Assembly: GCF_010671595.1 (NCBI RefSeq)
Contig: NZ_JAABOP010000002.1
Span: 1 to 64,000 of the forward strand
Reading direction: 5' to 3'
Source: Muriicola jejuensis
GTDB lineage: Bacteria; Bacteroidota; Bacteroidia; Flavobacteriales; Flavobacteriaceae
DNA: 64,000 nucleotides
In this document: piece by piece, positions 1 to 64,000 of the stretch
How positions within the stretch are numbered: position 1 is the first letter of the stretch
How the letters are laid out: each line of letters starts with the position of its first letter
Made by a program: the position numbers and the translations under genes
The notes under the pieces: generated by a model
Databases searched by the model: none
The model's input: only the letters and a program-made list of their open reading frames with translations
Told to the model about the DNA's origin: nothing

Positions 1-111
1 AGGCCTGAAGCAGAGCCCAGGCTCGCTTCAGGATCCCTTCCTGGTAGCCGCTCACACATCGCCACGGCTCGTGTTCACGGACAGTCAGGGATAGGTCGCC
101 GCCTTTTTTAA
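1..111 (+). repeat. Structured 111-nt repeat unit, copy 1 (possible small RNA or 5S-derived element)
   Basis: Identical to the unit at 168-278 and starting at the first base of the window, so further copies may lie to the left. On the plus strand it can fold: CCTGAAGC (4-11) pairs with GCTTCAGG (25-32), with GAGC/GCTC (13-16/21-24) stacked inside; TCCCT (34-38) can pair with AGGGA (87-91), enclosing AGCCG (46-50)/CGGCT (65-69); AGGC (1-4) can partly close with GCCT (101-104). The last bases (GGTCGCCGCC then T-run) look like the 3' end of Bacteroidota 5S rRNA, but the body lacks the 5S core, so a normal 5S call is not supported. An intrinsic terminator follows immediately. Function unknown. 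Confidence 0.6.
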
Positions 112-144
112 AAGCACTCATAGCAATATGGGTGCTTTTTTTTT
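111..144 (+). terminator. Intrinsic terminator after repeat unit 1
   Basis: AAAGCAC-t-CATA, loop GCAA (a GNRA tetraloop), TATG-g-GTGCTTT, followed by a run of T to 144. It sits directly at the 3' end of the 111-nt unit and has the same skeleton as the terminator at 280-311. Confidence 0.8.
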
Positions 145-167
145 GCTATACAATGAATCAGGCACCA

Positions 168-278
168 AGGCCTGAAGCAGAGCCCAGGCTCGCTTCAGGA
201 TCCCTTCCTGGTAGCCGCTCACACATCGCCACGGCTCGTGTTCACGGACAGTCAGGGATAGGTCGCCGCCTTTTTTAA
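168..278 (+). repeat. Structured 111-nt repeat unit, copy 2
   Basis: Exact second copy of 1-111, with a period of 167 bp. The spacer (about 145-167) shows no match to the Bacteroidota promoter consensus, so both units may be processed from one longer transcript entering from the left, possibly an rRNA operon. The same stem set is predicted as for copy 1. Confidence 0.6.
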
Positions 279-279
279 G

Positions 280-311
280 AGTCCCTCACAGCAATGTGGG
301 GGACTTTTTTT
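280..311 (+). terminator. Intrinsic terminator after repeat unit 2
   Basis: AGTCCC-t-CACA, loop GCAA, TGTG-g-GGGACT, then a T-run. Same layout and loop as the terminator at 111-144 but with stem pairs changed on both arms, so the hairpin is kept while its sequence differs. Confidence 0.8.
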
Positions 312-365
312 ATGGCCTGACCTTAACGACCATAGCCTCAAAACTCAGGGTTCTTATCCTACCTT

Positions 366-442
366 ACCCCCAGGGGACTAACGTCCTTCTTCCCCCTTGA
401 GAACAAAATAATCCGTAATACCGAAAGAAGAAAGCAGGAAAG
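366..442. repeat. Intergenic ~77-nt repeat, copy 1
   Basis: Begins with CCCCCAGGGG and contains a small hairpin (GGAC taac GTCC, 375-386) and a pyrimidine tract. Closely matched by 510-586 (period 144 bp), diverging towards its 3' end. It lies downstream of the minus-strand lipoprotein gene; no coding capacity is convincing. Function unknown. Confidence 0.6.
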
Positions 443-509
443 GTTTTGGCTGACGCAGTAGCAACCCTAACTCGAAGTAAGCCTTAACAGGAGGTCCCAA
501 CCTATTCGT

Positions 510-586
510 TCCCCCAGGGGACTAACGTCCTTCTTCCCCCTTGAAGACAAAATAATCCGCAATACGGAAATAGAAAAGCGGGGAAG
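510..586. repeat. Intergenic ~77-nt repeat, copy 2
   Basis: Second copy of the 366-442 element; the first ~35 bases are identical, including the GGAC/GTCC hairpin (519-530), with scattered differences after that. A reverse-strand open frame crosses it but has no recognisable protein features. Confidence 0.6.
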
Positions 587-652
587 ATACATTGAGAGAG
601 AACCCTACATACAATACTGTCCGTTTTCGCTATCGAATAAATTCCTCGAATT

Positions 653-1606
653 TTATTCAGACACCTCAAATACTTTAAACATCCCTTTATCTTCGCTATT
701 GGGAACTTCAGAAATGAAGGCGTACTTTCCGGGCTTGATTTCGGCTTCAAAATACAAAGTGCTCCCTCCGGGAGCGTCATTCGTTCCCCCTAAAAAAGTG
801 ACACCCTCCGGAACAGGGGTCATCAAACCATCCGGTGTTGCCCAGTTCATCCATGCTTCTAATCTTACCAGATCTGCACCTTCCTCCAGCCGAACGAGAT
901 TGACATCGTGTCCCACAAAATTTTCGTGTACTATTTGATCCATATAATCCACGGAGAACAATTGCTTTCCGGCCTTTATCTCACCCTTAACGGATATTCC
1001 ATCAGTGCTGGATATGGACACCTGCACTGCAGGAATCGGTGGTTGGCTTTCACCTGCTAAATCCTGTACAACCAGTTCTTTGGTCATCCCCATAGAGGAA
1101 TGGAACCTTCCATCGGCCATCTTAACGTAGCATTCCATAATATAATATCCCGGAGGGAGGTTCACAATGGTTGTGCCAACAGTACCTGGAGATACCAGTC
1201 CGGTTCCCCCGGAAAACACGATCTCGGAAAACCAGGGAGGCAATTTACCAAAAGCCTGCATGGCAGCATCCATATCCCCTTTCATAATGAGTGACATTCC
1301 TTCGTCAAAAGGAGGCAGGACTTCTTTTTTCATATCTTCTATATTCTTTCCCTCAGGGTACTTGTCAAATAAAATAAAATGGGGTTCTGTAGACTTGTTG
1401 ATGTACCTGAAGGTATTCCATCCTGAGGATATAGTGTCTACGGTAATAAAATCCATAACCCGAGTTACGACCTCTATGGTGGAATCCTTGGCAACCTGAT
1501 CCATAACATCACTTACCGCTTTTTTAGAGTCCGGTTTACAACCTACCCAGGAGATTGTGAAAACAAATACTAAGCAGATCCGACAATAAAATTTAAAGAA
1601 GTTCAT
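653..1606 (-). CDS. Lipoprotein with two cupredoxin-like repeats, function unknown
   Basis: A 317-residue exported protein. The start at 1606 is preferred over an upstream ATG because it places a hydrophobic signal segment at the N-terminus, ending in a lipobox-like WVGC (Cys23). The mature protein appears to be two related halves (about 45-182 and 198-317), each ending in a PGxY strand followed by a G/M-rich strand, a pattern seen in cupredoxin folds. The first half carries His76, Cys159, His169 and Met172/Met174, a set that could form a type-1 copper-like site; the second half lacks the Cys. Family not recognised; the cupredoxin reading is inference from pattern only. It stands alone, leftwards, with gltD behind it. 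Confidence 0.75.
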   Translation of the reverse strand: MNFFKFYCRICLVFVFTISWVGCKPDSKKAVSDVMDQVAKDSTIEVVTRVMDFITVDTISSGWNTFRYINKSTEPHFILFDKYPEGKNIEDMKKEVLPPFDEGMSLIMKGDMDAAMQAFGKLPPWFSEIVFSGGTGLVSPGTVGTTIVNLPPGYYIMECYVKMADGRFHSSMGMTKELVVQDLAGESQPPIPAVQVSISSTDGISVKGEIKAGKQLFSVDYMDQIVHENFVGHDVNLVRLEEGADLVRLEAWMNWATPDGLMTPVPEGVTFLGGTNDAPGGSTLYFEAEIKPGKYAFISEVPNSEDKGMFKVFEVSE

Positions 1607-1742
1607 AATTGTTGGTTTTAGGTTGATTTTCAATATTAAATTTGATAAAGATCAAGCATTAGAAAATTAATAAAAATATTTTATTGTATGAATCCGGGTT
1701 GAATGCTAGATGTTTACAGAGCTATTGATTTATTAAATAAAA

Positions 1743-1763
1743 AAAGCCGCAATCTGCGGCTTT
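1743..1763 (-). terminator. Terminator downstream of gltBD
   Basis: Inverted repeat AAAGCCGC aatct GCGGCTTT just past the gltD stop, with A/T runs on both sides, so it could also work for the opposite strand. Confidence 0.8.
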
Positions 1764-1782
1764 ATACAAAGGCAATAGAATT

Positions 1783-3249
1783 TCATACTCTGGGTAGATC
1801 CCCTTCTCCCTTTAAAGGAAGGGAAGACTTGCCCATCAGATAAGTATCAACGTGATAGGCGGCTTGCCTTCCTTCAGATATGGCCCATACGATGAGGGAT
1901 TGCCCCCTTCTCTGGTCACCGGCAGCGAAGACCCCCGGCACATTGGTCTTGTAGTCCTTAACCGAGGCTTTGATATTGGTACGTCCATCGGCTTCTATAC
2001 CCAATTGCTCGGCCAGGGTCATTTCGGAACCCGTAAAGCCCAGGGCCAGGAGTGCCAGGTCACAGGGCCACTCTTTTTCTGTTCCCTCTATTTCTTTCAA
2101 TATAGGGCGTTCCCCTGGTTTGTTTATCCACTCCACTTCTGAAGTAATCAGGGCTTTGAGATTTCCTTCACCATCTCCGATAAACTTCTTTGTGGAAATA
2201 CTAAAAACTCGTTCGGCTCCCTCTTTGTGAGAGGAACTGGTCCTTAACCTCATAGGCCAGAAGGGCCATGGCTGATCCTGAGGCCTCTCTTCTGTGGGCT
2301 TACTGAGAATCTCGAAATTAGTCACCGACTTGGCACCCTGCCTAAAGGAGGTGCCTATACAATCCGAGCCGGTATCACCCCCACCGATCACGATCACGTG
2401 TTTGTCCGTTGCTTTAATCTCCTTCTCAAATTTCTTCTTTCCATCTACCCTCCTGTTGTTTTGAGCAAGGAAGTCCATGGCCTGAACGACTCCCTTCAAA
2501 TCAGCGCCTTCAATGGGTAAACTCCTTCTTACCGTTGCCCCTCCGCATAAGACCAGAGCATCGTAGTCCTTCTTTAGCTTTGTTGCCGGTAAATCAACCC
2601 CCACGTGAATCCCACATTTAAAGACGATCCCTTCCTCTTCCAGTACTTTCAACCGCCTGTCTATAATTTGTTTTTCCATCTTGAAATCCGGGATTCCGTA
2701 TCGCATTAGCCCTCCTGGTTTCTCATCCCTTTCATAGACGGTGACCCAATGTCCTGCCCTGTTCAGCTGCTGGGCAGCGGCTAACCCCGCCGGGCCTGAA
2801 CCTATGACGGCTACCTTCTTGCCTGTCCTGTTTTCAGGTGGCGCAGCAACTACCCATCCTTTCTTAAAAGCAGTTTCCGCTATATTTTTCTCTATGTTTT
2901 CAATGGATACCGGGTCCTCATTGATCCCGAGAACACAGGCTTCCTCGCAAGGGGCAGGACAAAGCCTGCCTGTGAATTCCGGAAAGTTGTTGGTGGCGTG
3001 TAAAATAGTCGCTGCCTTTTCCCATTTACCTCGATATACCGCATCGTTGAAATCCGGAATGAGATTTCCCAAAGGGCACCCGCTGTGACAAAAAGGAATA
3101 CCGCAATCCATACAGCGCGCTCCCTGTTCCTTAAGTTCGTTTTCCTTCAGGGGTACCGTGAATTCCTTAAAATTTGATATGCGTTTTTCTACCGGTTTGT
3201 ACGGTTCCGTCTTCCTTTTGTATTCTAAAAATCCCGTGATCTTTCCCAT
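1783..3249 (-). CDS. gltD: Glutamate synthase small (beta) subunit
   Basis: 488 residues, full length for the family. GltD passes electrons from NAD(P)H through FAD to the large subunit, which makes glutamate from glutamine and 2-oxoglutarate in the cytoplasm. The N-terminal region has cysteine clusters for 4Fe-4S binding (Cys46, 49, 54, 58 and Cys97, 101, 105). An FAD-binding motif GSGPAGL follows near residue 150, an NAD(P)H-binding motif GGGDTGSD in the middle, and the C-terminal FAD motif AAGDQRRGQS. It lies 9 bp downstream of gltB, so the two are co-transcribed from the promoter at 7783-7790, with a terminator directly after the stop. Confidence 0.97.
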   Translation of the reverse strand: MGKITGFLEYKRKTEPYKPVEKRISNFKEFTVPLKENELKEQGARCMDCGIPFCHSGCPLGNLIPDFNDAVYRGKWEKAATILHATNNFPEFTGRLCPAPCEEACVLGINEDPVSIENIEKNIAETAFKKGWVVAAPPENRTGKKVAVIGSGPAGLAAAQQLNRAGHWVTVYERDEKPGGLMRYGIPDFKMEKQIIDRRLKVLEEEGIVFKCGIHVGVDLPATKLKKDYDALVLCGGATVRRSLPIEGADLKGVVQAMDFLAQNNRRVDGKKKFEKEIKATDKHVIVIGGGDTGSDCIGTSFRQGAKSVTNFEILSKPTEERPQDQPWPFWPMRLRTSSSHKEGAERVFSISTKKFIGDGEGNLKALITSEVEWINKPGERPILKEIEGTEKEWPCDLALLALGFTGSEMTLAEQLGIEADGRTNIKASVKDYKTNVPGVFAAGDQRRGQSLIVWAISEGRQAAYHVDTYLMGKSSLPLKGEGDLPRV

Positions 3250-3258
3250 ATTTCCTTC

Positions 3259-6200
3259 CTAGGTGATTTGTAATTTCTCTTCCTCCAACCGCAATAAGGC
3301 CTGCCTGTATTCCTCCGGGAACACCTTTATGAACTTAGGCAGGTAATGATCCCAATTCTCTAGGATCCTTTGGGCAAGCGGACTAAAAGTGGCATTGTAG
3401 TGATTCTCGATCAGCATCTTTAACTCCTTTACATCCTTGTCTTCTTCTACGGCCAGCAGATTCAGGGCTTCTTTGTTGCAGCGCTTGTCAAAGGTCTTGT
3501 TTTCATCCAGCACATAGGCAATTCCTCCACTCATCCCAGCTCCGAAGTTCCTTCCAACTTCCCCGAGGATGACAGCAATTCCTCCGGTCATGTACTCACA
3601 CCCATGATCTCCGATACCTTCCACAACCGCCGTAGCTCCCGAATTGCGAACGCAGAATCGTTCGCCAGCCTTGCCGTTGATATAGGCCTCGCCTGAGGTC
3701 GCCCCATAAAGCGTGACATTGCCCGTAATGATGTTTTCTTCCGGTTTCAAGGTCGATTTTTCAGGGATCTTGATGACCAGTTTTGCCCCTGATAGACCTT
3801 TACCCAGGTAATCATTCGTGTTACCATTGACGACCATGGTAAGTCCTCTGGTCGCAAAAGCCCCAAAACTCTGACCCGCTGATCCCGTAAAATTGAGTTT
3901 CAGTGTATTGTCCGGCAGTCCTTCTGCTCCGTAGATCTTGGAGATCTCATTGCTCAGAATGGCTCCAATAGCCCGGTTCGTATTGTGGATAGGGAAATCC
4001 AGGCTGGTCTTTTCCTTCCTGAACAGGGCTGGATGAGCTTGTGATATGATGTCGAATTCGATAGATTCCTTCACCAAATGCTCCTGTTTCGTTGTATTGT
4101 ACAGCTTGGTTCCTTTGGGAACATCGATGGTATGGAGGATGGGAGTGAGATCCAGGCCATTCGCTTTATAGTGATCGATAGCCTTGTTTCTGTTGAGCTT
4201 ATGAACTTGCCCTACCATCTCGTTGAGTGTCCTGAAGCCTAATTTGGCCATGATCTCTCTCAATTCCTGAGCAACGAAATACATATAATTTACTACGTGT
4301 TCCGGTTTGCCTTCGAACTTTTTTCGCAATTCCGGATTTTGGGTGGCAATGCCTACAGGGCATGTATTCAGGTGGCAAACCCGCATCATAATACATCCTG
4401 AGGCGACCAGGGGTGCGGTTGCGAAGCCAAATTCCTCGGCTCCCAGAAGACAGGCTACTGCTACGTCCCTGCCGGTTTTGAGCTGCCCGTCACATTCCAG
4501 TACGACACGGTTTCTAAGGTCGTTCATGACCAGTGTTTGCTGTGCCTCGGCTATCCCCAGTTCCCATGGCAGACCTGCGTGTTTAAGGGAAGTCAGGGGA
4601 GAGGCTCCTGTTCCTCCGTCGAAGCCCGAAATAAGGATCACATCTGCCTTGGCCTTGGCAACCCCGGCCGCTACGGTGCCCACTCCCACTTCGGACACCA
4701 GTTTGACGTTGATCCTGGCTTTACGGTTGGCCGCCTTTAAGTCGTAGATCAACTGGGAAAGGTCTTCTATGGAATAGATATCGTGATGGGGTGGGGGAGA
4801 GATGAGCCCTACATAAGGCGTGGAATTTCGTGTTTTGGCAATGGACGGATTCACTTTAGGTCCCGGCAATTGCCCCCCTTCTCCGGGTTTGGCGCCCTGG
4901 GCCATTTTGATCTGTATCTCCTGGGCATTGGTGAGGTAGTTGGAGGTCACCCCGAACCGACCTGATGCCACCTGTTTGATGGCACTGTTTTTCCAGTCGC
5001 CTGTCTGATTTTTGTAAAAACGTTCCGCGTCTTCACCACCTTCACCCGAATTGCTTTTCCCGCCAATGCGGTTCATAGCGATCGCCAGGTTTTCATGCGC
5101 TTCCTTACTTATGGAACCGTAAGACATCGCTCCGGTTTTGAAGCGTTTGACAATATTCGTCCAGGGTTCTACCTCCTCCAATGGGATGGGATCAAAATTG
5201 GTGAATTCGAACAGCCCCCTGATTGTCATCAGGTCTTTGGATTGCTCATTGACGATCTCTGCAAATTCCTTATAAGTCTCCGGTTCATTGTTGCGGACCG
5301 ATTTCTGGAGCTTGGCGATCGACAGGGGGTTGAACATGTGCTTCTCCCCGTCTCGCCTCCACCGGTATTCCCCCCCGATCTCCAGGTCGAGATTGGCCGC
5401 TACATGGGTAGGGGCAAAGGCCTTTTTGTGCCTTTTTGCGATCTCTTTCTCGATCTGGTACAGCCCGATCCCCTGTATCCTTGTCGGGGTATTGGGAAAA
5501 TATTTTTCAACGACCTTGGTGTTCAGTCCAATACATTCGAACAACTGTGAGCCCCTATAGGAATTCAGGGTAGAGATGCCGATCTTGTTCATCACCTTTA
5601 CGATCCCTTTTCCAATGGCCTTATTGTAATTTTTGATAGCCTCATCAAAGGTGTATTCGGTAATATCGTTCTCTTCGATCTGCTCTCCTATAATCTCGTT
5701 TACGAGATAGGGGTTGATGGCACTTGCTCCGAAACCAAAGAGAAGAGCAAAATGGTGCACCTCCCGGGGTTCAGCAGATTCTATGATGATACTCAGCTTA
5801 GACCTTTTCCCGAGCCGCTGCAGACCACTGTTAACATAGGAGCACGCCAGCAGGGCAGGAATGGGCGCTTTATGCCTACTGACAAGCCTGTCTGACAGGA
5901 TGATAATATTAGCCCCTTCATCGATGGATTTGGAGGCCTGGGCCAGGACAGAATCCAAAGCCTCTTCCAGGCCATTGTGCCCGCGATCCACCTCGTAGAG
6001 GATGGGAATGGACACCACCTTGTAATTCGGGCTTGCATCGTAATTCTTGATCTTGTCCAGGTCTTCCTTGGAGATCACGGGATTCTGAATCTTAAGTTTA
6101 CGGCAGTGTAATTCGGTGATCTTGAAGATATTTTGGTCAGTACCCAGAGTGAGGCTGATGTCTGTAATGAGTTCCTCCCTAATCCCGTCGAGAGGAGGGT

Positions 6201-7767
6201 TGGTGACCTGTGCAAACAGTTGCTTAAAATAATTGTAGATGAGTTGTGGTCTTTCGGACAACACAGCAATGGGCGTGTCAGACCCCATGGAACCAATAGG
6301 TTCTTTGGCGTTCTTCCCCATGGGCAGAATAATGGTGTTGATATCCTCCAGGGTGTACCCAAAAAGGGCCTTCCTTTTTTCTACCGTTTCTTCCCCCAGG
6401 AAAAGGGGACAGTCGTTATAGGGGATGTCCCTCAGGTGGACCAGGTTGTCATTCAGCCATTTTCTGTATGGATGCCTCTTTGCAATATCCTCTTTGATCT
6501 CGCTGTCATTCACTATGCGTCCCTCTTCCATATTCACGAGGAACATCCTTCCGGGTTCGAGTCGGCCGTGCCGCTCAATATTTTCAGGTGCGATATCCAG
6601 TACCCCTGTCTCGGAGGACATGATGACATACCCATCTTTGGTGACCGAATAACGTGAAGGCCTGAGGCCGTTCCGGTCTAGCAGCGCGCCTATGTAGTTG
6701 CCATCCGTAAAGGGGATGGAAGCCGGGCCGTCCCAGGGTTCCATCATACAGGAATTGTACTCGTAAAACGCCTTTTTCGCATCAGACATTTCCGTGTTCT
6801 TTTCCCATGCCTCGGGGACCAGCATCATCATCACTTCCGGCAAGGACCGCCCTGTCATCAGCAATAACTCCACCACCATATCCATGGTAGCCGAATCCGA
6901 TTTTCCGGGCAGGATGATAGGGAGTATCTTCCGGATCTCGGGCCCGAAAAGCGGACTCTCCATAAGGGCTTCCCTGGAACGCATACGGGTCACGTTTCCC
7001 CTCAGGGTGTTGATCTCCCCGTTGTGGCACATGTACCTGAACGGCTGGGCAAGGTCCCAGGTAGGAAAAGTATTGGTGGAAAACCTCTGGTGTACGAGTG
7101 CCAATCTCGTTACAACCCGTGGGTCCATCAGGTCTTTGTAATACAACTTGATGTCCTGAGGCATCAAAAGGCCCTTGAAAATGATGATCCTGGTGGATAG
7201 GCTGGGGACGTAGAAGAATTTGCTTTCCGAAAGCTTGGATTCAATGATCTTGTGCTCCGAAATTTTACGGGCAATGAACAGTTTTCGGTCAAAGGTTGCC
7301 GTGTCCTGTGCCTCGGATTCTTTACCTACAAAAATTTGTTTCACATAGGGTTCTGTCTCCGAAGCCATCCGACCAGGGATACCCTTGTTTACGGGTACAT
7401 CCCTCCATCCGAGTAACCGCAACCCCTGTTTTGCTATCTCCTCTTCAAAAACGGACATGCAAAAAGCCCTCTGGTTCTCCTTTTTAGGAAGGAAGATATT
7501 GCCGGCCGCGTAATTGCCTGGCTCCGGAAGGTCAAAGGAACATACCTCCTTAAAGAACTGGTGGGGGATATCGATCAGGATGCCTGCCCCATCCCCGGTT
7601 TTACCATCTGCACTGACCGCGCCCCTGTGTTCCAGTTTGTCGAGGATCTCCAGGGCTTTGTGAATGATGTCATTCGACTTTTTCCCTTTGAGGCTACATA
7701 TGAATCCGGCTCCGCAATTGTCATGCTCAAACTCAGGTAAATACAATCCTTGCTTCTTCAACATCAT
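3259..7767 (-). CDS. gltB: Glutamate synthase large (alpha) subunit
   Basis: 1502 residues from the chosen start. The N-terminal class II glutamine amidotransferase domain begins at Cys18 (motif NCGAGF), which becomes the N-terminal nucleophile after removal of a short propeptide; a linking domain, an FMN-binding synthase domain (GGKSNSGEGGED) and a 3Fe-4S cysteine cluster (CxxxxxCxxxxC before PVGIATQ) follow, then the C-terminal glycine-rich beta-helix. Ammonia released from glutamine is channelled to 2-oxoglutarate. An upstream in-frame ATG at 7845 is rejected because it precedes the promoter element at 7783-7790; starts at 7767 or 7764 both give a very short leader. Operon with gltD. Confidence 0.97.
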   Translation of the reverse strand: MMLKKQGLYLPEFEHDNCGAGFICSLKGKKSNDIIHKALEILDKLEHRGAVSADGKTGDGAGILIDIPHQFFKEVCSFDLPEPGNYAAGNIFLPKKENQRAFCMSVFEEEIAKQGLRLLGWRDVPVNKGIPGRMASETEPYVKQIFVGKESEAQDTATFDRKLFIARKISEHKIIESKLSESKFFYVPSLSTRIIIFKGLLMPQDIKLYYKDLMDPRVVTRLALVHQRFSTNTFPTWDLAQPFRYMCHNGEINTLRGNVTRMRSREALMESPLFGPEIRKILPIILPGKSDSATMDMVVELLLMTGRSLPEVMMMLVPEAWEKNTEMSDAKKAFYEYNSCMMEPWDGPASIPFTDGNYIGALLDRNGLRPSRYSVTKDGYVIMSSETGVLDIAPENIERHGRLEPGRMFLVNMEEGRIVNDSEIKEDIAKRHPYRKWLNDNLVHLRDIPYNDCPLFLGEETVEKRKALFGYTLEDINTIILPMGKNAKEPIGSMGSDTPIAVLSERPQLIYNYFKQLFAQVTNPPLDGIREELITDISLTLGTDQNIFKITELHCRKLKIQNPVISKEDLDKIKNYDASPNYKVVSIPILYEVDRGHNGLEEALDSVLAQASKSIDEGANIIILSDRLVSRHKAPIPALLACSYVNSGLQRLGKRSKLSIIIESAEPREVHHFALLFGFGASAINPYLVNEIIGEQIEENDITEYTFDEAIKNYNKAIGKGIVKVMNKIGISTLNSYRGSQLFECIGLNTKVVEKYFPNTPTRIQGIGLYQIEKEIAKRHKKAFAPTHVAANLDLEIGGEYRWRRDGEKHMFNPLSIAKLQKSVRNNEPETYKEFAEIVNEQSKDLMTIRGLFEFTNFDPIPLEEVEPWTNIVKRFKTGAMSYGSISKEAHENLAIAMNRIGGKSNSGEGGEDAERFYKNQTGDWKNSAIKQVASGRFGVTSNYLTNAQEIQIKMAQGAKPGEGGQLPGPKVNPSIAKTRNSTPYVGLISPPPHHDIYSIEDLSQLIYDLKAANRKARINVKLVSEVGVGTVAAGVAKAKADVILISGFDGGTGASPLTSLKHAGLPWELGIAEAQQTLVMNDLRNRVVLECDGQLKTGRDVAVACLLGAEEFGFATAPLVASGCIMMRVCHLNTCPVGIATQNPELRKKFEGKPEHVVNYMYFVAQELREIMAKLGFRTLNEMVGQVHKLNRNKAIDHYKANGLDLTPILHTIDVPKGTKLYNTTKQEHLVKESIEFDIISQAHPALFRKEKTSLDFPIHNTNRAIGAILSNEISKIYGAEGLPDNTLKLNFTGSAGQSFGAFATRGLTMVVNGNTNDYLGKGLSGAKLVIKIPEKSTLKPEENIITGNVTLYGATSGEAYINGKAGERFCVRNSGATAVVEGIGDHGCEYMTGGIAVILGEVGRNFGAGMSGGIAYVLDENKTFDKRCNKEALNLLAVEEDKDVKELKMLIENHYNATFSPLAQRILENWDHYLPKFIKVFPEEYRQALLRLEEEKLQIT

Positions 7768-7782
7768 TTTAGTGTATTTGAT

Positions 7783-7790
7783 CAAAAGTA
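7783..7790 (-). promoter_or_regulatory. -7 promoter element of gltBD
   Basis: Reads TACTTTTG on the minus strand, matching the Bacteroidota -7 consensus TAnnTTTG. The predicted transcript would start about 10 nt before the gltB ATG. No clear -33 TTG was found. Confidence 0.5.
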
Positions 7791-7930
7791 TCAAAAACAC
7801 TGTGAATCTTCCTGGAAATGGCTTTATATGATATAAAAAATGCAACGTTTTTAATTTCTTCTTAAAAAATAATCAATATGGAATTTTAATCCCGATTTCA
7901 GTGACATTTTAATAATGGGTAAAGACAAAA

Positions 7931-7953
7931 AAAGACCCGGAAAACGGGTCTTT
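7931..7953 (-). terminator. Terminator of the acyl-CoA dehydrogenase gene
   Basis: Perfect inverted repeat AAAGACCCG gaaaa CGGGTCTTT downstream of the 7988 stop, with an A-rich flank that becomes a U-tract on the minus strand. Confidence 0.85.
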
Positions 7954-7987
7954 ATAAGATTGGGAAGTGTACCTCTGTAATGGCCTG

Positions 7988-9130
7988 CTAATCCGTCAGG
8001 ATACTCCTTGAGATCACGATCTTCTGGATCTCGGAGGTGCCTTCGTAGATCTGGGTGATCTTGGCATCCCGCATCAGCCTTTCCACATGGTAATCCTTGA
8101 CAAAACCGTTCCCTCCGTGGATCTGGACCGCTTCCACGGCCGTATCCATGGCGACCTGGGAGGCGTATAATTTGGCCATGGCCCCAGAAAGGTCGTAATT
8201 CCTTTTCTGGTCCTTATCTACGGCCGCCTTGTATACCAGCATCCTCGCTGCCTCGATCTGTGTATGCATATCCGCCAGTTTGAAGGCGATCGCCTGGTGG
8301 TTCATGATCTCTGTCCCGAAGGCTTTTCGTTCTTTCGAGTACTTCTTGGCGAGTTCATAGGCGCCTGCGGCAATCCCAAGGGCCTGTGCGGCGATTCCTA
8401 TTCGCCCTCCGGCAAGGGTCTTCATGGCGAATTTAAAGCCGAAACCGTCTTCCCCTATCCGGTTCTCCTTGGGGACTTTCACGTCGTTGAAATTCAGGGA
8501 ATGCGTATCGCTTCCACGTATCCCAAGTTTGTTTTCCTTGGGGCCTATCTCAAAGCCTTCCATCCCTTTCTCCACGATCAGGGCGTTAATCCCTTTGTGC
8601 TTTTTACTGGCATCGGTCTGTGCCATCACCAGGTAGACATCGGCTGTACTTCCGTTCGTGATCCAGTTCTTGGTGCCATTGAGGAGGTAGTGGTCTCCCT
8701 TGTCTATAGCGGAGGTCTTCTGTGAAGTGGCATCGCTCCCTGCTTCTGGTTCGGAAAGACAAAAGGCTCCAATAATCTCTCCCGTGGCCAGGCGGGTGAG
8801 GTATTTCTCCTTTTGTTCCTCTGTTCCAAAGGTCTCTAAGCCCCAGCATACCAGTGAATTGTTTACGGAAACGATAACGGAGGCCGAAGCATCCACTTTG
8901 GAGAGTTCTTCCATGACCAGGACATAAGAGAGGGTGTCGAGTCCGCTTCCTCCGTATTTCGGGTCGACCATCATACCCATAAAGCCCAGTTCTCCCATCA
9001 TCTTTACCTGAGCGGCGGGGAATTTTTGTTCTTCATCCCTTTCAATGACCCCAGGCAACAATTCCTGTTGTGCAAAATCCCGTGCGGCCTGCTGGATCAT
9101 CAATTGCTCTTCTGTAAGTGTAAAATCCAT
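7988..9130 (-). CDS. Acyl-CoA dehydrogenase
   Basis: 380 residues, the usual size of short/medium-chain acyl-CoA dehydrogenases, FAD enzymes that introduce the trans-2 double bond in fatty acid or branched-chain amino acid breakdown. The protein starts MDFTLTEEQ, contains the family motif SEPEAGSDA in the middle domain and, near the C-terminus, YEGTSEIQ, whose Glu is the catalytic base in the short/butyryl-chain enzymes. An in-frame ATG 33 bp upstream lies inside the promoter at 9161-9191, so 9130 is the better start. Single-gene unit with its own terminator. Chain-length preference cannot be read from sequence alone. Confidence 0.93.
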   Translation of the reverse strand: MDFTLTEEQLMIQQAARDFAQQELLPGVIERDEEQKFPAAQVKMMGELGFMGMMVDPKYGGSGLDTLSYVLVMEELSKVDASASVIVSVNNSLVCWGLETFGTEEQKEKYLTRLATGEIIGAFCLSEPEAGSDATSQKTSAIDKGDHYLLNGTKNWITNGSTADVYLVMAQTDASKKHKGINALIVEKGMEGFEIGPKENKLGIRGSDTHSLNFNDVKVPKENRIGEDGFGFKFAMKTLAGGRIGIAAQALGIAAGAYELAKKYSKERKAFGTEIMNHQAIAFKLADMHTQIEAARMLVYKAAVDKDQKRNYDLSGAMAKLYASQVAMDTAVEAVQIHGGNGFVKDYHVERLMRDAKITQIYEGTSEIQKIVISRSILTD

Positions 9131-9160
9131 CTTGCTTATCGTATTGTTAAAAAAGGCCTC

Positions 9161-9191
9161 CAAAGATACAGCTTGATTGGATATTATTCAA
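9161..9191 (-). promoter_or_regulatory. Promoter of the acyl-CoA dehydrogenase gene
   Basis: On the minus strand TTG (9191-9189), 20-nt spacer, TATCTTTG (9168-9161): both elements of the Bacteroidota consensus with normal spacing. The leader to the ATG at 9130 would be about 25 nt. Confidence 0.65.
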
Positions 9192-9283
9192 TGATTATAT
9201 AGTCGATTTGAGAATTTCACAATCATATTTTTCGCTTTAGAAGATGGAAGAAATGAAATCCTTTTATACCCGGGCAATATTTT

Positions 9284-9291
9284 TATATTTG
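9284..9291 (+). promoter_or_regulatory. -7 promoter element for the ELFV dehydrogenase transcript
   Basis: TATATTTG on the plus strand fits TAnnTTTG exactly. It would give a leader of roughly 120 nt to the ATG at 9421, containing the hairpin at 9357-9381. Confidence 0.5.
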
Positions 9292-9356
9292 TTCCTAGGG
9301 ATTTTACACCACTTACGCGCACAGGAATTATGAGACAGCACTAGCTCCGAATAGAT

Positions 9357-9381
9357 ATCGTCCTTTTCCAAAGGACACGAT
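9357..9381 (+). promoter_or_regulatory. Hairpin in the 5' leader of the ELFV dehydrogenase gene
   Basis: ATCGT-CCTTT, loop tcc, AAAGG-(ac)-ACGAT: ten pairs with a 2-nt bulge, 40 nt upstream of the ATG. There is no T-run behind it, so it is not a terminator; it may affect mRNA stability or ribosome access. No known riboswitch recognised. Confidence 0.4.
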
Positions 9382-9420
9382 TTGATCAAGTTGCCTGCTC
9401 ATTACCTAATCCCGATTTTA

Positions 9421-10653
9421 ATGAAAGAACTTTTAAAGCAATACGAAGAGAAAGCCCCTGAGATCGTCTTTAACTGGAAGGATCCCGAAACCGAGGCCGA
9501 AGGGTGGGCCGTGATCAATTCCCTCCGCGGTGGAGCCGCAGGCGGAGGCACAAGGATGAGAGAAGGACTTGATATGAATGAGGTCCTTTCCCTGGCCAAG
9601 ACTATGGAGGTCAAATTTACCGTGTCAGGGCCCCCTATTGGGGGTGCTAAATCCGGTATCAATTTTAACCCAAACGACCCCAGGAAAAGGGGGGTGTTAG
9701 AAAGATGGTACAGGGCTGTTTCACCGCTGCTTAAAAGTTACTACGGCACTGGGGGCGATCTGAATGTCGATGAAATTCACGAGGTGATACCCATTACCGA
9801 AGACGCAGGAGTCTGGCATCCACAGGAAGGGGTATTTAACGGCCACTTCAAACCTACGGAGGCAGACAAGATCAACCGAATAGGTCAGCTCAGGCTGGGT
9901 GTTATCAAGGTCCTGGAAAGCCCAGCATATTCCCCGGACACTACCAAGAAATACACAGTGGCCGATATGATCACCGGTTTTGGTGTCGCTGAGGCTGTCA
10001 GGCATTATTACGATATCTACGGAGGCTCTGTGATCGGCAAAAAGGCTATAGTTCAGGGCTTCGGGAATGTGGGGGCCGCCGCTGCATTCTATCTGGCTCA
10101 AATGGGTGCCAGGGTAGTTGGTATTATCGACCGGGTCGGGGGGGTCATCAAGGAAGAAGGGTTCACCTTCGATGAGATCAAAATGTTCTTCCTGCACAAA
10201 AAGGGGAATACACTCATAGCCGATGCGGACAGGATGATCCCTTTCGCCGAGATGAATGAGCGGATCTGGAGCCTGCAGACGGAGATCTTTGCCCCATGTG
10301 CCGCCTCCCGCCTCATCACCAAGGATCAGATCACCCAGATGATAGAGAGCGGTCTGGAGGTGATCTCCTGTGGCGCCAACGTGCCCTTTGCCGACAAAGA
10401 GATTTTTTTCGGGCCTATCATGGAATACACGGATGAAAAAGTAAGCCTGATCCCCGATTTTATTTCCAATTGCGGGATGGCACGTGTCTTTGCTTTCTTC
10501 ATGGAAGGAAGGGTGGCCATGGAAGATGAATTGATATTTAACGACACTTCCGATGTGATAAGAAAAGCAATTTTGAATATCTTTAAACAAAATCACACTA
10601 AGACCAACATCAGTAAAACAGCATTTGAAATAGCGCTAAAACAACTTTTGTAA
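9421..10653 (+). CDS. Glu/Leu/Phe/Val dehydrogenase
   Basis: 410 residues from the ATG at 9421; an in-frame TTG at 9382 would add 13 residues but is less likely. These NAD(P)-dependent enzymes reversibly deaminate an amino acid to its 2-oxo acid. The dimerisation domain holds the catalytic lysine in GGAKSGI (Lys77) and a substrate motif TGGDLNVDE; the C-terminal Rossmann domain has the dinucleotide motif VQGFGNVG. Substrate (glutamate or a branched-chain amino acid) cannot be settled by eye. It is 12 bp upstream of nhaD and heads a plus-strand run through folC. Proximity to gltBD suggests nitrogen metabolism, as inference. Confidence 0.92.
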   Translation: MKELLKQYEEKAPEIVFNWKDPETEAEGWAVINSLRGGAAGGGTRMREGLDMNEVLSLAKTMEVKFTVSGPPIGGAKSGINFNPNDPRKRGVLERWYRAVSPLLKSYYGTGGDLNVDEIHEVIPITEDAGVWHPQEGVFNGHFKPTEADKINRIGQLRLGVIKVLESPAYSPDTTKKYTVADMITGFGVAEAVRHYYDIYGGSVIGKKAIVQGFGNVGAAAAFYLAQMGARVVGIIDRVGGVIKEEGFTFDEIKMFFLHKKGNTLIADADRMIPFAEMNERIWSLQTEIFAPCAASRLITKDQITQMIESGLEVISCGANVPFADKEIFFGPIMEYTDEKVSLIPDFISNCGMARVFAFFMEGRVAMEDELIFNDTSDVIRKAILNIFKQNHTKTNISKTAFEIALKQLL

Positions 10654-10665
10654 AATCTAACCGAT

Positions 10666-12027
10666 ATGGAAACCATCATCATCATTGTCTTTTTGGCCGG
10701 TTACCTGGCTATCACCCTGGAGCATAACCTGAAAATCGATAAACTGATCCCGGCCCTGGCGATGATGGCTATTTTATGGGCGGTGATCGCCCTTACCCAT
10801 ATGCCTGTTTTCGAGGTGAACACGGAACTCAAGGAGTTGGAACCCTCCCACCTGGATGAGATGCTCCTGCACCACCTGGGAAAAACCGCAGAGATCCTGG
10901 TATTCCTGCTCGGCGCAATGACGATCGTTGAGATCATAGACTATTTCGATGGATTTGCCACGATCAAGGGATACATCAGGACGAAGAAGAAATCCAAATT
11001 ATTGTGGCTCTTTTCTATCCTTGCCTTTGTACTATCCGCTATCATAGATAACCTTACGGCTACCATCGTGCTGGTCACCATCCTCCAGAAGGTGATCAAG
11101 GACAGGGAAGTGCGCCTGTGGTTTGCCGGTATGATCGTGATCGCCGCTAACGCGGGAGGGGCATGGTCGCCCATAGGGGACGTGACCACCACCATGCTGT
11201 GGATCGCCAATAAGGTGTCGGCCTGGCAGCTCATTGAACACGTATTCATTCCTTCGGTAATCTGCATGGTCGTGCCCGTACTCTTTGCCCTGAGATATAA
11301 AATATTTAAGGGAGAACTCGATATGGATCTGGAGGAAGAAATTCCCAAATCTCCTTATGGGGCAACTATGTTGTACCTTGGGCTTGGTTCCATCGTATTC
11401 GTTCCCTTTTTCAAGACAATCACACATTTGCCACCTTATGTGGGAATGATGTTGTCCCTGGCCATTGTGGCTACCTTCGCCGAGATCTACAGCAACGCCA
11501 AGTTCAGTATTTCCACGGTGGATTTTGACGAAGAAAAACACGATCACCACAGTCCGGTACACGCTTCCCTTTCCAAGATCGAACTGCCCAGTATTTTGTT
11601 CTTCCTGGGGATACTTTTGGCAGTAGCTGCACTCGAATCCCTGGGTATGCTCTTTGAGTTTGCGGAGGCCCTGGATAAATATATGCCGATGCTCGGAACC
11701 GAATCGGTTGCTGAAAAGGTATCCGATTTGGTGGTACTCATCCTGGGAGTGGGCTCGGCGGTTATCGACAATGTGCCGCTGGTGGCTGCAAGTATGGGAA
11801 TGTTCTCCGTTCCTATTGACGATCCGGTCTGGCACTTCATAGCTTATTCAGCGGGAACCGGCGGAAGTATGCTTATCATCGGTTCTGCAGCGGGCGTTGT
11901 GGCCATGGGAATGGAGAAGATCGACTTCTTTTGGTACCTTCGCAAAATTTCCTGGCTGGCCTTGCTCGGATTCCTGGCAGGATCCATCAGTTTTATCCTC
12001 ATCAGAAATTTAGTGTTGAACGCATAA
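10666..12027 (+). CDS. nhaD: Sodium:proton antiporter, NhaD type
   Basis: 453 residues, almost entirely hydrophobic helices of the inner membrane, in line with the NhaD family, which exports Na+ in exchange for H+ and helps marine bacteria keep a sodium gradient. Typical patches are seen: DNLTATIVLV and AGGAWSPIGDVTT in the first half, and GSAVIDNVPLVAASMGM with GSAAGVVAMG near the C-terminus. It follows the ELFV dehydrogenase by 12 bp and precedes exbB by 50 bp, so read-through is likely. Linking an antiporter to a proton-driven ExbBD-TonB unit is physiologically sensible but not proof of a shared task. Confidence 0.93.
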   Translation: METIIIIVFLAGYLAITLEHNLKIDKLIPALAMMAILWAVIALTHMPVFEVNTELKELEPSHLDEMLLHHLGKTAEILVFLLGAMTIVEIIDYFDGFATIKGYIRTKKKSKLLWLFSILAFVLSAIIDNLTATIVLVTILQKVIKDREVRLWFAGMIVIAANAGGAWSPIGDVTTTMLWIANKVSAWQLIEHVFIPSVICMVVPVLFALRYKIFKGELDMDLEEEIPKSPYGATMLYLGLGSIVFVPFFKTITHLPPYVGMMLSLAIVATFAEIYSNAKFSISTVDFDEEKHDHHSPVHASLSKIELPSILFFLGILLAVAALESLGMLFEFAEALDKYMPMLGTESVAEKVSDLVVLILGVGSAVIDNVPLVAASMGMFSVPIDDPVWHFIAYSAGTGGSMLIIGSAAGVVAMGMEKIDFFWYLRKISWLALLGFLAGSISFILIRNLVLNA

Positions 12028-12077
12028 TTAAATACGCATAACTCCGTTATAGGGGCAAATTAATTAAGGGAACTTAT

Positions 12078-12770
12078 ATGATTCTATTTCAAGATCTGGC
12101 TAATGAAGCCCAGGTTGGGGAGGTAATATCCGAAGAAAAGACACTTTCCGTCATCGATTTGATCCTCAGTGGGGGTACCGGAAGTATTGTGATCATCTCC
12201 GTACTTTTTGCTATGCTGGCCGTAGCCCTGTACATCTACTTCGAACGGTTGCTCGCGATCAAGGCCGCTTCCACCATCGACAAGAACTTTATGAATCAGA
12301 TCCGGGACCACGTGATGAACGGGAAGCTGGAGGCTGCAAAAATCCTTTGCGCCCAGACCGATTCACCGGTGGCCAGGCTGACGGAAAAAGGAGTGTCCAG
12401 AATAGGAAAACCCCTGGATGACATCAACGCCGCCATAGAGAACGCCGGGACACTGGAGGTCTATAAACTCGAGAAGAACGTAAACATCCTGGCCACAGTG
12501 GCAGGAGCCGCTCCCATGATCGGATTCCTCGGGACGGTCATAGGGATGATCCTCGCCTTTCACCAAATGGCGAGCAGCGGAGGGCAGGCCGAGATGGGAG
12601 CCCTCGCATCCGGAATTTATACGGCCATGACCACAACGGTAGCCGGACTTGTAGTGGGGATTATAGCCTACGTGGGATATAACCACCTGGTAAACCGCAC
12701 AGACAAGGTCATCCACAAAATGGAGGCCAATGCGGTGGAATTCCTGGACCTGCTCAATGAACCCGTTTAA
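12078..12770 (+). CDS. exbB: MotA/TolQ/ExbB proton channel protein
   Basis: 230 residues with three predicted membrane segments: one near the N-terminus (about 30-55) and two in the C-terminal half (GAAPMIGFLGTVIGMI and the TTTVAGLVVGIIAYVGY region), separated by a cytoplasmic loop. ExbB forms the pentameric inner-membrane channel that couples the proton gradient to TonB. It is followed after 9 bp by exbD and then tonB, the standard order. Confidence 0.93.
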   Translation: MILFQDLANEAQVGEVISEEKTLSVIDLILSGGTGSIVIISVLFAMLAVALYIYFERLLAIKAASTIDKNFMNQIRDHVMNGKLEAAKILCAQTDSPVARLTEKGVSRIGKPLDDINAAIENAGTLEVYKLEKNVNILATVAGAAPMIGFLGTVIGMILAFHQMASSGGQAEMGALASGIYTAMTTTVAGLVVGIIAYVGYNHLVNRTDKVIHKMEANAVEFLDLLNEPV

Positions 12771-12779
12771 TCCGGACCT

Positions 12780-13166
12780 ATGAAACTGAGAAGAGGAAAT
12801 AAGATCAGCCCGGAATTCAGTATGTCCTCCATGACGGACATCGTGTTCCTGCTCCTGATCTTCTTTATGCTGACGGCAAACTCACCCAATGCCCTGGACC
12901 TTCTTTTGCCGAAGGCCAAGGGGAAATCGACCAATACCCAGAACGTTTCTGTTTCCATTAACAGGGACCTCGAGTACTTTGTGAACAATCAGCAGATCAA
13001 CGGAGCCTATATTGAAATTGAATTAAAAAAAGCGCTGGAAGGAAAGGAGAACCCCACCATTATTCTGAGGGCAGAAGAAAGCGTGGCCATCAAAGAGGCC
13101 GTCAATGTCATGGACATTGCCAACAGAAATAATTACAAGGTGATCCTGGCCGTGCGTCCCAATTGA
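12780..13166 (+). CDS. exbD: Biopolymer transporter ExbD/TolR
   Basis: 128 residues: short cytoplasmic N-terminus, one membrane segment starting SSMTDIVFLLLIFFML, and a periplasmic domain. The Asp of the MTDIVF motif is the conserved protonatable residue of the ExbD family. The stop codon overlaps the following ATG by one base (TGATG), which indicates translational coupling to tonB. Confidence 0.94.
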   Translation: MKLRRGNKISPEFSMSSMTDIVFLLLIFFMLTANSPNALDLLLPKAKGKSTNTQNVSVSINRDLEYFVNNQQINGAYIEIELKKALEGKENPTIILRAEESVAIKEAVNVMDIANRNNYKVILAVRPN

Positions 13167-14062
13167 TGTCGTTCCTGGATACGAGACACAAAAAGAAATC
13201 CTTTTCGCTTACGGTCTTCCTGCTAAGCGCCCTTCTCTTATTGCTGTTTTACATCGGCCTTACCTATATGGACCCTCCCATTGAGAATGGGATCACCGTA
13301 AATTTTGGAAGTATGGAATTCGGTTCGGGCAGGGAGCAGCCAAAGGAGTTGCTCAGGCCAAAACAGGAAGAAACTCCCCAGCCTGTAGAAACGGAAAAGG
13401 CGGCAGCCGAACCCGAGGAAATTGAAGAAACTCCGCAGGATGTCGCTCCGGATAGCAAAGCGGAGGATCTGCTTACCCAGGAAAGGGAGGAGGCCATCCG
13501 TATACAGAAGGCGAATGAGGCAAAACGAAAAGCCGAGGAAGCTGCGAGAAAAATAAAGGAGGAAGCAGAAAGAGCCGAGCGTGAAAGACAGGCCGCCATT
13601 GAAAAGGCGCGGCAGGAAGAGGAAGCCAAGAAAAGAAAACTCGATGCCCTGATGGGGGGCATTAACAATGCAGACGGCACCGCTCAGGGGAATGAGGGGG
13701 ATGATGCCCTGCCCGGAGACAAGGGCCGTCCCGATGGGGATCCCTATGCCAACAGTTATTATGGCAGCCCGGGATCGGGAAGTGGTACCGGCGGTTATGG
13801 CCTCAACGGCAGGTCCCTGGCGAGTCGTGGAAAAGAACAGCAAAATTGCAACGAGGAGGGAAGAGTGGTAGTGAAGATCGTCGTAGATCGCAATGGGAGG
13901 GTCATTGATGCCGAACCTGGTGTGAAGGGCACTACAAATAACAACCCCTGCCTGCTCGAACCAGCTAGAAAGACCGCCCTGTTGCACAGATGGAATCCCG
14001 ACCCCAAGGCGCCCAGCCAGCAGATCGGATTTGTGGTCGTCAATTTCAAATTAGGGGAATAA
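13166..14062 (+). CDS. tonB: TonB-like energy transducer
   Basis: 298 residues. A single N-terminal membrane anchor (SLTVFLLSALLLLLFYIGL) is followed by a long Pro/Glu/Lys/Ala-rich stretch (about 50-165, highly charged and probably helical or extended across the periplasm), a Gly/Asn-rich linker, and a C-terminal TonB domain (EGRVVVKIVVDRNGRV to the end). It carries ExbBD-generated energy to outer-membrane receptors. The ATG at 13166 overlaps the exbD stop and is chosen over the in-frame TTG three bases upstream. Last of the exb-ton trio; folC follows after 3 bp. Confidence 0.9.
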   Translation: MSFLDTRHKKKSFSLTVFLLSALLLLLFYIGLTYMDPPIENGITVNFGSMEFGSGREQPKELLRPKQEETPQPVETEKAAAEPEEIEETPQDVAPDSKAEDLLTQEREEAIRIQKANEAKRKAEEAARKIKEEAERAERERQAAIEKARQEEEAKKRKLDALMGGINNADGTAQGNEGDDALPGDKGRPDGDPYANSYYGSPGSGSGTGGYGLNGRSLASRGKEQQNCNEEGRVVVKIVVDRNGRVIDAEPGVKGTTNNNPCLLEPARKTALLHRWNPDPKAPSQQIGFVVVNFKLGE

Positions 14063-14065
14063 TTC

Positions 14066-15277
14066 ATGACCTACCGGGAAACCTTGGATTGGATGTTTGC
14101 ACAACTTCCAATGTACCAGCAAAAGGGGGCTTCTGCCTATAATGGTAAACTTGAGGGGATACAGTCATTTGCCACTCATCTGGGAGAACCTCACCTGAAT
14201 TTTAAAAGTATCCATGTAGCAGGGACCAACGGAAAGGGTTCCTCCAGCCATATGCTCGCCTCCATATTGCAGGAGGCCGGGTATAAGACAGGATTGTATA
14301 CCTCACCCCATCTTAAGGATTTCAGAGAACGCATCAGGGTCAACGGCCAGATGATCCCTGAAGGAGAGGTGGTTGAATTTATCTCTACCAACAAGCCCTA
14401 TATCCAAAAGAATAGCATGTCCTTTTTTGAGATGACGGTGGCTTTGGCCTTCGATTTTTTTGCGAAGGAAGAGGTAGACATCGCCGTGATCGAAGTGGGG
14501 CTGGGGGGGCGGCTCGACTCGACCAACATTATCAAACCCGAGGTTTCTCTCATCACTAACATAGGGATGGATCACACGGACCTGCTGGGGGATACCATTG
14601 AAAAGATCGCCTATGAAAAAGCGGGAATTATCAAACCCTATACACCGGTGGTTATTAGTGAAAGACAAGAGGAGACCCTGGAGGTTTTTGCTGCTGTTGC
14701 ACAACAACAACTGGCCCCGCTGACCTTTGCAGAAGATGTGATCACGGATGTTTATCCAACCTCTCTGAAGGGGCACTACCAGACCAGGAATATCAAAGGC
14801 GTGCTGGCAACGATAGGGGCGCTCCGGGATTTTAACATATCGGAGTCGCATAAAAGACAAGGGTTGATAAAAGTTTCGGAGAACACAGGACTCCTGGGAC
14901 GCTGGCAGATCTTATCCGAGAACCCAAGGACCATAGCAGACACAGCTCACAACAGTGAGGGCCTGGCCCTGGTCCTTGAACAGTTGGGAAAAGAGGATTA
15001 TGAGCAGTTGTTGTTCGTTCTCGGTTTTGTAAAGGAAAAGAACCTGGATCAGATCCTGCCGTTTTTCCCAAAAAATGCGCATTACCTGTTTTGCAGGCCG
15101 GATATTCCAAGGGGATTGGATGCCGAAATCCTGGCAGAAAGAGCAAGTCATTTTGGGCTGAGCGGACAAGTCTTTGCTTCTGTCCCAACCGCTCTCGAAA
15201 CCGCCAGGAAAAGGGCTGGCAAAGACGATCTTATCTTTATCGGGGGCAGTAATTTTACGGTAGCTGAGGTTGTATGA
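14066..15277 (+). CDS. folC: Folylpolyglutamate synthase/dihydrofolate synthase
   Basis: 403 residues of the Mur-ligase-like fold. FolC adds L-glutamate to dihydropteroate and extends the polyglutamate tail of folates, using ATP. The P-loop GTNGKGSS lies near residue 53, with the downstream conserved block EVGLGGRLDSTN and, further on, NIGMDHTDLLG. It begins 3 bp after tonB, closing the plus-strand run that starts at 9421. The AT-rich tail after its stop holds the promoter of the tRNA-Val gene rather than a clear terminator. Confidence 0.95.
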   Translation: MTYRETLDWMFAQLPMYQQKGASAYNGKLEGIQSFATHLGEPHLNFKSIHVAGTNGKGSSSHMLASILQEAGYKTGLYTSPHLKDFRERIRVNGQMIPEGEVVEFISTNKPYIQKNSMSFFEMTVALAFDFFAKEEVDIAVIEVGLGGRLDSTNIIKPEVSLITNIGMDHTDLLGDTIEKIAYEKAGIIKPYTPVVISERQEETLEVFAAVAQQQLAPLTFAEDVITDVYPTSLKGHYQTRNIKGVLATIGALRDFNISESHKRQGLIKVSENTGLLGRWQILSENPRTIADTAHNSEGLALVLEQLGKEDYEQLLFVLGFVKEKNLDQILPFFPKNAHYLFCRPDIPRGLDAEILAERASHFGLSGQVFASVPTALETARKRAGKDDLIFIGGSNFTVAEVV

Positions 15278-15290
15278 TTTTTTACTTTTT

Positions 15291-15324
15291 TTGTTTTAGG
15301 TAACAAAAAACTATTCTATATTTG
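15291..15324 (+). promoter_or_regulatory. Promoter of tRNA-Val(TAC)
   Basis: TTG (15291-15293) and TATATTTG (15317-15324) with a 23-nt spacer, ending 11 bp before the tRNA: both Bacteroidota promoter elements, at the wide end of normal spacing. Confidence 0.6.
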
Positions 15325-15335
15325 CACTCCCTTTG

Positions 15336-15410
15336 GGGCTCTTAGCTCAGTTGGTTCAGAGCACCTGCCTTACAAGCAGGGGGTCACTGGTTCGAATCCA
15401 GTAGGGCCCA
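15336..15410 (+). tRNA. tRNA-Val (anticodon TAC)
   Basis: 75 nt with a complete cloverleaf: acceptor GGGCTCT/AGGGCCC (one G-T pair), D-arm TAGCTCAGTTGGTT, anticodon stem CCTGC/GCAGG with loop CTTACAA (TAC at 15371-15373), T-arm ACTGG TTCGAAT CCAGT, discriminator A. CCA is not encoded. Followed by a terminator at 15422. Confidence 0.95.
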
Positions 15411-15421
15411 CATCACTCAGA

Positions 15422-15451
15422 AAATCCACGCAGACCTGTGTGGATTTTTTT
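15422..15451 (+). terminator. Terminator of tRNA-Val(TAC)
   Basis: AAATCCAC ... GTGGATTT with a following T-run. The bases between the tRNA end and the hairpin, and the 5' arm itself, are the same as after the second tRNA-Val at 18313. Confidence 0.75.
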
Positions 15452-15463
15452 ATACCCGAAAGT

Positions 15464-15564
15464 CGCCAAACTTGTTTGAGCGACTGGAGGGAATAAAAAC
15501 ATCGCATCCCGCGCATAGCGGGATGTGGATTTTCTATTTGCAGCCGCGGTCTCCCGATGGAACA
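15464..15564. repeat. 101-bp palindromic intergenic repeat, copy 1
   Basis: Nearly identical to 15599-15699 (period 135 bp). Contains the internal palindrome CATCCCGCgcataGCGGGATG and the block GGATTTTCTATTTGCAGC, a version of which recurs in the repeats after the second tRNA at 18364-18795. A further CATCCCGC/GCGGGAT hairpin lies between the copies. No convincing gene occupies 15411-15868; 15700-15722 holds one more hairpin (CCGCATT/AATGCGG), and the remainder up to 15868 is the upstream region of the next gene. Confidence 0.75.
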
Positions 15565-15598
15565 TCCCGCTTTGCGGGATAATCCAGTCAGAGATAAA

Positions 15599-15699
15599 CG
15601 CCAAACTTGTTTGAGCGACTGGAGGGAATAAAAACATCGCATCCCGCGCATAGCGGGATGTGGATTTTCTATTTGCAGCCGCGGTTTCCCAATGGAACA
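15599..15699. repeat. 101-bp palindromic intergenic repeat, copy 2
   Basis: Second copy of 15464-15564 with only a few base changes. Reverse-strand open frames across both copies and into the tRNA are artefacts of the repeat and the tRNA, not genes. Confidence 0.75.
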
Positions 15700-15868
15700 C
15701 CGCATTGTATACGGTAATGCGGAATTATTGAGAAGTCAAACAGAAGTCAGAAAGGATGCGAAGTGTGACACTATGTATTGCCTTGCGGATTTTCGATGGG
15801 ACTTTGGTCCGTGCATTTTAATCCGACTATTTTCCTATCTTCAAGGTTAGTTCAAAATACATCTAAAG

Positions 15869-18115
15869 TTGATTTTATTTACCCAGACATCACGCTCCTT
15901 TACGGTTAGGCCTTATATTTTTTTATTTTCCGCTATTGCTCTGGGAATGGTCATGAACGGTTGTGAAATAGAATCCGACAAAAAAGAAGCTCCTGATTAT
16001 TCCTCTTGGGAAAATTACGCCGGCACTAAAGATGGCAGCCGGTATTCTTCCCTGGAGGAGATCGATCTTTCCAATGTCAGAAATCTACAGGTTGCCTGGC
16101 GCTATAGTTCGGGAGACAAGGATACACTGAACCGGTCTCAGAACCAGTGCAATCCTATTGTGGTCGATGGCATCCTATACGGGTCTTCTCCTAAGTTGAA
16201 ATTACTGGCTCTCAATGCGGCCAACGGTGAACCCAAGTGGGTGTTTGATCCTGCAGAGGAGGACAGGTCACATGCAGAGGATCCTTACCGCTTCTACAAG
16301 GTTAACAGGGGTGTAGTGTATTGGAGTGGGAATGATAAATACGACAGCAGGGTCTTTTACAATGTAGGATCCAGGGTTTACGCCATAGCCTCTGAATCGG
16401 GAAAAGTGATCCGCGAATTCGGAAGAGGAGGATATATAGACCTGGCTCAGGATCTGGACCGTGAACCGGGTACGTTCAAACCATTTATCGCCAATACTTC
16501 TCCTGGGATCATTTACCAGGATCTTATCATCCTCGGGTCCCGGGTGGCCGAATCTGCAGACGGGGCCCCCGGTCATATTCGTGCTTATAACGTAATCACC
16601 GGGGAGCGGGAGTGGATCTTCCATACCATTCCCCATCCGGGTGAAACGGGATACGATACATGGCCCGATAAGGAAGCTTACAAAAAGCTGGGTGGGGCAA
16701 ATAGTTGGGCAGGCATGTCCCTGGATGAATCTCGAGGGATCGTATACATACCCACGGGATCGATAGCCGGTGATTTTTATGGGGGAGTACGGGAAGGGGA
16801 AAACCTCTTTGCCAATTCCCTGGTTGCCCTCGATGCCGGGTCCGGTAAATATCTTTGGCATTACCAGACCGTACACCACGATCTGTGGGACCGGGACCTC
16901 GCTGCCAATCCCAACCTCGCCACCCTCAGGAAGGACGGCAAAGTCCTTGATGCCGTGGCACAGATCACCAAACACGGGTATGTGTTTCTTTTTGACAGGG
17001 TAACTGGGGATCCCGTATTTCCGATTGAAGAAAAGCCTGTTTCCCAGAATGCCCTGCCGGGTGAGAAACCCTGGCTCACCCAACCGATCCCTGTATTACC
17101 CGAACCTTTTGCCAGGCAAAAATTCAATCAGGAAGATGTTACGAATCTGACTCCGGAAACACATGTGGAAATGCTCAGAAGGTATCATCAGATCAAGTAC
17201 AGAGAGATGTTCCACCCACCTAGCAGGGAGGGTAGCTGGATCTTTCCCGGATTCGACGGGGGAGGGGAATGGGGTGGAGCCGCCGTGGATCCGGAAAGTC
17301 AGATCCTGTATGTCAACAGCAGTGAATTGCCCTGGGCTATGATCATGGTGGATGTCCCTGGAAAAGGTCAAAACCTTCAGGCTGATACCCCGGGGAGGGC
17401 AGTCTACAACAAATATTGCTTTGCCTGTCACGGCCTTGACCGGAAAGGCAACGGACCCTCCTTTCCGTCCCTCCTGCAGGTGGGAAGCAAGTACAAAGCG
17501 GATGAGATAAAGAATATCCTGAAAAATGGCATCAATATGATGCCCGCTTTCAGACAGATCCCTGATCACGAGATGGACGCCCTGATGGCCTTCTTAAGGG
17601 AGGAGGAGAAAGGCCCTGTCATAAAGGTCGCAGTGGCCAAGGAACCCATCACAACAAGGGGCACTGGGGGGGAAAGTATTTTGGATGAAGTGCCTTATCA
17701 GATGGCAGGATATACCCGTTTCCTGGATGATAACGGCTACCCCGGGATCACTCCTCCATGGGGTACGCTCAATGCGGTCGACCTCAATTCTGGTAAGTTG
17801 TTATGGAAAGTACCATTAGGCGAATATCCCGAACTGACCGCTCAGGGACATCCTAAAACAGGTACCGAAAATTACGGAGGTCCGGCCGTGACCAAAGGCG
17901 GACTCATTTTTATTGCAGCCACAAAGGACTCAAAGATCAGAGCCTTCAACAAGGAAACAGGTGAGGAGGTCTGGTCTGCAGAACTTCCTGCACCTGGCTA
18001 CGCTACCCCCAGCGTGTATTCCGTCAATGGCAAACAGTACGTGGTCATCGCTTGTGGGGGCGGGAAGATCGGTAGCATTTCGGGAGATGAGTACGTCGCT
18101 TTTGCATTGCCATAG
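15869..18115 (+). CDS. PQQ-dependent dehydrogenase lipoprotein with embedded cytochrome c domain
   Basis: 748 residues. The N-terminus is a signal peptide ending MNGC (Cys32), so the protein is probably a periplasm-facing lipoprotein. The bulk is an eight-bladed quinoprotein propeller of the glucose/alcohol dehydrogenase type (repeated W-and-G patches such as LYVNSSELPW and WKVPLGEYPEL). A c-type cytochrome domain is inserted late in the propeller: CxxCH at 517-521 (CFACH) and a candidate distal Met in NMMPAF. Electrons would pass from substrate through PQQ to haem. The start is a TTG codon; no better ATG exists upstream of the signal peptide. Substrate unknown. Single gene between two tRNA-Val genes and their repeats. 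Confidence 0.88.
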   Translation: MILFTQTSRSFTVRPYIFLFSAIALGMVMNGCEIESDKKEAPDYSSWENYAGTKDGSRYSSLEEIDLSNVRNLQVAWRYSSGDKDTLNRSQNQCNPIVVDGILYGSSPKLKLLALNAANGEPKWVFDPAEEDRSHAEDPYRFYKVNRGVVYWSGNDKYDSRVFYNVGSRVYAIASESGKVIREFGRGGYIDLAQDLDREPGTFKPFIANTSPGIIYQDLIILGSRVAESADGAPGHIRAYNVITGEREWIFHTIPHPGETGYDTWPDKEAYKKLGGANSWAGMSLDESRGIVYIPTGSIAGDFYGGVREGENLFANSLVALDAGSGKYLWHYQTVHHDLWDRDLAANPNLATLRKDGKVLDAVAQITKHGYVFLFDRVTGDPVFPIEEKPVSQNALPGEKPWLTQPIPVLPEPFARQKFNQEDVTNLTPETHVEMLRRYHQIKYREMFHPPSREGSWIFPGFDGGGEWGGAAVDPESQILYVNSSELPWAMIMVDVPGKGQNLQADTPGRAVYNKYCFACHGLDRKGNGPSFPSLLQVGSKYKADEIKNILKNGINMMPAFRQIPDHEMDALMAFLREEEKGPVIKVAVAKEPITTRGTGGESILDEVPYQMAGYTRFLDDNGYPGITPPWGTLNAVDLNSGKLLWKVPLGEYPELTAQGHPKTGTENYGGPAVTKGGLIFIAATKDSKIRAFNKETGEEVWSAELPAPGYATPSVYSVNGKQYVVIACGGGKIGSISGDEYVAFALP

Positions 18116-18237
18116 TATGAAAACCCCTCAAATTTGCCCGGGGAGAAAGAGGACATAAAATGTTGGTCAGGCTTTACCTATTCCCCAAAAAATTCCGATA
18201 TTGCACCCCCGTTAGAACGCAGGTTCTGACAGGTCAT

Positions 18238-18312
18238 GGAGTGTTAGCTCAGCTGGTTTAGAGCACTGCCTTGACAGGGCAGGGGTCGTTGGTTCGAATC
18301 CAATACACTCCA
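18238..18312 (+). tRNA. tRNA-Val (anticodon GAC)
   Basis: 75 nt: acceptor GGAGTGT/ACACTCC, D-arm TAGCTCAGCTGGTTTA, anticodon stem CTGCC/GGCAG with loop TTGACAG (GAC at 18273-18275), T-arm GTTGG TTCGAAT CCAAT (one G-T pair), discriminator A, no encoded CCA. A weak -7-like GATATTG lies 30 bp upstream. Confidence 0.93.
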
Positions 18313-18322
18313 CATCACTCAG

Positions 18323-18351
18323 AAAATCCACACTATTAGGTGTGGATTTTT
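18323..18351 (+). terminator. Terminator of tRNA-Val(GAC)
   Basis: AAAATCCACA ctattagg TGTGGATTTT followed by T residues, in the same position and with the same 5' arm as the terminator of the first tRNA-Val. Confidence 0.75.
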
Positions 18352-18363
18352 GCATTTCATAGC

Positions 18364-18439
18364 TAAGCCGAGCTTGCTCGAGCTTAGCTGGAAATGTAAA
18401 AATAACTGCGCCTTTGGCGCAGGATTTTCTAATTGCAGC
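18364..18439. repeat. Palindrome-rich repeat C, copy 1
   Basis: Matches 18664-18739 (offset 300 bp). Contains CGAGCttGCTCG and GCGCC ttt GGCGC, then the block AGGATTTTCTAATTGCAGC shared with the elements after the first tRNA. The 18313-18841 stretch is made of such repeats and has no credible gene. Confidence 0.7.
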
Positions 18440-18556
18440 CGGGGAGCGATTTTGGATCATCGCACCTGCCTGCCGTGAGGCAGGCGAATGTGCGGTAATC
18501 CGAGAGTTGAGATTTTGGAGGGGATAAAAAACATCTCATCCCGCAGAGCGGGATGG

Positions 18557-18634
18557 GGATTTTCTAATTGCAGCCGCGGACTGAGTTTGGATCACGAGCT
18601 TGCCTGCCGGCAGGCAAGCGGAGCGAGTAATCCG
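18557..18634. repeat. Palindrome-rich repeat D, copy 1
   Basis: Starts with GGATTTTCTAATTGCAGC and continues through CTTGCCTGCCGGCAGGCAAG, a 20-bp perfect palindrome, to GAGCGAGTAATCC. Copy 2 is at 18722-18795. A CATCCCGC agaGCGGGATG hairpin precedes it. Confidence 0.7.
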
Positions 18635-18663
18635 TTTCTGAGTAGATACATACCAAAAAAGGT

Positions 18664-18739
18664 TAAGCCGAGCTTGCTCGAGCTTTGCTGGAAATGTAAA
18701 AATAACTGCGCCAAAGGCGCAGGATTTTCTAATTGCAGC
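18664..18739. repeat. Palindrome-rich repeat C, copy 2
   Basis: Second copy of 18364-18439. The hairpin loop reads aaa (GCGCC aaa GGCGC) where copy 1 reads ttt, as if that hairpin had been inverted. Confidence 0.7.
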
Positions 18740-18795
18740 TGCGGACTGAGTTTGGATCACGAGCTTGCCTGCCGGCAGGCGGAGCGAGTAATCCA
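18722..18795. repeat. Palindrome-rich repeat D, copy 2
   Basis: Second copy of 18557-18634, lacking four bases in the right arm of the palindrome (CTTGCCTGCCGGCAGGC then GGAGCGAG). It overlaps the end of repeat C copy 2. Confidence 0.7.
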
Positions 18796-18841
18796 TGGCT
18801 TTAGGCTGGGTGTTCCATCCAAAGCGAAGTGGAAGATCCCA

Positions 18842-20116
18842 CTAAAGGAATTCAAGCGTCCTTTCCAGGGCCATCCCCCTTGACCCCTTGATCAGAACCG
18901 AACCCTTTTTCAACGGGTGTTGCTCAAGATGGGCAGAGAGATCCTGGAAGGTTCGGAACTTTTGCCCTTTCACCTGAGTCTTAAAGAAGTTTTCCCCTAC
19001 GAAATATCGTTCCTCCAGCTCCATTTCCCGAGCGATATCTGCAATGGCCTGGTGTTCCTCTGCAGCACTCTCACCCAGTTCGAACATATCCCCCAGGACA
19101 ACGCTCTTGACCTTCCCTGGAGTTTGGCCAAAAGCCTCCAGGGCCGCCTTCATGCTGGTAGGATTTGCATTGTAGGCATCCAGGTAGATCTTCAGTCCGT
19201 TTTTCTCCAGGATCTGCGACCGGTTATTCTCAGGAAGGTAGGCTTCTATTCCCTTCTTTATCTGGGACACAGAAACCCGGAAGTACATACCCATCAACAC
19301 AGCGATGGCTGCATTGGGAAAGTTGTATTTCCCTGGAAGGTTCGTTTGGATCTCCGTATTTTCGACCTTTAACCTAACCAGGGGGGTGGCATCCTGGAAT
19401 TCGATTTTCTGATCTGCTCCAGCACCCTCACTAAATCCGGTCTTATTGGGATACCCTTTGAGTTTCCCGTCCTGTATAGGATCATCTGCGTTCCAGAATA
19501 TATGGGCGTTTCTCGAGATCAGGTTGGTGTACAATTCACTCTTCCCCTTGATTACCCCTTCTACTCCTCCGAAACCTTCGAGATGGGCCTTTCCGAAATT
19601 GGTGATATAACCGTGGTCTGGTAAGGCCAGGCTGCTGAGGAACTCTATTTCCTTCTGGTGGTTGGCCCCCATTTCGACAACGGCGATCTCCGTGTTTTCC
19701 CTAATCCGCAGAAGGGTGAGCGGAACCCCAATATGGTTGTTGAGGTTCCCGGAGGTAGCGATGGTCCTGTACTTTTGAGAAAGCACGGCGTGGATCAATT
19801 CCTTGGTCGTGGTTTTCCCGTTGCTCCCCGTCAGGGAGATGATGATCGCCCCTGAATGGAGTCGGTGGTGGGTGCCGAGTTGCTGAAGGGAGGTGAGCAC
19901 ATCCCCGACGAGGATAAAGCGCTCGTCCACCCTGTATTCTTTCTCATCAATGACGGCAAAGGAGGCTCCTTTTTCCAGGGCCTCGAGTGCAAAGGCATTG
20001 CCGTTGAAATTAGGGCCTTTGAGGGCAAAAAAGATCCCGTCTTTGGGAATGTTACGACTATCCGTTGAGACGGAGGGATGTTTCAGGAAGATCTGGTATA
20101 GGGCCTCTGTTGTCAT
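18842..20116 (-). CDS. murF: UDP-N-acetylmuramoyl-tripeptide--D-alanyl-D-alanine ligase
   Basis: 424 residues. MurF adds the D-Ala-D-Ala dipeptide to UDP-MurNAc-tripeptide, the last cytoplasmic step of the peptidoglycan precursor. The P-loop GSNGKTTTKE lies near residue 95, followed by EMGANHQKEIE and the C-terminal ligase domain with YNANPTSMKAAL. It starts 63 bp after the gldJ stop on the same strand, separated by a terminator, and ends at the repeat region behind tRNA-Val(GAC). Confidence 0.96.
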   Translation of the reverse strand: MTTEALYQIFLKHPSVSTDSRNIPKDGIFFALKGPNFNGNAFALEALEKGASFAVIDEKEYRVDERFILVGDVLTSLQQLGTHHRLHSGAIIISLTGSNGKTTTKELIHAVLSQKYRTIATSGNLNNHIGVPLTLLRIRENTEIAVVEMGANHQKEIEFLSSLALPDHGYITNFGKAHLEGFGGVEGVIKGKSELYTNLISRNAHIFWNADDPIQDGKLKGYPNKTGFSEGAGADQKIEFQDATPLVRLKVENTEIQTNLPGKYNFPNAAIAVLMGMYFRVSVSQIKKGIEAYLPENNRSQILEKNGLKIYLDAYNANPTSMKAALEAFGQTPGKVKSVVLGDMFELGESAAEEHQAIADIAREMELEERYFVGENFFKTQVKGQKFRTFQDLSAHLEQHPLKKGSVLIKGSRGMALERTLEFL

Positions 20117-20134
20117 GCCCTAAAGATAAAAAAA

Positions 20135-20156
20135 GCCCCGACTTTTATGTCGGGGC
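20135..20156 (-). terminator. Terminator of gldJ
   Basis: GCCCCGAC ttttat GTCGGGGC; on the minus strand it is followed by a long U-tract. It lies between the gldJ stop and the murF start. Confidence 0.9.
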
Positions 20157-20179
20157 CCGCATCCATTTCAGATACTTTT

Positions 20180-21847
20180 TTATTTGACTTTTTTACCTCT
20201 TACGGTCTTGTTTTTGGTTTTGGCCTTTGAGCCTACCCTCGACATGGCGCAGCGGAAACCGATATAGTCCGTTGCCATGTATTGGGGGAGGAATCTTCGT
20301 TGGGCCGGATCCAACCAGTAGGCCCTGTCTCTCCAAGATCCCCCTTTGTATACCCTTACTTCATCATTGATCAGGGTAGTCCTGTTATTGCTCGTATCAT
20401 AGCCTCTGACGATATTTCCAAGGGAATCCCTTTCCACCTTGTGCTTGGGAGAATCGTACATCTTGCGCTGATTGGCTTCTTCCTCTTCATCGCTGAACTG
20501 CTCAAAAAATCTGGAAGAACCTGGATCTCCGTCCCTGAAAGCCCGGTTGTCGCTGTCAGAGAAGTTGGTCCTTAAATAAGTCTCATTTTCGTCTACCGGT
20601 ACCATCAGGATCTCGCCGGGAAGATTCACTGCGACCACCTTACCGTTCGGTAGAGTGTCATAGACAATACTATCCCTCAGGATCTCTACTTTTCCATCCT
20701 CTCCGATAGCGGTTTTGGTGTAGATATTACCTCTGTAGTAATTGAAGTCGCTGATCTCATCGTCCACAATAGGCCTGTAAACGTCTGCCACCCACTCGGC
20801 CACATTACCTGCCATATCGTACAAGCCCAGGTCGTTGGGTTTATAGGACTTCACCTCGGCAGTGATGTCGGCTCCGTCATCAGACCAGCCTGCGATCCCG
20901 CCGTAATCTCCTTTTCCCTGCTTAAAGTTTGCCAGTTGATCTCCACGACCTACTCGCTGACCATTTCTGGTGTATTCACCTTCCCAGGGATACTTTTTTC
21001 TTCCGCGATAGTTGTTGTATTCCCTGCTTCCCTGAAGGGCCGCTGCCGCATATTCCCATTCGGTCTCAGTAGGGAGTCGGTATTCGGGCGAGATGATCCC
21101 GCTGCTGCGTTTGGCAAAAACCGCTACAGAATCTTTTTTCTTGTTGCCCTGAAGGGAATCGATCTGTCCGTTGTACACAGATTCGGGCCTGTTGAGATAT
21201 GCTTCGGTGTTAAAAGTACCGGCAACCTCTCCGGTCACAGCCTGGTACTTGGCATCCTTCGCCAGGTATCCTTCCCTTTCCAGAACCGCTTCGTTCACAC
21301 GGTCCGTCCTCCATTCGGCAAACTGGGTAGCCTGTATCCAGTTAACACCCACCACCGGATATTCGGCATAGGCGGGATGGCGAAGGTAGTTGTTGGTCAT
21401 GGTCTCATTAAAGCCCAGCCTGTTCCTCCATACCAGGGTATCCGGAAGTGCGCCTTTGTAAATATTAGCGTATTTCGGGTTCTCTGGCGGATAAACACTT
21501 TTCAGATAATCGAGGTATTCCAGATACATGACGTTGGTAACCTCGGTCTCATCCATATAAAAGGATTGAACGTGTTGCTGGGTTGGCGTGTTATTCCAGT
21601 CGTGCATCACATCGTCCTGTACCTTCCCTTTCATAAAGGTTCCCCCTTCTACAAATACCAGACCGGGGGAGGTTTCCTGCTCCTTGAAATCCGAGTTGTA
21701 TTGAAAGCCACCTTCTTTAGCATTGATCTTCCAGCCAGTGGCTCTGGATACATTTTTGGAACTAGAGGATTTTTTACAGCTGGTGACTGTAAAACCTGCC
21801 ACCAGCACGGTGCAAGAGAGTACAACTTTGATAAATTGTTTTTTCAT
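20180..21847 (-). CDS. gldJ: Gliding motility lipoprotein GldJ
   Basis: 555 residues. Signal peptide with lipobox TVTSC (Cys24), then a large sulfatase-modifying-factor-type fold (FGE-sulfatase) from GLVFVEGGTFMKG to the C-terminal YKGGSWRDRAYW and YIGFRCA. GldJ is required for Bacteroidota gliding and for a working type IX secretion system. The C-terminal tail is short and very basic (KAKTKNKTVRGKKVK). It is flanked by murF, as is common in flavobacteria; on its other side porU would be expected next to porV, but only a 573-bp gap is present. No promoter consensus was recognised upstream. Confidence 0.93.
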   Translation of the reverse strand: MKKQFIKVVLSCTVLVAGFTVTSCKKSSSSKNVSRATGWKINAKEGGFQYNSDFKEQETSPGLVFVEGGTFMKGKVQDDVMHDWNNTPTQQHVQSFYMDETEVTNVMYLEYLDYLKSVYPPENPKYANIYKGALPDTLVWRNRLGFNETMTNNYLRHPAYAEYPVVGVNWIQATQFAEWRTDRVNEAVLEREGYLAKDAKYQAVTGEVAGTFNTEAYLNRPESVYNGQIDSLQGNKKKDSVAVFAKRSSGIISPEYRLPTETEWEYAAAALQGSREYNNYRGRKKYPWEGEYTRNGQRVGRGDQLANFKQGKGDYGGIAGWSDDGADITAEVKSYKPNDLGLYDMAGNVAEWVADVYRPIVDDEISDFNYYRGNIYTKTAIGEDGKVEILRDSIVYDTLPNGKVVAVNLPGEILMVPVDENETYLRTNFSDSDNRAFRDGDPGSSRFFEQFSDEEEEANQRKMYDSPKHKVERDSLGNIVRGYDTSNNRTTLINDEVRVYKGGSWRDRAYWLDPAQRRFLPQYMATDYIGFRCAMSRVGSKAKTKNKTVRGKKVK

Positions 21848-22420
21848 CTGTTGATCTTTGATTTAATAATTCTTCTGAATCCGGCGGTATGAACGTTGTT
21901 CCGATTATACATCCTCCTACCGATCTGATCCTTTCAGAAATTCTTTAGGTTTTGTCACCCCAATCCATATGGAATGACTGTTTTACTCGATTTCATAACA
22001 TTTCCGGCTACTAAAACGGTGTTTTAACCATAATATTTTACAGCCGGAAAATTTCTTCAAGGCCTTTACTCAAACAGATACAGGCCAGGTTTACAAATTC
22101 ATAACGGAACAAATTTCATTATATTATGGACTTATCCTTTTCTTTCCGCCAGGGGGTGTTAAAAAAGCATCCATGAACGCCGAGCCCACTAATTTTAAAT
22201 ACCTATCGATAAAACGCATCTTATTTTTGGTTTGAGATGTTAAAATAATGCACGCATCGGCACAAGATATTTTCAAATTGTCCGTTTACCTCATGTACAA
22301 AACACAGGAACCCGACAAAATAAAAGGAGTTAGAGGACCCCTTATGTTCTAAACACTTTATAGGAACGGGACCCGTAACTCCGGAATTGTCCGGGTCTAA
22401 ATGTTGATTAAGAGAGAAAT
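21848..22420. other. Intergenic gap between gldJ and porV
   Basis: 573 bp, AT-rich, between divergent genes. It holds a -7-like element at 22222-22229, a 34-codon open frame (22248-22352) without recognisable features, and nothing resembling a porU sortase gene of the expected ~3.5 kb. No strong hairpin or repeat was noticed. Confidence 0.6.
22222..22229 (+). promoter_or_regulatory. Possible -7 element for porV
   Basis: TATTTTTG fits TAnnTTTG. It would give porV a leader of about 185 nt; no -33 TTG at normal spacing was found. Confidence 0.35.
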
Positions 22421-23566
22421 ATGAGAAAATTAGTAGGCTTTTTTGTATTGCTTTGGATTTGTAAGGGAATAGCACAAGAAGACAGAGTGATCACGACGGC
22501 AGTACCGTTTCTGACAATTGCGGCAGATGCCCGTGCAGCCGGTATGGGCGATATGGGAGTCGCCACCTCCGTAGACGCCTTTTCCCAGCAATGGAACCCC
22601 GCCAAGTTCGCTTTTGCAGAACGCAAAATGGGAATTGGCGTAAGCTATACCCCCTATCTGGAAAGCATTATCACAGATATTTCCCTGCTTAACGGTAGTT
22701 TCTACAATAAGATAAACGACCGAAGTGCCTTTGCTTTCAGTCTCCGGTATTTTACCCTGGGTGAAATTGAGCTCAGGCAATTTGCCAATGACCCTGGAAC
22801 CCTGGCAAAGCCCAACGAACTTGCGCTAGACGGCTCTTACGCTTTGAAGTTGAGCGAGAAATTCTCAATGGCAGTGGCCGGGAGGTTCATCCGATCCAAT
22901 CTCAGACTCCCTGAGATCAGCAACGTTGACTCACAGGCAGCCAGTTCCTTCGCGGTGGATGTTGCTGGGTTTTACCGGTCTGATGAAATTGCCTATAACA
23001 GCTTTAATGGCCGGTGGAGAGGAGGGTTTAACCTCTCGAATCTCGGGGGTAAAATTCAATATGACGAAGGAGGACAGGAAAACTTTCTTCCCACAAACCT
23101 CAGATTCGGGGGTGGATTTGATTTTATTTTCGACGAGGATAACGCTCTCGGGTTGACCATGGAATTCAACAAGCTCCTCGTTCCCACTCCACGTGATTTC
23201 GACAACGACGGGGATGTGGATTCTGAAGATAACAACCAGTATCAGCAAATCGGATTCCTGAAGGGTGTCTTTGAATCCTTTGGGGATGCCCCGGACGGTT
23301 TTAGTGAAGAATTGAAGGAGGTCACCTGGGCACTGGGTGCCGAATATGCCTTCCAGCAGGCCTTTATGGTTCGGGCGGGATATTTTAACGAAAGTGAGGA
23401 CAAAGGCTCGAGGAAATTCTTTACCCTGGGAGCCGGATTCATCTTTAAAGCGGCACAAATAGACCTGTCTTACCTCTTTTCTTCATCTCAGGTGCGGAAT
23501 CCTCTGGAGAATACCCTGCGCTTTTCCCTGACCTTTAATCTGGGGGAAGAGTTTATCAATAACTAA
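22421..23566 (+). CDS. porV: Type IX secretion outer-membrane protein PorV (LptO)
   Basis: 381 residues with a signal peptide (cleavage near GIAQ-ED) and an outer-membrane beta-barrel of the FadL-like PorV family. Recognisable blocks are TAVPFLTIAADARAAGMGD at the start of the mature protein, SAFAFSLRYFTLGEIE, and the barrel end LRFSLTFNLGEEF. PorV shuttles T9SS cargo from the SprA/Sov translocon to the PorU sortase complex on the cell surface. Neighbours cdd and pdhA downstream and gldJ upstream are the familiar flavobacterial arrangement, except that porU is missing between gldJ and porV. Confidence 0.93.
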   Translation: MRKLVGFFVLLWICKGIAQEDRVITTAVPFLTIAADARAAGMGDMGVATSVDAFSQQWNPAKFAFAERKMGIGVSYTPYLESIITDISLLNGSFYNKINDRSAFAFSLRYFTLGEIELRQFANDPGTLAKPNELALDGSYALKLSEKFSMAVAGRFIRSNLRLPEISNVDSQAASSFAVDVAGFYRSDEIAYNSFNGRWRGGFNLSNLGGKIQYDEGGQENFLPTNLRFGGGFDFIFDEDNALGLTMEFNKLLVPTPRDFDNDGDVDSEDNNQYQQIGFLKGVFESFGDAPDGFSEELKEVTWALGAEYAFQQAFMVRAGYFNESEDKGSRKFFTLGAGFIFKAAQIDLSYLFSSSQVRNPLENTLRFSLTFNLGEEFINN

Positions 23567-23586
23567 TGGAGTTTCAATGTCTATAG

Positions 23587-23612
23587 AAAACCTGCTCCTG
23601 AGCAGGTTTTTT
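23587..23612 (+). terminator. Terminator of porV
   Basis: AAAACCTGCT cctg AGCAGGTTTTTTT, 20 bp after the porV stop. Confidence 0.88.
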
Positions 23613-23647
23613 TATGCGTTGGATTCCCGGAATTGTATCTTTAGCGT

Positions 23648-24130
23648 ATGAAAAAAGAACTTCATTCCCTGGAACTCACCGTTTATGAATCGGAGGCAGA
23701 ACTCCCGCCAGAAGACGCTTCCTTATTGCAGGCTGCATTAAAAGCTCAGGAAGACGCCTATGCGCCTTATTCGGAATTCAAAGTAGGGGCTGCTGTTTTG
23801 CTGGTCAACGGGGAAGTGGTCATAGGGAATAATCAGGAGAACGCTTCTTATCCATCCGGCCTGTGTGCAGAAAGGGTGGCCGTTTTCCACGCAGGAGCCA
23901 GGTATCCCGGGGTCCCTATCCTCAAAATAGCCATTGCTGCGGGATCTTCGGAAAAGCCATTGACGAAACCGGCAGCACCCTGCGGGAATTGCCGTCAGTC
24001 CATTTTTGAGTACGAGAACAAACAGGACCGCCCTATTGAACTCCTGCTGCTTGGGGGTGCCGGAAAAGTGTACAAGTGCCCGTCCGTACAAGGACTTTTA
24101 CCCCTGGCATTCGGAAAGGAATTCCTCTGA
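23648..24130 (+). CDS. cdd: Cytidine deaminase
   Basis: 160 residues, the size of the small homotetrameric enzyme. It hydrolyses cytidine and deoxycytidine to uridine and deoxyuridine for pyrimidine salvage. Zinc and catalytic residues are visible: SGLCAERVAVF (zinc Cys and the proton-shuttling Glu) and PCGNCRQ (two zinc Cys). AYAPYSEFKVGAA is the N-terminal family signature. It follows the porV terminator, so it is probably transcribed on its own. Confidence 0.96.
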   Translation: MKKELHSLELTVYESEAELPPEDASLLQAALKAQEDAYAPYSEFKVGAAVLLVNGEVVIGNNQENASYPSGLCAERVAVFHAGARYPGVPILKIAIAAGSSEKPLTKPAAPCGNCRQSIFEYENKQDRPIELLLLGGAGKVYKCPSVQGLLPLAFGKEFL

Positions 24131-24228
24131 TCGACCCCTGAGAAATACAGATACGACAGGGAAGGACCTCCCGTGAAGCAAGGGGGGAAGCTTTTTACCT
24201 AAATCTTTTTCTCTATTATAATTATGTG

Positions 24229-24236
24229 TATTTTTG
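24229..24236 (+). promoter_or_regulatory. -7 promoter element of pdhA
   Basis: TATTTTTG fits the Bacteroidota consensus and would give about a 65-nt leader before the ATG at 24308. Confidence 0.45.
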
Positions 24237-24307
24237 ATTTCTTTGAAATACCCGACTTGGGATCACCTTAAAAGAGGGTTATTGCAATCGATTAAACTTC
24301 ATTCTCA

Positions 24308-25306
24308 ATGAAAAAAATTACCAAGGAAGTCTACCTCAAATGGTATGAGGACATGCTGTTTTGGAGAAAATTTGAAGATAAACTGGCCGCGGTCTACATT
24401 CAGCAAAAAGTGCGCGGATTCCTTCATTTGTACAACGGACAGGAAGCAGTCCTGGCCGGCGCCCTGCACGCCATGGACCTCACCAAGGACCGCATGATCA
24501 CCGCTTACAGGAACCACGTGCAACCTATTGGTATGGGGGTGGATCCGAGAAGAGTAATGGCTGAACTCTACGGAAAGGTCACAGGGACTTCCAAGGGAAT
24601 GGGAGGGTCCATGCATATATTTTCCAAGGAACACAGATTTTATGGCGGACACGGAATTGTCGGGGGGCAGATTCCTCTGGGTGCCGGTTTGGCCTTTGCG
24701 GATAAATATTTTAAAAGGGATTCTGTAACCCTTTGTTATATGGGCGATGGAGCGGTTCGCCAGGGAAGCCTGCACGAATCCTTTAACCTTGCTATGCTCT
24801 GGCAGCTTCCGGTTGTTTTCATATGTGAGAATAACGGGTACGCCATGGGTACTTCAGTGGCCCGAACCTCCCATTCCACAGAGATCTGGAAACTGGGACT
24901 GGGCTATGAAATGCCCTGTGGCCCTGTAGATGGGATGGATCCCGTGACTGTGGCTGAAGAGATGAGTAAGGCTATTGAACGCGCGAGAAGCGGAGGAGGT
25001 CCCACTTTTCTCGAGATGAAGACCTACCGGTACAGGGGGCATTCCATGTCTGACGCGCAGCATTACCGGACTAAGGAAGAGGTGGAGGAGTACAAGAAGA
25101 TAGACCCCATCACCCAGGTACTCAATGTCATCAAGGAAAAAAAGTACGCCACGGACGATGAGATCAAGGCGATTGATGACCGGGTGAAGAAGCTGGTGAA
25201 AGAATGTGAAAAATTTGCGGAGGAGTCGGATTACCCACCTGTACAGCAGCTCTACGATGTGGTTTACGAGCAGGAGAACTATCCGTTTGTCGAACACAAA
25301 ATTTAA
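24308..25306 (+). CDS. pdhA: Pyruvate dehydrogenase E1 component, alpha subunit
   Basis: 332 residues. With the beta subunit it decarboxylates pyruvate using thiamine diphosphate and transfers the acetyl group to the lipoyl arm of E2. The thiamine-diphosphate motif GDGAVRQG...NLAMLWQLPVVFICENN is present, as are GGSMHIF and the phosphorylation-loop-like YRYRGHSMSD. It is followed after 4 bp by the E2 gene. The E1 beta gene is not in this window, so the complex is encoded at two or more places. Confidence 0.95.
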   Translation: MKKITKEVYLKWYEDMLFWRKFEDKLAAVYIQQKVRGFLHLYNGQEAVLAGALHAMDLTKDRMITAYRNHVQPIGMGVDPRRVMAELYGKVTGTSKGMGGSMHIFSKEHRFYGGHGIVGGQIPLGAGLAFADKYFKRDSVTLCYMGDGAVRQGSLHESFNLAMLWQLPVVFICENNGYAMGTSVARTSHSTEIWKLGLGYEMPCGPVDGMDPVTVAEEMSKAIERARSGGGPTFLEMKTYRYRGHSMSDAQHYRTKEEVEEYKKIDPITQVLNVIKEKKYATDDEIKAIDDRVKKLVKECEKFAEESDYPPVQQLYDVVYEQENYPFVEHKI

Positions 25307-25310
25307 GGAA

Positions 25311-26960
25311 ATGGCAGAGATCATAAATATGCCAAGGCTGAGCGATACCATGGAAGAAGGTACCGTGGCCAAATGGCTCAAGAAGGTCGGAGACAAGGTG
25401 AACGAAGGAGATATTCTCGCCGAAATAGAAACGGACAAGGCAACCATGGAATTCGAATCCTTCCATGAAGGAACCCTACTCCACATCGGTATCCCTGAAG
25501 GAGAAGGTGCCCCTGTGGATTCCCTTCTCGCGATCATCGGGAATGAAGGAGAGGATATCTCTGCTTTGATCAACGGGGGTTCTGCGAGTGCCGGAACGGC
25601 CTCCTCATCAGACGAAAAAAAGGAAGCTCAGGAAGAAAAACCAAAGCAGACTTCCGGGAAAAGCCTCTCTGCGGACATCCCCAAAGGAGTGGAGATCGTA
25701 AAGATGCCCAGATTAAGCGATACCATGGAAGAAGGTACGGTTGCCACCTGGTTAAAGAAAGTGGGTGACGACGTAGAGGAAGGTGACATCCTCGCCGAGA
25801 TCGAGACCGATAAGGCGACGATGGAATTCGAATCCTTTTATTCAGGAACCCTGTTGTATATAGGGATACAGGAAGGAGAATCGGCCCCGGTAGATGAAGT
25901 GCTTGCGGTTATAGGTCCTGCTGGCACCGACGTGGAAGCTGTCCTGAACCAGAAAGATTCTGGTCCTTCCAAGGAAAGCATTGAGTCTGAGGCGGAAGCT
26001 ACACAGGAAAATGAAGAGCAGGAAACGAGCAGTGCTCCTGCACCTCTGGTTGCAAACGACGGACAAAGGATCTTTATCTCACCCCTGGCCAGAAAAATGG
26101 CCGAGGACAAGGGGATCGACCTGAATACCGTCAAAGGATCGGGTGACCAGGGTCGCATCGTCAAAAGAGATATTGAGAATTACACGCCTTCCCAGGCGAA
26201 ACCTGCCCCTGCTGAGGCACAACCCGCTGCCGCAGCGGCTGCCGCTCCCCCCAAGCCAGTAATGCTGCCTTCAGGGGAGGAAGGAACGGAAGAGATCAAG
26301 AATTCCCAGATGAGGAAGGTGATCGCCAAGAGACTGAGCGAATCCAAATTTACCGCGCCTCATTATTACCTTACCATAGAGGTAGATATGACCAATGCCG
26401 CCAGGTCCAGGGAACAGATAAACAATCTGCCGGATACCAAGGTTTCCTTTAATGACCTTGTCGTAAAGGCCTGTGCGATGGCATTGTTGAAACACCCTCA
26501 GGTCAATACGAGCTGGAACGGGGATACGACCCGATACAACAAGCATATCCATGTGGGTGTTGCCGTGGCCGTAGAGGATGGCCTTGTGGTCCCCGTGCTG
26601 AAATTTGCGGATCAGATGAGCCTGACACAGATCGGTGCTGCGGTCAAAGACCTGGCCGGAAGGGCGAGAAACAAGAAACTCACTCCGGCTGAAATGGAGG
26701 GAAGTACCTTTACAGTTTCCAACCTGGGTATGTTTGGCATCCTGGAATTCACCTCCATTATCAACCAGCCCAACAGCGCCATATTATCCGTGGGTGCTAT
26801 CGTTGAGAAGCCGGTTGTCAGGGATGGGCAGATCGCCATCGGCAGCACGATGAAGCTGACCCTCGCCTGTGATCACAGGACCGTGGACGGTGCTACCGGA
26901 GCTCAATTCCTGCAAACCCTCAGGGAGTATATAGAGAATCCGGTGACCATGCTGGCCTGA
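25311..26960 (+). CDS. pdhC: Pyruvate dehydrogenase E2, dihydrolipoamide acetyltransferase
   Basis: 549 residues from the ATG at 25311; an upstream in-frame start would read back through pdhA and is rejected. Order of domains: lipoyl domain 1 (lipoyl Lys43 in ETDKATMEF), acidic/Ser-rich linker, lipoyl domain 2 (Lys168 in the same motif), linker, peripheral-subunit-binding domain (FISPLARKMAEDKGID), Ala/Pro-rich linker, and the catalytic acyltransferase domain with HRTVDGATGA near the end. It forms the core of the complex and makes acetyl-CoA. The two lipoyl domains are almost the same at protein level. Transcribed with pdhA; a terminator follows. Confidence 0.96.
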   Translation: MAEIINMPRLSDTMEEGTVAKWLKKVGDKVNEGDILAEIETDKATMEFESFHEGTLLHIGIPEGEGAPVDSLLAIIGNEGEDISALINGGSASAGTASSSDEKKEAQEEKPKQTSGKSLSADIPKGVEIVKMPRLSDTMEEGTVATWLKKVGDDVEEGDILAEIETDKATMEFESFYSGTLLYIGIQEGESAPVDEVLAVIGPAGTDVEAVLNQKDSGPSKESIESEAEATQENEEQETSSAPAPLVANDGQRIFISPLARKMAEDKGIDLNTVKGSGDQGRIVKRDIENYTPSQAKPAPAEAQPAAAAAAAPPKPVMLPSGEEGTEEIKNSQMRKVIAKRLSESKFTAPHYYLTIEVDMTNAARSREQINNLPDTKVSFNDLVVKACAMALLKHPQVNTSWNGDTTRYNKHIHVGVAVAVEDGLVVPVLKFADQMSLTQIGAAVKDLAGRARNKKLTPAEMEGSTFTVSNLGMFGILEFTSIINQPNSAILSVGAIVEKPVVRDGQIAIGSTMKLTLACDHRTVDGATGAQFLQTLREYIENPVTMLA

Positions 26961-26991
26961 TTGAGAACAAAAGAATAAATGGAACCCGTGG

Positions 26992-27025
26992 AAAAGCATT
27001 CAAAACCTAACTGAATGCTTTTTTC
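26992..27025 (+). terminator. Terminator of pdhA-pdhC
   Basis: AAAAGCATTCA aaacctaac TGAATGCTTTTTTC, an 11-bp perfect stem 31 bp after the pdhC stop. Confidence 0.9.
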
Positions 27026-27050
27026 ATTCGGATTAACACCATCTAGTGAT

Positions 27051-28001
27051 ATGAGAAGAATTTGTGTATTTCTGGCTGCCACCCTGATCCTATGGAGCTG
27101 CAAAACCACTAAAAGCACTTTAATCGACGTTGGGAATTTTTCATCCTCACAAACGATAGGAGCACATATGAATTTTCTGGCCTCCGATGAACTCCATGGG
27201 AGAGAGGCCGGGACCGAGGGGATAGAGGCAGCTGCCTACTACATTGTGGATCTTATGGAGAAGCAGGGGATAGATCCCTATTACAGCTCTTACCAGGATA
27301 CTCTGGATAATTTTGAACCTGCGGCCTATAACGTAGTTGGGATGCTAAAGGGAAAGGACCCGGTACTTAAAGATGAAGTGGTACTTGTCGGAGCTCATTA
27401 CGACCACATAGGAGCGATCGGGGCCAAAGAAGGGGATTCCATCGCCAATGGTGCCAACGACAATGCCAGTGGTACTTCCACGGTCCTGGAACTGGCCAGA
27501 TACTTTGCCCTGGCAAACGCCAATAAAAGGACCCTCGTCTTTGCCCTTTTCAGTGCGGAAGAGAAAGGCCTCAAAGGGTCTGATCACCTCGCCAGGAAAA
27601 TGAAGGCAGAGGGGGTCGACCTCTATGCCGTCCTCAATTTTGAAATGACCGGTGTTCCCATGCAGAATAAGGAATACCTGGTCTATGTAACGGGGTATAA
27701 TAAATCGAATATCGCAGAGGTAAGCAATGCCCATGCAGGGGAGAATATAGTGGGATTCCTTCCCACGGCTGAGGGGTACAACCTTTTTATGCGTTCAGAC
27801 AATTATCCCTTTTTTGAGGAATTCAACATCCCTTCCCATACATTTTCAACCTTTGATTTTACGAACTTTGACCATTACCACCAGGTAGGGGATGAGGCAG
27901 AGATCATGGATTTCGAACACATGGCCAGAGTGGTCAACAAGATGATCCCGGTGGTGGCAGGGATCGTCAATGCACAAGAAAAAGAAATTAAACTCGACTA
28001 A
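27051..28001 (+). CDS. M28 family zinc peptidase, lipoprotein
   Basis: 316 residues. The start at 27051 gives a signal peptide with lipobox LWSC (Cys18), so the enzyme is probably anchored to the outer membrane or held in the periplasm; the start at 27015 would lie within the upstream terminator. M28 aminopeptidase ligands are visible: VGAHYDHIG (His and Asp), NGANDNASG (bridging Asp), FSAEEKGLKGS (catalytic Glu and ligand Glu) and a C-terminal His in DHYHQVGD. It removes N-terminal residues from peptides; specificity unknown. Its stop overlaps the next ATG by one base. Confidence 0.93.
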   Translation: MRRICVFLAATLILWSCKTTKSTLIDVGNFSSSQTIGAHMNFLASDELHGREAGTEGIEAAAYYIVDLMEKQGIDPYYSSYQDTLDNFEPAAYNVVGMLKGKDPVLKDEVVLVGAHYDHIGAIGAKEGDSIANGANDNASGTSTVLELARYFALANANKRTLVFALFSAEEKGLKGSDHLARKMKAEGVDLYAVLNFEMTGVPMQNKEYLVYVTGYNKSNIAEVSNAHAGENIVGFLPTAEGYNLFMRSDNYPFFEEFNIPSHTFSTFDFTNFDHYHQVGDEAEIMDFEHMARVVNKMIPVVAGIVNAQEKEIKLD

Positions 28002-28681
28002 TGGCAAACGTAATCATCACAGGCTGCAGCAGGGGGATCGGGCATGAACTCGCCAAACTCCTCGCGAATGAGGGTCACCAGGTCCTGGCCTTGTCCCGAA
28101 ACGACGGGCCTATCCAAGAGCTAAAGCACGAGAGAATACACGGGTTTTCTTTTGATATCTCAGAGGGTTCCTCCATGGATGCCGTAGTCAGATTTATCAA
28201 GGAAAAGTGGCAACAGGTGGATATCCTGATCCACAATGCCGGTATGCTCATCAACAAGCCATTTGCCGAAACGACCACAGAAGACTTTGAAGCGGTATAC
28301 CGGGTAAATGTTTTTGGTGTGGCTGCACTTACCAGGACCGTTCTTCCCTATATGAGGTCAGGCGGTCATGTGCTCACCATCACCTCCATGGGAGGAGTAC
28401 AGGGCAGTGCCAAATTTCCCGGGCTCTCTGCCTACAGTTCCAGTAAAGGTGCGGTGATCACCCTGACAGAACTGCTCGCTGAAGAGTACAAGGAGGCCGG
28501 TCCTTCCTTTAATGCCCTCGCTTTGGGAGCTGTTCAAACCGAAATGCTGGAAGAGGCATTTCCAGGCTATCAGGCACCGGTCTCGGCCTTGCAGATGGCT
28601 CGTTATATCATGGATTTCGCCCTCACAGGACAGACTTTTTACAACGGAAAAACCCTGCAGGTTTCCAGTTCTACCCCATAG
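28001..28681 (+). CDS. SDR family NAD(P)-dependent oxidoreductase
   Basis: 226 residues, a compact classical short-chain dehydrogenase. The dinucleotide motif TGCSRGIGHELA is at the N-terminus, NAG in the LIHNAGML block, and the catalytic Ser with YSSSK (Tyr and Lys) in the centre. The ATG overlaps the stop of the peptidase gene (TAATG), so the two are translationally coupled. Substrate not predictable. Confidence 0.9.
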   Translation: MANVIITGCSRGIGHELAKLLANEGHQVLALSRNDGPIQELKHERIHGFSFDISEGSSMDAVVRFIKEKWQQVDILIHNAGMLINKPFAETTTEDFEAVYRVNVFGVAALTRTVLPYMRSGGHVLTITSMGGVQGSAKFPGLSAYSSSKGAVITLTELLAEEYKEAGPSFNALALGAVQTEMLEEAFPGYQAPVSALQMARYIMDFALTGQTFYNGKTLQVSSSTP

Positions 28682-28729
28682 GCAAACCTCAATTTAAGCC
28701 ATCATGGCATGTACTGTTGTTAGAAACTT

Positions 28730-28737
28730 TATTTTTG
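28730..28737 (+). promoter_or_regulatory. -7 promoter element of the SprT-like gene
   Basis: TATTTTTG, exact fit to TAnnTTTG, ending 6 bp before the ATG at 28744, so the mRNA would be leaderless or nearly so. Confidence 0.4.
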
Positions 28738-28743
28738 TTTCCG

Positions 28744-29340
28744 ATGAATAGTGTATTGGAAAGATACCTGCCTGAGTCGGCCGTCGCCCCTTGCTTCGAT
28801 CTGATCCGTACCCACCGGGTACACCTCAAGGTGGTGAATGAAAGGATGACAAGACACGGAGATTACCGCTTACTTCCGGATGGGTCGCATCAGATTACCG
28901 TAAATGCCACCCCGAACCCCTACCGTTTCCTGATAACCCTCGTACATGAGATTGCCCATCTTATCGCCTTTGAAACCTATGGAAGGCGCATTAAGCCCCA
29001 TGGAAGCGAATGGAAGCACACTTTTCAGAGCCTGATGCTTCCTTTTTTAAGACCCGAGATCTTTCCATCGATGCTTTTACCCCTCCTGGCGAAACATTTC
29101 CGGAACCCAAAGGCCAGCAGCAGCACGGATTCGGAACTTGCCATAGCTTTGTCAAAGTTTGATCCTCCATCGGATCAATCCATTCTCATGGAACTTCCAC
29201 TGGGAACCGTTTTTCGATTAAAAAATGGACGTACCTTTAAAAAGGGGCATCGCAGGGTAAAGCGGTATCAATGTGTTGAGATCGGGTCGGGTAGGCTGTA
29301 TCTCTTTCAGCCCAACGCTGAAGTTGAAGTTTTAAATTAA
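28744..29340 (+). CDS. SprT-like zinc metallopeptidase domain protein
   Basis: 198 residues from the ATG at 28744 (an upstream TTG frame is less likely). The SprT-like domain has the zinc motif HEIAH near residue 72 with a third-ligand candidate in KPHGSEWK, followed by a C-terminal part with a short beta-rich region (LPLGTVFRLKNGRTFKKG). SprT-like proteins resemble the DNA-protein crosslink protease Spartan, but bacterial roles are poorly defined. manC follows after 6 bp. Confidence 0.88.
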   Translation: MNSVLERYLPESAVAPCFDLIRTHRVHLKVVNERMTRHGDYRLLPDGSHQITVNATPNPYRFLITLVHEIAHLIAFETYGRRIKPHGSEWKHTFQSLMLPFLRPEIFPSMLLPLLAKHFRNPKASSSTDSELAIALSKFDPPSDQSILMELPLGTVFRLKNGRTFKKGHRRVKRYQCVEIGSGRLYLFQPNAEVEVLN

Positions 29341-29346
29341 CGAAGT

Positions 29347-30429
29347 ATGAAAAACAAGAATTACTATGCCGTTTTAATGGCGGGGGGAGTAGGCTCCAGG
29401 TTCTGGCCGGTTAGTACGGCCCGTAACCCCAAGCAGTTCCACGATATGCTAGGTACAGGGGATACCCTGATTCAGAGGACCTTTAAAAGGCTGAACAGGT
29501 TTATCCCTACTGAGAATATCCTGATCCTTACCAATGAAAGATACAACGACCTGGTGCTGGAGCAGCTGCCCATGATAGGACCTCGGCAGGTGGTACTTGA
29601 GCCTGCCATGCGCAATACGGCCCCTTGTATCCTGTACGCCGCCATGAAGATCCGGAAAATGAATCCGGATGCGGTCATGGTCGTAGCGCCCAGCGATCAC
29701 TGGATCGAAGATGAGGCGGCATTCGCCAGTGATGTACAGCGGTGTTTTCAGGCCTGTGAAGAAGCAGAGGTCCTATGTACTCTCGGGATCAAACCTACTT
29801 TTCCCAACACGGGGTTTGGCTATATTGAATATGACAAAGGGAGCGGGGAAGATCTCAAAAAGGTATCCAAATTCAGGGAAAAACCGGATTATGAAACTGC
29901 CAGGTCCTTCCTGGCCCAGGGTAACTTTCTTTGGAATGCGGGTATTTTTATGTGGGGTGTAAGAACCATCATTGCGGCTTTTGAGAAGTATCAACACGAA
30001 CAATATCAACTCTTTGAGGGAGGGATACCCATGTACAATACCGAAGACGAAGCCGGGTTCATACAGGAGAATTACCCTCGGGCGGAGAATATCTCCATAG
30101 ATTACGCCATTTTGGAGCGTTCCGATGCGATCTACGTCCTGCCGGCCGGATTCGACTGGAATGACCTGGGGACCTGGGGCTCATTGTACGATAAACTCGA
30201 CAAGGATCCGAAGGGGAATGCCCTGGTGAACGGGCACCTGCTGGAGATGGACGCCAGGGGAAATATGGTTCGCCTACCTCAGGGGAAACTGGCCGTGATT
30301 GACGGACTGGAAGACTACATCATCGTAGATCAGGAGAATGTGCTCATGATCGTTCCCAAGGAGAAGGAACAGCATATAAAAGTGATCGTTTCGAAAACAA
30401 AAGCTACATTTGGTGAAGGATATGTTTAA
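29347..30429 (+). CDS. manC: Mannose-1-phosphate guanylyltransferase
   Basis: 360 residues, the short single-domain form without the C-terminal isomerase. It makes GDP-mannose from GTP and mannose-1-phosphate for glycan synthesis. The nucleotidyltransferase signature AGGVGSRFWPVS is at the N-terminus, with VVAPSDHWI, FREKPDYETA and WNAGIFMW downstream. It is tightly spaced after the SprT-like gene and 14 bp before the DUF389 gene. Confidence 0.94.
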   Translation: MKNKNYYAVLMAGGVGSRFWPVSTARNPKQFHDMLGTGDTLIQRTFKRLNRFIPTENILILTNERYNDLVLEQLPMIGPRQVVLEPAMRNTAPCILYAAMKIRKMNPDAVMVVAPSDHWIEDEAAFASDVQRCFQACEEAEVLCTLGIKPTFPNTGFGYIEYDKGSGEDLKKVSKFREKPDYETARSFLAQGNFLWNAGIFMWGVRTIIAAFEKYQHEQYQLFEGGIPMYNTEDEAGFIQENYPRAENISIDYAILERSDAIYVLPAGFDWNDLGTWGSLYDKLDKDPKGNALVNGHLLEMDARGNMVRLPQGKLAVIDGLEDYIIVDQENVLMIVPKEKEQHIKVIVSKTKATFGEGYV

Positions 30430-30443
30430 GGTTAATTAATACT

Positions 30444-31898
30444 ATGGAAACAGGCAAGAATCCCGGACAGAAGGACGAACTGGAGGGAGTAGAGGATGTC
30501 AAACAGGAATTTAAGGGACTCCTGGGGTCCACGAGAAAATTCCTCACCGAATTACTGGATATTCGCAAGAATACGGATAAGGACAGTACCAAAGAGGCGA
30601 TCATTGCAGACATACCATTCAAAGGGCATACGGCCTGGATCCTGGTCTGTTCTATCTTTATCGCATCCATAGGCCTGAACGCGAACTCCACTGCAGTGGT
30701 CATTGGAGCCATGCTTATCAGTCCGCTTATGGGTCCCATTCTCGGAATCGGATTATCGCTGGCGGTCAATGATATTGATACGCTGAGAAGGGCTTTGCGA
30801 AACTTTACGGTCATGGTGGTCCTGAGTGTTTTGACCGCCTATCTCTTCTTCGAATTCTTTCCCCTCCGGGATGAATCCTCTGAATTACTGGCGCGTACCA
30901 AACCGGATATCCGGGATGTGCTCATCGCATTTTTTGGCGGACTCGCCCTTGTGATCGCCCGTGCCAAAAAGGGGACCGTGGCGAGCGTGATCTTCGGTGT
31001 GGCCATCGCCACCGCCCTTATGCCGCCTCTTTGTACCGTGGGATTCGGATTGGCCATCGGGAACCTCTCCTTTGCCGGCGGGGCCATGTACCTCTTTATC
31101 ATCAACACTATATTTATCGGCCTGGCGACCTTTCTTGTCCTGAAGCTGTTGCGTTTTCCCATGGTGAGGTATGCAAATTCTGCCCGGAGACGTTTCATCG
31201 GAAGGGTTGCTTCCCTTGTGGCCTTGCTGGTCATGATCCCAGCTGGGTTTACCTTTTACAATGTGTTTCAGGAATCGAGATTCATGAACCAGGCAAACGA
31301 TCTTATCCACAATACGATAGGGATCTATCAGTTCAAAGACAGGGGCAGGTTTATGGAGAACCTCACGGAGATCAATTACGCCCCGGATGGGGTATCGACC
31401 ATAGAACTGGTTACCATGGGGGATGAATCCATTCCCGAAAACGTGATCACCACCTGGAGGAACCAGATGGGGAATTATTCCAAACTGGAGAATACCGAGC
31501 TTAAAATCCTTCAGGGCGGGCAGGATGATTCCGAACAGAAATTCAATTACGTCAACGAATTGTACGAAGCGAAGAAAGCGGAACTGTTATCCAAGGATGA
31601 AAGGATCAGGCTCCTGGAAGAGGAACTCTCTGAACTTAGCAGCTTTGCTAAAAAACAGATCCCATTCAGCGATATCAGCAAAGAAGCAAAGACCAATTAC
31701 GACAACCTGGACAAGCTGTCCTTTTCGTATGTGATCAGCACCGATTTTAAAACACAGGACACGATCCCCGTATTCGAGGCCAAATGGAAGGATGGATCCC
31801 GGGCCGAACAGATCAGTGCGGAATCCAAAAGGTTGAACGACTGGCTAAAGGTCAGATTAAAAGATCCAAAAGTAGAGGTGAGAGCCTTACAGAACTAG
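30444..31898 (+). CDS. DUF389 domain-containing membrane protein
   Basis: 484 residues. After a charged N-terminal ~55 residues come about six hydrophobic segments (from AWILVCSIFIASIGLN to ASLVALLVMIPAGFTFYNV), including the DUF389 signature VVIGAMLISPLMGPILGIG. The C-terminal ~200 residues are hydrophilic, with a probable coiled coil around AKKAELLSKDERIRLLEEEL and a final alpha/beta region. Function of the family is unknown. Its TAG stop forms the palindrome CTAG with the stop of the convergent ABC gene. Confidence 0.9.
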   Translation: METGKNPGQKDELEGVEDVKQEFKGLLGSTRKFLTELLDIRKNTDKDSTKEAIIADIPFKGHTAWILVCSIFIASIGLNANSTAVVIGAMLISPLMGPILGIGLSLAVNDIDTLRRALRNFTVMVVLSVLTAYLFFEFFPLRDESSELLARTKPDIRDVLIAFFGGLALVIARAKKGTVASVIFGVAIATALMPPLCTVGFGLAIGNLSFAGGAMYLFIINTIFIGLATFLVLKLLRFPMVRYANSARRRFIGRVASLVALLVMIPAGFTFYNVFQESRFMNQANDLIHNTIGIYQFKDRGRFMENLTEINYAPDGVSTIELVTMGDESIPENVITTWRNQMGNYSKLENTELKILQGGQDDSEQKFNYVNELYEAKKAELLSKDERIRLLEEELSELSSFAKKQIPFSDISKEAKTNYDNLDKLSFSYVISTDFKTQDTIPVFEAKWKDGSRAEQISAESKRLNDWLKVRLKDPKVEVRALQN

Positions 31899-32662
31899 TT
31901 CCGCTCTTCCAGGTACATCTGCCTGACCTTTTTAAAGAGTTCCGAAGAATAGACAAAATTCGTCACAGCCTCATTGTCTGTTTTGAAAATCTCCATGTTG
32001 GAGCCTTCCCATTCCTTGAATCCGTCTTTCAAAAAGATGATCTTTTCCCCTATCTCCATTACGGAGTTCATATCGTGGCTGTTGATCACCGTAGTAATGT
32101 CGTACTCCCTGGTGATTTCCTGGATCAGGTTGTCTATGAGGATGGCGGTTTTCGGGTCGAGGCCAGAGTTGGGCTCGTCACAGAACAGGTACTTGGGGTT
32201 CATCACGATGGCCCTGGCGATGGCGACCCGTTTCTTCATACCGCCGGAGAGTTCTGAAGGGAATTTTTGATTTGAATTGACCAGGTTCACCCTTTTCAAA
32301 ACAAAATTCACCCGATCCAACATCTCGGACTTCGACTGTTTAGTGAACATATCGAGGGGGAACATCACATTCCCCTCTACGGTCATGGAATCAAAGAGGG
32401 CACTGCCCTGAAAGACCATGCCCATCTCCTGCCTCAGGTCTCTCCGTTCTCTTGGTTCGAGTTCTGAATACACCCGGCCGTCATAGCTGATGGTACCCTG
32501 TTCCGGCTCAAAAAGACCGAGAAGACATTTGAGGAAAACGGTCTTCCCCGATCCACTCTGCCCTATGATCAGGTTGGTCTTCCCTTTTTCGAAAGTGGCT
32601 GATATCCCTTTCAGGACATGGTGGTCTCCAAACGACTTGTGTAAGTTGTTTACCTCTATCAT
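31895..32662 (-). CDS. ABC transporter ATP-binding protein, MlaF type
   Basis: 255 residues from the ATG at 32662. Walker A is GQSGSGKTV, the ABC signature LSGGMKKRVAIARA, Walker B YLFCDEPNSGLDP, with the switch His in INSHDMNS. The closest functional class is MlaF, the ATPase of the phospholipid transporter that maintains outer-membrane asymmetry, and the permease directly upstream is MlaE-like, which supports this. The start overlaps the permease stop (TGATG). A long upstream extension in the same frame would lie inside the permease gene and is rejected. Confidence 0.93.
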   Translation of the reverse strand: MIEVNNLHKSFGDHHVLKGISATFEKGKTNLIIGQSGSGKTVFLKCLLGLFEPEQGTISYDGRVYSELEPRERRDLRQEMGMVFQGSALFDSMTVEGNVMFPLDMFTKQSKSEMLDRVNFVLKRVNLVNSNQKFPSELSGGMKKRVAIARAIVMNPKYLFCDEPNSGLDPKTAILIDNLIQEITREYDITTVINSHDMNSVMEIGEKIIFLKDGFKEWEGSNMEIFKTDNEAVTNFVYSSELFKKVRQMYLEERN

Positions 32663-33399
32663 CAGCCTAACAGTAATTGGGTGAGAATATAGTTCAGGAT
32701 AATGATCACCACACTGGTCCATACAAAGGCCGTCGTGCTCGCTTTTCCTACCTCCAAAGCACCGCCTTTCATGTAATAGCCGTGATAGGAGGGCACTGTG
32801 GCAATGACAAAAGCAAAAACCACAGATTTGATAAAGGAATAGGTGACATGGAAGGGAGTGAAATCGAGTTGCAGGCCTTCCACGAAGTCGGCACTGGAAC
32901 TGAAGCCGCCGAAGACCCCGGCTATCCATCCTCCCAATATCCCGATATACATGGCAATGGCCACAACGAAAGGATAGAAGAACATGGCGATGATCTTGGG
33001 AAAGACCAGATAGTTCAGGGAATTCACCCCCATGACCTCAAGGGCATCTATTTGTTCGGTGACCCTCATGGTCCCTATGCTCGAGGTAATATAAGAGCCA
33101 ACTTTCCCCGCCATGATGATAGAAGTAAAAGTAGGCGCAAATTCCAGGATGACGGATTGCCTGGTCGCGAAGCCGATGAGGTTCCTCGGGATCAGCGGAT
33201 TGCTGATGTTCAATGCGGTCTGAATGGCCACAACCCCTCCGATAAAGAAAGAGATGAAGATGATGATACCCATGGAGCCATAGATGAGTTCGTCTATTTC
33301 CTTTAAGATCAGGGACTTCATTATGGGCCATTTGGTAGGCTTCTTGAAAACCTCACGGATCATTATGGAATAGCTTCCAATAGAGGATACATAATTCAT
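32662..33399 (-). CDS. MlaE family ABC transporter permease
   Basis: 245 residues with about five membrane helices. Family blocks are GSMGIIIFISFFIGGVV, FAPTFTSIIMAGKVG and GTMRVTEQIDALEVMG, the last conserved in MlaE/YrbE permeases. Together with the following ATPase it would form the inner-membrane part of a lipid transporter. No MCE (MlaD) substrate-binding protein or MlaC is adjacent. The start at 33399 is preferred over the longer frame to 33498, which would run into the divergent PafA gene. Confidence 0.92.
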   Translation of the reverse strand: MNYVSSIGSYSIMIREVFKKPTKWPIMKSLILKEIDELIYGSMGIIIFISFFIGGVVAIQTALNISNPLIPRNLIGFATRQSVILEFAPTFTSIIMAGKVGSYITSSIGTMRVTEQIDALEVMGVNSLNYLVFPKIIAMFFYPFVVAIAMYIGILGGWIAGVFGGFSSSADFVEGLQLDFTPFHVTYSFIKSVVFAFVIATVPSYHGYYMKGGALEVGKASTTAFVWTSVVIIILNYILTQLLLG

Positions 33400-33483
33400 A
33401 AGCAGTGGTACGCTTCTTGCTGTAAAAATAACAATATTAACCTTGTTATAACCCGGATTTAAGATTAATAGGGTATAATTAGT

Positions 33484-33491
33484 TATTTTTG
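33484..33491 (+). promoter_or_regulatory. -7 promoter element of pafA
   Basis: TATTTTTG, exact fit to the consensus. Transcription would begin about at 33497-33498, so an ATG at 33497 would be leaderless and the ATG at 33509 has an ~11-nt leader. Confidence 0.45.
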
Positions 33492-33508
33492 AGAACATGT
33501 CTTTTTAT

Positions 33509-35167
33509 ATGAAAAATTACTTTTTACGCCTGCTGATTTTCGGTCTCCTCTCGGGGCTATCATCCCAATTTTCTAACGCTCAGACTCCTCAGACAGATCC
33601 CATAAAGACTACTCCCAAACTCGTAGTCGGGATTGTGGTAGACCAGATGCGTTATGACTACCTCACCCGGTTTTGGGACCACTATGGGGAGGGCGGATTC
33701 AAAAGAATGGTGAACGAGGGATTTAACTGTAAGAACAACCACTTCAATTACGCGCCGACAACCACCGGTCCCGGCCATACTTCGATCTATACCGGAACAA
33801 CTCCTTCTGTCCATGGGATCATAGGGAACAACTGGTACGACAAAGAATCGGGGCAGATCGTTTATTGCGCATCCGATGACAACTATACTTCCGTAGGCAC
33901 AACTAGTGAGGCAGGGAAGATGTCGCCCCACTGGATGACGGTTTCCACCATCACCGATGAACTGAGGCTCTTTACCCAAAAAAGGGGAAAGGTGATCGCA
34001 CTGGCCCTGAAGGACAGGGGAGCAGTGCTGCCGGGAGGTCACCTTGCCAACGCGGCCTACTGGTACAATGGAGGAGCCGAAGGCCACTGGATCAGCAGTT
34101 CCTATTACATGACCGAACTCCCGAAATGGGTGAGGGATTTCAACGCCTCGGATGCCGCAATGAAATATAAAAAGCCCTGGAATACCCTGAAAAATATCAA
34201 CACCTATAATGAAAGCGGACCGGATGATAATCCCTATGAAGGCGCATTTTCCGGAGAAGCTGCACCCGTGTTCCCTCATGACCTGCCAAAACTCTGGGAC
34301 AGCAACGGACAATTCGAACTCCTAAGGGGTACGGCCTATGGCAATAGCCTGACTACCGACTTTGCGCTAGCCGCCCTGGAGGGAGAAGACCTAGGGAAAG
34401 ATGCCATCCCGGATTTTCTGGCGATCAGCTATTCCAGTACGGATTATGTGGGGCATCAGTTCGGGGTGAATTCAAAGGAAATTCAGGACACCTACCTTCG
34501 TCTGGACGCCGACCTCGAAAGGTTGCTGAAACAACTCGATCAGAAAGTGGGCAAAGGAGAATACCTGGTATTTCTCTCCTCAGACCACGGTGCGGTAGAT
34601 GTACCCGCATACCTGAAGGATCAGAAACTGCCTGCCGGTTATATGGATTCACAGACCATGTCCACTAAATTCAGGGAATTCATGTCCTTTACTTTTGGAG
34701 CTGCTAACTTGGTCAGAAATTACAGCAATGCACAGTTCTTCCTGGATCACGACGTGATCCGAAGTCTGGATCTGGATCTGGAGGAGGTTCAGAACAAGAT
34801 CGCCCGGGAATTGCTCGGGTACGAAGGGATCAGCAGGGTCTTTACCGGCCATCAGATGGAAACCAACGAATACAGTTGGGGGATTCCTTATATCATACAA
34901 AATGGATACAACCAGAAGAGGTCAGGAGACGTGCTTCTCGTCCTGGACCCTGGTGTGGTCTATTACCCGAAAACGGGATCTACCCACGGATCGCCCTATG
35001 TCTATGACACCCATGTTCCCCTCTTGTTCTACGGAAAGGGCATACCTAAAGGGAGTACTGTGGAACGGACGGAGATACCGGATATTGCCCCGACCATTTC
35101 GGCTATTTTGGGTATTGCCTTCCCGAATGGCACTACGGGCAAACCCATTGAACAAATCTTAGATTAG
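33509..35167 (+). CDS. pafA: Alkaline phosphatase PafA
   Basis: 552 residues. A signal peptide (MKNYFLRLLIFGLLSG, cleavage near SNAQ) exports the enzyme. The alkaline phosphatase fold begins at VVGIVVDQMRYD; the nucleophile Thr is in APTTTGPGH, with metal-binding DHG in SSDHGAVDVP and the C-terminal GSTHGSPYVYDTHVP. PafA is the calcium-dependent phosphatase typical of Bacteroidota, releasing phosphate from organic esters without being strictly tied to phosphate starvation. The start at 33509 is chosen for the promoter position and signal peptide; 33497 is possible. The last 9 bp overlap the convergent glycosyltransferase gene. Confidence 0.92.
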   Translation: MKNYFLRLLIFGLLSGLSSQFSNAQTPQTDPIKTTPKLVVGIVVDQMRYDYLTRFWDHYGEGGFKRMVNEGFNCKNNHFNYAPTTTGPGHTSIYTGTTPSVHGIIGNNWYDKESGQIVYCASDDNYTSVGTTSEAGKMSPHWMTVSTITDELRLFTQKRGKVIALALKDRGAVLPGGHLANAAYWYNGGAEGHWISSSYYMTELPKWVRDFNASDAAMKYKKPWNTLKNINTYNESGPDDNPYEGAFSGEAAPVFPHDLPKLWDSNGQFELLRGTAYGNSLTTDFALAALEGEDLGKDAIPDFLAISYSSTDYVGHQFGVNSKEIQDTYLRLDADLERLLKQLDQKVGKGEYLVFLSSDHGAVDVPAYLKDQKLPAGYMDSQTMSTKFREFMSFTFGAANLVRNYSNAQFFLDHDVIRSLDLDLEEVQNKIARELLGYEGISRVFTGHQMETNEYSWGIPYIIQNGYNQKRSGDVLLVLDPGVVYYPKTGSTHGSPYVYDTHVPLLFYGKGIPKGSTVERTEIPDIAPTISAILGIAFPNGTTGKPIEQILD

Positions 35168-36028
35168 TTTACCGAAAATCCTCTGCCAGCGCAGATTCCT
35201 GATAAATTTACCCTCTTCCGGGGTAACGATGTAGGCTTGTTTTCTCTTTTTGGCCTCCCAATATCCGCTCAGGTTATCGACCAGGATCCTGACCTTGCGG
35301 TTTTTCCAGGCCATTTTTAAAGAGGCTATGCTAGAGATCAACAGACCGTAGCGCATTAGATACATGGCCCTGCCCTGAGATCTTCTCGCCTTGGCATTAT
35401 ACGCATCGCCAATGGGCCTTTGGTGTTTTACGTGTAAGGTATTATCGGTCCTGACCTCAAAACCGTGGAAGCGAGCCAGGAGTTCATCCACAGTGTCCCA
35501 ACCCATGGCTTCCCTAAGACCCCCTATGGCCTTGAAACAACTTTTTGAATACGCTTTGAAAGCTCCCCTTACATGATCCTTGTCCATAGGGTGATTCAAT
35601 TCCCATTGCCCTTTTTTATTTCTTTCATAGGCGAATCCCCCGGCGATTCCTATTTTTTCTGAAGCACTGAACAGTGATGCGATCCTTTCAAAATAATCGG
35701 CAGGAAGTATGGTATCCGCATCGAGCTTGACCAAGAAATCGTATTCCTCATCCAGGAGGCCCAGACCTGTATTGAAGGCGGCCACCACCTTGCTGCCGGG
35801 CAGGTGTTCGTCCGAGGATTCCTTATCTATGCTCTGGATAAACGAGTACTTCTTTGTAAAGACCTCCAGAATTCCGGATGTACCGTCTGTGGAATGATCG
35901 TTTACCACAACCACTTTTTTTGGGGGGAGACTTTGATTCACCACGCTCTCCAGGGCATCTGCGAGATAGAGCTCCTCATTGTGGGCGGGGATCACGATAT
36001 AATAAGCGGTATTCGATTGCTGTGACAT
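35159..36028 (-). CDS. Glycosyltransferase family 2
   Basis: 289 residues from MSQQSN. The GT-A fold shows YYIVIPAHNEELYLADAL, VVVVNDHSTDGT and the metal-binding KLDADTIL (DxD), typical of family 2 enzymes that use nucleotide sugars. No transmembrane helices are seen, so it is cytoplasmic. It is the last gene of a minus-strand cassette with a methyltransferase (16 bp upstream) and a KASIII enzyme, which suggests modification of a shared lipid or glycan product. Donor and acceptor unknown. Confidence 0.9.
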   Translation of the reverse strand: MSQQSNTAYYIVIPAHNEELYLADALESVVNQSLPPKKVVVVNDHSTDGTSGILEVFTKKYSFIQSIDKESSDEHLPGSKVVAAFNTGLGLLDEEYDFLVKLDADTILPADYFERIASLFSASEKIGIAGGFAYERNKKGQWELNHPMDKDHVRGAFKAYSKSCFKAIGGLREAMGWDTVDELLARFHGFEVRTDNTLHVKHQRPIGDAYNAKARRSQGRAMYLMRYGLLISSIASLKMAWKNRKVRILVDNLSGYWEAKKRKQAYIVTPEEGKFIRNLRWQRIFGKLI

Positions 36029-36044
36029 CCTCAGGAAGTTCGAT

Positions 36045-36572
36045 TTACAAGGCCGAACGCTCGGCGTACACAATGTAATACCTTGGGGTAAATTGCCTTA
36101 AAAGGGGCCTTATACCAATCTTATTCACGGGGTGAGCCCATTGCTGGGAGTCGATAATATCCCATCCGGTCTTTCGCAGGAGCCAGTCGAATTGCCAGGC
36201 CTCAAATTCGTGAAAATGTCTGTCCCATTCATCCGTCCTGCTCTGGTAGGCGGTGGAAAACCACAGTCTTAAGGGAACACTGGCGACGAGTTTACCGGCC
36301 TTGATCTCTTTTAGTACGTTGAAAGGGGCCAGCAGGTGTTCGAATATTTCAAAGGCAGTAACCACAGAGGCATCCGAAGCCTGGATGGACGATAGATCCA
36401 GATCCAGGTCCTCTCCCCCTGTGTTGTCGACGGAATACCCGTGCTCTCGCATGATATGGGTAAAGGGATTCTCCACCCCCAGGTCGAGAATGGTCTCATT
36501 CGGAGGGATGTGCTTCTGTAAAAAGGAAAGTGTTTTCTGGTATCTCTTCTTTGGATATTGCCTCTCGTACAT
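36045..36572 (-). CDS. Class I SAM-dependent methyltransferase
   Basis: 175 residues. The SAM-binding motif is in ILDLGVENPF near residue 30, with an acidic residue at the end of the second strand and FEIFEHLLAPFNVL further on, a pattern of the UbiE/Methyltransf_11-like group. It lies 3 bp after the KASIII gene and 16 bp before the glycosyltransferase. The substrate is unknown; the neighbourhood suggests a lipid-linked product. Confidence 0.85.
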   Translation of the reverse strand: MYERQYPKKRYQKTLSFLQKHIPPNETILDLGVENPFTHIMREHGYSVDNTGGEDLDLDLSSIQASDASVVTAFEIFEHLLAPFNVLKEIKAGKLVASVPLRLWFSTAYQSRTDEWDRHFHEFEAWQFDWLLRKTGWDIIDSQQWAHPVNKIGIRPLLRQFTPRYYIVYAERSAL

Positions 36573-36575
36573 TCG

Positions 36576-37634
36576 CTAATATCTGTAAACTACGGCGTTG
36601 ATGTTCATTCCCGCGCCGACGCTGGCAAAGATAACAACATCGCCCTTGCTTACCTGATGATTCTCCATTTTTCCTTTTCTCACCATATCGTAAAGGGTAG
36701 GTATAGTGGCAACGGAACTGTTTCCGAGTTCGTGTATATTCATAGGCATGATCCCTTCCGGCATTTCGCGTTCGTATAACTGGTAAAAGCGTTTTACGAT
36801 GGCTTCGTCCATTTTCTCGTTGGCCTGATGGATAAAGATCTTTTTGACCTCGTCTATACCCACCCCACTTTTCTCAAGGCACTCCTTCATGGCACCAGGC
36901 ACGTACGAAATGGCGAATTCATAGATCTTTCTGCCGTACATTTTGATGTATTTGAGATCGTCCGGCATCTCCTGGTGGTATGAGGACCCGTGGAACAGGT
37001 AATAGGCCTCTTCATTGGCATAGGTAGCCGAATTATGGGCAAGGATTTCCCCCTGCCCCTCTTTTTCCTCAACGATGCATGCCCCGGCCCCATCGGAATA
37101 GATCATGGAGTCACGGTCATGGGGATCTACCACCCTTGAAAGGGTCTCTGCTCCAATGACCAGGCATCGCTTTGCCATTCCACTTTTGATAAAGGCATAG
37201 GCCTGTATCATCCCTTCAACCCATCCGGGGCAACCAAAAAGCAGGTCATAGGCCACACATTTTGGGTTTTTGATCTGCAGATCGTTCTTTACCCTTGTGG
37301 CCAGGCTGGGGAGGGTATTGCCATGGGAGGAGCCGTAGGGCACATCCCCGAAATTGTGTGCAAAGATGATATAATCCAGATCCTCACCGCTGATCCCGGC
37401 ATCTTCCAAAGCATTTTTTGATGCCAGGTAGGCCAGATCGGACGCGTTAAAATCGTTCTTGGCATACCGCCTTTCCCGAATGCCTGTGATGGCCTTGAAT
37501 TTTTCAATGATCACCGTATTGGATTGGGAGAAGGAAGAACCGTCGCTGTTGAGAAAGTGCTTGTCTTCGAACGCTTTGTTGGGGACCAGGACCTCCGGAA
37601 TATAGCTGCCTGTACCGGTAATGGCGATACTCAT
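36576..37634 (-). CDS. 3-oxoacyl-ACP synthase III family protein (KASIII/FabH-like)
   Basis: 352 residues of the thiolase fold. The catalytic triad is readable: Cys in LLFGCPGWVEG, His in FIHQANEKM, Asn in ELGNSSVAT. KASIII enzymes condense an acyl-CoA with malonyl-ACP and some homologues make special lipids or natural products. Because it is the first gene of a KASIII-methyltransferase-GT2 cassette and not next to other fatty acid genes, a specialised role is more likely than housekeeping FabH, as inference. Confidence 0.9.
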   Translation of the reverse strand: MSIAITGTGSYIPEVLVPNKAFEDKHFLNSDGSSFSQSNTVIIEKFKAITGIRERRYAKNDFNASDLAYLASKNALEDAGISGEDLDYIIFAHNFGDVPYGSSHGNTLPSLATRVKNDLQIKNPKCVAYDLLFGCPGWVEGMIQAYAFIKSGMAKRCLVIGAETLSRVVDPHDRDSMIYSDGAGACIVEEKEGQGEILAHNSATYANEEAYYLFHGSSYHQEMPDDLKYIKMYGRKIYEFAISYVPGAMKECLEKSGVGIDEVKKIFIHQANEKMDEAIVKRFYQLYEREMPEGIMPMNIHELGNSSVATIPTLYDMVRKGKMENHQVSKGDVVIFASVGAGMNINAVVYRY

Positions 37635-37787
37635 CTGTCTAGTGTTGAATTAGTACGGAAATGTAGCCAATTACTTCCCTAAATAAAAATACCTCAGATC
37701 TGAAATACGATGTTCAAGAACAATAGATACCTCCAATCATTCCTGGTTTGCAGTCTCGATGACAGCATTAATCTCAGAGTGAGACCA

Positions 37788-40637
37788 TTATTCCGTGTCT
37801 GCATAGGCCTCTATGGGGGCACAGGTACAGATGAGATTACGATCTCCATAGGCTTCATCCACCCTCCTTATGCTCGGCCAGAACTTGCTTTCCCTCACAT
37901 AGGTCAAAGGATAGGCAGCCTGCTGCCTGGTGTAGGGAAAATTCCAGTCGTCTGAGGTTACCATTTCCAGGGTGTGGGGAGCATTCTTCAATACGTTCTG
38001 AACTCCTTCCTGGACCGCCTCAATTTCTGCCCTGATAGAGAGCATGGCATCACAGAACCTGTCGAGTTCCGACAGGCCTTCGCTCTCCGTGGGCTCTATC
38101 ATCATTGTTCCGGCTACCGGGAAAGACACGGTAGGTGCGTGAAAACCATAGTCCATAAGACGTTTGGCAATATCGGTCACTTCTATATCCTTCTGTTTGA
38201 AAGGACGACAATCTATGATCATCTCGTGTGCAGCCCTCCCCATTTCTCCGGTATACAACACCTCGTATTTACCCTGCAGGCGTTCTTTGATGTAATTGGC
38301 ATTGAGAATGGCGATCTCGGTCGCTTTTTTAATTCCGCAAGCCCCTAACATTTTGATATATCCATAAGAGATAAGGCAGGCCAGGGCACTGCCCCAGGGG
38401 GCTGCGCTGATGGCCGTTATGGCCTTTTCCCCTCCCGTGGGGATGACCGGGTTACCGGGCAGGAAGGGCACGAGTTGCTCAGCCACACAGATCGGTCCTA
38501 CTCCGGGGCCACCGCCTCCGTGAGGGATAGCAAAGGTCTTGTGAAGGTTCAGGTGGCAGACATCTGCGCCGATAATAGCGGGATTTGTAAGGCCCACCTG
38601 GGCATTCATGTTGGCCCCGTCCATATAGACCTGTCCGCCGTGGTCGTGAATCATTTGGGTGATTTTCCTGATGGAGGATTCGAAAACCCCGTGTGTAGAT
38701 GGGTAGGTCACCATCAGGGCCGCCAGGTTCTCTGAATGCTTAAGGACCTTTTCTTCCAGGTCCGTGAGGTCGATGTTTCCTTTCTCGTCTGTCTTGGTCA
38801 CGACAACCTGCATTCCTGCCATCACAGCAGAAGCGGGGTTGGTCCCGTGGGCGGATGCCGGGATGATACAGACATTTCGGTGTGTTTCACCCCTGGATTC
38901 GTGGTAGGCGCGAATGGTCATAAGGCCTGCATACTCTCCCTGGGCACCGGAGTTGGGTTGGAGAGAGGTGGCAGCAAACCCGGTGATCGCGCTGAGGTCT
39001 CTGGAAAGGTCTTCGAGTACCTTGTGGTAACCCCTGGCCTGCTCGACAGGTACAAAGGGGTGGATGTTTCCCCATTCGGGCATGCTTAGCGGCAACATCT
39101 CAGTGGCTGCGTTGAGCTTCATAGTACAGGATCCCAGCGATATCATGGAATGGTTCAGGGCCAGGTCCTTGCGTTCAAGCCTTTTGAGGTAACGCATCAA
39201 TTGGGTTTCGGAATGATAGGAGTTGAAAACCTCGTGGGTTAGGAAATCCGAGGTCCTTCTCAGTTCTTTGGGTATGGCATAGCCCTTGCCGACTTTATCC
39301 GTCTCGGAGATCTCTTTACCCAGAGCCTCTGAAAAGATCGAGAGGATCTCCTGTACCCGTTTCCCGGTGGTTGCCTCGTTCAGGGATATGGAAATTGTTC
39401 CTTCATCCACATAGTGGAAATTAACCCTTTTCTTTACGGCAAATTTCCTGACCTTTTCAGCCTCTGCTTTGACCAGCAGGGTATCGAAATACGCAGTATT
39501 CACCTGGTACAACCCCATCTTTTCGAGCCCGTTTGCCAGGGTACGGGTGTTCTCATGCACTTTTTCCGCAATGTACTTCAAACCTTTAGGTCCGTGGTAG
39601 ACGGCATAAGCACCTGCCATAACGGCCAGCAGAACCTGGGCAGTACAGATATTGGAAGTAGCCTTGTCCCTCTTGATGTGCTGTTCCCTGGTCTGTAGGG
39701 CCATGCGCAGGGCCCTGGCACCGTCTGTATCCCTGGTCACCCCTATGATCCTTCCGGGGATATTTCGTTTGAATTCATCACGGGTGGCAAAATAAGCGGC
39801 GTGAGGTCCGCCGTATCCCAATGGGATGCCGAAACGCTGGGTGGTACCCACTACGACGTCTGCCCCAAATTCCCCGGGGGGAGTAAGCAGGACCAGGCTT
39901 AAGATGTCTGCGGCTACCGCCACTTTGATCTCGGATTCCTTGGCCCTGGCCACAAATCCGGAGTAATCGAACACCTGTCCGAATTTACCTGGATACTGCA
40001 GCAGGACCCCGAAAAAATCTCTGCTCAGAGTGATCTCCCTGTGATCACCCACAACCAGTTCTATCCCCAGAGGAGTAGCCCTGGTTTGCAGGAGGGACAG
40101 GGTTTGTGGCAAAACCTCCTCAGAGACGAAAAATTTTACCGCTCCGTTCTTTTTTTGATCCCTTGTCCTGACATCGAAGAGCATGGTCATGGCTTCTGCG
40201 GCCGCCGTGCTCTCATCCAGCAGGGAGGCGTTGGCAAGTTCCATCCCGGTAAGGTCGCACACCATGGTCTGGAAGTTCAGGAGGGCTTCGAGCCTGCCCT
40301 GGGCGATCTCCGCCTGATAAGGGGTATAGGCCGTATACCAACCCGGGTTTTCCAGGATATTCCTCTTGATCACGGAAGGAGTGATACTCTCGTGATAGCC
40401 AAGGCCGATGTAGGATTTGAAGACTTCATTCAACCGGGACAGTTCATGAATGTGGGAAAGGAACTCCTGCTCACTCATGGGTTCATCGAGGTGGAGGTCT
40501 TCCCTGAGGCGGATGTCCTGCGGGATGGTCTGATAGATGAGTTCATCCAAACTGTCGACCCCTATGGTCTTTAACATCGCTGGCAGGTCTTCTTCCCGTA
40601 TCCCGATGTGTCTTGAGGCAAAAGAATCTGTATTCAT
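37788..40637 (-). CDS. gcvP: Glycine dehydrogenase (decarboxylating), P-protein
   Basis: 949 residues, the fused full-length P-protein of the glycine cleavage system. It decarboxylates glycine on pyridoxal phosphate and passes the aminomethyl group to the lipoylated H-protein. The N-terminal RHIGIREEDL, the PLP lysine region HLNLHKTFAIPHGGGGPG, and the internal duplication of two aminotransferase-like halves are characteristic. It has its own promoter at 40672-40679. gcvT and gcvH are not in the window. Confidence 0.97.
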   Translation of the reverse strand: MNTDSFASRHIGIREEDLPAMLKTIGVDSLDELIYQTIPQDIRLREDLHLDEPMSEQEFLSHIHELSRLNEVFKSYIGLGYHESITPSVIKRNILENPGWYTAYTPYQAEIAQGRLEALLNFQTMVCDLTGMELANASLLDESTAAAEAMTMLFDVRTRDQKKNGAVKFFVSEEVLPQTLSLLQTRATPLGIELVVGDHREITLSRDFFGVLLQYPGKFGQVFDYSGFVARAKESEIKVAVAADILSLVLLTPPGEFGADVVVGTTQRFGIPLGYGGPHAAYFATRDEFKRNIPGRIIGVTRDTDGARALRMALQTREQHIKRDKATSNICTAQVLLAVMAGAYAVYHGPKGLKYIAEKVHENTRTLANGLEKMGLYQVNTAYFDTLLVKAEAEKVRKFAVKKRVNFHYVDEGTISISLNEATTGKRVQEILSIFSEALGKEISETDKVGKGYAIPKELRRTSDFLTHEVFNSYHSETQLMRYLKRLERKDLALNHSMISLGSCTMKLNAATEMLPLSMPEWGNIHPFVPVEQARGYHKVLEDLSRDLSAITGFAATSLQPNSGAQGEYAGLMTIRAYHESRGETHRNVCIIPASAHGTNPASAVMAGMQVVVTKTDEKGNIDLTDLEEKVLKHSENLAALMVTYPSTHGVFESSIRKITQMIHDHGGQVYMDGANMNAQVGLTNPAIIGADVCHLNLHKTFAIPHGGGGPGVGPICVAEQLVPFLPGNPVIPTGGEKAITAISAAPWGSALACLISYGYIKMLGACGIKKATEIAILNANYIKERLQGKYEVLYTGEMGRAAHEMIIDCRPFKQKDIEVTDIAKRLMDYGFHAPTVSFPVAGTMMIEPTESEGLSELDRFCDAMLSIRAEIEAVQEGVQNVLKNAPHTLEMVTSDDWNFPYTRQQAAYPLTYVRESKFWPSIRRVDEAYGDRNLICTCAPIEAYADTE

Positions 40638-40671
40638 TGACGGAGCAATCTTTTATTTTCTGAAAGGAGCA

Positions 40672-40679
40672 CAAAATTA
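40672..40679 (-). promoter_or_regulatory. -7 promoter element of gcvP
   Basis: TAATTTTG on the minus strand, exact fit to TAnnTTTG, giving a leader of about 28 nt. No glycine riboswitch is visible in this short leader. Confidence 0.5.
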
Positions 40680-40764
40680 GGTAATAATTCCCTTAAAACA
40701 GCCAGTAAATTTCCCTCCGGGATCAAAGTTTTCAACCACCCGGAGTGGAAAGGTGGGGTTTGGT

Positions 40765-40772
40765 TATTTTTG
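40765..40772 (+). promoter_or_regulatory. -7 promoter element of the UbiA-like gene
   Basis: TATTTTTG, ending 4 bp before the ATG at 40777, so the transcript would start at or near the start codon (leaderless). Confidence 0.4.
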
Positions 40773-40776
40773 TTTA

Positions 40777-41601
40777 ATGAAGGTTTGGCACAGGATCTTT
40801 GAGATATACGTAAGGGCCAGTATACACGTGGCTTTGGCTGTCCTGGCGTTTTTGTTCCTGACCTGCCTGTTCTTAAACATTCCGGCAGAGAGGTCCCTCT
40901 TCTTTTTTGTTTTTTTTAGCACTATTCCCACCTACAATCTCATAAAACATCTCACAGAAAACAGGCGACAGTTTTTCGGGATCCTGTCGATGAACAGGTC
41001 ACATCTGATCTTGAGCTTGGGCTCCCTGGTCATTTCGGCTTATTTTGTAGTGGATCTGAGGTGGCAAACCCTGGTTGCTATTCTTTGCCTTTCCCTGCTC
41101 ACGGCGGTGTATGCCATGCCGGTCTTACCGCGGGGAAAGAACCTCAGAAATGTCGGCATCCTTAAAATATTTATCATCGGGGGGGTCTGGTCTGGGGTCA
41201 CCGTAGTGCTACCTGTACTGGAGGCGTCTTCCCTTAATTCCTGGGATGTTTGGGTCGAATTTACCCAGAGGTTCCTGGTGATCCTCGTGCTCATGGTCCC
41301 TTTTGAGATCCGGGATCTGAGTACGGACCCATCCGATATGCTCACGATCCCCCAGCGTTTGGGAGATCGCAAAACTAAAAAGTTAGGGATGTTGGCCTGC
41401 CTGATCTTCTTCCTGCTGACCTTTGTGAAGGATGAGCTGTCTGAGGTGGAAATCCTCTCGAAAGCCATCATGGTCATAAGCCTTACGGCCCTGTTGGTTT
41501 TCCTGCCTAAAAGACAGCCCCGTTATTTTGCTTCTTTCTGGGTAGAGGCTTTTCCGATATTCTGGGTGACCGTTCTGTGGGGCTTGTCTGCCTGGGTCTA
41601 A
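40777..41601 (+). CDS. UbiA-like membrane protein, function unknown
   Basis: 274 residues with seven to nine hydrophobic segments. The only recognisable motif is FEIRDLSTDP, which resembles the second Asp-rich motif of UbiA-type prenyltransferases; the first motif (NDxxDxxxD) is not seen, its place being taken by TYNLIKHL. It may be a divergent UbiA relative without standard activity. The start at 40777 follows a -7 element directly. Its TAA stop overlaps the stop of the convergent anti-sigma gene in CTAA. No close family recognised. Confidence 0.75.
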   Translation: MKVWHRIFEIYVRASIHVALAVLAFLFLTCLFLNIPAERSLFFFVFFSTIPTYNLIKHLTENRRQFFGILSMNRSHLILSLGSLVISAYFVVDLRWQTLVAILCLSLLTAVYAMPVLPRGKNLRNVGILKIFIIGGVWSGVTVVLPVLEASSLNSWDVWVEFTQRFLVILVLMVPFEIRDLSTDPSDMLTIPQRLGDRKTKKLGMLACLIFFLLTFVKDELSEVEILSKAIMVISLTALLVFLPKRQPRYFASFWVEAFPIFWVTVLWGLSAWV

Positions 41602-41825
41602 AGTTCGTTTTGAATGCGCTTCCTCAGTTGTTCTTTTGCCGAGTCGCTGAGGAAGTGCAGACCGGCCCTGTTAAACAATTTGGACAATTGTTTGTTGCGT
41701 TTGGAAAAAGAACTGCAGGTACTGCAGAAGAGCATGTGCAGCCTGAGTTTTAGTTTTTCCGGTAAACTGGCCTCCTGGTATTGCGATTTGTTGCAAATCA
41801 AGGCGGCTTCATCACATGAGATCAT
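41598..41825 (-). CDS. Zinc-finger anti-sigma factor-like protein
   Basis: 75 residues. It has the layout of a ZAS-type anti-sigma domain: an N-terminal SCDEAALIC and a LHMLFCSTC (H-x3-C-x2-C) zinc-binding motif. It has no membrane helix, so it would act as a soluble regulator. Its ATG overlaps the sigma factor stop by 4 bp (ATGA), the usual coupling of sigma and cognate anti-sigma genes. Confidence 0.8.
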   Translation of the reverse strand: MISCDEAALICNKSQYQEASLPEKLKLRLHMLFCSTCSSFSKRNKQLSKLFNRAGLHFLSDSAKEQLRKRIQNEL

Positions 41826-42382
41826 GACGTGAACCAGTTTTTGTTAAGGCAACCCATCAAGGCGGTTCTGGCCCTGTGAATGATTACCCATAGGTTAGAC
41901 GGATTTATCTGAAGTTCTTTACAAATATCTTCTGTGGAAAGTCCGCGGATCGTCTTCATCACAAAGACCCTGCGCTGATTCTCCGGAAGGCTATCTATAC
42001 ATTCCTGCAAGGCCATACCCAGTTCCTCGTTCTCAAGAAAGTCATTTTCCCTGATGCTGTAGGGATCTGCCACCTGTTCTTCCAGCCAGTCCCCATCAGC
42101 ATCCGAAGCAGGATTGTAAAGGCGCTTTACCTCTGCTTTCCCCTTTTTGGAATTGATCTTTCGGTAGTGGTCAATGATCTTGCGTTTCAGGATAGCGACA
42201 AGCCAGGTCCGTTCCGAAGCCTGACCTTTGAAATTTTCAGCAGATTTTAAGCCGGCAATAAAGGTATCCTGTATCAAATCCTTGGCAATTTCCTCCTGGC
42301 CAACCCGGGAGATGGCAAAGTTGTAGAGGTAGTCAGCGTATCTGTCTACCCATAATTCAGGGGACAATTTTCCGGATTTCAT
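41822..42382 (-). CDS. ECF RNA polymerase sigma factor
   Basis: 186 residues from MKSGKLSPELW. Region 2 is recognisable (DLIQDTFIAGLKSAENFKGQ, with the -10-binding TWLVAILKRKIIDHYRK), then a charged linker and region 4 (LPENQRRVFVMKTIRGLS followed by the helix-turn-helix ICKELQINPSNLWVIIHRAR). It directs transcription from an alternative set of promoters and is presumably held inactive by the overlapping anti-sigma protein. A longer upstream reading frame would cross the divergent rhodanese gene and is rejected. A -7-like TACTTTTA lies upstream. Confidence 0.92.
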   Translation of the reverse strand: MKSGKLSPELWVDRYADYLYNFAISRVGQEEIAKDLIQDTFIAGLKSAENFKGQASERTWLVAILKRKIIDHYRKINSKKGKAEVKRLYNPASDADGDWLEEQVADPYSIRENDFLENEELGMALQECIDSLPENQRRVFVMKTIRGLSTEDICKELQINPSNLWVIIHRARTALMGCLNKNWFTS

Positions 42383-42428
42383 AGCGGTATCGTACCTGGT
42401 AAAAGTAACGGATTTTAAAGAAATACGG

Positions 42429-42436
42429 TATATTTG
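42429..42436 (+). promoter_or_regulatory. -7 promoter element of the rhodanese gene
   Basis: TATATTTG, exact fit to TAnnTTTG, with a predicted ~10-nt leader to the ATG at 42453. Confidence 0.5.
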
Positions 42437-42452
42437 ATTAAATGCAACCACC

Positions 42453-42806
42453 ATGAAAAACTCACTGGTCCTTCTTTTCCTTTTCCTGTCCATGGCAGGA
42501 TGCAAGGAATCCAACCAACTGCCAATTACTGACTTCGATCCTGAGGGGATGAACAAGTACACCGTTGTGGACGTACGAACCCCTGAGGAATACGAAGCGG
42601 GCCATCTGGAGAACGCGGTCAATATCAACTGGTACGATACGGACTTCGCGGCTCAGGCATCCCAACTCGACAAGGAAAATACCATCTATGTCTATTGTCA
42701 GAAAGGGGGGCGGAGTGCTAAGGCTGCCGCCATGCTCGACTCATTGGGATATCATGTGATAGACCTTTCAGGGGGCTATGGAGCTTTGGTACCTGTTCAG
42801 GACTAG
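42453..42806 (+). CDS. Rhodanese-like lipoprotein
   Basis: 117 residues: signal peptide with lipobox SMAGC (Cys17), then a single rhodanese domain with DVRTPEEYEAGHLENAVNI and the active-site loop YCQKGGRSA containing the persulfide-forming Cys. Such periplasmic or surface sulfurtransferases may handle sulfane sulfur or thiol stress. It is divergent from the ECF sigma gene, which may or may not control it. Its TAG stop forms CTAG with the stop of the convergent peptidase. Confidence 0.9.
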   Translation: MKNSLVLLFLFLSMAGCKESNQLPITDFDPEGMNKYTVVDVRTPEEYEAGHLENAVNINWYDTDFAAQASQLDKENTIYVYCQKGGRSAKAAAMLDSLGYHVIDLSGGYGALVPVQD

Positions 42807-44833
42807 GCGGTTTTCTTTAACAGGCCAGCCCTCTCCAGCAGGGCATCCAGTTTGGGTTCGCTACCTCTGAATTCCGTGTACAGATCCATGGGTTTCGCGG
42901 TCCCGCCTTTGCTGAGGATACAGGCCTTGAATTTCCGGGCGACCTCCTTGTTGAAGATGCCGTTTTCCTTAAAATAGGCGAAGGCATCCGCATCTAACAC
43001 CTCGGCCCATTTGTAACTGTAATACCCGGCTGAATACCCTCCCTGGAAGATGTGGGAAAAGGCTGTGCTCATGCAGGTCTCCGGGATATCCTCAAAAAGT
43101 TGAGTATCCCCAAAGGCCCTTACTTCAAATTCCTTTACCTGATCTATACCGGAAGGGTCATGGGCATGCCAGGCCATATCCAGGAACCCGAAGCTCAGTT
43201 GTCTCAGCGTAGCCATGCCCTCCATAAAGTTGGAGGATTCCTTGATCTTGCGGATCATTTCCATGGGAAGGAGTTCCCCGGTTTCATAATGGTGGGCAAA
43301 GTACTCCAGGGCTTCCTTTTCAAAACACCAGTTCTCCATGATCTGACTCGGGAGTTCCACGAAATCCCAGTAAACTGAGGTTCCCGACAGACTGGGATAT
43401 GTGGTGTCTGCCAGCATCCCGTGGAGGGCATGTCCAAATTCGTGAAAGAGAGTGGTGACCTCATTGAAGGTAAGGAGGGAAGGCTTTGTTTTAGTCGGTT
43501 TCGTAAAGTTACAGACGATGGAGATATGGGGTCTTTCATTCCTGTCGCCTTGTTTGTATTGGGGTTTGTAGGAGGTCATCCAGGCCCCTCCGCGTTTCCC
43601 TGGTCTGGGATGGAAGTCGGCGTAAAATATAGCCGTGAGATTGCCCTTTTCATCCGTTACCCTGTAGGTCTTCACTTCTTCGTGGTAGGTGTCTATGTCC
43701 GTCACTTCCTCAAAACTCAGTCCGTAAAGCTCCCCGGCGATCCTGAACACTCCCGAGATCACATTTTCAAGTTTAAAATAGGGTTTGAGCTTCTCATCAT
43801 CCAGATCGAACAGTTTTTGTTTCAGTTTTTCACTGTAATAACTCCCATCCCACTTCTGCAGGTGTTCAATACCGTCCTCTTCCTTAGCAAAAGCCTCTAA
43901 TCTTTCATATTCTTTAAGGGCCGCGGGTTTTGCCTTCTCCTTCAACTCCACCAAAAAATCCATGACCTTATCCGGGGATTCCGCCATTCGTTCTTCTAGG
44001 ACGAAATGCGCATGAGAATCATATCCGAGCAGGCGGGCCCTTTCGTGCCGCAGCTGAGCGATCTGAAGGATGAGGTCCTGATTGTCCAGTTCGTCCCCAT
44101 GAAATCCTTTACTGCCGAAGGCGATAGAAAGCTCCTTCCTCAGATCCCTGTTCCTGGCATAGGTCATGAACGGGATATAACTCGGGAAATCCAGGGTGAT
44201 GATCCAGCCTTCTTTACCCTTAGAGGCTGCAAGTTGCGCAGCCGTCTCTTGTGCGTCCTCCGGTAAACCTTCAATCTGTTCTTTCCGGGTAAGGTGCAGC
44301 TCGTACCGATTGGTCTCTGCCAGGACGTGCTCTCCGAAGGTCAGTTTGAGTCGGGCTAGTTCCTTGTCAATATCCCTTAGGCGCGCTTTTTTCTCCTCAG
44401 GGAGGTGTGCCCCGTTACGGCTGAAATATTTGTATTTCTTTTCGAGCAGCATCCACTGTTCGGTGGTCAGGTCTATAGTATCCCTTTCCTCATAGACCTT
44501 TTCCACTTTTTTAAACAGGGCCTCATTCAGGGCGATATCATTGCTGAATTCAGTCAGCATGGGGGATATTTCCTGGGCAAGTGCCTGGATCTCCTCGTTG
44601 GTCTCGGCAGAATTCAGGTTGAAGAAAAGACTGGAGAGCCTGTCGAGATGTGCCCCTGAGAATTCCAGTGCTTCTACCGTGTTTTCAAAGGTGGGGGATT
44701 CCTCTGACTGTATGATCAGATCGATCTCCTTACGGGCCTTTTCCAGGGCTTTTTCGAAGGCAGGTTTAAAGTGCTGGTTTTCTATGGCACTGAAGGGAGC
44801 CAGGTCAAATGGCTCCAGCAATACGTTTTTCAT
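42803..44833 (-). CDS. M3 family metallopeptidase (oligopeptidase A/dipeptidyl carboxypeptidase type)
   Basis: 676 residues, the usual length of thimet/oligopeptidase family members. The zinc motif HEFGHALHG is in the C-terminal third, with the third ligand in the GTSVYWDFVELPSQIMENW region. No signal peptide is seen, so it is cytoplasmic; these enzymes degrade oligopeptides and cleaved signal peptides. Transcribed on the minus strand behind purEK, with a 58-bp gap. Confidence 0.95.
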   Translation of the reverse strand: MKNVLLEPFDLAPFSAIENQHFKPAFEKALEKARKEIDLIIQSEESPTFENTVEALEFSGAHLDRLSSLFFNLNSAETNEEIQALAQEISPMLTEFSNDIALNEALFKKVEKVYEERDTIDLTTEQWMLLEKKYKYFSRNGAHLPEEKKARLRDIDKELARLKLTFGEHVLAETNRYELHLTRKEQIEGLPEDAQETAAQLAASKGKEGWIITLDFPSYIPFMTYARNRDLRKELSIAFGSKGFHGDELDNQDLILQIAQLRHERARLLGYDSHAHFVLEERMAESPDKVMDFLVELKEKAKPAALKEYERLEAFAKEEDGIEHLQKWDGSYYSEKLKQKLFDLDDEKLKPYFKLENVISGVFRIAGELYGLSFEEVTDIDTYHEEVKTYRVTDEKGNLTAIFYADFHPRPGKRGGAWMTSYKPQYKQGDRNERPHISIVCNFTKPTKTKPSLLTFNEVTTLFHEFGHALHGMLADTTYPSLSGTSVYWDFVELPSQIMENWCFEKEALEYFAHHYETGELLPMEMIRKIKESSNFMEGMATLRQLSFGFLDMAWHAHDPSGIDQVKEFEVRAFGDTQLFEDIPETCMSTAFSHIFQGGYSAGYYSYKWAEVLDADAFAYFKENGIFNKEVARKFKACILSKGGTAKPMDLYTEFRGSEPKLDALLERAGLLKKTA

Positions 44834-44891
44834 GTAAACAAGTAGATTTTAATTCGTTCGAGGGAGATCCGGGGACCCGCCTCCTCTTTTC

Positions 44892-45380
44892 CTAATTCTT
44901 GCGCACCTCCTCGGCTCCCTTGATCACCTTATCCTTGAGGCCTTCCTTGTAGAGCACGATCTTGTCCAGTACACAGGAATCTTGGCTTCCTATGATCTGG
45001 GCGGCCAGGATCCCAGCGTTCTTCGCCCCGTCAAGAGCTACTGTGGCGACCGGCACGCCGGCCGGCATTTGAAGGATGGACAGGACTGAATCCCACCCGT
45101 CTATGGAGTTGCGGCTTTTGATGGGAACCCCGATCACTGGCAAGGGGGAGAGGGAAGCGAGCATACCCGGTAAATGGGCGGCTCCTCCGGCTCCGGCTAT
45201 GATCACCGTGAATCCCTGGGAATGGGCGTTTTTCCCGAATTCAAAAAGTTTTTCCGGAGTCCTGTGAGCGGATACGATATCCACCATGACCTCAATATCA
45301 AATCCCTTCAGGATATCGACCGCTTCCTGCATTACAGGAAGATCACTTGTACTGCCCATGACTATGGCTACCTTGCTCAT
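44892..45380 (-). CDS. purE: 5-(carboxyamino)imidazole ribonucleotide mutase
   Basis: 162 residues, the class I bacterial PurE size. It converts N5-CAIR to CAIR in purine synthesis. The N-terminal GSTSDLPVMQ, SAHRTPEKL (catalytic His) and GAGGAAHLPGM are all present. Its ATG overlaps the purK stop by 4 bp, so the two are translated together. Confidence 0.97.
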   Translation of the reverse strand: MSKVAIVMGSTSDLPVMQEAVDILKGFDIEVMVDIVSAHRTPEKLFEFGKNAHSQGFTVIIAGAGGAAHLPGMLASLSPLPVIGVPIKSRNSIDGWDSVLSILQMPAGVPVATVALDGAKNAGILAAQIIGSQDSCVLDKIVLYKEGLKDKVIKGAEEVRKN

Positions 45381-46558
45381 ACCTTCATTTTACTGATTAC
45401 GTTGATCGTTCTTTTGACTTCTCCGGCTATTTTCCGGGCTTCTTCCATATCCTCATTCACTATGGTCACATGCCCCATTTTCCTGAAAGGCCTTGTCACT
45501 GACTTGCCATAAATATGGGGGGTTACCCCTCTTAGGCTCAGAATCTTCTCTATGTTTTCGTAATACACTTCCCCTTCATGGCCTTCGGCTCCCACCAGGT
45601 TCACCATGACCCCGGCCACCTTGCTGTCTGTATTTCCCAGGGGAAGGCCCAGGATACATCTGAGATGTTGTTCAAATTGGTTGGTAAAACTGGCCTCAAT
45701 ACTATAATGCCCGCTGTTGTGTGGTCTGGGAGCTACTTCATTTACCAATACCTCATCTTCACGGGTCTGGAACATCTCCACGGCCAACAGGCCGACGTGC
45801 TCCAGAGCTTCCGATACCCTCAGTGCTGTCTCAATGGCTTTTTTTGCAACCTTATCGCTGATCCGGGCAGGGCAGAGCACATACTCCACCTGGTTGGCCT
45901 CCGGGTGGAATTCCATTTCCACGACGGGGTAATGGACCACACTCCCGTTCCTGCTCCTTGCGACGATCACTGCCAGTTCCGTTTTGAAGGGGATCAGGGT
46001 CTCGGTGAGGCACTCCACATTCGGGAGGTCCCTGAGATCCGACCGGTTGCGGACGATCTTGACGCCCTGTCCGTCATATCCGAACTGTGCGCTCTTCCAG
46101 ACAAAAGGCAATTGTATGCCCCCGTGATCCAGGCTGTCATCGATCTCGCTGGTATAGGCAAACCTGGAAAATGGCGCAGTAGGGATCCCGTGATCCACGT
46201 AGAACAATTTCTGGGTGATCTTGTTCTGGATAAGCCTTAATTCCCTTGGGGTAGGGTATACTTCTACTCCCTCCTTCTCAAGGGCTTCCAGGGCATCTAT
46301 ATTTACATTCTCTATCTCAATGGTAAGCACATCGACGTTCTTTCCAAAGTGGTAGACCGTATCAAAGTCCATAAGGTTGCCCTGAACGAATTCATTACAG
46401 GCCAATCGGCATGGGGCATCTTTAGATGGGTCCATCACCTTGGTGGCAATATCCCATTTCCGTGTTTCGTAGAGCAACATCTTTCCCAATTGGCCGCCAC
46501 CTAAAATACCGAGAGTGAATCCTGAGGAGAAATACGAGGTCTTTTTGCTGTCTGACAT
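45377..46558 (-). CDS. purK: 5-(carboxyamino)imidazole ribonucleotide synthase
   Basis: 393 residues of the ATP-grasp superfamily. PurK makes N5-CAIR from AIR, ATP and bicarbonate, the substrate of PurE. It has GILGGGQLGKML at the N-terminus, the ATP-binding QFGYDGQGVKIV region, and NEVAPRPHNSGHYSIEA with metal and phosphate ligands. First gene of the purK-purE pair, divergent from hpt-adk. Confidence 0.97.
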   Translation of the reverse strand: MSDSKKTSYFSSGFTLGILGGGQLGKMLLYETRKWDIATKVMDPSKDAPCRLACNEFVQGNLMDFDTVYHFGKNVDVLTIEIENVNIDALEALEKEGVEVYPTPRELRLIQNKITQKLFYVDHGIPTAPFSRFAYTSEIDDSLDHGGIQLPFVWKSAQFGYDGQGVKIVRNRSDLRDLPNVECLTETLIPFKTELAVIVARSRNGSVVHYPVVEMEFHPEANQVEYVLCPARISDKVAKKAIETALRVSEALEHVGLLAVEMFQTREDEVLVNEVAPRPHNSGHYSIEASFTNQFEQHLRCILGLPLGNTDSKVAGVMVNLVGAEGHEGEVYYENIEKILSLRGVTPHIYGKSVTRPFRKMGHVTIVNEDMEEARKIAGEVKRTINVISKMKV

Positions 46559-46578
46559 GTAGGTCGATGTGGTTTTGA

Positions 46579-46586
46579 CAAAAATA
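46579..46586 (-). promoter_or_regulatory. -7 promoter element of purKE
   Basis: TATTTTTG on the minus strand, exact consensus fit, with a ~14-nt leader to purK. The region to the divergent hpt-adk promoter is short, so both purine units could share control. No purine riboswitch is visible. Confidence 0.5.
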
Positions 46587-46640
46587 CATCATAATCTTAT
46601 AAACCCGGATAAGTGGCCTGAAAAAGAGGCTGCAATGTGT

Positions 46641-46648
46641 TATCTTTG
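46641..46648 (+). promoter_or_regulatory. -7 promoter element of hpt-adk
   Basis: TATCTTTG, exact consensus fit. Transcription would begin near 46654, downstream of the in-frame ATGs at 46569 and 46635, which supports the GTG start at 46674. Confidence 0.5.
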
Positions 46649-46673
46649 CCCCCTTAAGAAGTATCCGAAGGTT

Positions 46674-47783
46674 GTGATTAAGATCCACGATAAAAATTTT
46701 GAACTGTACCTGAGCGAAAAGGAGATCCTCGATGCCGTAAAACGGATCGCAGGTGAGATCGCATCGGATTACAAGGACGAAATACCGATTTTTGTCGGGG
46801 TGCTCAACGGCTCATTTATGTTCGTCTCTGACTTCCTTAGGCATTACCCCCATCCCTGCGAAGTATCTTTTGTAAAACTGAGTTCCTACAGGGGGCTGAC
46901 CTCCACAGGCATTGTGGAAACCTTGCTGGATGTACCGGAGAATATAGAAGGCAGGAACGTGATCATCCTGGAGGATATCATCGATACAGGGAGGACGCTT
47001 CAGGAACTGGTCCACATGTTCTCCAACGTGAACGTGAAGGACTTCAGGATCGCCAGCCTCTTCTTCAAATCAGACGTCTACAATGGGGAATACGCCATAG
47101 ATTATTTCGGGATGGAGATCCCGGATCGCTTCATAGTGGGATATGGCCTCGACTACATGGAACAGGGTCGGAACCTGCGAGATGTCTATCAAATCAACAA
47201 AGCTCATATGATTAACCTTGTATTATTTGGAAAACCCGGTGCCGGAAAAGGTACCCAGGCAGGGTTCCTGAAAGAGAAGTACAACCTCAAGCACATCTCC
47301 ACCGGGGATGTCTTCCGTTATAACATCAAGAATGACACAAAACTGGGACAGCTGGCAAAGTCCTATATGGACAAGGGCGATCTGGTCCCGGATGAAGTCA
47401 CGATCGACATGTTAAAGGAAGAGGTGGAAAAGAACCCAGACGCCAGTGGGTTTATCTTTGACGGTTTCCCCAGAACGACCGCCCAGGCAGAGGCTCTGGA
47501 TAATTTCCTGGATTCCAGGGATATGAAGATCGATGCGACCATCGCCCTGGAGGCCGATGACGAGGTCCTTATCGAGCGCCTCCTGGAAAGAGGAAAAGTA
47601 AGTGGGCGGCCGGATGATCAGGACGAGACCAAGATCCGCAACCGCTTCGAGGAATACAATCAGAAAACTGCACCACTCCGGGAATACTACCAGGCACAGG
47701 GAAAATTTCATAGTGTGAACGGGATAGGGAACATTGAGGAGATTACAGGCCGACTCTCTTCCGTGATCGAAACCCTTTGTTGA
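46674..47783 (+). CDS. adk: Fused hypoxanthine phosphoribosyltransferase-adenylate kinase
   Basis: 369 residues from a GTG start chosen because the promoter lies at 46641-46648 and because the resulting MIKIHDKNF matches the usual start of this transferase. Residues 1-178 are a type I phosphoribosyltransferase with the PRPP motif ILEDIIDTGRT, which salvages hypoxanthine and guanine. Residue 179 (an internal ATG at 47208) begins a complete adenylate kinase: P-loop GKPGAGKGTQ, FDGFPRT, short lid GRPDD. Both parts look intact and the frame is unbroken, so one polypeptide or two (via internal initiation) could be made. obgE follows 67 bp downstream. Confidence 0.93.
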   Translation: MIKIHDKNFELYLSEKEILDAVKRIAGEIASDYKDEIPIFVGVLNGSFMFVSDFLRHYPHPCEVSFVKLSSYRGLTSTGIVETLLDVPENIEGRNVIILEDIIDTGRTLQELVHMFSNVNVKDFRIASLFFKSDVYNGEYAIDYFGMEIPDRFIVGYGLDYMEQGRNLRDVYQINKAHMINLVLFGKPGAGKGTQAGFLKEKYNLKHISTGDVFRYNIKNDTKLGQLAKSYMDKGDLVPDEVTIDMLKEEVEKNPDASGFIFDGFPRTTAQAEALDNFLDSRDMKIDATIALEADDEVLIERLLERGKVSGRPDDQDETKIRNRFEEYNQKTAPLREYYQAQGKFHSVNGIGNIEEITGRLSSVIETLC

Positions 47784-47850
47784 AAGGGATTTTTTCCAAT
47801 CCGTACCGAAGTACGGTTCTCCTTGCGCTCTAAACCATTAAACATATCCT

Positions 47851-48852
47851 ATGACTGAAGGCAACTTTGTGGATTACGTGAAAGTTCATGTTTCCTCAGG
47901 GAACGGGGGGAAGGGTTCTGCCCACCTCCGAAGGGAGAAATACGTTCCCAAGGGAGGCCCTGACGGAGGGGACGGGGGAAGAGGTGGCCATGTCATTATC
48001 AGGGGGAACGACAGCCTCTGGACCTTACTGCATTACAAATTCCAGCGCCATTTCAAAGCCGGTCACGGAGAACACGGCAGCAAGAGCCGGAGTACAGGGG
48101 CAGACGGGGAAGACGTCTACCTGGAAGTGCCCCTGGGTACGGTGGTCAGGGAAACCGAGACCGGGGAAGTAGTGGTAGAGATCACTGAGAACGGTCAGGA
48201 AAAGGTCGTGTTGGAAGGCGGACTCGGAGGAAGAGGGAACTGGCATTTCAAGAGTGCGACCAATCAAACCCCCAGATACGCCCAACCCGGAATTCCCGGT
48301 TCGGAAAAAGAGCTTACCCTGGAACTGAAAGTCCTGGCCGACGTAGGCCTCGTCGGCTTTCCCAATGCCGGAAAATCGACCTTACTCTCCGTTCTGACAT
48401 CAGCCAAGCCCAAGATCGCAGACTACCCTTTCACCACCCTCAAACCGAACCTCGGGATCGTTCAGTACAGGGATTTCAAAAGCTTTGTGATGGCCGATAT
48501 CCCGGGGATCATAGAAGGTGCCGCCGAAGGCAAGGGACTGGGACATTATTTCCTGAGGCATATCGAACGCAATGCCCTCCTTTTGTTCGTGATCCCGGCA
48601 GACAGCAGTGACGTGTGCGGGGAATACGAGATCTTGCTCAACGAATTGCGGAAGTACAACCCGGAGTTGCTAGACAAGCAAAGGATGGTGGCCATATCCA
48701 AGTCAGACATGCTCGATGAGGAGTTGCTGGAGGAGATGCGCGGGGAAGTGAAGGAGGGTTTTAAAGACATCCCGTATATCTTTATTTCCTCTGTATCCCA
48801 ATACGGTCTTCAGCAACTCAAGGATAAACTCTGGTCGCTCTTGAACGAATAA
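47851..48852 (+). CDS. obgE: GTPase ObgE/CgtA
   Basis: 333 residues. An N-terminal Gly-rich Obg fold ([23 protein letters not shown]) is followed by the GTPase domain with P-loop GFPNAGKST, switch [12 protein letters not shown] and DIPGIIEGA. Obg proteins assist 50S ribosome assembly and the stress response. The C-terminal OCT extension is absent, as usual in Bacteroidota. Probably co-transcribed with hpt-adk. Confidence 0.96.
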
Positions 48853-48959
48853 CCCCCTCAAACTCCTTTGTAAAGCCGAATTTTCCGTAAATTAGGGGAT
48901 AAGTGGATCGCTTCTTAAGGGTATCTTCCCTGGTGGCGATCACCCCAAATTGCTGCGCT

Positions 48960-49478
48960 ATGAGAAATTGGCTATGGGTGCCCTGCCTGTTACTGATCAG
49001 TTGTTCGAGCCTCAGAGTAGACTATGATTACGATGCGGCCACGGACTTTTCGAGCTACCAGACCTATAACTACTATCCGGAGATGCAAACCGGGCTGAGT
49101 GAACTGGATACGAAGCGTTTACTGTCTTCCCTGGATTCCGTGCTTCTCACTAAAGGCTTCCGCGCCTCCGAAGAGCCCGATTTCCTCATCAATATAGAAT
49201 CCCGTGAATTCCGCCAGCCTCGAAACAATTCCCTGGGGGTTGGTCTCGGAGGTGGCGGCCGCAACATGGGCGGAGGGGTATCCATCGGCCTGCCTATTGG
49301 TCGACCAGAAATGGAACGGGAGATCTTGTTCGATTTCATTGACAGCCAGCGCGACGCCCTTTTCTGGCAGGCCGTCTGTTCGGGTAATCTGAAGGAAAAT
49401 GCGACTCCCCTGGAAAGGGAAAAACGCATGCGGGAGATTGCCGTAAAGGTGATGTCAAAGTACCCTCCTCGAAAGTAA
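48960..49478 (+). CDS. DUF4136 lipoprotein
   Basis: 172 residues from the ATG at 48960, which gives a signal peptide with lipobox LISC (Cys14). The mature part matches the DUF4136 pattern: DYDAATDFSSYQTYNYYP, a central Gly-rich loop (GVGLGGGGRNMGGGVSIG) and an ILFDFID...DALFWQA segment, ending in MREIAVKVMSKYPP. Family function is unknown. Proposed upstream starts would lose the signal peptide and are rejected. Confidence 0.88.
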   Translation: MRNWLWVPCLLLISCSSLRVDYDYDAATDFSSYQTYNYYPEMQTGLSELDTKRLLSSLDSVLLTKGFRASEEPDFLINIESREFRQPRNNSLGVGLGGGGRNMGGGVSIGLPIGRPEMEREILFDFIDSQRDALFWQAVCSGNLKENATPLEREKRMREIAVKVMSKYPPRK

Positions 49479-49527
49479 GGATCTATCGGGATGTTCATCC
49501 GACCTCAAAAAGAGGAAGAACCAAGCG

Positions 49528-50316
49528 TTATAAGGATCTCAATAACCCCCCGTCTATTGGGAAATTGCTCCCTGTGATATACGCAGCCCTGTCTGAGGCG
49601 AGAAAGGCAGCCAGATACCCGTATTCCTCTGGTTTGCCAAGTCTTCTGAGGGGTACGCTGTCGGTCATATGATCTCGTACCTCCTCCGGTTTGATATTTT
49701 GCTGTTCTGCCTTCTTCCGGTTGAGTTCCTCAAGGCGTTCTGTATCGAAGTAGCCTGTCAGGATATTGTTCACCGTAACCTGATCCGGCCCCACTTCCGT
49801 CGCCAGGCTTTTTGCCCAGGCTACCACCGCGGCCCGTATACTGTTTGAAAGGACGAGATAAGACAGGGGCTCTTTCACCGATACGGAAGCCACGTTGATG
49901 ATCCTACCCCATCGTTGGGACCTCATGTGTTCTAAAGCCAAATGGGTGGTGAGGACGACCGACTTAAACAATACATCAAAAGCCTCCTGATAATCCTCTA
50001 CCTTCTTTTCCATGGGGGTTCCCGCTTTGGGTCCCTGGGTGTTATTGACCAGGATGTCTACTTTGTTGTGGGAGAAATACTCCCTGATGATCTCAGAATA
50101 ACGGTTGAAGTCATTGAAATCGACCACCAGGTACTGATGCTTTTGAGCAGGTGATGCCACTTTGAGAGAAGCTACGATGCTCCTGAGTTTTTCCTCGCTT
50201 CGGGCCATCAGGGTTACACTGGCTCCGCTCTCAGCCAGCTGTCGGGCAATGGCCAGGCCTATACCCCTGCTGCTGCCACCTACCAAAGCGCTTTTTCCTT
50301 CGAGATTTATATTCAT
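49528..50316 (-). CDS. SDR family oxidoreductase
   Basis: 262 residues from MNINLEGKSALVGG. Dinucleotide motif GGSSRGIGLAIA; NNTQG in place of the common NNAG; catalytic Ser in NVASVS, but the usual YxxxK appears altered to SNSIRAA in the LVLSNSIRAAVVAW helix, so the Tyr and Lys positions are Ser and Arg. C-terminal FASDRAAYITGSNFPIDGG-like end is typical. The altered catalytic pair is similar to that of some FabG-like 7-alpha-type or divergent SDRs and raises doubt about normal activity. Operon with a cupin protein 7 bp upstream. Confidence 0.88.
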   Translation of the reverse strand: MNINLEGKSALVGGSSRGIGLAIARQLAESGASVTLMARSEEKLRSIVASLKVASPAQKHQYLVVDFNDFNRYSEIIREYFSHNKVDILVNNTQGPKAGTPMEKKVEDYQEAFDVLFKSVVLTTHLALEHMRSQRWGRIINVASVSVKEPLSYLVLSNSIRAAVVAWAKSLATEVGPDQVTVNNILTGYFDTERLEELNRKKAEQQNIKPEEVRDHMTDSVPLRRLGKPEEYGYLAAFLASDRAAYITGSNFPIDGGLLRSL

Positions 50317-50323
50317 GATAACT

Positions 50324-50644
50324 CTATTTGTATTCTTCCCGAACCGGACTGAACACATCCATGAGTCGGCATGCCGTAAGCGCCTTCCCATAATGCGGTG
50401 TATGGGAAGGGATCACAACGAGCTCCCCGGCTTCGAAAATTTGGGTTACATCGCCTAAGGTGAACTCAAAACGACCTTCCAGTACATGCAGGAGCTGTTC
50501 GTGGACGTGGGAGTGTTGAGGTACTTCCGCCCCTTTATCCACTTCCCAGAAGGCCAGGGTCATGTTTTCTCCATGGATAAGCCTGCCTTTGAAACCCGGC
50601 ATGATCTCTTTGGGCTGGAGGTCTTCCAGTTGTAATTTTATCAT
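50324..50644 (-). CDS. Cupin domain protein
   Basis: 106 residues, a single small beta-barrel. Metal-binding cupin motif 1 is PQHSHVHEQLLHVLEG, and motif 2 is the GELVVIPSHTPHYGKA strand pair. Such proteins may be dioxygenases, isomerases or sensors; none can be assigned here. It lies between the SDR gene (7 bp) and the methyltransferase gene (8 bp). Confidence 0.9.
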   Translation of the reverse strand: MIKLQLEDLQPKEIMPGFKGRLIHGENMTLAFWEVDKGAEVPQHSHVHEQLLHVLEGRFEFTLGDVTQIFEAGELVVIPSHTPHYGKALTACRLMDVFSPVREEYK

Positions 50645-50652
50645 GGTGTATT

Positions 50653-51483
50653 TTATTTCTTCCTCAGGAGGTACATGTTTTCTACGAGTACTTCTTCTGT
50701 CCGAATATCATGTCCGGATATATACCGGCCCGCAAGGCTTAGCGTGTCCTGGTGATCCTCGAGCTCGTACTGTTGCAAAGTACGATAAAAATTATGGGGG
50801 ATGGTCTGGTAATTGAACTGCTGGTTCTTCTCGAGGTTCCCTTCGACAAACTCTATCAGTTTCTGGAAAACCTCCATTTTTTCAAGTTCGGGAGTAAAAG
50901 ATACGCTTCCCATGTACGTATCTTTTCCCTGTAGTCGGGTAAAGAGTTCGAAAAGCCTGACGGTATCCTGTTGACCCAAGAAGAAAAGTACGCCTTCGAG
51001 AAGAATAAAGCATTTCCGGTCTTGAACCAGGGGATGCACGGCGAGGTACAAGTCTTCGAGGGAAGGGCTGTTAAAATCAGCCTCAACATACCTGAGATCC
51101 CGTACCGGGAGGATGCCTTCTCCTTGCCAGGATTCTGTCCGCTCTTTTTTATAGGCCACTACATCCGGGGTATCGATTTCTATATACAGGAGGGTAGGCG
51201 GCAGGTGAAATGGGTACATGCTGAACCCGCAGCCAAAGTTGATCAGGGTATCTATCTGCCCGATATCAATAAGGCGTTGTAAGGTATCCAGGAAATAGCG
51301 GTTCCTCAGGCAATGGGCCACCCCTTCATAAAGTGATACTGATTGCATGTATTTCGAGGCATGCCTGTCAGTGACCTCATTCGCCCACAAATGAGCAAAG
51401 TTGTCTCTGCTCAGGTCGCTGTCGGCTGCCCTGAAGGAAGCGGTGACGAAGGCCGTTTCGTGTATGTTGATCTTCTGCTCCAA
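50653..51483 (-). CDS. Class I SAM-dependent methyltransferase, LCMT family
   Basis: 276 residues. The arrangement SRDNFAHLWANEVTDRHA, NFGCGFSMYPF (SAM motif) and LEGVLFFL is typical of the leucine carboxyl methyltransferase/PPM1-like family, which in bacteria methylates carboxylates, often in natural product pathways. First gene of a three-gene minus-strand operon with the cupin and SDR genes; a divergent promoter for mpl lies behind it. Substrate unknown. Confidence 0.88.
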   Translation of the reverse strand: MEQKINIHETAFVTASFRAADSDLSRDNFAHLWANEVTDRHASKYMQSVSLYEGVAHCLRNRYFLDTLQRLIDIGQIDTLINFGCGFSMYPFHLPPTLLYIEIDTPDVVAYKKERTESWQGEGILPVRDLRYVEADFNSPSLEDLYLAVHPLVQDRKCFILLEGVLFFLGQQDTVRLFELFTRLQGKDTYMGSVSFTPELEKMEVFQKLIEFVEGNLEKNQQFNYQTIPHNFYRTLQQYELEDHQDTLSLAGRYISGHDIRTEEVLVENMYLLRKK

Positions 51484-51536
51484 ATTGATGCCCCGAAAGA
51501 GAAACTAAGATAGTGAGAATAAGGAAGCATCAAAGG

Positions 51537-51567
51537 TTTGGCAAGCACTTTTCAAAGGCTATCTTTG
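51537..51567 (+). promoter_or_regulatory. Promoter of mpl
   Basis: TTTG (51537-51540), 19-nt spacer, TATCTTTG (51560-51567): both consensus elements at ideal spacing, giving about a 13-nt leader to the ATG at 51587. The best promoter match in the window. Confidence 0.75.
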
Positions 51568-51586
51568 TCCAAAACCTCACAGAGCA

Positions 51587-52942
51587 ATGCGGATTCATTT
51601 TATTGCCATTGGCGGGAGTGCGATGCACAACCTGGCTCTGGCCTTGCACGATAAAGGGTACGAGATCACAGGGAGCGATGACATCATCTACGAACCCTCT
51701 AAAAGTCGGCTAAAGGCACAAGGCCTTTTGCCGCCATCCTTTGGATGGTACCCTGATAAGATTGTAAGTGATTTAGACGCCGTCATCCTTGGGATGCATG
51801 CCAGGGAAGACAATCCGGAATTACTCAGGGCCAGGAAGCTAGGCTTAACCATCTATTCCTATCCCGAATTTCTATATGAACAGTCGAAGAACAAGACCCG
51901 TGTGGTCATAGGGGGTAGCCATGGAAAGACCACCATCACTTCTATGATCCTGCATGTGCTGAAATATCACAACAGGGAAGTGGATTTTATGGTAGGGGCC
52001 CAGTTGGAGGGCTTTGACCGTATGGTGCACCTTACCGAGGAGAACGATTTTATCGTTCTGGAAGGAGATGAATACCTCTCTTCTCCTATAGACAGGCGAC
52101 CCAAGTTCCACCTGTATCAGCCTAACATCGCCCTCCTGAGTGGCATCGCCTGGGATCACATGAATGTCTTTCCCACTTTTGAGAACTACCTGTCGCAGTT
52201 TCAAATCTTTGTCGATGGGATCGTTCAGGGTGGCAGTATCACGTATAACGAAGAGGATGAGGCTGTGGTTCAAATCATTGAAAACACCCAGAATCAGATC
52301 CGGAAATTTCCCTATCAAACCCCTGCCTACCACATTGAGGCAGGTCAGACCTTCCTCGAGACCGAAGAAGGCCCTTTGCCGGTCCATGTTTTTGGCCGTC
52401 ACAACCTCAGCAACCTGGCCGGGGCCAAGTGGATCTGTCAGCAAATGGGGATCGATGAGGATGATTTCTATCAGGCTATATCTTCTTTTACAGGGGCTTC
52501 CAAGAGGCTTGAAAAAATAGGGGAGACGGAAACCTCAGTGGTCTATAAGGATTTTGCCCATTCGCCAAGCAAGGTGGCGGCTACCACCCATGCCTCGAGG
52601 GAACAGTTCCCGGATAAAACCCTGGTTGCCTGTATGGAGTTGCATACCTATAGCAGCCTCAACGAGACCTTCCTGTCTCATTACAGAGGAGCCCTCGATG
52701 CAGCAGACGTGGCCGGGGTCTTTTATTCTCCCGAGTCCGTGGCCATCAAGAAGCTATCCCCTTTGTCCGAATCTCAGATCCGAGATGCTTTCCGAAATGA
52801 TAAGCTTAAGATTTTTACCGATCCCGATCAGTTCAAGCATTTTTTATACGGACTGGACAAAGAGAATAGCGTTTATCTGTTTATGAGTTCGGGGAATTAC
52901 GGCGGACTCGACCTTCCTGCTTTTTTAAAGCATCTGGGTTAA
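51587..52942 (+). CDS. mpl: UDP-N-acetylmuramate:L-Ala-gamma-D-Glu-meso-DAP ligase
   Basis: 451 residues of the Mur ligase family. Mpl reattaches the recycled tripeptide to UDP-MurNAc in peptidoglycan recycling. The N-terminal Rossmann part starts MRIHFIAIGGSAMHNLA, the P-loop is GGSHGKTTITS, then EGDEYLSSP, SGIAWDHMNVFP and the C-terminal FAHSPSKVAAT. MurC is the other possibility, but the sequence GSAMHNLA and the length fit Mpl better. Single gene with its own strong promoter. Confidence 0.92.
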   Translation: MRIHFIAIGGSAMHNLALALHDKGYEITGSDDIIYEPSKSRLKAQGLLPPSFGWYPDKIVSDLDAVILGMHAREDNPELLRARKLGLTIYSYPEFLYEQSKNKTRVVIGGSHGKTTITSMILHVLKYHNREVDFMVGAQLEGFDRMVHLTEENDFIVLEGDEYLSSPIDRRPKFHLYQPNIALLSGIAWDHMNVFPTFENYLSQFQIFVDGIVQGGSITYNEEDEAVVQIIENTQNQIRKFPYQTPAYHIEAGQTFLETEEGPLPVHVFGRHNLSNLAGAKWICQQMGIDEDDFYQAISSFTGASKRLEKIGETETSVVYKDFAHSPSKVAATTHASREQFPDKTLVACMELHTYSSLNETFLSHYRGALDAADVAGVFYSPESVAIKKLSPLSESQIRDAFRNDKLKIFTDPDQFKHFLYGLDKENSVYLFMSSGNYGGLDLPAFLKHLG

Positions 52943-52967
52943 AGGTAGAACGATCCCAATTGGGATA

Positions 52968-53411
52968 TCATACGCCGAACTGCTTTAAGTGGTGATCCAG
53001 GTGCTTGTAGTTCATTTGCCCCCATTGATCATGGGTGAGTTTTCCAAAGAGTGGATGCGGGTTCCAGGATTCCCGGTCTTTCAGGTCGTGGAATTGAGCG
53101 ATCAGGTCCAGCAACTTATACCTTTCCACGGTAAAGTCCTTCTTTTCGGTCGCTCTGGCGAAAGGAGAAGTCGGCAGATTTTTGCGCCAGGGGGAATCAT
53201 TGTAAAGTGATTTCTTGAAGAACAACCGGATCAGTAGATTGCCTTTTTTCTTCGTGGGTTTGTTCTTTATGGCCAGTTTGAGGGGTACCTGGCAATGCCA
53301 GACCATTTGTCCGACAGTCATTTTACCCCATAGGCCCTTCCTATCGGAATTCAACTCCCCGACCCTCCTCTGGATCTCCTGAAAGGCTTCTTCTTCAAAT
53401 AAAGATTTCAT
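52968..53411 (-). CDS. DUF1569 (DinB-like) protein
   Basis: 147 residues, probably a four-helix bundle. The DinB/DUF1569 features MTVGQMVWHCQVPLKLAI (metal-binding His), LIAQFHDL, and the C-terminal HPLFGKLTHDQWGQM and YKHLDHHLKQFGV provide three His positions for a metal. Function unknown. It faces mpl convergently with a 25-bp gap and is divergent from radC. Confidence 0.88.
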   Translation of the reverse strand: MKSLFEEEAFQEIQRRVGELNSDRKGLWGKMTVGQMVWHCQVPLKLAIKNKPTKKKGNLLIRLFFKKSLYNDSPWRKNLPTSPFARATEKKDFTVERYKLLDLIAQFHDLKDRESWNPHPLFGKLTHDQWGQMNYKHLDHHLKQFGV

Positions 53412-53472
53412 GGCCGCTTTTTAATTGCAGTGCAAAACGTACTTTAACAATATTAGTTGTTTATATTTAACC

Positions 53473-54171
53473 ATGGAAAAAAACCCAGTGTCTTTCTCCA
53501 TAAAAACCTGGGCTGATGACGATAAACCCAGAAGAAAATTAATGGTAAAAGGTAGGACCGGTCTTTCCGATGCCGAACTTCTGGCCATTCTGATAGGTTC
53601 CGGCAGCAGGGAGGATACAGCCCTGAGCCTGGCCCGAAAAATACTAAAAAATTCCGATGACAGCCTGACGCTCCTCGGGAAGATGTCTGTAGCAAAACTG
53701 ATGAAGTTCAAGGGAATAGGGGAAGCAAAAGCAGTTACCATCGCGGCTGCCATGGAGATCGGCCGAAGGAGACGGGAAGAAACGGTCACAGAACTCAGGT
53801 GTATTAAGGGAAGCGCAGATGCCTTCGCGGTACTGGAACCAGTTCTATCCGAACTTCAGCACGAAGAATTCTGGATATTGTATCTCAACAATGCCAACAA
53901 AGTCATACACAAGTCGCAGTTGAGCAAGGGAGGTATCACGGGGACCCTGGTGGATGTTCGGCTCGTGCTAAAGGAAGCGCTCGAATTGGGAGCGGTTGGG
54001 ATCATCCTCGCGCACAATCATCCTTCAGGGGCATTAAAGCCAAGCGAAGCCGACAAGGCGATCACAAAAAAGTTGAAGAAAGCTGCGGAAATGCTGGATA
54101 TCAAGGTTCTGGATCACCTGATCGTCACGGAAAAGTCCTTTTTTAGTTTTGCTGACCAACACCTCATCTGA
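53473..54171 (+). CDS. radC: RadC family JAMM-domain protein
   Basis: 232 residues from the ATG at 53473. An N-terminal helix-hairpin-helix-like region (LSDAELLAILIGSGS, LMKFKGIGEAKA) is followed by the JAMM metalloprotease-like domain with the EF motif Glu and HNHPSGALKPSEAD (two His and an Asp for zinc). Despite the name, a direct role in repair is not established. The next gene starts 2 bp after the stop. Confidence 0.95.
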   Translation: MEKNPVSFSIKTWADDDKPRRKLMVKGRTGLSDAELLAILIGSGSREDTALSLARKILKNSDDSLTLLGKMSVAKLMKFKGIGEAKAVTIAAAMEIGRRRREETVTELRCIKGSADAFAVLEPVLSELQHEEFWILYLNNANKVIHKSQLSKGGITGTLVDVRLVLKEALELGAVGIILAHNHPSGALKPSEADKAITKKLKKAAEMLDIKVLDHLIVTEKSFFSFADQHLI

Positions 54172-54172
54172 A

Positions 54173-55468
54173 ATGCTGTTGATCTACACACATAAGATTA
54201 CTCCCAGATTCAGCTACATCATGAAGCAGATCTTCAGCCGTATGCTGCAGATCGAGGTGGGATTCACTACCCGTGTGGAGGACTTCATCAAGCATTCGGG
54301 ACCCAAGATCACCTACACCAAACAACCCTTACAGAACGAATTCTTTATCAGGAGCCATACCCTCTTATTCGAACAGGGCATCAGGAATATGAACCTGGCC
54401 GTAGGGAAGTGGGATGATCTTCCCTGTTTCTTTCCAGCCGGGGAACGCAGTAATTTACCCTTTGACATCTTTGCAGCCAGTTTCTATCTCCTTTCGCGTT
54501 ATGAGGAATATTTCCCTCATGTAAAAGACCTCGTGGGGCGTTTCCCCCTGAAGGAAAGCCTGGCTTATGAACACGATTTTCTAAAGAGACCGGTGGTAGA
54601 TCTCTGGGCGAGGAAAATGCTGGAACTGCTCAAGGAGCGATTTCCGGCCCTTGAGGTAAGGCCCAAACTGGTGCGGCATACCTCGGTGATCGACGTTCCC
54701 ATTTCCCATAGTTATGCGCACAGGGGACTGTTGCGGGGTGGGATAGGGATGTTGCTGGATCTTTTCTCTCTCAGGTTCCGCAGGATTTCCCAGCGCATGG
54801 CGGTCATGTTAAAGGCGAAGCCTGATCCGTATGACAATTTCAAAGAGCTTGTCGGGATCCATGCAAAGTACGATCTGCCAGCTATTTTCTTTTTCCAGTT
54901 CGCACAGTATTCGAGATACGACAAGAACATATCCACGGAGAACAATGCGTTCAGGCACCTCATTAAATCAGTGGCAGATTACGATACGGTGGCCCTTGCC
55001 GCCTCATACAGTTCATTTGCCAATACGGATCTGCTGAAGGAAGAAAAAGAGAACCTTGCCAACGTGATCAACAGGCCGGTGAATTACGTGAGACTTCGCT
55101 ATAACCGCGTAGATGTTCCGGAAACATACAGGAATCTGGTTTCGGCTGAATTTACCGATGATTACTCAATGGGATACACACATGAGATGGGTTTCAAGGC
55201 AGGGACCTGCACCTCCTTTTATTTTTACGACATTCCCCAGGAGGTACAACAACCTATCAAGATACATCCTTTTGCCGTCCATGATTACGCTCTGCTGAAA
55301 TTCGCGTCCGAAGAGGAGATCTTCGTGGAACTCGACCGGCTCTACAAGGAGGTCAGGGATGTTGGTGGTCATTTTATCACCGTGTTTACCAATGAATTGC
55401 TGGGTTCTGAAGGGAAGGTAAACTGGTTACAATTGTATGCTAAAATGATCGGCAGGTATTATGTTTAG
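54173..55468 (+). CDS. NodB/polysaccharide deacetylase-like protein, probably inactive
   Basis: 431 residues. The N-terminal half (about 1-165) resembles the domain that precedes deacetylases in flavobacteria (MLLIYTHKITPRFSYIMK, FDIFAASFYLLSRYEEY). The rest looks like a NodB deacetylase barrel by its order of strands and the late block RNLVSAEFTDDYSMGYTHEMGF with IHPFAVHDYALL. But the metal site is not there: the usual first motif with D-x-D near the start of the barrel reads SVIDVPISHSY, and the HPSY-like motif reads AASYSS, with no His. It may be a structural or binding relative. No signal peptide seen. Overlaps yjjG by 8 bp. Confidence 0.75.
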   Translation: MLLIYTHKITPRFSYIMKQIFSRMLQIEVGFTTRVEDFIKHSGPKITYTKQPLQNEFFIRSHTLLFEQGIRNMNLAVGKWDDLPCFFPAGERSNLPFDIFAASFYLLSRYEEYFPHVKDLVGRFPLKESLAYEHDFLKRPVVDLWARKMLELLKERFPALEVRPKLVRHTSVIDVPISHSYAHRGLLRGGIGMLLDLFSLRFRRISQRMAVMLKAKPDPYDNFKELVGIHAKYDLPAIFFFQFAQYSRYDKNISTENNAFRHLIKSVADYDTVALAASYSSFANTDLLKEEKENLANVINRPVNYVRLRYNRVDVPETYRNLVSAEFTDDYSMGYTHEMGFKAGTCTSFYFYDIPQEVQQPIKIHPFAVHDYALLKFASEEEIFVELDRLYKEVRDVGGHFITVFTNELLGSEGKVNWLQLYAKMIGRYYV

Positions 55469-56150
55469 GAATGTTGTGACCGACGTATTTTTTGATCTGG
55501 ATCATACCCTCTGGGATTTTGAGAGGAATTCGGCCCTTACCTTTCAAAAAATTTTCATCGATTACGGGATAGACCTTGACCTCAACCTTTTTTTGGCAGA
55601 ATATGTCCCTGCCAACCTCGCTTACTGGAAACTGTTCAGGGAAGGGAAGATAGGAAAGGAGGACCTGCGTTACCAAAGACTGAGAACGGTCTTTGATGCG
55701 GTCCGGTACAGGGTGGAGGATGACATGATCCACAGCCTGGCGAATGCCTACATTGAGCATCTTTCGTCTCATGACCACCTGGTTCCCAATACCAGGGAAA
55801 TCCTCGAGTATTTAAAACCCAAATACCGGCTTCACATCATCACCAATGGTTTTGAAGAGGTACAGGCAAAAAAGATGAGAAATTCCGGGATCGATTCCTT
55901 TTTTGACCAGGTGATCAATTCAGAGATGGCCGGGGTAAAAAAACCCCATCCCGCGATCTTCCGGCTGGCCCTTGAAAGAACCCGGGCCCTGCCCCAGCAT
56001 GCGATCATGGTGGGAGACAATCTGGAAGCGGATATCCTGGGGGCCAGGACGGCAGGGATACACACTATCCATCTCAATGTACACAAGGAGCCCCCTCATG
56101 AACACGGGGTGATCATTCACGATCTGCGTGAAATAAAATTGTATTTATAA
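55461..56150 (+). CDS. yjjG: Noncanonical pyrimidine nucleotidase, YjjG family (HAD)
   Basis: 229 residues. HAD motif I is FFDLDHTLWDFERNS (nucleophile and acid Asp), motif II ITNGFEE, motif III KKPHPAIF, motif IV MVGDNLEADILGA. YjjG hydrolyses nucleoside monophosphates such as dUMP and damaged or analogue pyrimidine nucleotides as a house-cleaning step. The ATG overlaps the end of the previous gene by 8 bp, suggesting coupling. Confidence 0.93.
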   Translation: MFRNVVTDVFFDLDHTLWDFERNSALTFQKIFIDYGIDLDLNLFLAEYVPANLAYWKLFREGKIGKEDLRYQRLRTVFDAVRYRVEDDMIHSLANAYIEHLSSHDHLVPNTREILEYLKPKYRLHIITNGFEEVQAKKMRNSGIDSFFDQVINSEMAGVKKPHPAIFRLALERTRALPQHAIMVGDNLEADILGARTAGIHTIHLNVHKEPPHEHGVIIHDLREIKLYL

Positions 56151-56216
56151 AGTTATATAGGGTATTGGGGAAGGAGTTACCTTCTTGTCACTGAGGATCA
56201 TCAAGTGAAGCTAGGG

Positions 56217-56759
56217 ATGAAGAAATTTCATTACGGGTTGTTTTTTATCTGTCTGGCTGTTGCCTCTTGCGTAGAGCAACAGAATTTCGACCAATTTGAC
56301 GATCTGGAGATCATCCCCACGGTGGAGGCCAGTATCCTTTACGTGGAAAGCCCCGAAAGTGTCATCAACGATGCCTCGGGCGCTGTATGGTATATTCAGA
56401 CCTTTAACTTCGATGCCTTTAACGAACAGTTCTTTGCCGACAATGTCCTGGACGGGGTCATCACCTATGAACTCGAGAACACCACCAGCAAACCGCTGGA
56501 GATCCTCTTTGAATATCTGGATGATGGGGGTAATATACTCGATTCGGAGTTTTTCTCTCTCGATCCTGCCCCAACAGCCGTGCTGAGAAGGGAAACTGCC
56601 TACGGAACGCCCACAGGCCGCAACCTGGATATCATCAGAAATACCTCCGGGGTAAGGGTGAATGCCAGTAATTTAGGAGATACCACAAGTATTTCCATCC
56701 TTCCGGATCCCATGGTCATCTTCAGGTCCAGCGGTAAATTCAGACTCCGGTTAAAATGA
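56217..56759 (+). CDS. Hypothetical lipoprotein, partner of a DUF5723 protein
   Basis: 180 residues from MKKFHYGLFFICLAVASC (Cys18 lipobox), probably anchored in the outer membrane. The remainder is all beta-strand-like (ILYVESPESVINDASG, GVITYELENTTSKPLEIL, PDPMVIFRSSGKFRLRL). A GTG 12 bp upstream is a less likely start. Family not recognised. It overlaps the following DUF5723 gene by 4 bp (ATGA), so the two products probably work together at the cell surface. Confidence 0.85.
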   Translation: MKKFHYGLFFICLAVASCVEQQNFDQFDDLEIIPTVEASILYVESPESVINDASGAVWYIQTFNFDAFNEQFFADNVLDGVITYELENTTSKPLEILFEYLDDGGNILDSEFFSLDPAPTAVLRRETAYGTPTGRNLDIIRNTSGVRVNASNLGDTTSISILPDPMVIFRSSGKFRLRLK

Positions 56760-58201
56760 AACTATGGAAGCCCTTATTGACCGTCATCTTCCTCGGAAGC
56801 GGCTTCCTCTATGCCCAGAACAGAGAATTGTTATATGATTGCACGGAGATTCCACAGGCTCTGCTCCTGAATCCCGGGATGGAGACTTCCTTTACCTGGT
56901 ATGCCGGAATCCCTCTGGCATCCGGGATTTACGCACAGGCCGGAAGCAGTGGGATAACGGTGAATGATCTCTTTGCGAATGACGGGGTCGATTTTAACCA
57001 GAAAGTTCGCACAAGGGCTCTGAACGGGATGACCAAAAGGGATGAATTTGGGGCAACTGTCCAGATCGACATTTTTAACGGGGGTTTCAGAAGCCGGAGC
57101 AACCCGGAGCTTTTCTATTCTTTTGGGGTTTATTTTGAGACGAATACTATCCTGTATTGGCCGGAGGACCTCGCTTACCTCGCCTTCGAAGGCAATGCCG
57201 ATCAGTTGGGAAGACGTTTCGACCTGGGTCACCTGAAAACCAGGGGCGAGGGTTTGACGGTTTTTCATTTCGGGATCAATAAGGTGATAGACCGTAACCT
57301 TACGGTCGGTGCCAGGGTCAAAGTGTACTCCGGGATCTATGATTTCCACTCCTCTACGAACTCCGGATATTTCCTGACCGAAGAAGGGCAAAATAACCTC
57401 CTGTCCAATACCCTTGTTGCAGATATGCAATTGAGGACCTCCGGGATCGAAGGGATAAGGGCGATCCTGGATGATGAGGCCAGTGGTACTGTAGGGGGGG
57501 TGCTCACCAAAAGGGCTTTACTGGGAGGAGACCTGGGCCTGGGTGTAGACCTCGGTTTTACCTATCATCTCGATCCTCAAACCGTAATCACTGGCAGCCT
57601 GCTGGATCTGGGTTTTGTGTACCATTCCGGGGATGTAAAAGGATATTCCCTTCAGGGGCGCGCTACTACGGAAGGCGTTGAGGCCATTCTTCCCGATGCC
57701 TTTGATGATGCCAACTCGGATTTTTGGCAGGACCTGGTCGACGAGATTGAAGCCCAACTGCCTTTTGAGGATAACAATACCAGTTACTTGACATTCAGGC
57801 CCACCCAATTGTACGGTTCTATCCGATATAATTTCGGGGAACCCGTCAATGAGGATATGGACTGCGACTGCGACATTGGCGTCACGGATGCCGATGTTCG
57901 TACCCCATTCAGGAATGCCACTGGTCTGCAGCTCCATGCCGTGAACAGGCCCCGTGGGCCACAAGCGGCCCTTACGGCCTTTTACCTAAGGAGGTTTGGG
58001 AACTTCCTCAGTTTGAAGGGCACGTATACCGTAGATAAATTCTCCATGTCGAACCTGGGTCTGGGGATGAACCTCCAGGCCGGGCCTGTCAACTTCTACG
58101 TGCTCGCCAATAACCTCCTTGGATACAGGAATCTGGCAGACAGTCGTTATGCGTCTTTCCAGATAGGATTAAATATCCTATCTTGGGGAGCCAACAGATA
58201 G
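56756..58201 (+). CDS. DUF5723 family outer-membrane protein
   Basis: 481 residues with signal peptide ending LYAQ. The mature protein is rich in Gly, aromatic and alternating hydrophobic residues like an outer-membrane barrel of the DUF5723 type common in Bacteroidota (LLNPGMETSFTWYAGIP, FGVYFETNTILYWPEDLAY, LGLGMNLQAGPVNFYVLANN). A Cys/Asp-rich loop (MDCDCDIGVTDADV) looks surface-exposed and possibly metal-binding. Function unknown. Second gene of a three-gene surface operon (the third follows after 9 bp). Confidence 0.87.
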   Translation: MKLWKPLLTVIFLGSGFLYAQNRELLYDCTEIPQALLLNPGMETSFTWYAGIPLASGIYAQAGSSGITVNDLFANDGVDFNQKVRTRALNGMTKRDEFGATVQIDIFNGGFRSRSNPELFYSFGVYFETNTILYWPEDLAYLAFEGNADQLGRRFDLGHLKTRGEGLTVFHFGINKVIDRNLTVGARVKVYSGIYDFHSSTNSGYFLTEEGQNNLLSNTLVADMQLRTSGIEGIRAILDDEASGTVGGVLTKRALLGGDLGLGVDLGFTYHLDPQTVITGSLLDLGFVYHSGDVKGYSLQGRATTEGVEAILPDAFDDANSDFWQDLVDEIEAQLPFEDNNTSYLTFRPTQLYGSIRYNFGEPVNEDMDCDCDIGVTDADVRTPFRNATGLQLHAVNRPRGPQAALTAFYLRRFGNFLSLKGTYTVDKFSMSNLGLGMNLQAGPVNFYVLANNLLGYRNLADSRYASFQIGLNILSWGANR

Positions 58202-58210
58202 GCTTTTAAC

Positions 58211-59086
58211 ATGAAAAATTTAGGCTTTGTATTCACGCTCCTGCTGGGGCTGTCCGTATCGGCCCAATCCGTGCTGAATACCTACCAATACGTCATCGTT
58301 CCCACAAAATTTGATGGTTTTAGAAGCGAAAACCAGTATCAGACCAGTACGCTGGTCAAGTTCTATCTCACGAATAAGGGAATGAATGCTTTTTATGACA
58401 ATGCTCCTCCCGCGGATCTGAATACAAATCGTTGTAAAGCCATTTACGCGGCCCTGGATGATCAGTCCACCACCTTTACGACCAAGGTGGCCGTCGTTTT
58501 CAGGGATTGTGATGGAGAGGAACAATACAGGACGAAGACAGGGATCAGCAAGGTCAAGCAATATGAAGAAGCATACCGGGAGGCCCTGCAAGAGGCTTTT
58601 ACATCCCTGAAAGGATATCAGTATACCTTTCGGGCAGCCGATGCTACTACGCCGGTCGTCCTCAATTTTGGTGGGGATGTAAAGAAATTGCCTTCCGCTC
58701 AGGACCCTGCAAGGGTCCCCGAACAAAAACCACAAGCGAAGACGGAGGAAGTCCGGGAGTCACGGGACAAGGAAGCGAGCCCGGTAATGCCTATGCCCGG
58801 GGAAAATATGGAAGCGATCACGCTGGCAGATGCCGTAGCCCTGAATGGGGAGGAAGAAGCGGTCACCCCGATATCTCTTTATGCCCAAAAGACAGAGACG
58901 GGATACCAGCTCGTAGATACGGTGCCGAGTATCCGCTTTTATTTATGGGAGACCTCCATGCCCGATGTTTTCCTGGCCGAAAGGAAAGGGCAGTACGGGA
59001 TACTGTATCTCAAAGACGGTAAGTGGATCTATGAGTTCTACCAGGGTTCAGACCGTATGCAGGAAGAATTACAGATCAAATTCTAG
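58211..59086 (+). CDS. Secreted hypothetical protein with disordered middle
   Basis: 291 residues; signal peptide to SVSAQ, then an alpha/beta-like domain (about 20-155) containing two Cys (RCKAIYAAL, FRDCDGEEQY), a Pro/Glu/Lys-rich unstructured linker (about 160-210), and a C-terminal beta-rich region (FYLWETSMPDVFLAE, GILYLKDGKWIYEFY). No recognised family. It follows the DUF5723 gene by 9 bp. Its TAG stop forms CTAG with the stop of convergent rarA. Confidence 0.82.
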   Translation: MKNLGFVFTLLLGLSVSAQSVLNTYQYVIVPTKFDGFRSENQYQTSTLVKFYLTNKGMNAFYDNAPPADLNTNRCKAIYAALDDQSTTFTTKVAVVFRDCDGEEQYRTKTGISKVKQYEEAYREALQEAFTSLKGYQYTFRAADATTPVVLNFGGDVKKLPSAQDPARVPEQKPQAKTEEVRESRDKEASPVMPMPGENMEAITLADAVALNGEEEAVTPISLYAQKTETGYQLVDTVPSIRFYLWETSMPDVFLAERKGQYGILYLKDGKWIYEFYQGSDRMQEELQIKF

Positions 59087-60360
59087 TATTCGTATTTACC
59101 CTTCCACCTGCGGGTCAGAAAATCTTTGATACTGTTCTCCCGCGAATTGTCGCCTGGAGAATAAAAAACAGTACCCTTGAGGGAATCGGGGAGGAACTCC
59201 GCATCGATAAAATTGTTCTGGTAATCGTGGGCGTATTTGTAGTCCTTTCCGTATCCCAGGTCTTTCATGAGTTTGGTCGGGGCATTTCTCAAATCTAAAG
59301 GCACCGGAAGGTCACCGTGTTCCTTTACCGCCGCCTGGGCGTCGCCAATGGCCATATAACTCGAATTGCTCTTGGGGCTCGTCGCGAGGTAAATGGCACA
59401 TTCGCTGAGCAGGATCCTGGCTTCGGGATATCCGATGGTCGTCACGGCCTGAAAAGTGCTGTTGGCGATCACCAGGGCTGTTGGGTTTGCCAGGCCTATA
59501 TCCTCTGACGCGAGGATGAGCAGGCGCCTGGCAATAAATTTTACGTCTTCCCCTCCCTCGATCATCCTGGCAAGCCAGTAGACAGCCCCCTGGGGGTCGC
59601 TTCCCCTGATAGACTTGATAAAGGCGGAAATGATATCGTAGTGCTGCTCGCCAGTCTTGTCGTAGAGTACGGTGTTCTTCTGCACTTTCGACAGAACCAG
59701 TTCATCGGTGATCACGATGGTATCTGCTGGCTCTGAGGTTACCAGTAGTTCAAAGATGTTCAGCAATTTTCGGGCATCCCCCCCTGAAAGGCGGAGCAGT
59801 GCTTCCGTTTCCTTCAGGTCTATGGTCTTTTCCCTGAGGATGTGGTCTTCTTCCAGGGCCCTTTTTAACAGCATCTCCAGGTCTTCCTTCCCAAACGGAT
59901 TGAGGATGTAGACCTGGCAACGAGAAAGCAGGGCCGGGATGACCTCAAAGCTGGGGTTTTCTGTGGTTGCACCGATCAGGGTGATCCAGCCTTTTTCCAC
60001 GGCGCCCAGAAGAGAATCCTGCTGGGCCTTGCTGAACCTGTGGATCTCGTCTATAAACAGGATGGGATTGCGAGTCGTGAACAGATTGCCCCCTGCCTTG
60101 GCCTTTTCGATCACCTCCCGAACGTCTTTTACCCCGCTGCTTATGGCGCTCAGGGTATAGAAAGGCCTTTTGCTTTCCTGTGCGATGATCTGTGCCAGAG
60201 TGGTTTTTCCGGTACCCGGGGGGCCCCATAAGATAAGGGAAGGTATGGTACCCCTGCGGATCTGATGGGTTAAGGAACCCTCCTTCCCGACCAGGTGGTG
60301 CTGACTGATATAATCTTCCAGGGTCTTCGGCCTGACCCGCTCTGCGAGAGGTTCATTCAT
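59083..60360 (-). CDS. rarA: Replication-associated recombination protein A (RarA/MgsA)
   Basis: 425 residues, the normal length of this AAA+ ATPase. RarA acts at stalled replication forks and with SSB. Seen are the RarA start ([20 protein letters not shown]), Walker [12 protein letters not shown], Walker [16 protein letters not shown], sensor 1 [11 protein letters not shown] and the C-terminal tetramerisation domain ([10 protein letters not shown]). An upstream extension to 60651 in the same frame crosses the divergent rhomboid gene and is rejected. Confidence 0.96.
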
Positions 60361-60420
60361 AGCGTTAAAAGTACATTTTTTCTCCGGAAGGACCGGTGAG
60401 GGGAATTCGGAAAATGGCCC

Positions 60421-60428
60421 TAAATTTG
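60421..60428 (+). promoter_or_regulatory. -7 promoter element of the rhomboid gene
   Basis: TAAATTTG, exact fit to TAnnTTTG, ending 7 bp before the ATG at 60436: a leaderless or nearly leaderless transcript. Confidence 0.45.
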
Positions 60429-60435
60429 CATAGAG

Positions 60436-61197
60436 ATGAGCAGTAGAAAAACCTTCCGAGAGGAATCCCATTTCAAGTTTACCAACAGCGTGCTGGCCGT
60501 TCCCATGGCGGCTGTACTCCTTATCTGGACCGTGTTCTGGCTCGAATTGGAATTCAGGATCAACTGGAACGATCTGGGCATTTACCCCCGTACCATTTCC
60601 GGCCTCAGAGGGGTCATCTTCGGACCATTCCTGCACGCCTCCATTGAACATTTGTACAACAATACCATCCCTCTGGCCATCCTCCTCTCAACGCTTATGT
60701 ATTTCTACCGTTCCATGGCGTTCAAGTTACTTTTCTGGGGGTTGATCACAACCGGGCTGATCACCTGGCTTATCGGGAGGCCGGCCTATCATATAGGGGC
60801 GAGCGGCCTCATCTATCTCCTGGCCAGTTTTATTTTCTTCAAAGGGATCTTCACCAGGCATTACCGTCTTGTGGCGGTTTCACTGGTCGTATCCTTCATT
60901 TACGGCAGTATGCTCTGGTATATTTTTCCCGTGGAGGACGGAATTTCGTGGGAAGGGCATCTGGGAGGTTTCCTCGTGGGCCTGTTCGCAGCCCTTTTGG
61001 TAAAGGTAAAGGTGCCTGAAATCCCCAAGTACGCATGGGAAAGAGAGGATTACGACGAGGAGGAAGACGAATTCCTGAAACACTTTGATGAAGAAGGGAA
61101 TTTTATCGAAAAGCTACCTGAAGAACCGGAGGAAGAGATCAGGATCACATATCATTACCGAAAAGGAGATCCGAATCCTCCCTCAGATGGGGATTAA
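60436..61197 (+). CDS. Rhomboid family intramembrane serine protease
   Basis: 253 residues. About six membrane helices with GASGLIY (catalytic Ser), a following EGHLGGFLVGL helix (catalytic His) and FLHASIEHLYNN (conserved HxxxN-type region). A cytoplasmic acidic tail of about 60 residues (EREDYDEEEDEF through PEEPEEE) follows the last helix. Substrates unknown. Its TAA stop overlaps the rlmB stop in TTAA. Confidence 0.92.
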   Translation: MSSRKTFREESHFKFTNSVLAVPMAAVLLIWTVFWLELEFRINWNDLGIYPRTISGLRGVIFGPFLHASIEHLYNNTIPLAILLSTLMYFYRSMAFKLLFWGLITTGLITWLIGRPAYHIGASGLIYLLASFIFFKGIFTRHYRLVAVSLVVSFIYGSMLWYIFPVEDGISWEGHLGGFLVGLFAALLVKVKVPEIPKYAWEREDYDEEEDEFLKHFDEEGNFIEKLPEEPEEEIRITYHYRKGDPNPPSDGD

Positions 61198-61931
61198 AGG
61201 ACCCTTTGTCTGACCGCTTCATACAGGAAAACCCCACAGGCCACGGAGACATTCAGGGAACTGATCTCCCCCAGCAAGGGAAGCTTGGCCAGTTGGTCTG
61301 CTTCTTTCAGGATGGAGGGGGAGATTCCGGTATCTTCTGCGCCCATGATAATCCCTGTGGGGCCCTTGAGATCCACGTCATAGAGGAGGTGGTTCGTTTT
61401 TTCAGTGGCGGCCACGATGGAAATCCCGGAAGCTTTCAGGTAGAAGACGGCGTCCTTGATGTGATCGGTCTTGGCAATCGGGATGCGGAAGACAGCACCA
61501 GCTGAGGTTTTCACCGTATCGCCCGTGATAGGGGCCGACCCTTTTTTTGGAATGATGATACCGTCTACCCCCGAGCATTCTGCCGTTCTGATGATGGCAC
61601 CAAAATTCCTTACATCCGAGATCCCGTCAAGCAAAAGGAAAAGGGGGTCCTTCTTCTGCGCCATGACCTGGTCCGTGAGCTCTTCCAGGCTCAGAAAGGA
61701 GACGGGAGAAATGGTCCCCACAACGCCCTGATGATTGTTCTGGGTGAGTTTGTTGATCTTTTGCAGAGGGACATAGGAGGTCGGAATCCCGGATCTTCTC
61801 AACAGGTCTTCCAGTTCTCTCGAAAGGGGCCCTTTAAGCCCTTTTTGGATAAATACCTTATCAAGGGGTTCCCCGGCCTTTATCGCTTCAATAACGGCCC
61901 TAATACCGTAAATCTGGGTGGTGTCTGACAT
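61194..61931 (-). CDS. rlmB: 23S rRNA (guanosine-2'-O-)-methyltransferase RlmB
   Basis: 245 residues of the SPOUT/TrmH family. The N-terminal RNA-binding part (YGIRAVIEAIKAGEPLDKVFIQKG) is followed by the trefoil-knot methyltransferase with DGISDVRNFGAIIRTAE, GAEDTGIS and the C-terminal NVSVACGVFLYE. It methylates G2251 in the peptidyl-transferase P-loop of 23S rRNA. A -7 element at 61936-61943 places the transcription start at about the ATG, so the mRNA may be leaderless. Confidence 0.95.
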   Translation of the reverse strand: MSDTTQIYGIRAVIEAIKAGEPLDKVFIQKGLKGPLSRELEDLLRRSGIPTSYVPLQKINKLTQNNHQGVVGTISPVSFLSLEELTDQVMAQKKDPLFLLLDGISDVRNFGAIIRTAECSGVDGIIIPKKGSAPITGDTVKTSAGAVFRIPIAKTDHIKDAVFYLKASGISIVAATEKTNHLLYDVDLKGPTGIIMGAEDTGISPSILKEADQLAKLPLLGEISSLNVSVACGVFLYEAVRQRVL

Positions 61932-61935
61932 GGGC

Positions 61936-61943
61936 CAAAGGTA
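61936..61943 (-). promoter_or_regulatory. -7 promoter element of rlmB
   Basis: TACCTTTG on the minus strand, exact consensus fit, ending 4 bp before the rlmB ATG. If it is used, rlmB has its own leaderless promoter separate from the genes at 62000-63525. Confidence 0.4.
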
Positions 61944-61999
61944 TGATTATAAGATGGGATCCTCAAAGTTTCCAGGATATGGAAATATGCGCTATTTGA

Positions 62000-62770
62000 T
62001 TATTGCTTTGCCAGCAGGTCCATTTGGGCAACGGTCCGGATCAGCTGTGATTCATCAGAGAGATCGATCCCTTCCTCTTTCATAAACTGTTTTACTTTAT
62101 CGGCCATGGGATCGTTCAATTCTTTGAGAAAGCGGTTCTTTTTCAGGGAGACCTCTGCAATGTCTCCTCCATCCGCTTGAAGGAAGTAGGAAGTAAATGT
62201 ACTGAACCTGCTTGGGATGGGGTTTACCATGGAATTTGCCGCAGGTTTGGCCTCCGTGAACTTCGATTCGAGGTGCTTATAGATCTTGAAGTTCTCACCC
62301 CTGTATAGCAGAAGCAGATACCCTTCAAGGCGATCACCCTTAGACGTGGTGAACGGCAGGTAATGATAGCCCAGGTTTCCGGTTTTGGGGATCAGGACCA
62401 CCTTGGGGTCCCTGATAAGGGCCTGCTGTTTCTCTTCCGCCATCAAGGTCCTCTTTAATTCGACCTCACTGGAAAAGATGTTGTACCGGTAATAGTATTC
62501 TCCCAGGTTATCATCCTCGTAGAAAACACTTCCTTTTTCAAATTCCTCCAGTTCGTAAGGGCTACCGACCTCTGCTCCTACGAAATGGGTGACAATTTCG
62601 TCATCATCCCTGACCTGCTGGAAGAGTTTCTGCATCATCGGGGCCCATCGCTGGTGGAAATTGGAGTAAGGGATGGTCTCTCCGGCCAGGCTTGGAGCCG
62701 GTTGTCCTACTTGTTGGGCGGAAAGCTGAAAGCCCAGAATGACACATGCGATGAGGCTGTAACTTTTCAT
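62000..62770 (-). CDS. Secreted hypothetical protein, paralogue of the next gene
   Basis: 256 residues with signal peptide (cleavage near QLSAQ). It aligns over its whole mature length with the protein at 62767-63525: GSPYELEEFEKGSVFYEDDN vs the matching GSPY block, GEYYYRYNIFSSEVELK vs GDYYIRYNALNSEIEIK, and AANSMVNPIPSRF vs AVNSMVNDIPSRY. Family not recognised. The two genes overlap by 4 bp (ATGA), so they are translated together. They lie behind the arylsulfotransferase-like gene. Confidence 0.85.
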   Translation of the reverse strand: MKSYSLIACVILGFQLSAQQVGQPAPSLAGETIPYSNFHQRWAPMMQKLFQQVRDDDEIVTHFVGAEVGSPYELEEFEKGSVFYEDDNLGEYYYRYNIFSSEVELKRTLMAEEKQQALIRDPKVVLIPKTGNLGYHYLPFTTSKGDRLEGYLLLLYRGENFKIYKHLESKFTEAKPAANSMVNPIPSRFSTFTSYFLQADGGDIAEVSLKKNRFLKELNDPMADKVKQFMKEEGIDLSDESQLIRTVAQMDLLAKQ

Positions 62771-63525
62771 GATTCGGTGTCCAGGGTGTTGATGTATTCA
62801 AAGGTCCTGATCAGGCCCTTTTCTTCGTCCAGGTCTATCCTTTCGTCCTTGAGGAAATCCCCGACGTTCTCCCGTTCGTCTTTTTCGAGGATCCGGAGTA
62901 CAGCCGATTTTTTAGTTGCCAGCTGGTCTATGCGCTCCACACCCTCCTTTTGATAGTAGTATTCCACAAAATGGGCGTATCGGCTGGGAATGTCGTTTAC
63001 CATGGAGTTCACTGCGGTCTTGCCTTCGCTGTACTTCACGGCAAGTCGCTGATACAGGGTGAAATTTTTCCCCTGTTCAATGATCGAAAGGAAACCGTTC
63101 TTGGTCTCCCCTTTCTTATTGATATAAGTGGTAAACCTCAGTTCGCGACTCCCGTATTTCACCCGCACATTCTCATTAGCCAGGAGGCGTTTGGGCTCTT
63201 CTTCGGGTAAAGAGGTCTCTTTGATCTCAATTTCGCTGTTGAGGGCATTGTATCTGATGTAGTAATCACCAATATAATCCTCGCCGAAATAGATCTTACT
63301 CTTAATAAAGTCGTCAGTCAGGTAGGGCGACCCAAGAATGTTACCGTCAAAGCCGTTATCGTTTTTTCGCAGGCTAGTCATGTGTTTTGCCAGGAAGGGA
63401 TCGGTTGTACCCCTGCCGCCGATTCCGAAAGCGGCCCCGGCCCCTCCGTCTATACGACCGGTGGTCTGGGCCGATGAAGTGGTAATAAATAGAATTATGA
63501 ATAAGGTGGTCAATATATATTTCAT
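62767..63525 (-). CDS. Secreted hypothetical protein, paralogue of the previous gene
   Basis: 252 residues with signal peptide (ITTSSAQ). After a Gly-rich N-terminal stretch (GGAGAAFGIGGRG), it has the same order of blocks as its paralogue, ending in a Lys/Glu-rich helical C-terminus (LKDERIDLDEEKGLIRTFEY). Probably exported, possibly cell-surface; function unknown. It starts 24 bp after the arylsulfotransferase-like stop, probably in the same transcript. Confidence 0.85.
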   Translation of the reverse strand: MKYILTTLFIILFITTSSAQTTGRIDGGAGAAFGIGGRGTTDPFLAKHMTSLRKNDNGFDGNILGSPYLTDDFIKSKIYFGEDYIGDYYIRYNALNSEIEIKETSLPEEEPKRLLANENVRVKYGSRELRFTTYINKKGETKNGFLSIIEQGKNFTLYQRLAVKYSEGKTAVNSMVNDIPSRYAHFVEYYYQKEGVERIDQLATKKSAVLRILEKDERENVGDFLKDERIDLDEEKGLIRTFEYINTLDTES

Positions 63526-63549
63526 CAGATCTTGTTTCTTGTTTAAAAA

Positions 63550-64000
63550 TTAATTGGACAGGTTCAGGGCTGAAATTTCAGGGGCATCTTTGTCGTAGTG
63601 GTAGGCCCGCCAGAAGAATCCCTGGGCATTGAATTTCCAGACAACCTGGCCTGTTTCGGTAACTTCCCATACACCATAATCCCCTTCTGCGATCATTCTA
63701 TTACCGTTGGGTAAAAGAACAGCCCCTGATACTTTTGGGGAATACAGATCTGGATGGGAAAAAGTCCAGATAACCTCTGGCTCATTGTCCGTGTTCGGTT
63801 GCAAATTGAATTCAGAAGGTAGTTGTAATTCATAGACCGTGGATTGCTCTAACTCCGCCCCATTGGAAAAAATGAGCATTTTACCTTCTTGCTCACCCTT
63901 GAGAAGATTGGGAAAGTGGTTGTTCTTAAACAATCGCTCTCCGCTGGCATTCCTGTAGGCCTCGGGGTTTCCGAACCGGTAGATAAGGTCGCCTCCCTTC
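63550..64000 (-). CDS. Arylsulfotransferase-like (ASST) protein, 3' part, cut by window edge
   Basis: The frame continues out of the window on the right, so only the C-terminal ~149 residues are present and no start is annotated (a TTG at 63933 would be internal). The visible part reads GGDLIYRFGNPEAYRN, EVIWTFSHPDLYSP, SGAVLLPNGNRMIAEGDYG and GQVVWKFNAQGFFWRAYHY, the repeated blades of the bacterial arylsulfotransferase/quinoprotein-like propeller. It may transfer sulfate or be an inactive relative; the catalytic His lies outside. Leads into the two paralogous secreted genes. Confidence 0.8.
   Translation of the reverse strand, partial: KGGDLIYRFGNPEAYRNASGERLFKNNHFPNLLKGEQEGKMLIFSNGAELEQSTVYELQLPSEFNLQPNTDNEPEVIWTFSHPDLYSPKVSGAVLLPNGNRMIAEGDYGVWEVTETGQVVWKFNAQGFFWRAYHYDKDAPEISALNLSN

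Follow-up and report, generated by a model that had tools for sequence, protein, structure and literature searches.

Tandem units at a contig start of Muriicola jejuensis as probable rRNA-operon-tail copies of a family of structured repeats in Flavobacteriaceae

The stretch of DNA analysed here (the window) comprises the first 64,000 nucleotides of a Muriicola jejuensis contig (NZ_JAABOP010000002.1, here C18) and opens, on the forward strand, with two tandem structured units. In a self-comparison of the window, unit 1 (1–111) and unit 2 (168–278) are exact copies of one another with a start-to-start distance of 167 bp, the match extending to 114 nt at 99% identity. This comparison and the predicted fold bear out the initial annotation, which had described two exact 111-nt tandem copies with a 167-bp period and a terminator behind each; the bulged 12-bp hairpin that it had placed at the 5′ side of the unit was found at 4–32, with one bulged A at position 12 (P1). 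Next comes a rod, the 5′ arm of which (33–43) consists of P2 (ATCCCT, 33–38), an unpaired TC (39–40) and P2b (CTG, 41–43). It is capped by a variable hairpin, P3 (48–80; CCG..CGG and ACAC..GTGT), with its apex where relatives carry TGCGcTTCGCTT, and is closed by a 3′ arm (82–92) made up of CAG, an unpaired TC (85–86) and AGGGAT (87–92). The following 18 nt (92–109, TAGGTCGCCGCCTTTTTT) are identical to the 3′ end of 5S rRNA in congener G002 and include the first T run, and the intrinsic terminator of unit 1 (110–145) is homologous to the 5S/rrn terminator of the same congener. The inter-unit spacer (146–167) resembles the spacer between 5S terminator and unit in G002 and on a second M. jejuensis contig, C19. 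In unit 2, the conserved rod from P2 to P3 (200–259) is the same as 33–92, and the terminator (277–312) has a stem whose two arms both differ from those in unit 1, with pairing retained.

Both terminators are on the forward strand; the first (110–139 plus T run) was picked up by a terminator scan, and the second (277–306 plus T run) is visible in the fold. The full units fold better than 200 of 200 shuffles (z = −4.6 and −5.1), with much of this signal supplied by the terminator, the 111-nt part alone reaching z = −2.0. A scan for sigma-70-type promoters, a search scope that leaves flavobacterial promoter types outside it, returned no promoter-like site on the forward strand. The initial annotation had noted that the unit opens on the first base of the window and had suggested further copies to the left. 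The window starts exactly on the unit because contig C18 itself starts there, and the extra copies were found on C19, which opens with 30 nt followed by two more copies (G000:C19:31-141, one mismatch; G000:C19:198-308, identical). A covariance-model search counted four copies in the M. jejuensis genome, all of the type found at rRNA operon (rrn) tails; no dispersed copies were found there, even with a permissive model search.

Neither 5S nor 23S rRNA is detectable in the M. jejuensis assembly, so the rRNA operons probably fall into assembly gaps. In congener G002, which has a complete chromosome, the 5S gene of a 16S–tRNAIle–tRNAAla–23S–5S operon is immediately followed by a decayed copy with 81% identity, and diverged copies of the unit also lie behind 5S in congeners G003, G005 and G007. 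Behind the G003 operon comes sequence similar to the end of the gltD-like gene of the window; since both adjoin the end of such a gene, the rrn tails of G003 and of the window are probably orthologous. In congener G006, the 5S terminator is present and the unit is absent behind 5S. Because of the 5S-adjacent placement in relatives, C18 and C19 most likely begin just behind two rRNA operons that are missing from the assembly, and their starts would thus represent the downstream flanks of these operons. A second short repeat, CCCCCgGGGGACnnACGTCCTTnTTCCCCC and then AAAATAAT..AAAGCAGG, occurs immediately downstream of the rrn tails in this genus (window 367–442 and 511–586; L005 394–440 and 9455–9537; also L013 and L014), including the congener that lacks the unit (L020 of G006, about 336–365 and 502–535).

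The covariance-model search placed the element behind 5S in about eight genera, with carriers beyond this genus that include Hyunsoonleella jejuensis, Jejuia pallidilutea, a Dokdonia metagenome-assembled genome (MAG) and genomes G062, G305, G180 and G253; four head-to-tail copies follow 5S in G244 and three in G404. With strict filters, it was not detected in most family genomes searched. These copies follow one plan: P1 leads into GATTAATTCCTG ... CAGTCATTGAATAG, behind which come a duplicate of the 5S tail of the respective host and, in most cases, a terminator. Around the element of the Dokdonia MAG, this tail and about 75 nt of terminator region are found on either side, with few differences between the two. 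One further copy, in G316 (L046, 1501–1564), lies within the 16S–23S spacer, in reverse orientation to the rRNA.

Alignment against the G002 5S region separates the flanks of the unit from its core. Bases 98–144 match the 5S tail and terminator with a score of 75 (shuffled maximum 30), and P1 matches the pre-5S leader hairpin (TGAAG..AGAGCCCAGGCTC..CTTCA) with a score of 35 (shuffled maximum 27), whereas the core (32–90) scores 13 against 5S, which amounts to no resemblance (shuffled mean 13.4). The Rfam 5S model, RF00001, gave no match in window 1–5000 at E values up to 1, and no family in Rfam 15 matches the element, so that the core is neither plain rRNA nor a known Rfam family, as the initial annotation had proposed to check. 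Judged by these alignments, the unit is a composite, in which 92–145 duplicate the 3′ end of 5S with its terminator and 33–92 form a structured element other than 5S. It is very improbable that the unit arose by tandem duplication of 5S rRNA and decay of the extra copy to a pseudogene. Such an origin would agree with the position right behind 5S and with the leader hairpin, 3′ tail and terminator, all of which match the G002 5S unit, but it is opposed by a core that is no closer to 5S than shuffles, that receives no score from the Rfam 5S model and that aligns, with covariation, to elements of other genera and to dispersed repeats. On the absent 5S similarity and the elements in other genera, we rejected a decayed 5S pseudogene for the core; it holds for the flanks alone.

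The element itself spans about 60–90 nt and consists of hairpin P1 followed by a rod of 5–6 bp, a UC/UC loop, 3–4 bp and the variable hairpin. Eight seed sequences yield this same rod of P2, unpaired UC/UC loop, P2b and variable P3, with P2 reading ATCCCT/AGGGAT in the window and ATTACT/AGTAAT in G005 and G003, and P2b reading CTG/CAG in the window and CCG/CGG in G244. In the window, the energy of the rod fold is no more than 0.5 kcal/mol above the RNA minimum, and with DNA parameters the rod belongs to the minimum-energy structure itself. An alignment of 33 copies, which leans towards the rod structure because it was fitted to it, has 93% standard pairs among its pair cells and contains 173 double changes, where shuffles gave 54.6 ± 6.2 and slid controls never exceeded 41; the unpaired UC/UC and apical nucleotides are conserved. 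An alignment-free test used 34 distinct dispersed copies picked by their 5′ pattern alone. The closing motif TCA[CT][TG]AA occurs downstream in 22 of these (control, 9 of 204 windows), and the P2b triplets are complementary in 20 of the 22 (shuffled mean 8.5, maximum 16 in 2,000). The stems are thus kept by paired mutations while the sequence changes, and the covariation is strong. The covariance model and the search of flavobacterial genomes suggested at the outset therefore did find related sequences with covarying stems. As for the undescribed RNA element that had been proposed, it is indeed structured, outside Rfam and endowed with covarying relatives, but it is not free-standing, its last 20 nt and terminator being copied from 5S; with a terminator that duplicates that of the rrn operon, the unit is unproven as an independent small RNA gene. 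Keyword and sequence-string searches gave no description of the element in the papers they covered.

The model, although trained almost wholly on rrn-tail copies, also matches elements located elsewhere in Jejuia, Hyunsoonleella and other genera. The exact pattern CCCGC-N3-14-GCGGGATTARTTC is present in 16 of 201 family genomes, with no occurrence of a reversed-pattern control, and a search at permissive settings gave matches in 7 of 39 relatives. These dispersed copies are situated in gaps between open reading frames; they point either way relative to the genes and occur alone or in arrays. An array in G110 (L078, 1500–2130) comprises at least 8 copies with an exact 78-bp period and the closing arm TCACTAA only in the last copy, and in G148 (L079 and L094) two copies end about 15 nt before the ATG of a rightward open reading frame and have a common upstream flank, ATCGGGACTGAACCCAATAA. 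Across 398 genomes of the order, a single weak tandem match was obtained outside Flavobacteriaceae, in G452; it lacks the usual core and was not counted. Pattern matches outside the family in the genome collection do not fit the model and were taken as chance, and carriage by viruses was rejected, since viral contigs gave no match to the dispersed-type pattern.

Dispersed copies pair almost exclusively in Watson-Crick fashion, with no G-T and 4 A-C among 276 pairs, and this absence of G-T suggests that they were shaped at the DNA level. The rrn-tail copies contain 18 G-T and 7 A-C among 346 pairs, with 7 of the 18 G-T in one column, and this excess is a mild RNA-like sign. The existence of dispersed relatives speaks for a mobile-type DNA repeat no less than for an RNA gene. 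One dispersed copy, found at an orthologous place in two genera (L074 and L082), has a rewritten P3 that is still paired; this looks like kept function and counts against a mobile repeat, as does the lack of dispersed copies in the M. jejuensis genome.

The main rival explanation is that the rrn tail holds a functional structured RNA, either a small RNA or a processing or termination element, which would be transcribed by read-through from the rrn operon, processed out and ended by the copied terminator. We regard this as possible, at the level of a minority view. The strong covariation and conserved unpaired UC/UC and apical nucleotides, the presence in rrn tails of about eight genera, the 18:7 ratio of G-T over A-C in rrn-tail copies and the terminator stems that change with pairing retained are all in keeping with it, yet the structural evidence fits both readings. 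Against an RNA function stand the patchy distribution (under the strict filters, and including G006), the decay of the copy in G002, the location of the unit behind the 5S terminator, the result of the sigma-70-type promoter scan, for all that flavobacterial types fell outside it, and the occurrence of relatives as repeats dispersed in both orientations. Of the two readings, the mobile repeat is favoured over the rrn-tail RNA by the patchy occurrence and by the dispersed copies.

Could the repeat be moved by a resident transposase? REPs associated with RAYTs are described in two papers (PMC3733652 and PMC6006769) as carrying a GTAG/GGAG or CGTC tetranucleotide at one end, and PMC6006769 reports, for subclass 2.6 of the Bacteroidetes RAYTs, 'atypical secondary structures'. 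That the element is a REP of a resident RAYT (TnpA-REP), possibly one of these subclass 2.6 structures, with which it can be compared by description only, appears unlikely to us. The element is dispersed, palindromic, intergenic and found in tandem clusters, and Y1 genes occur in 11 of 14 genomes examined; but the element model found no match at 20 Y1 (RAYT-like) transposase loci, several inspected loci carry other palindromes, and no Y1 gene was found in G110, G133 or G002, of which G110 and G133 carry arrays. No conserved GTAG/GGAG or CGTC tetranucleotide is present in the 33-sequence alignment. A RAYT route is thus not supported by the Y1 loci, by the palindromes found there or by the carriers in which no Y1 gene was found. 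The flanks of Y1 genes in G021 and G353 (L112 and L117) hold palindromes such as GACCTCACAGGTTTTTGAAACCTGTGAGGTC, likely REPs of their own. M. jejuensis has one RAYT-like gene (L110, G000:C11:628701-628928; 196-aa frame with NHVH and YIHKNP), and the element is not nearby.

We consider it probable, on balance, that both units belong, as copies at the rrn tail, to a REP/MITE-like family of structured repeats in Flavobacteriaceae and were duplicated and homogenised together with that tail. This reading builds on the 5S-adjacent position in relatives, the fusion to a copy of the 5S end and terminator, the tandem duplication, the covarying stems and the dispersed relatives. The family would have spread as DNA, as a non-autonomous REP/MITE-like element of which the folded single strand is recognised by an enzyme. 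In the lineage of the window, a copy would have come to sit with the 5S terminator on one side and a duplicate of the 5S tail on the other, and recombination among these repeated tails and terminators may then have duplicated the 167-bp unit and may still keep the copies at both rrn tails alike. Such duplication and homogenisation across operons would account for exact units beside variable terminators. The initial annotation had suggested either very recent duplication or gene conversion/selection on the RNA as the source of the exact identity; duplication together with homogenisation, both inside single rrn tails and from one tail to another, fits it best. At the RNA level, the element would be reached by transcription reading through the 5S terminator, each unit copy adding one further terminator. 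More speculatively, and with no greater conviction than we grant to a functional RNA, the element could represent a new class of structured element, characterized by the UC/UC loop and the TGCGcTTCGCTT apical loop, that moves by some single-strand mechanism, has captured the 3′ end of 5S on repeated occasions and, at rrn tails, has become domesticated as an RNA or terminator cassette.

The family lies outside Rfam; structured dispersed repeats as such are of a known kind, and it is the residence at the rrn tail that is unusual. The tail of an rRNA operon is a constrained place, and an element found there in several genera together with a copy of the host's 5S end would show a route for mobile-type repeats into rrn operons. 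Because draft assemblies break at rrn operons, arrays at rrn tails are usually concealed at contig ends, which is of relevance for annotation.

Several known systems share parts of this architecture. Bases 92–145 of the unit correspond to the end of a 5S rRNA gene and the rrn terminator, and P1 resembles the pre-5S leader hairpin, whereas the core (33–91) is unrelated to 5S by sequence. Like REP/BIME sequences with their RAYTs, the copies in relatives are short palindromic repeats, dispersed between genes and single or in tandem clusters; in contrast to these, the element is about 60–90 nt long, with two hairpins, a conserved internal loop and no GTAG/CGTC end, and has no copy near the RAYT genes tested. 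Integron attC sites fold into a rod that is interrupted by an internal loop and ends in a variable hairpin, and carry invariant RYYYAAC/GTTRRRY boxes. The element has such a rod, loop and variable terminal hairpin, but lacks invariant AAC/GTT triplets; the equivalent pairs covary, being AAC/GTT, GAC/GTC, AGC/GCT and AAT/ATT in dispersed copies and CTG/CAG and CCG/CGG in rrn-tail copies, and with boxes that are not invariant an attC identity was rejected. MITEs of the IS200/IS605 kind have two hairpins and no gene, and their ends are recognised and cut by the TnpA of a parent element. Although no parent element or cleavage sites were identified for the present element, a comparison limited to proximity to Y1 genes, it resembles these MITEs in its two hairpins, its lack of a gene and, in dispersed copies, its apparent structure at the DNA level.
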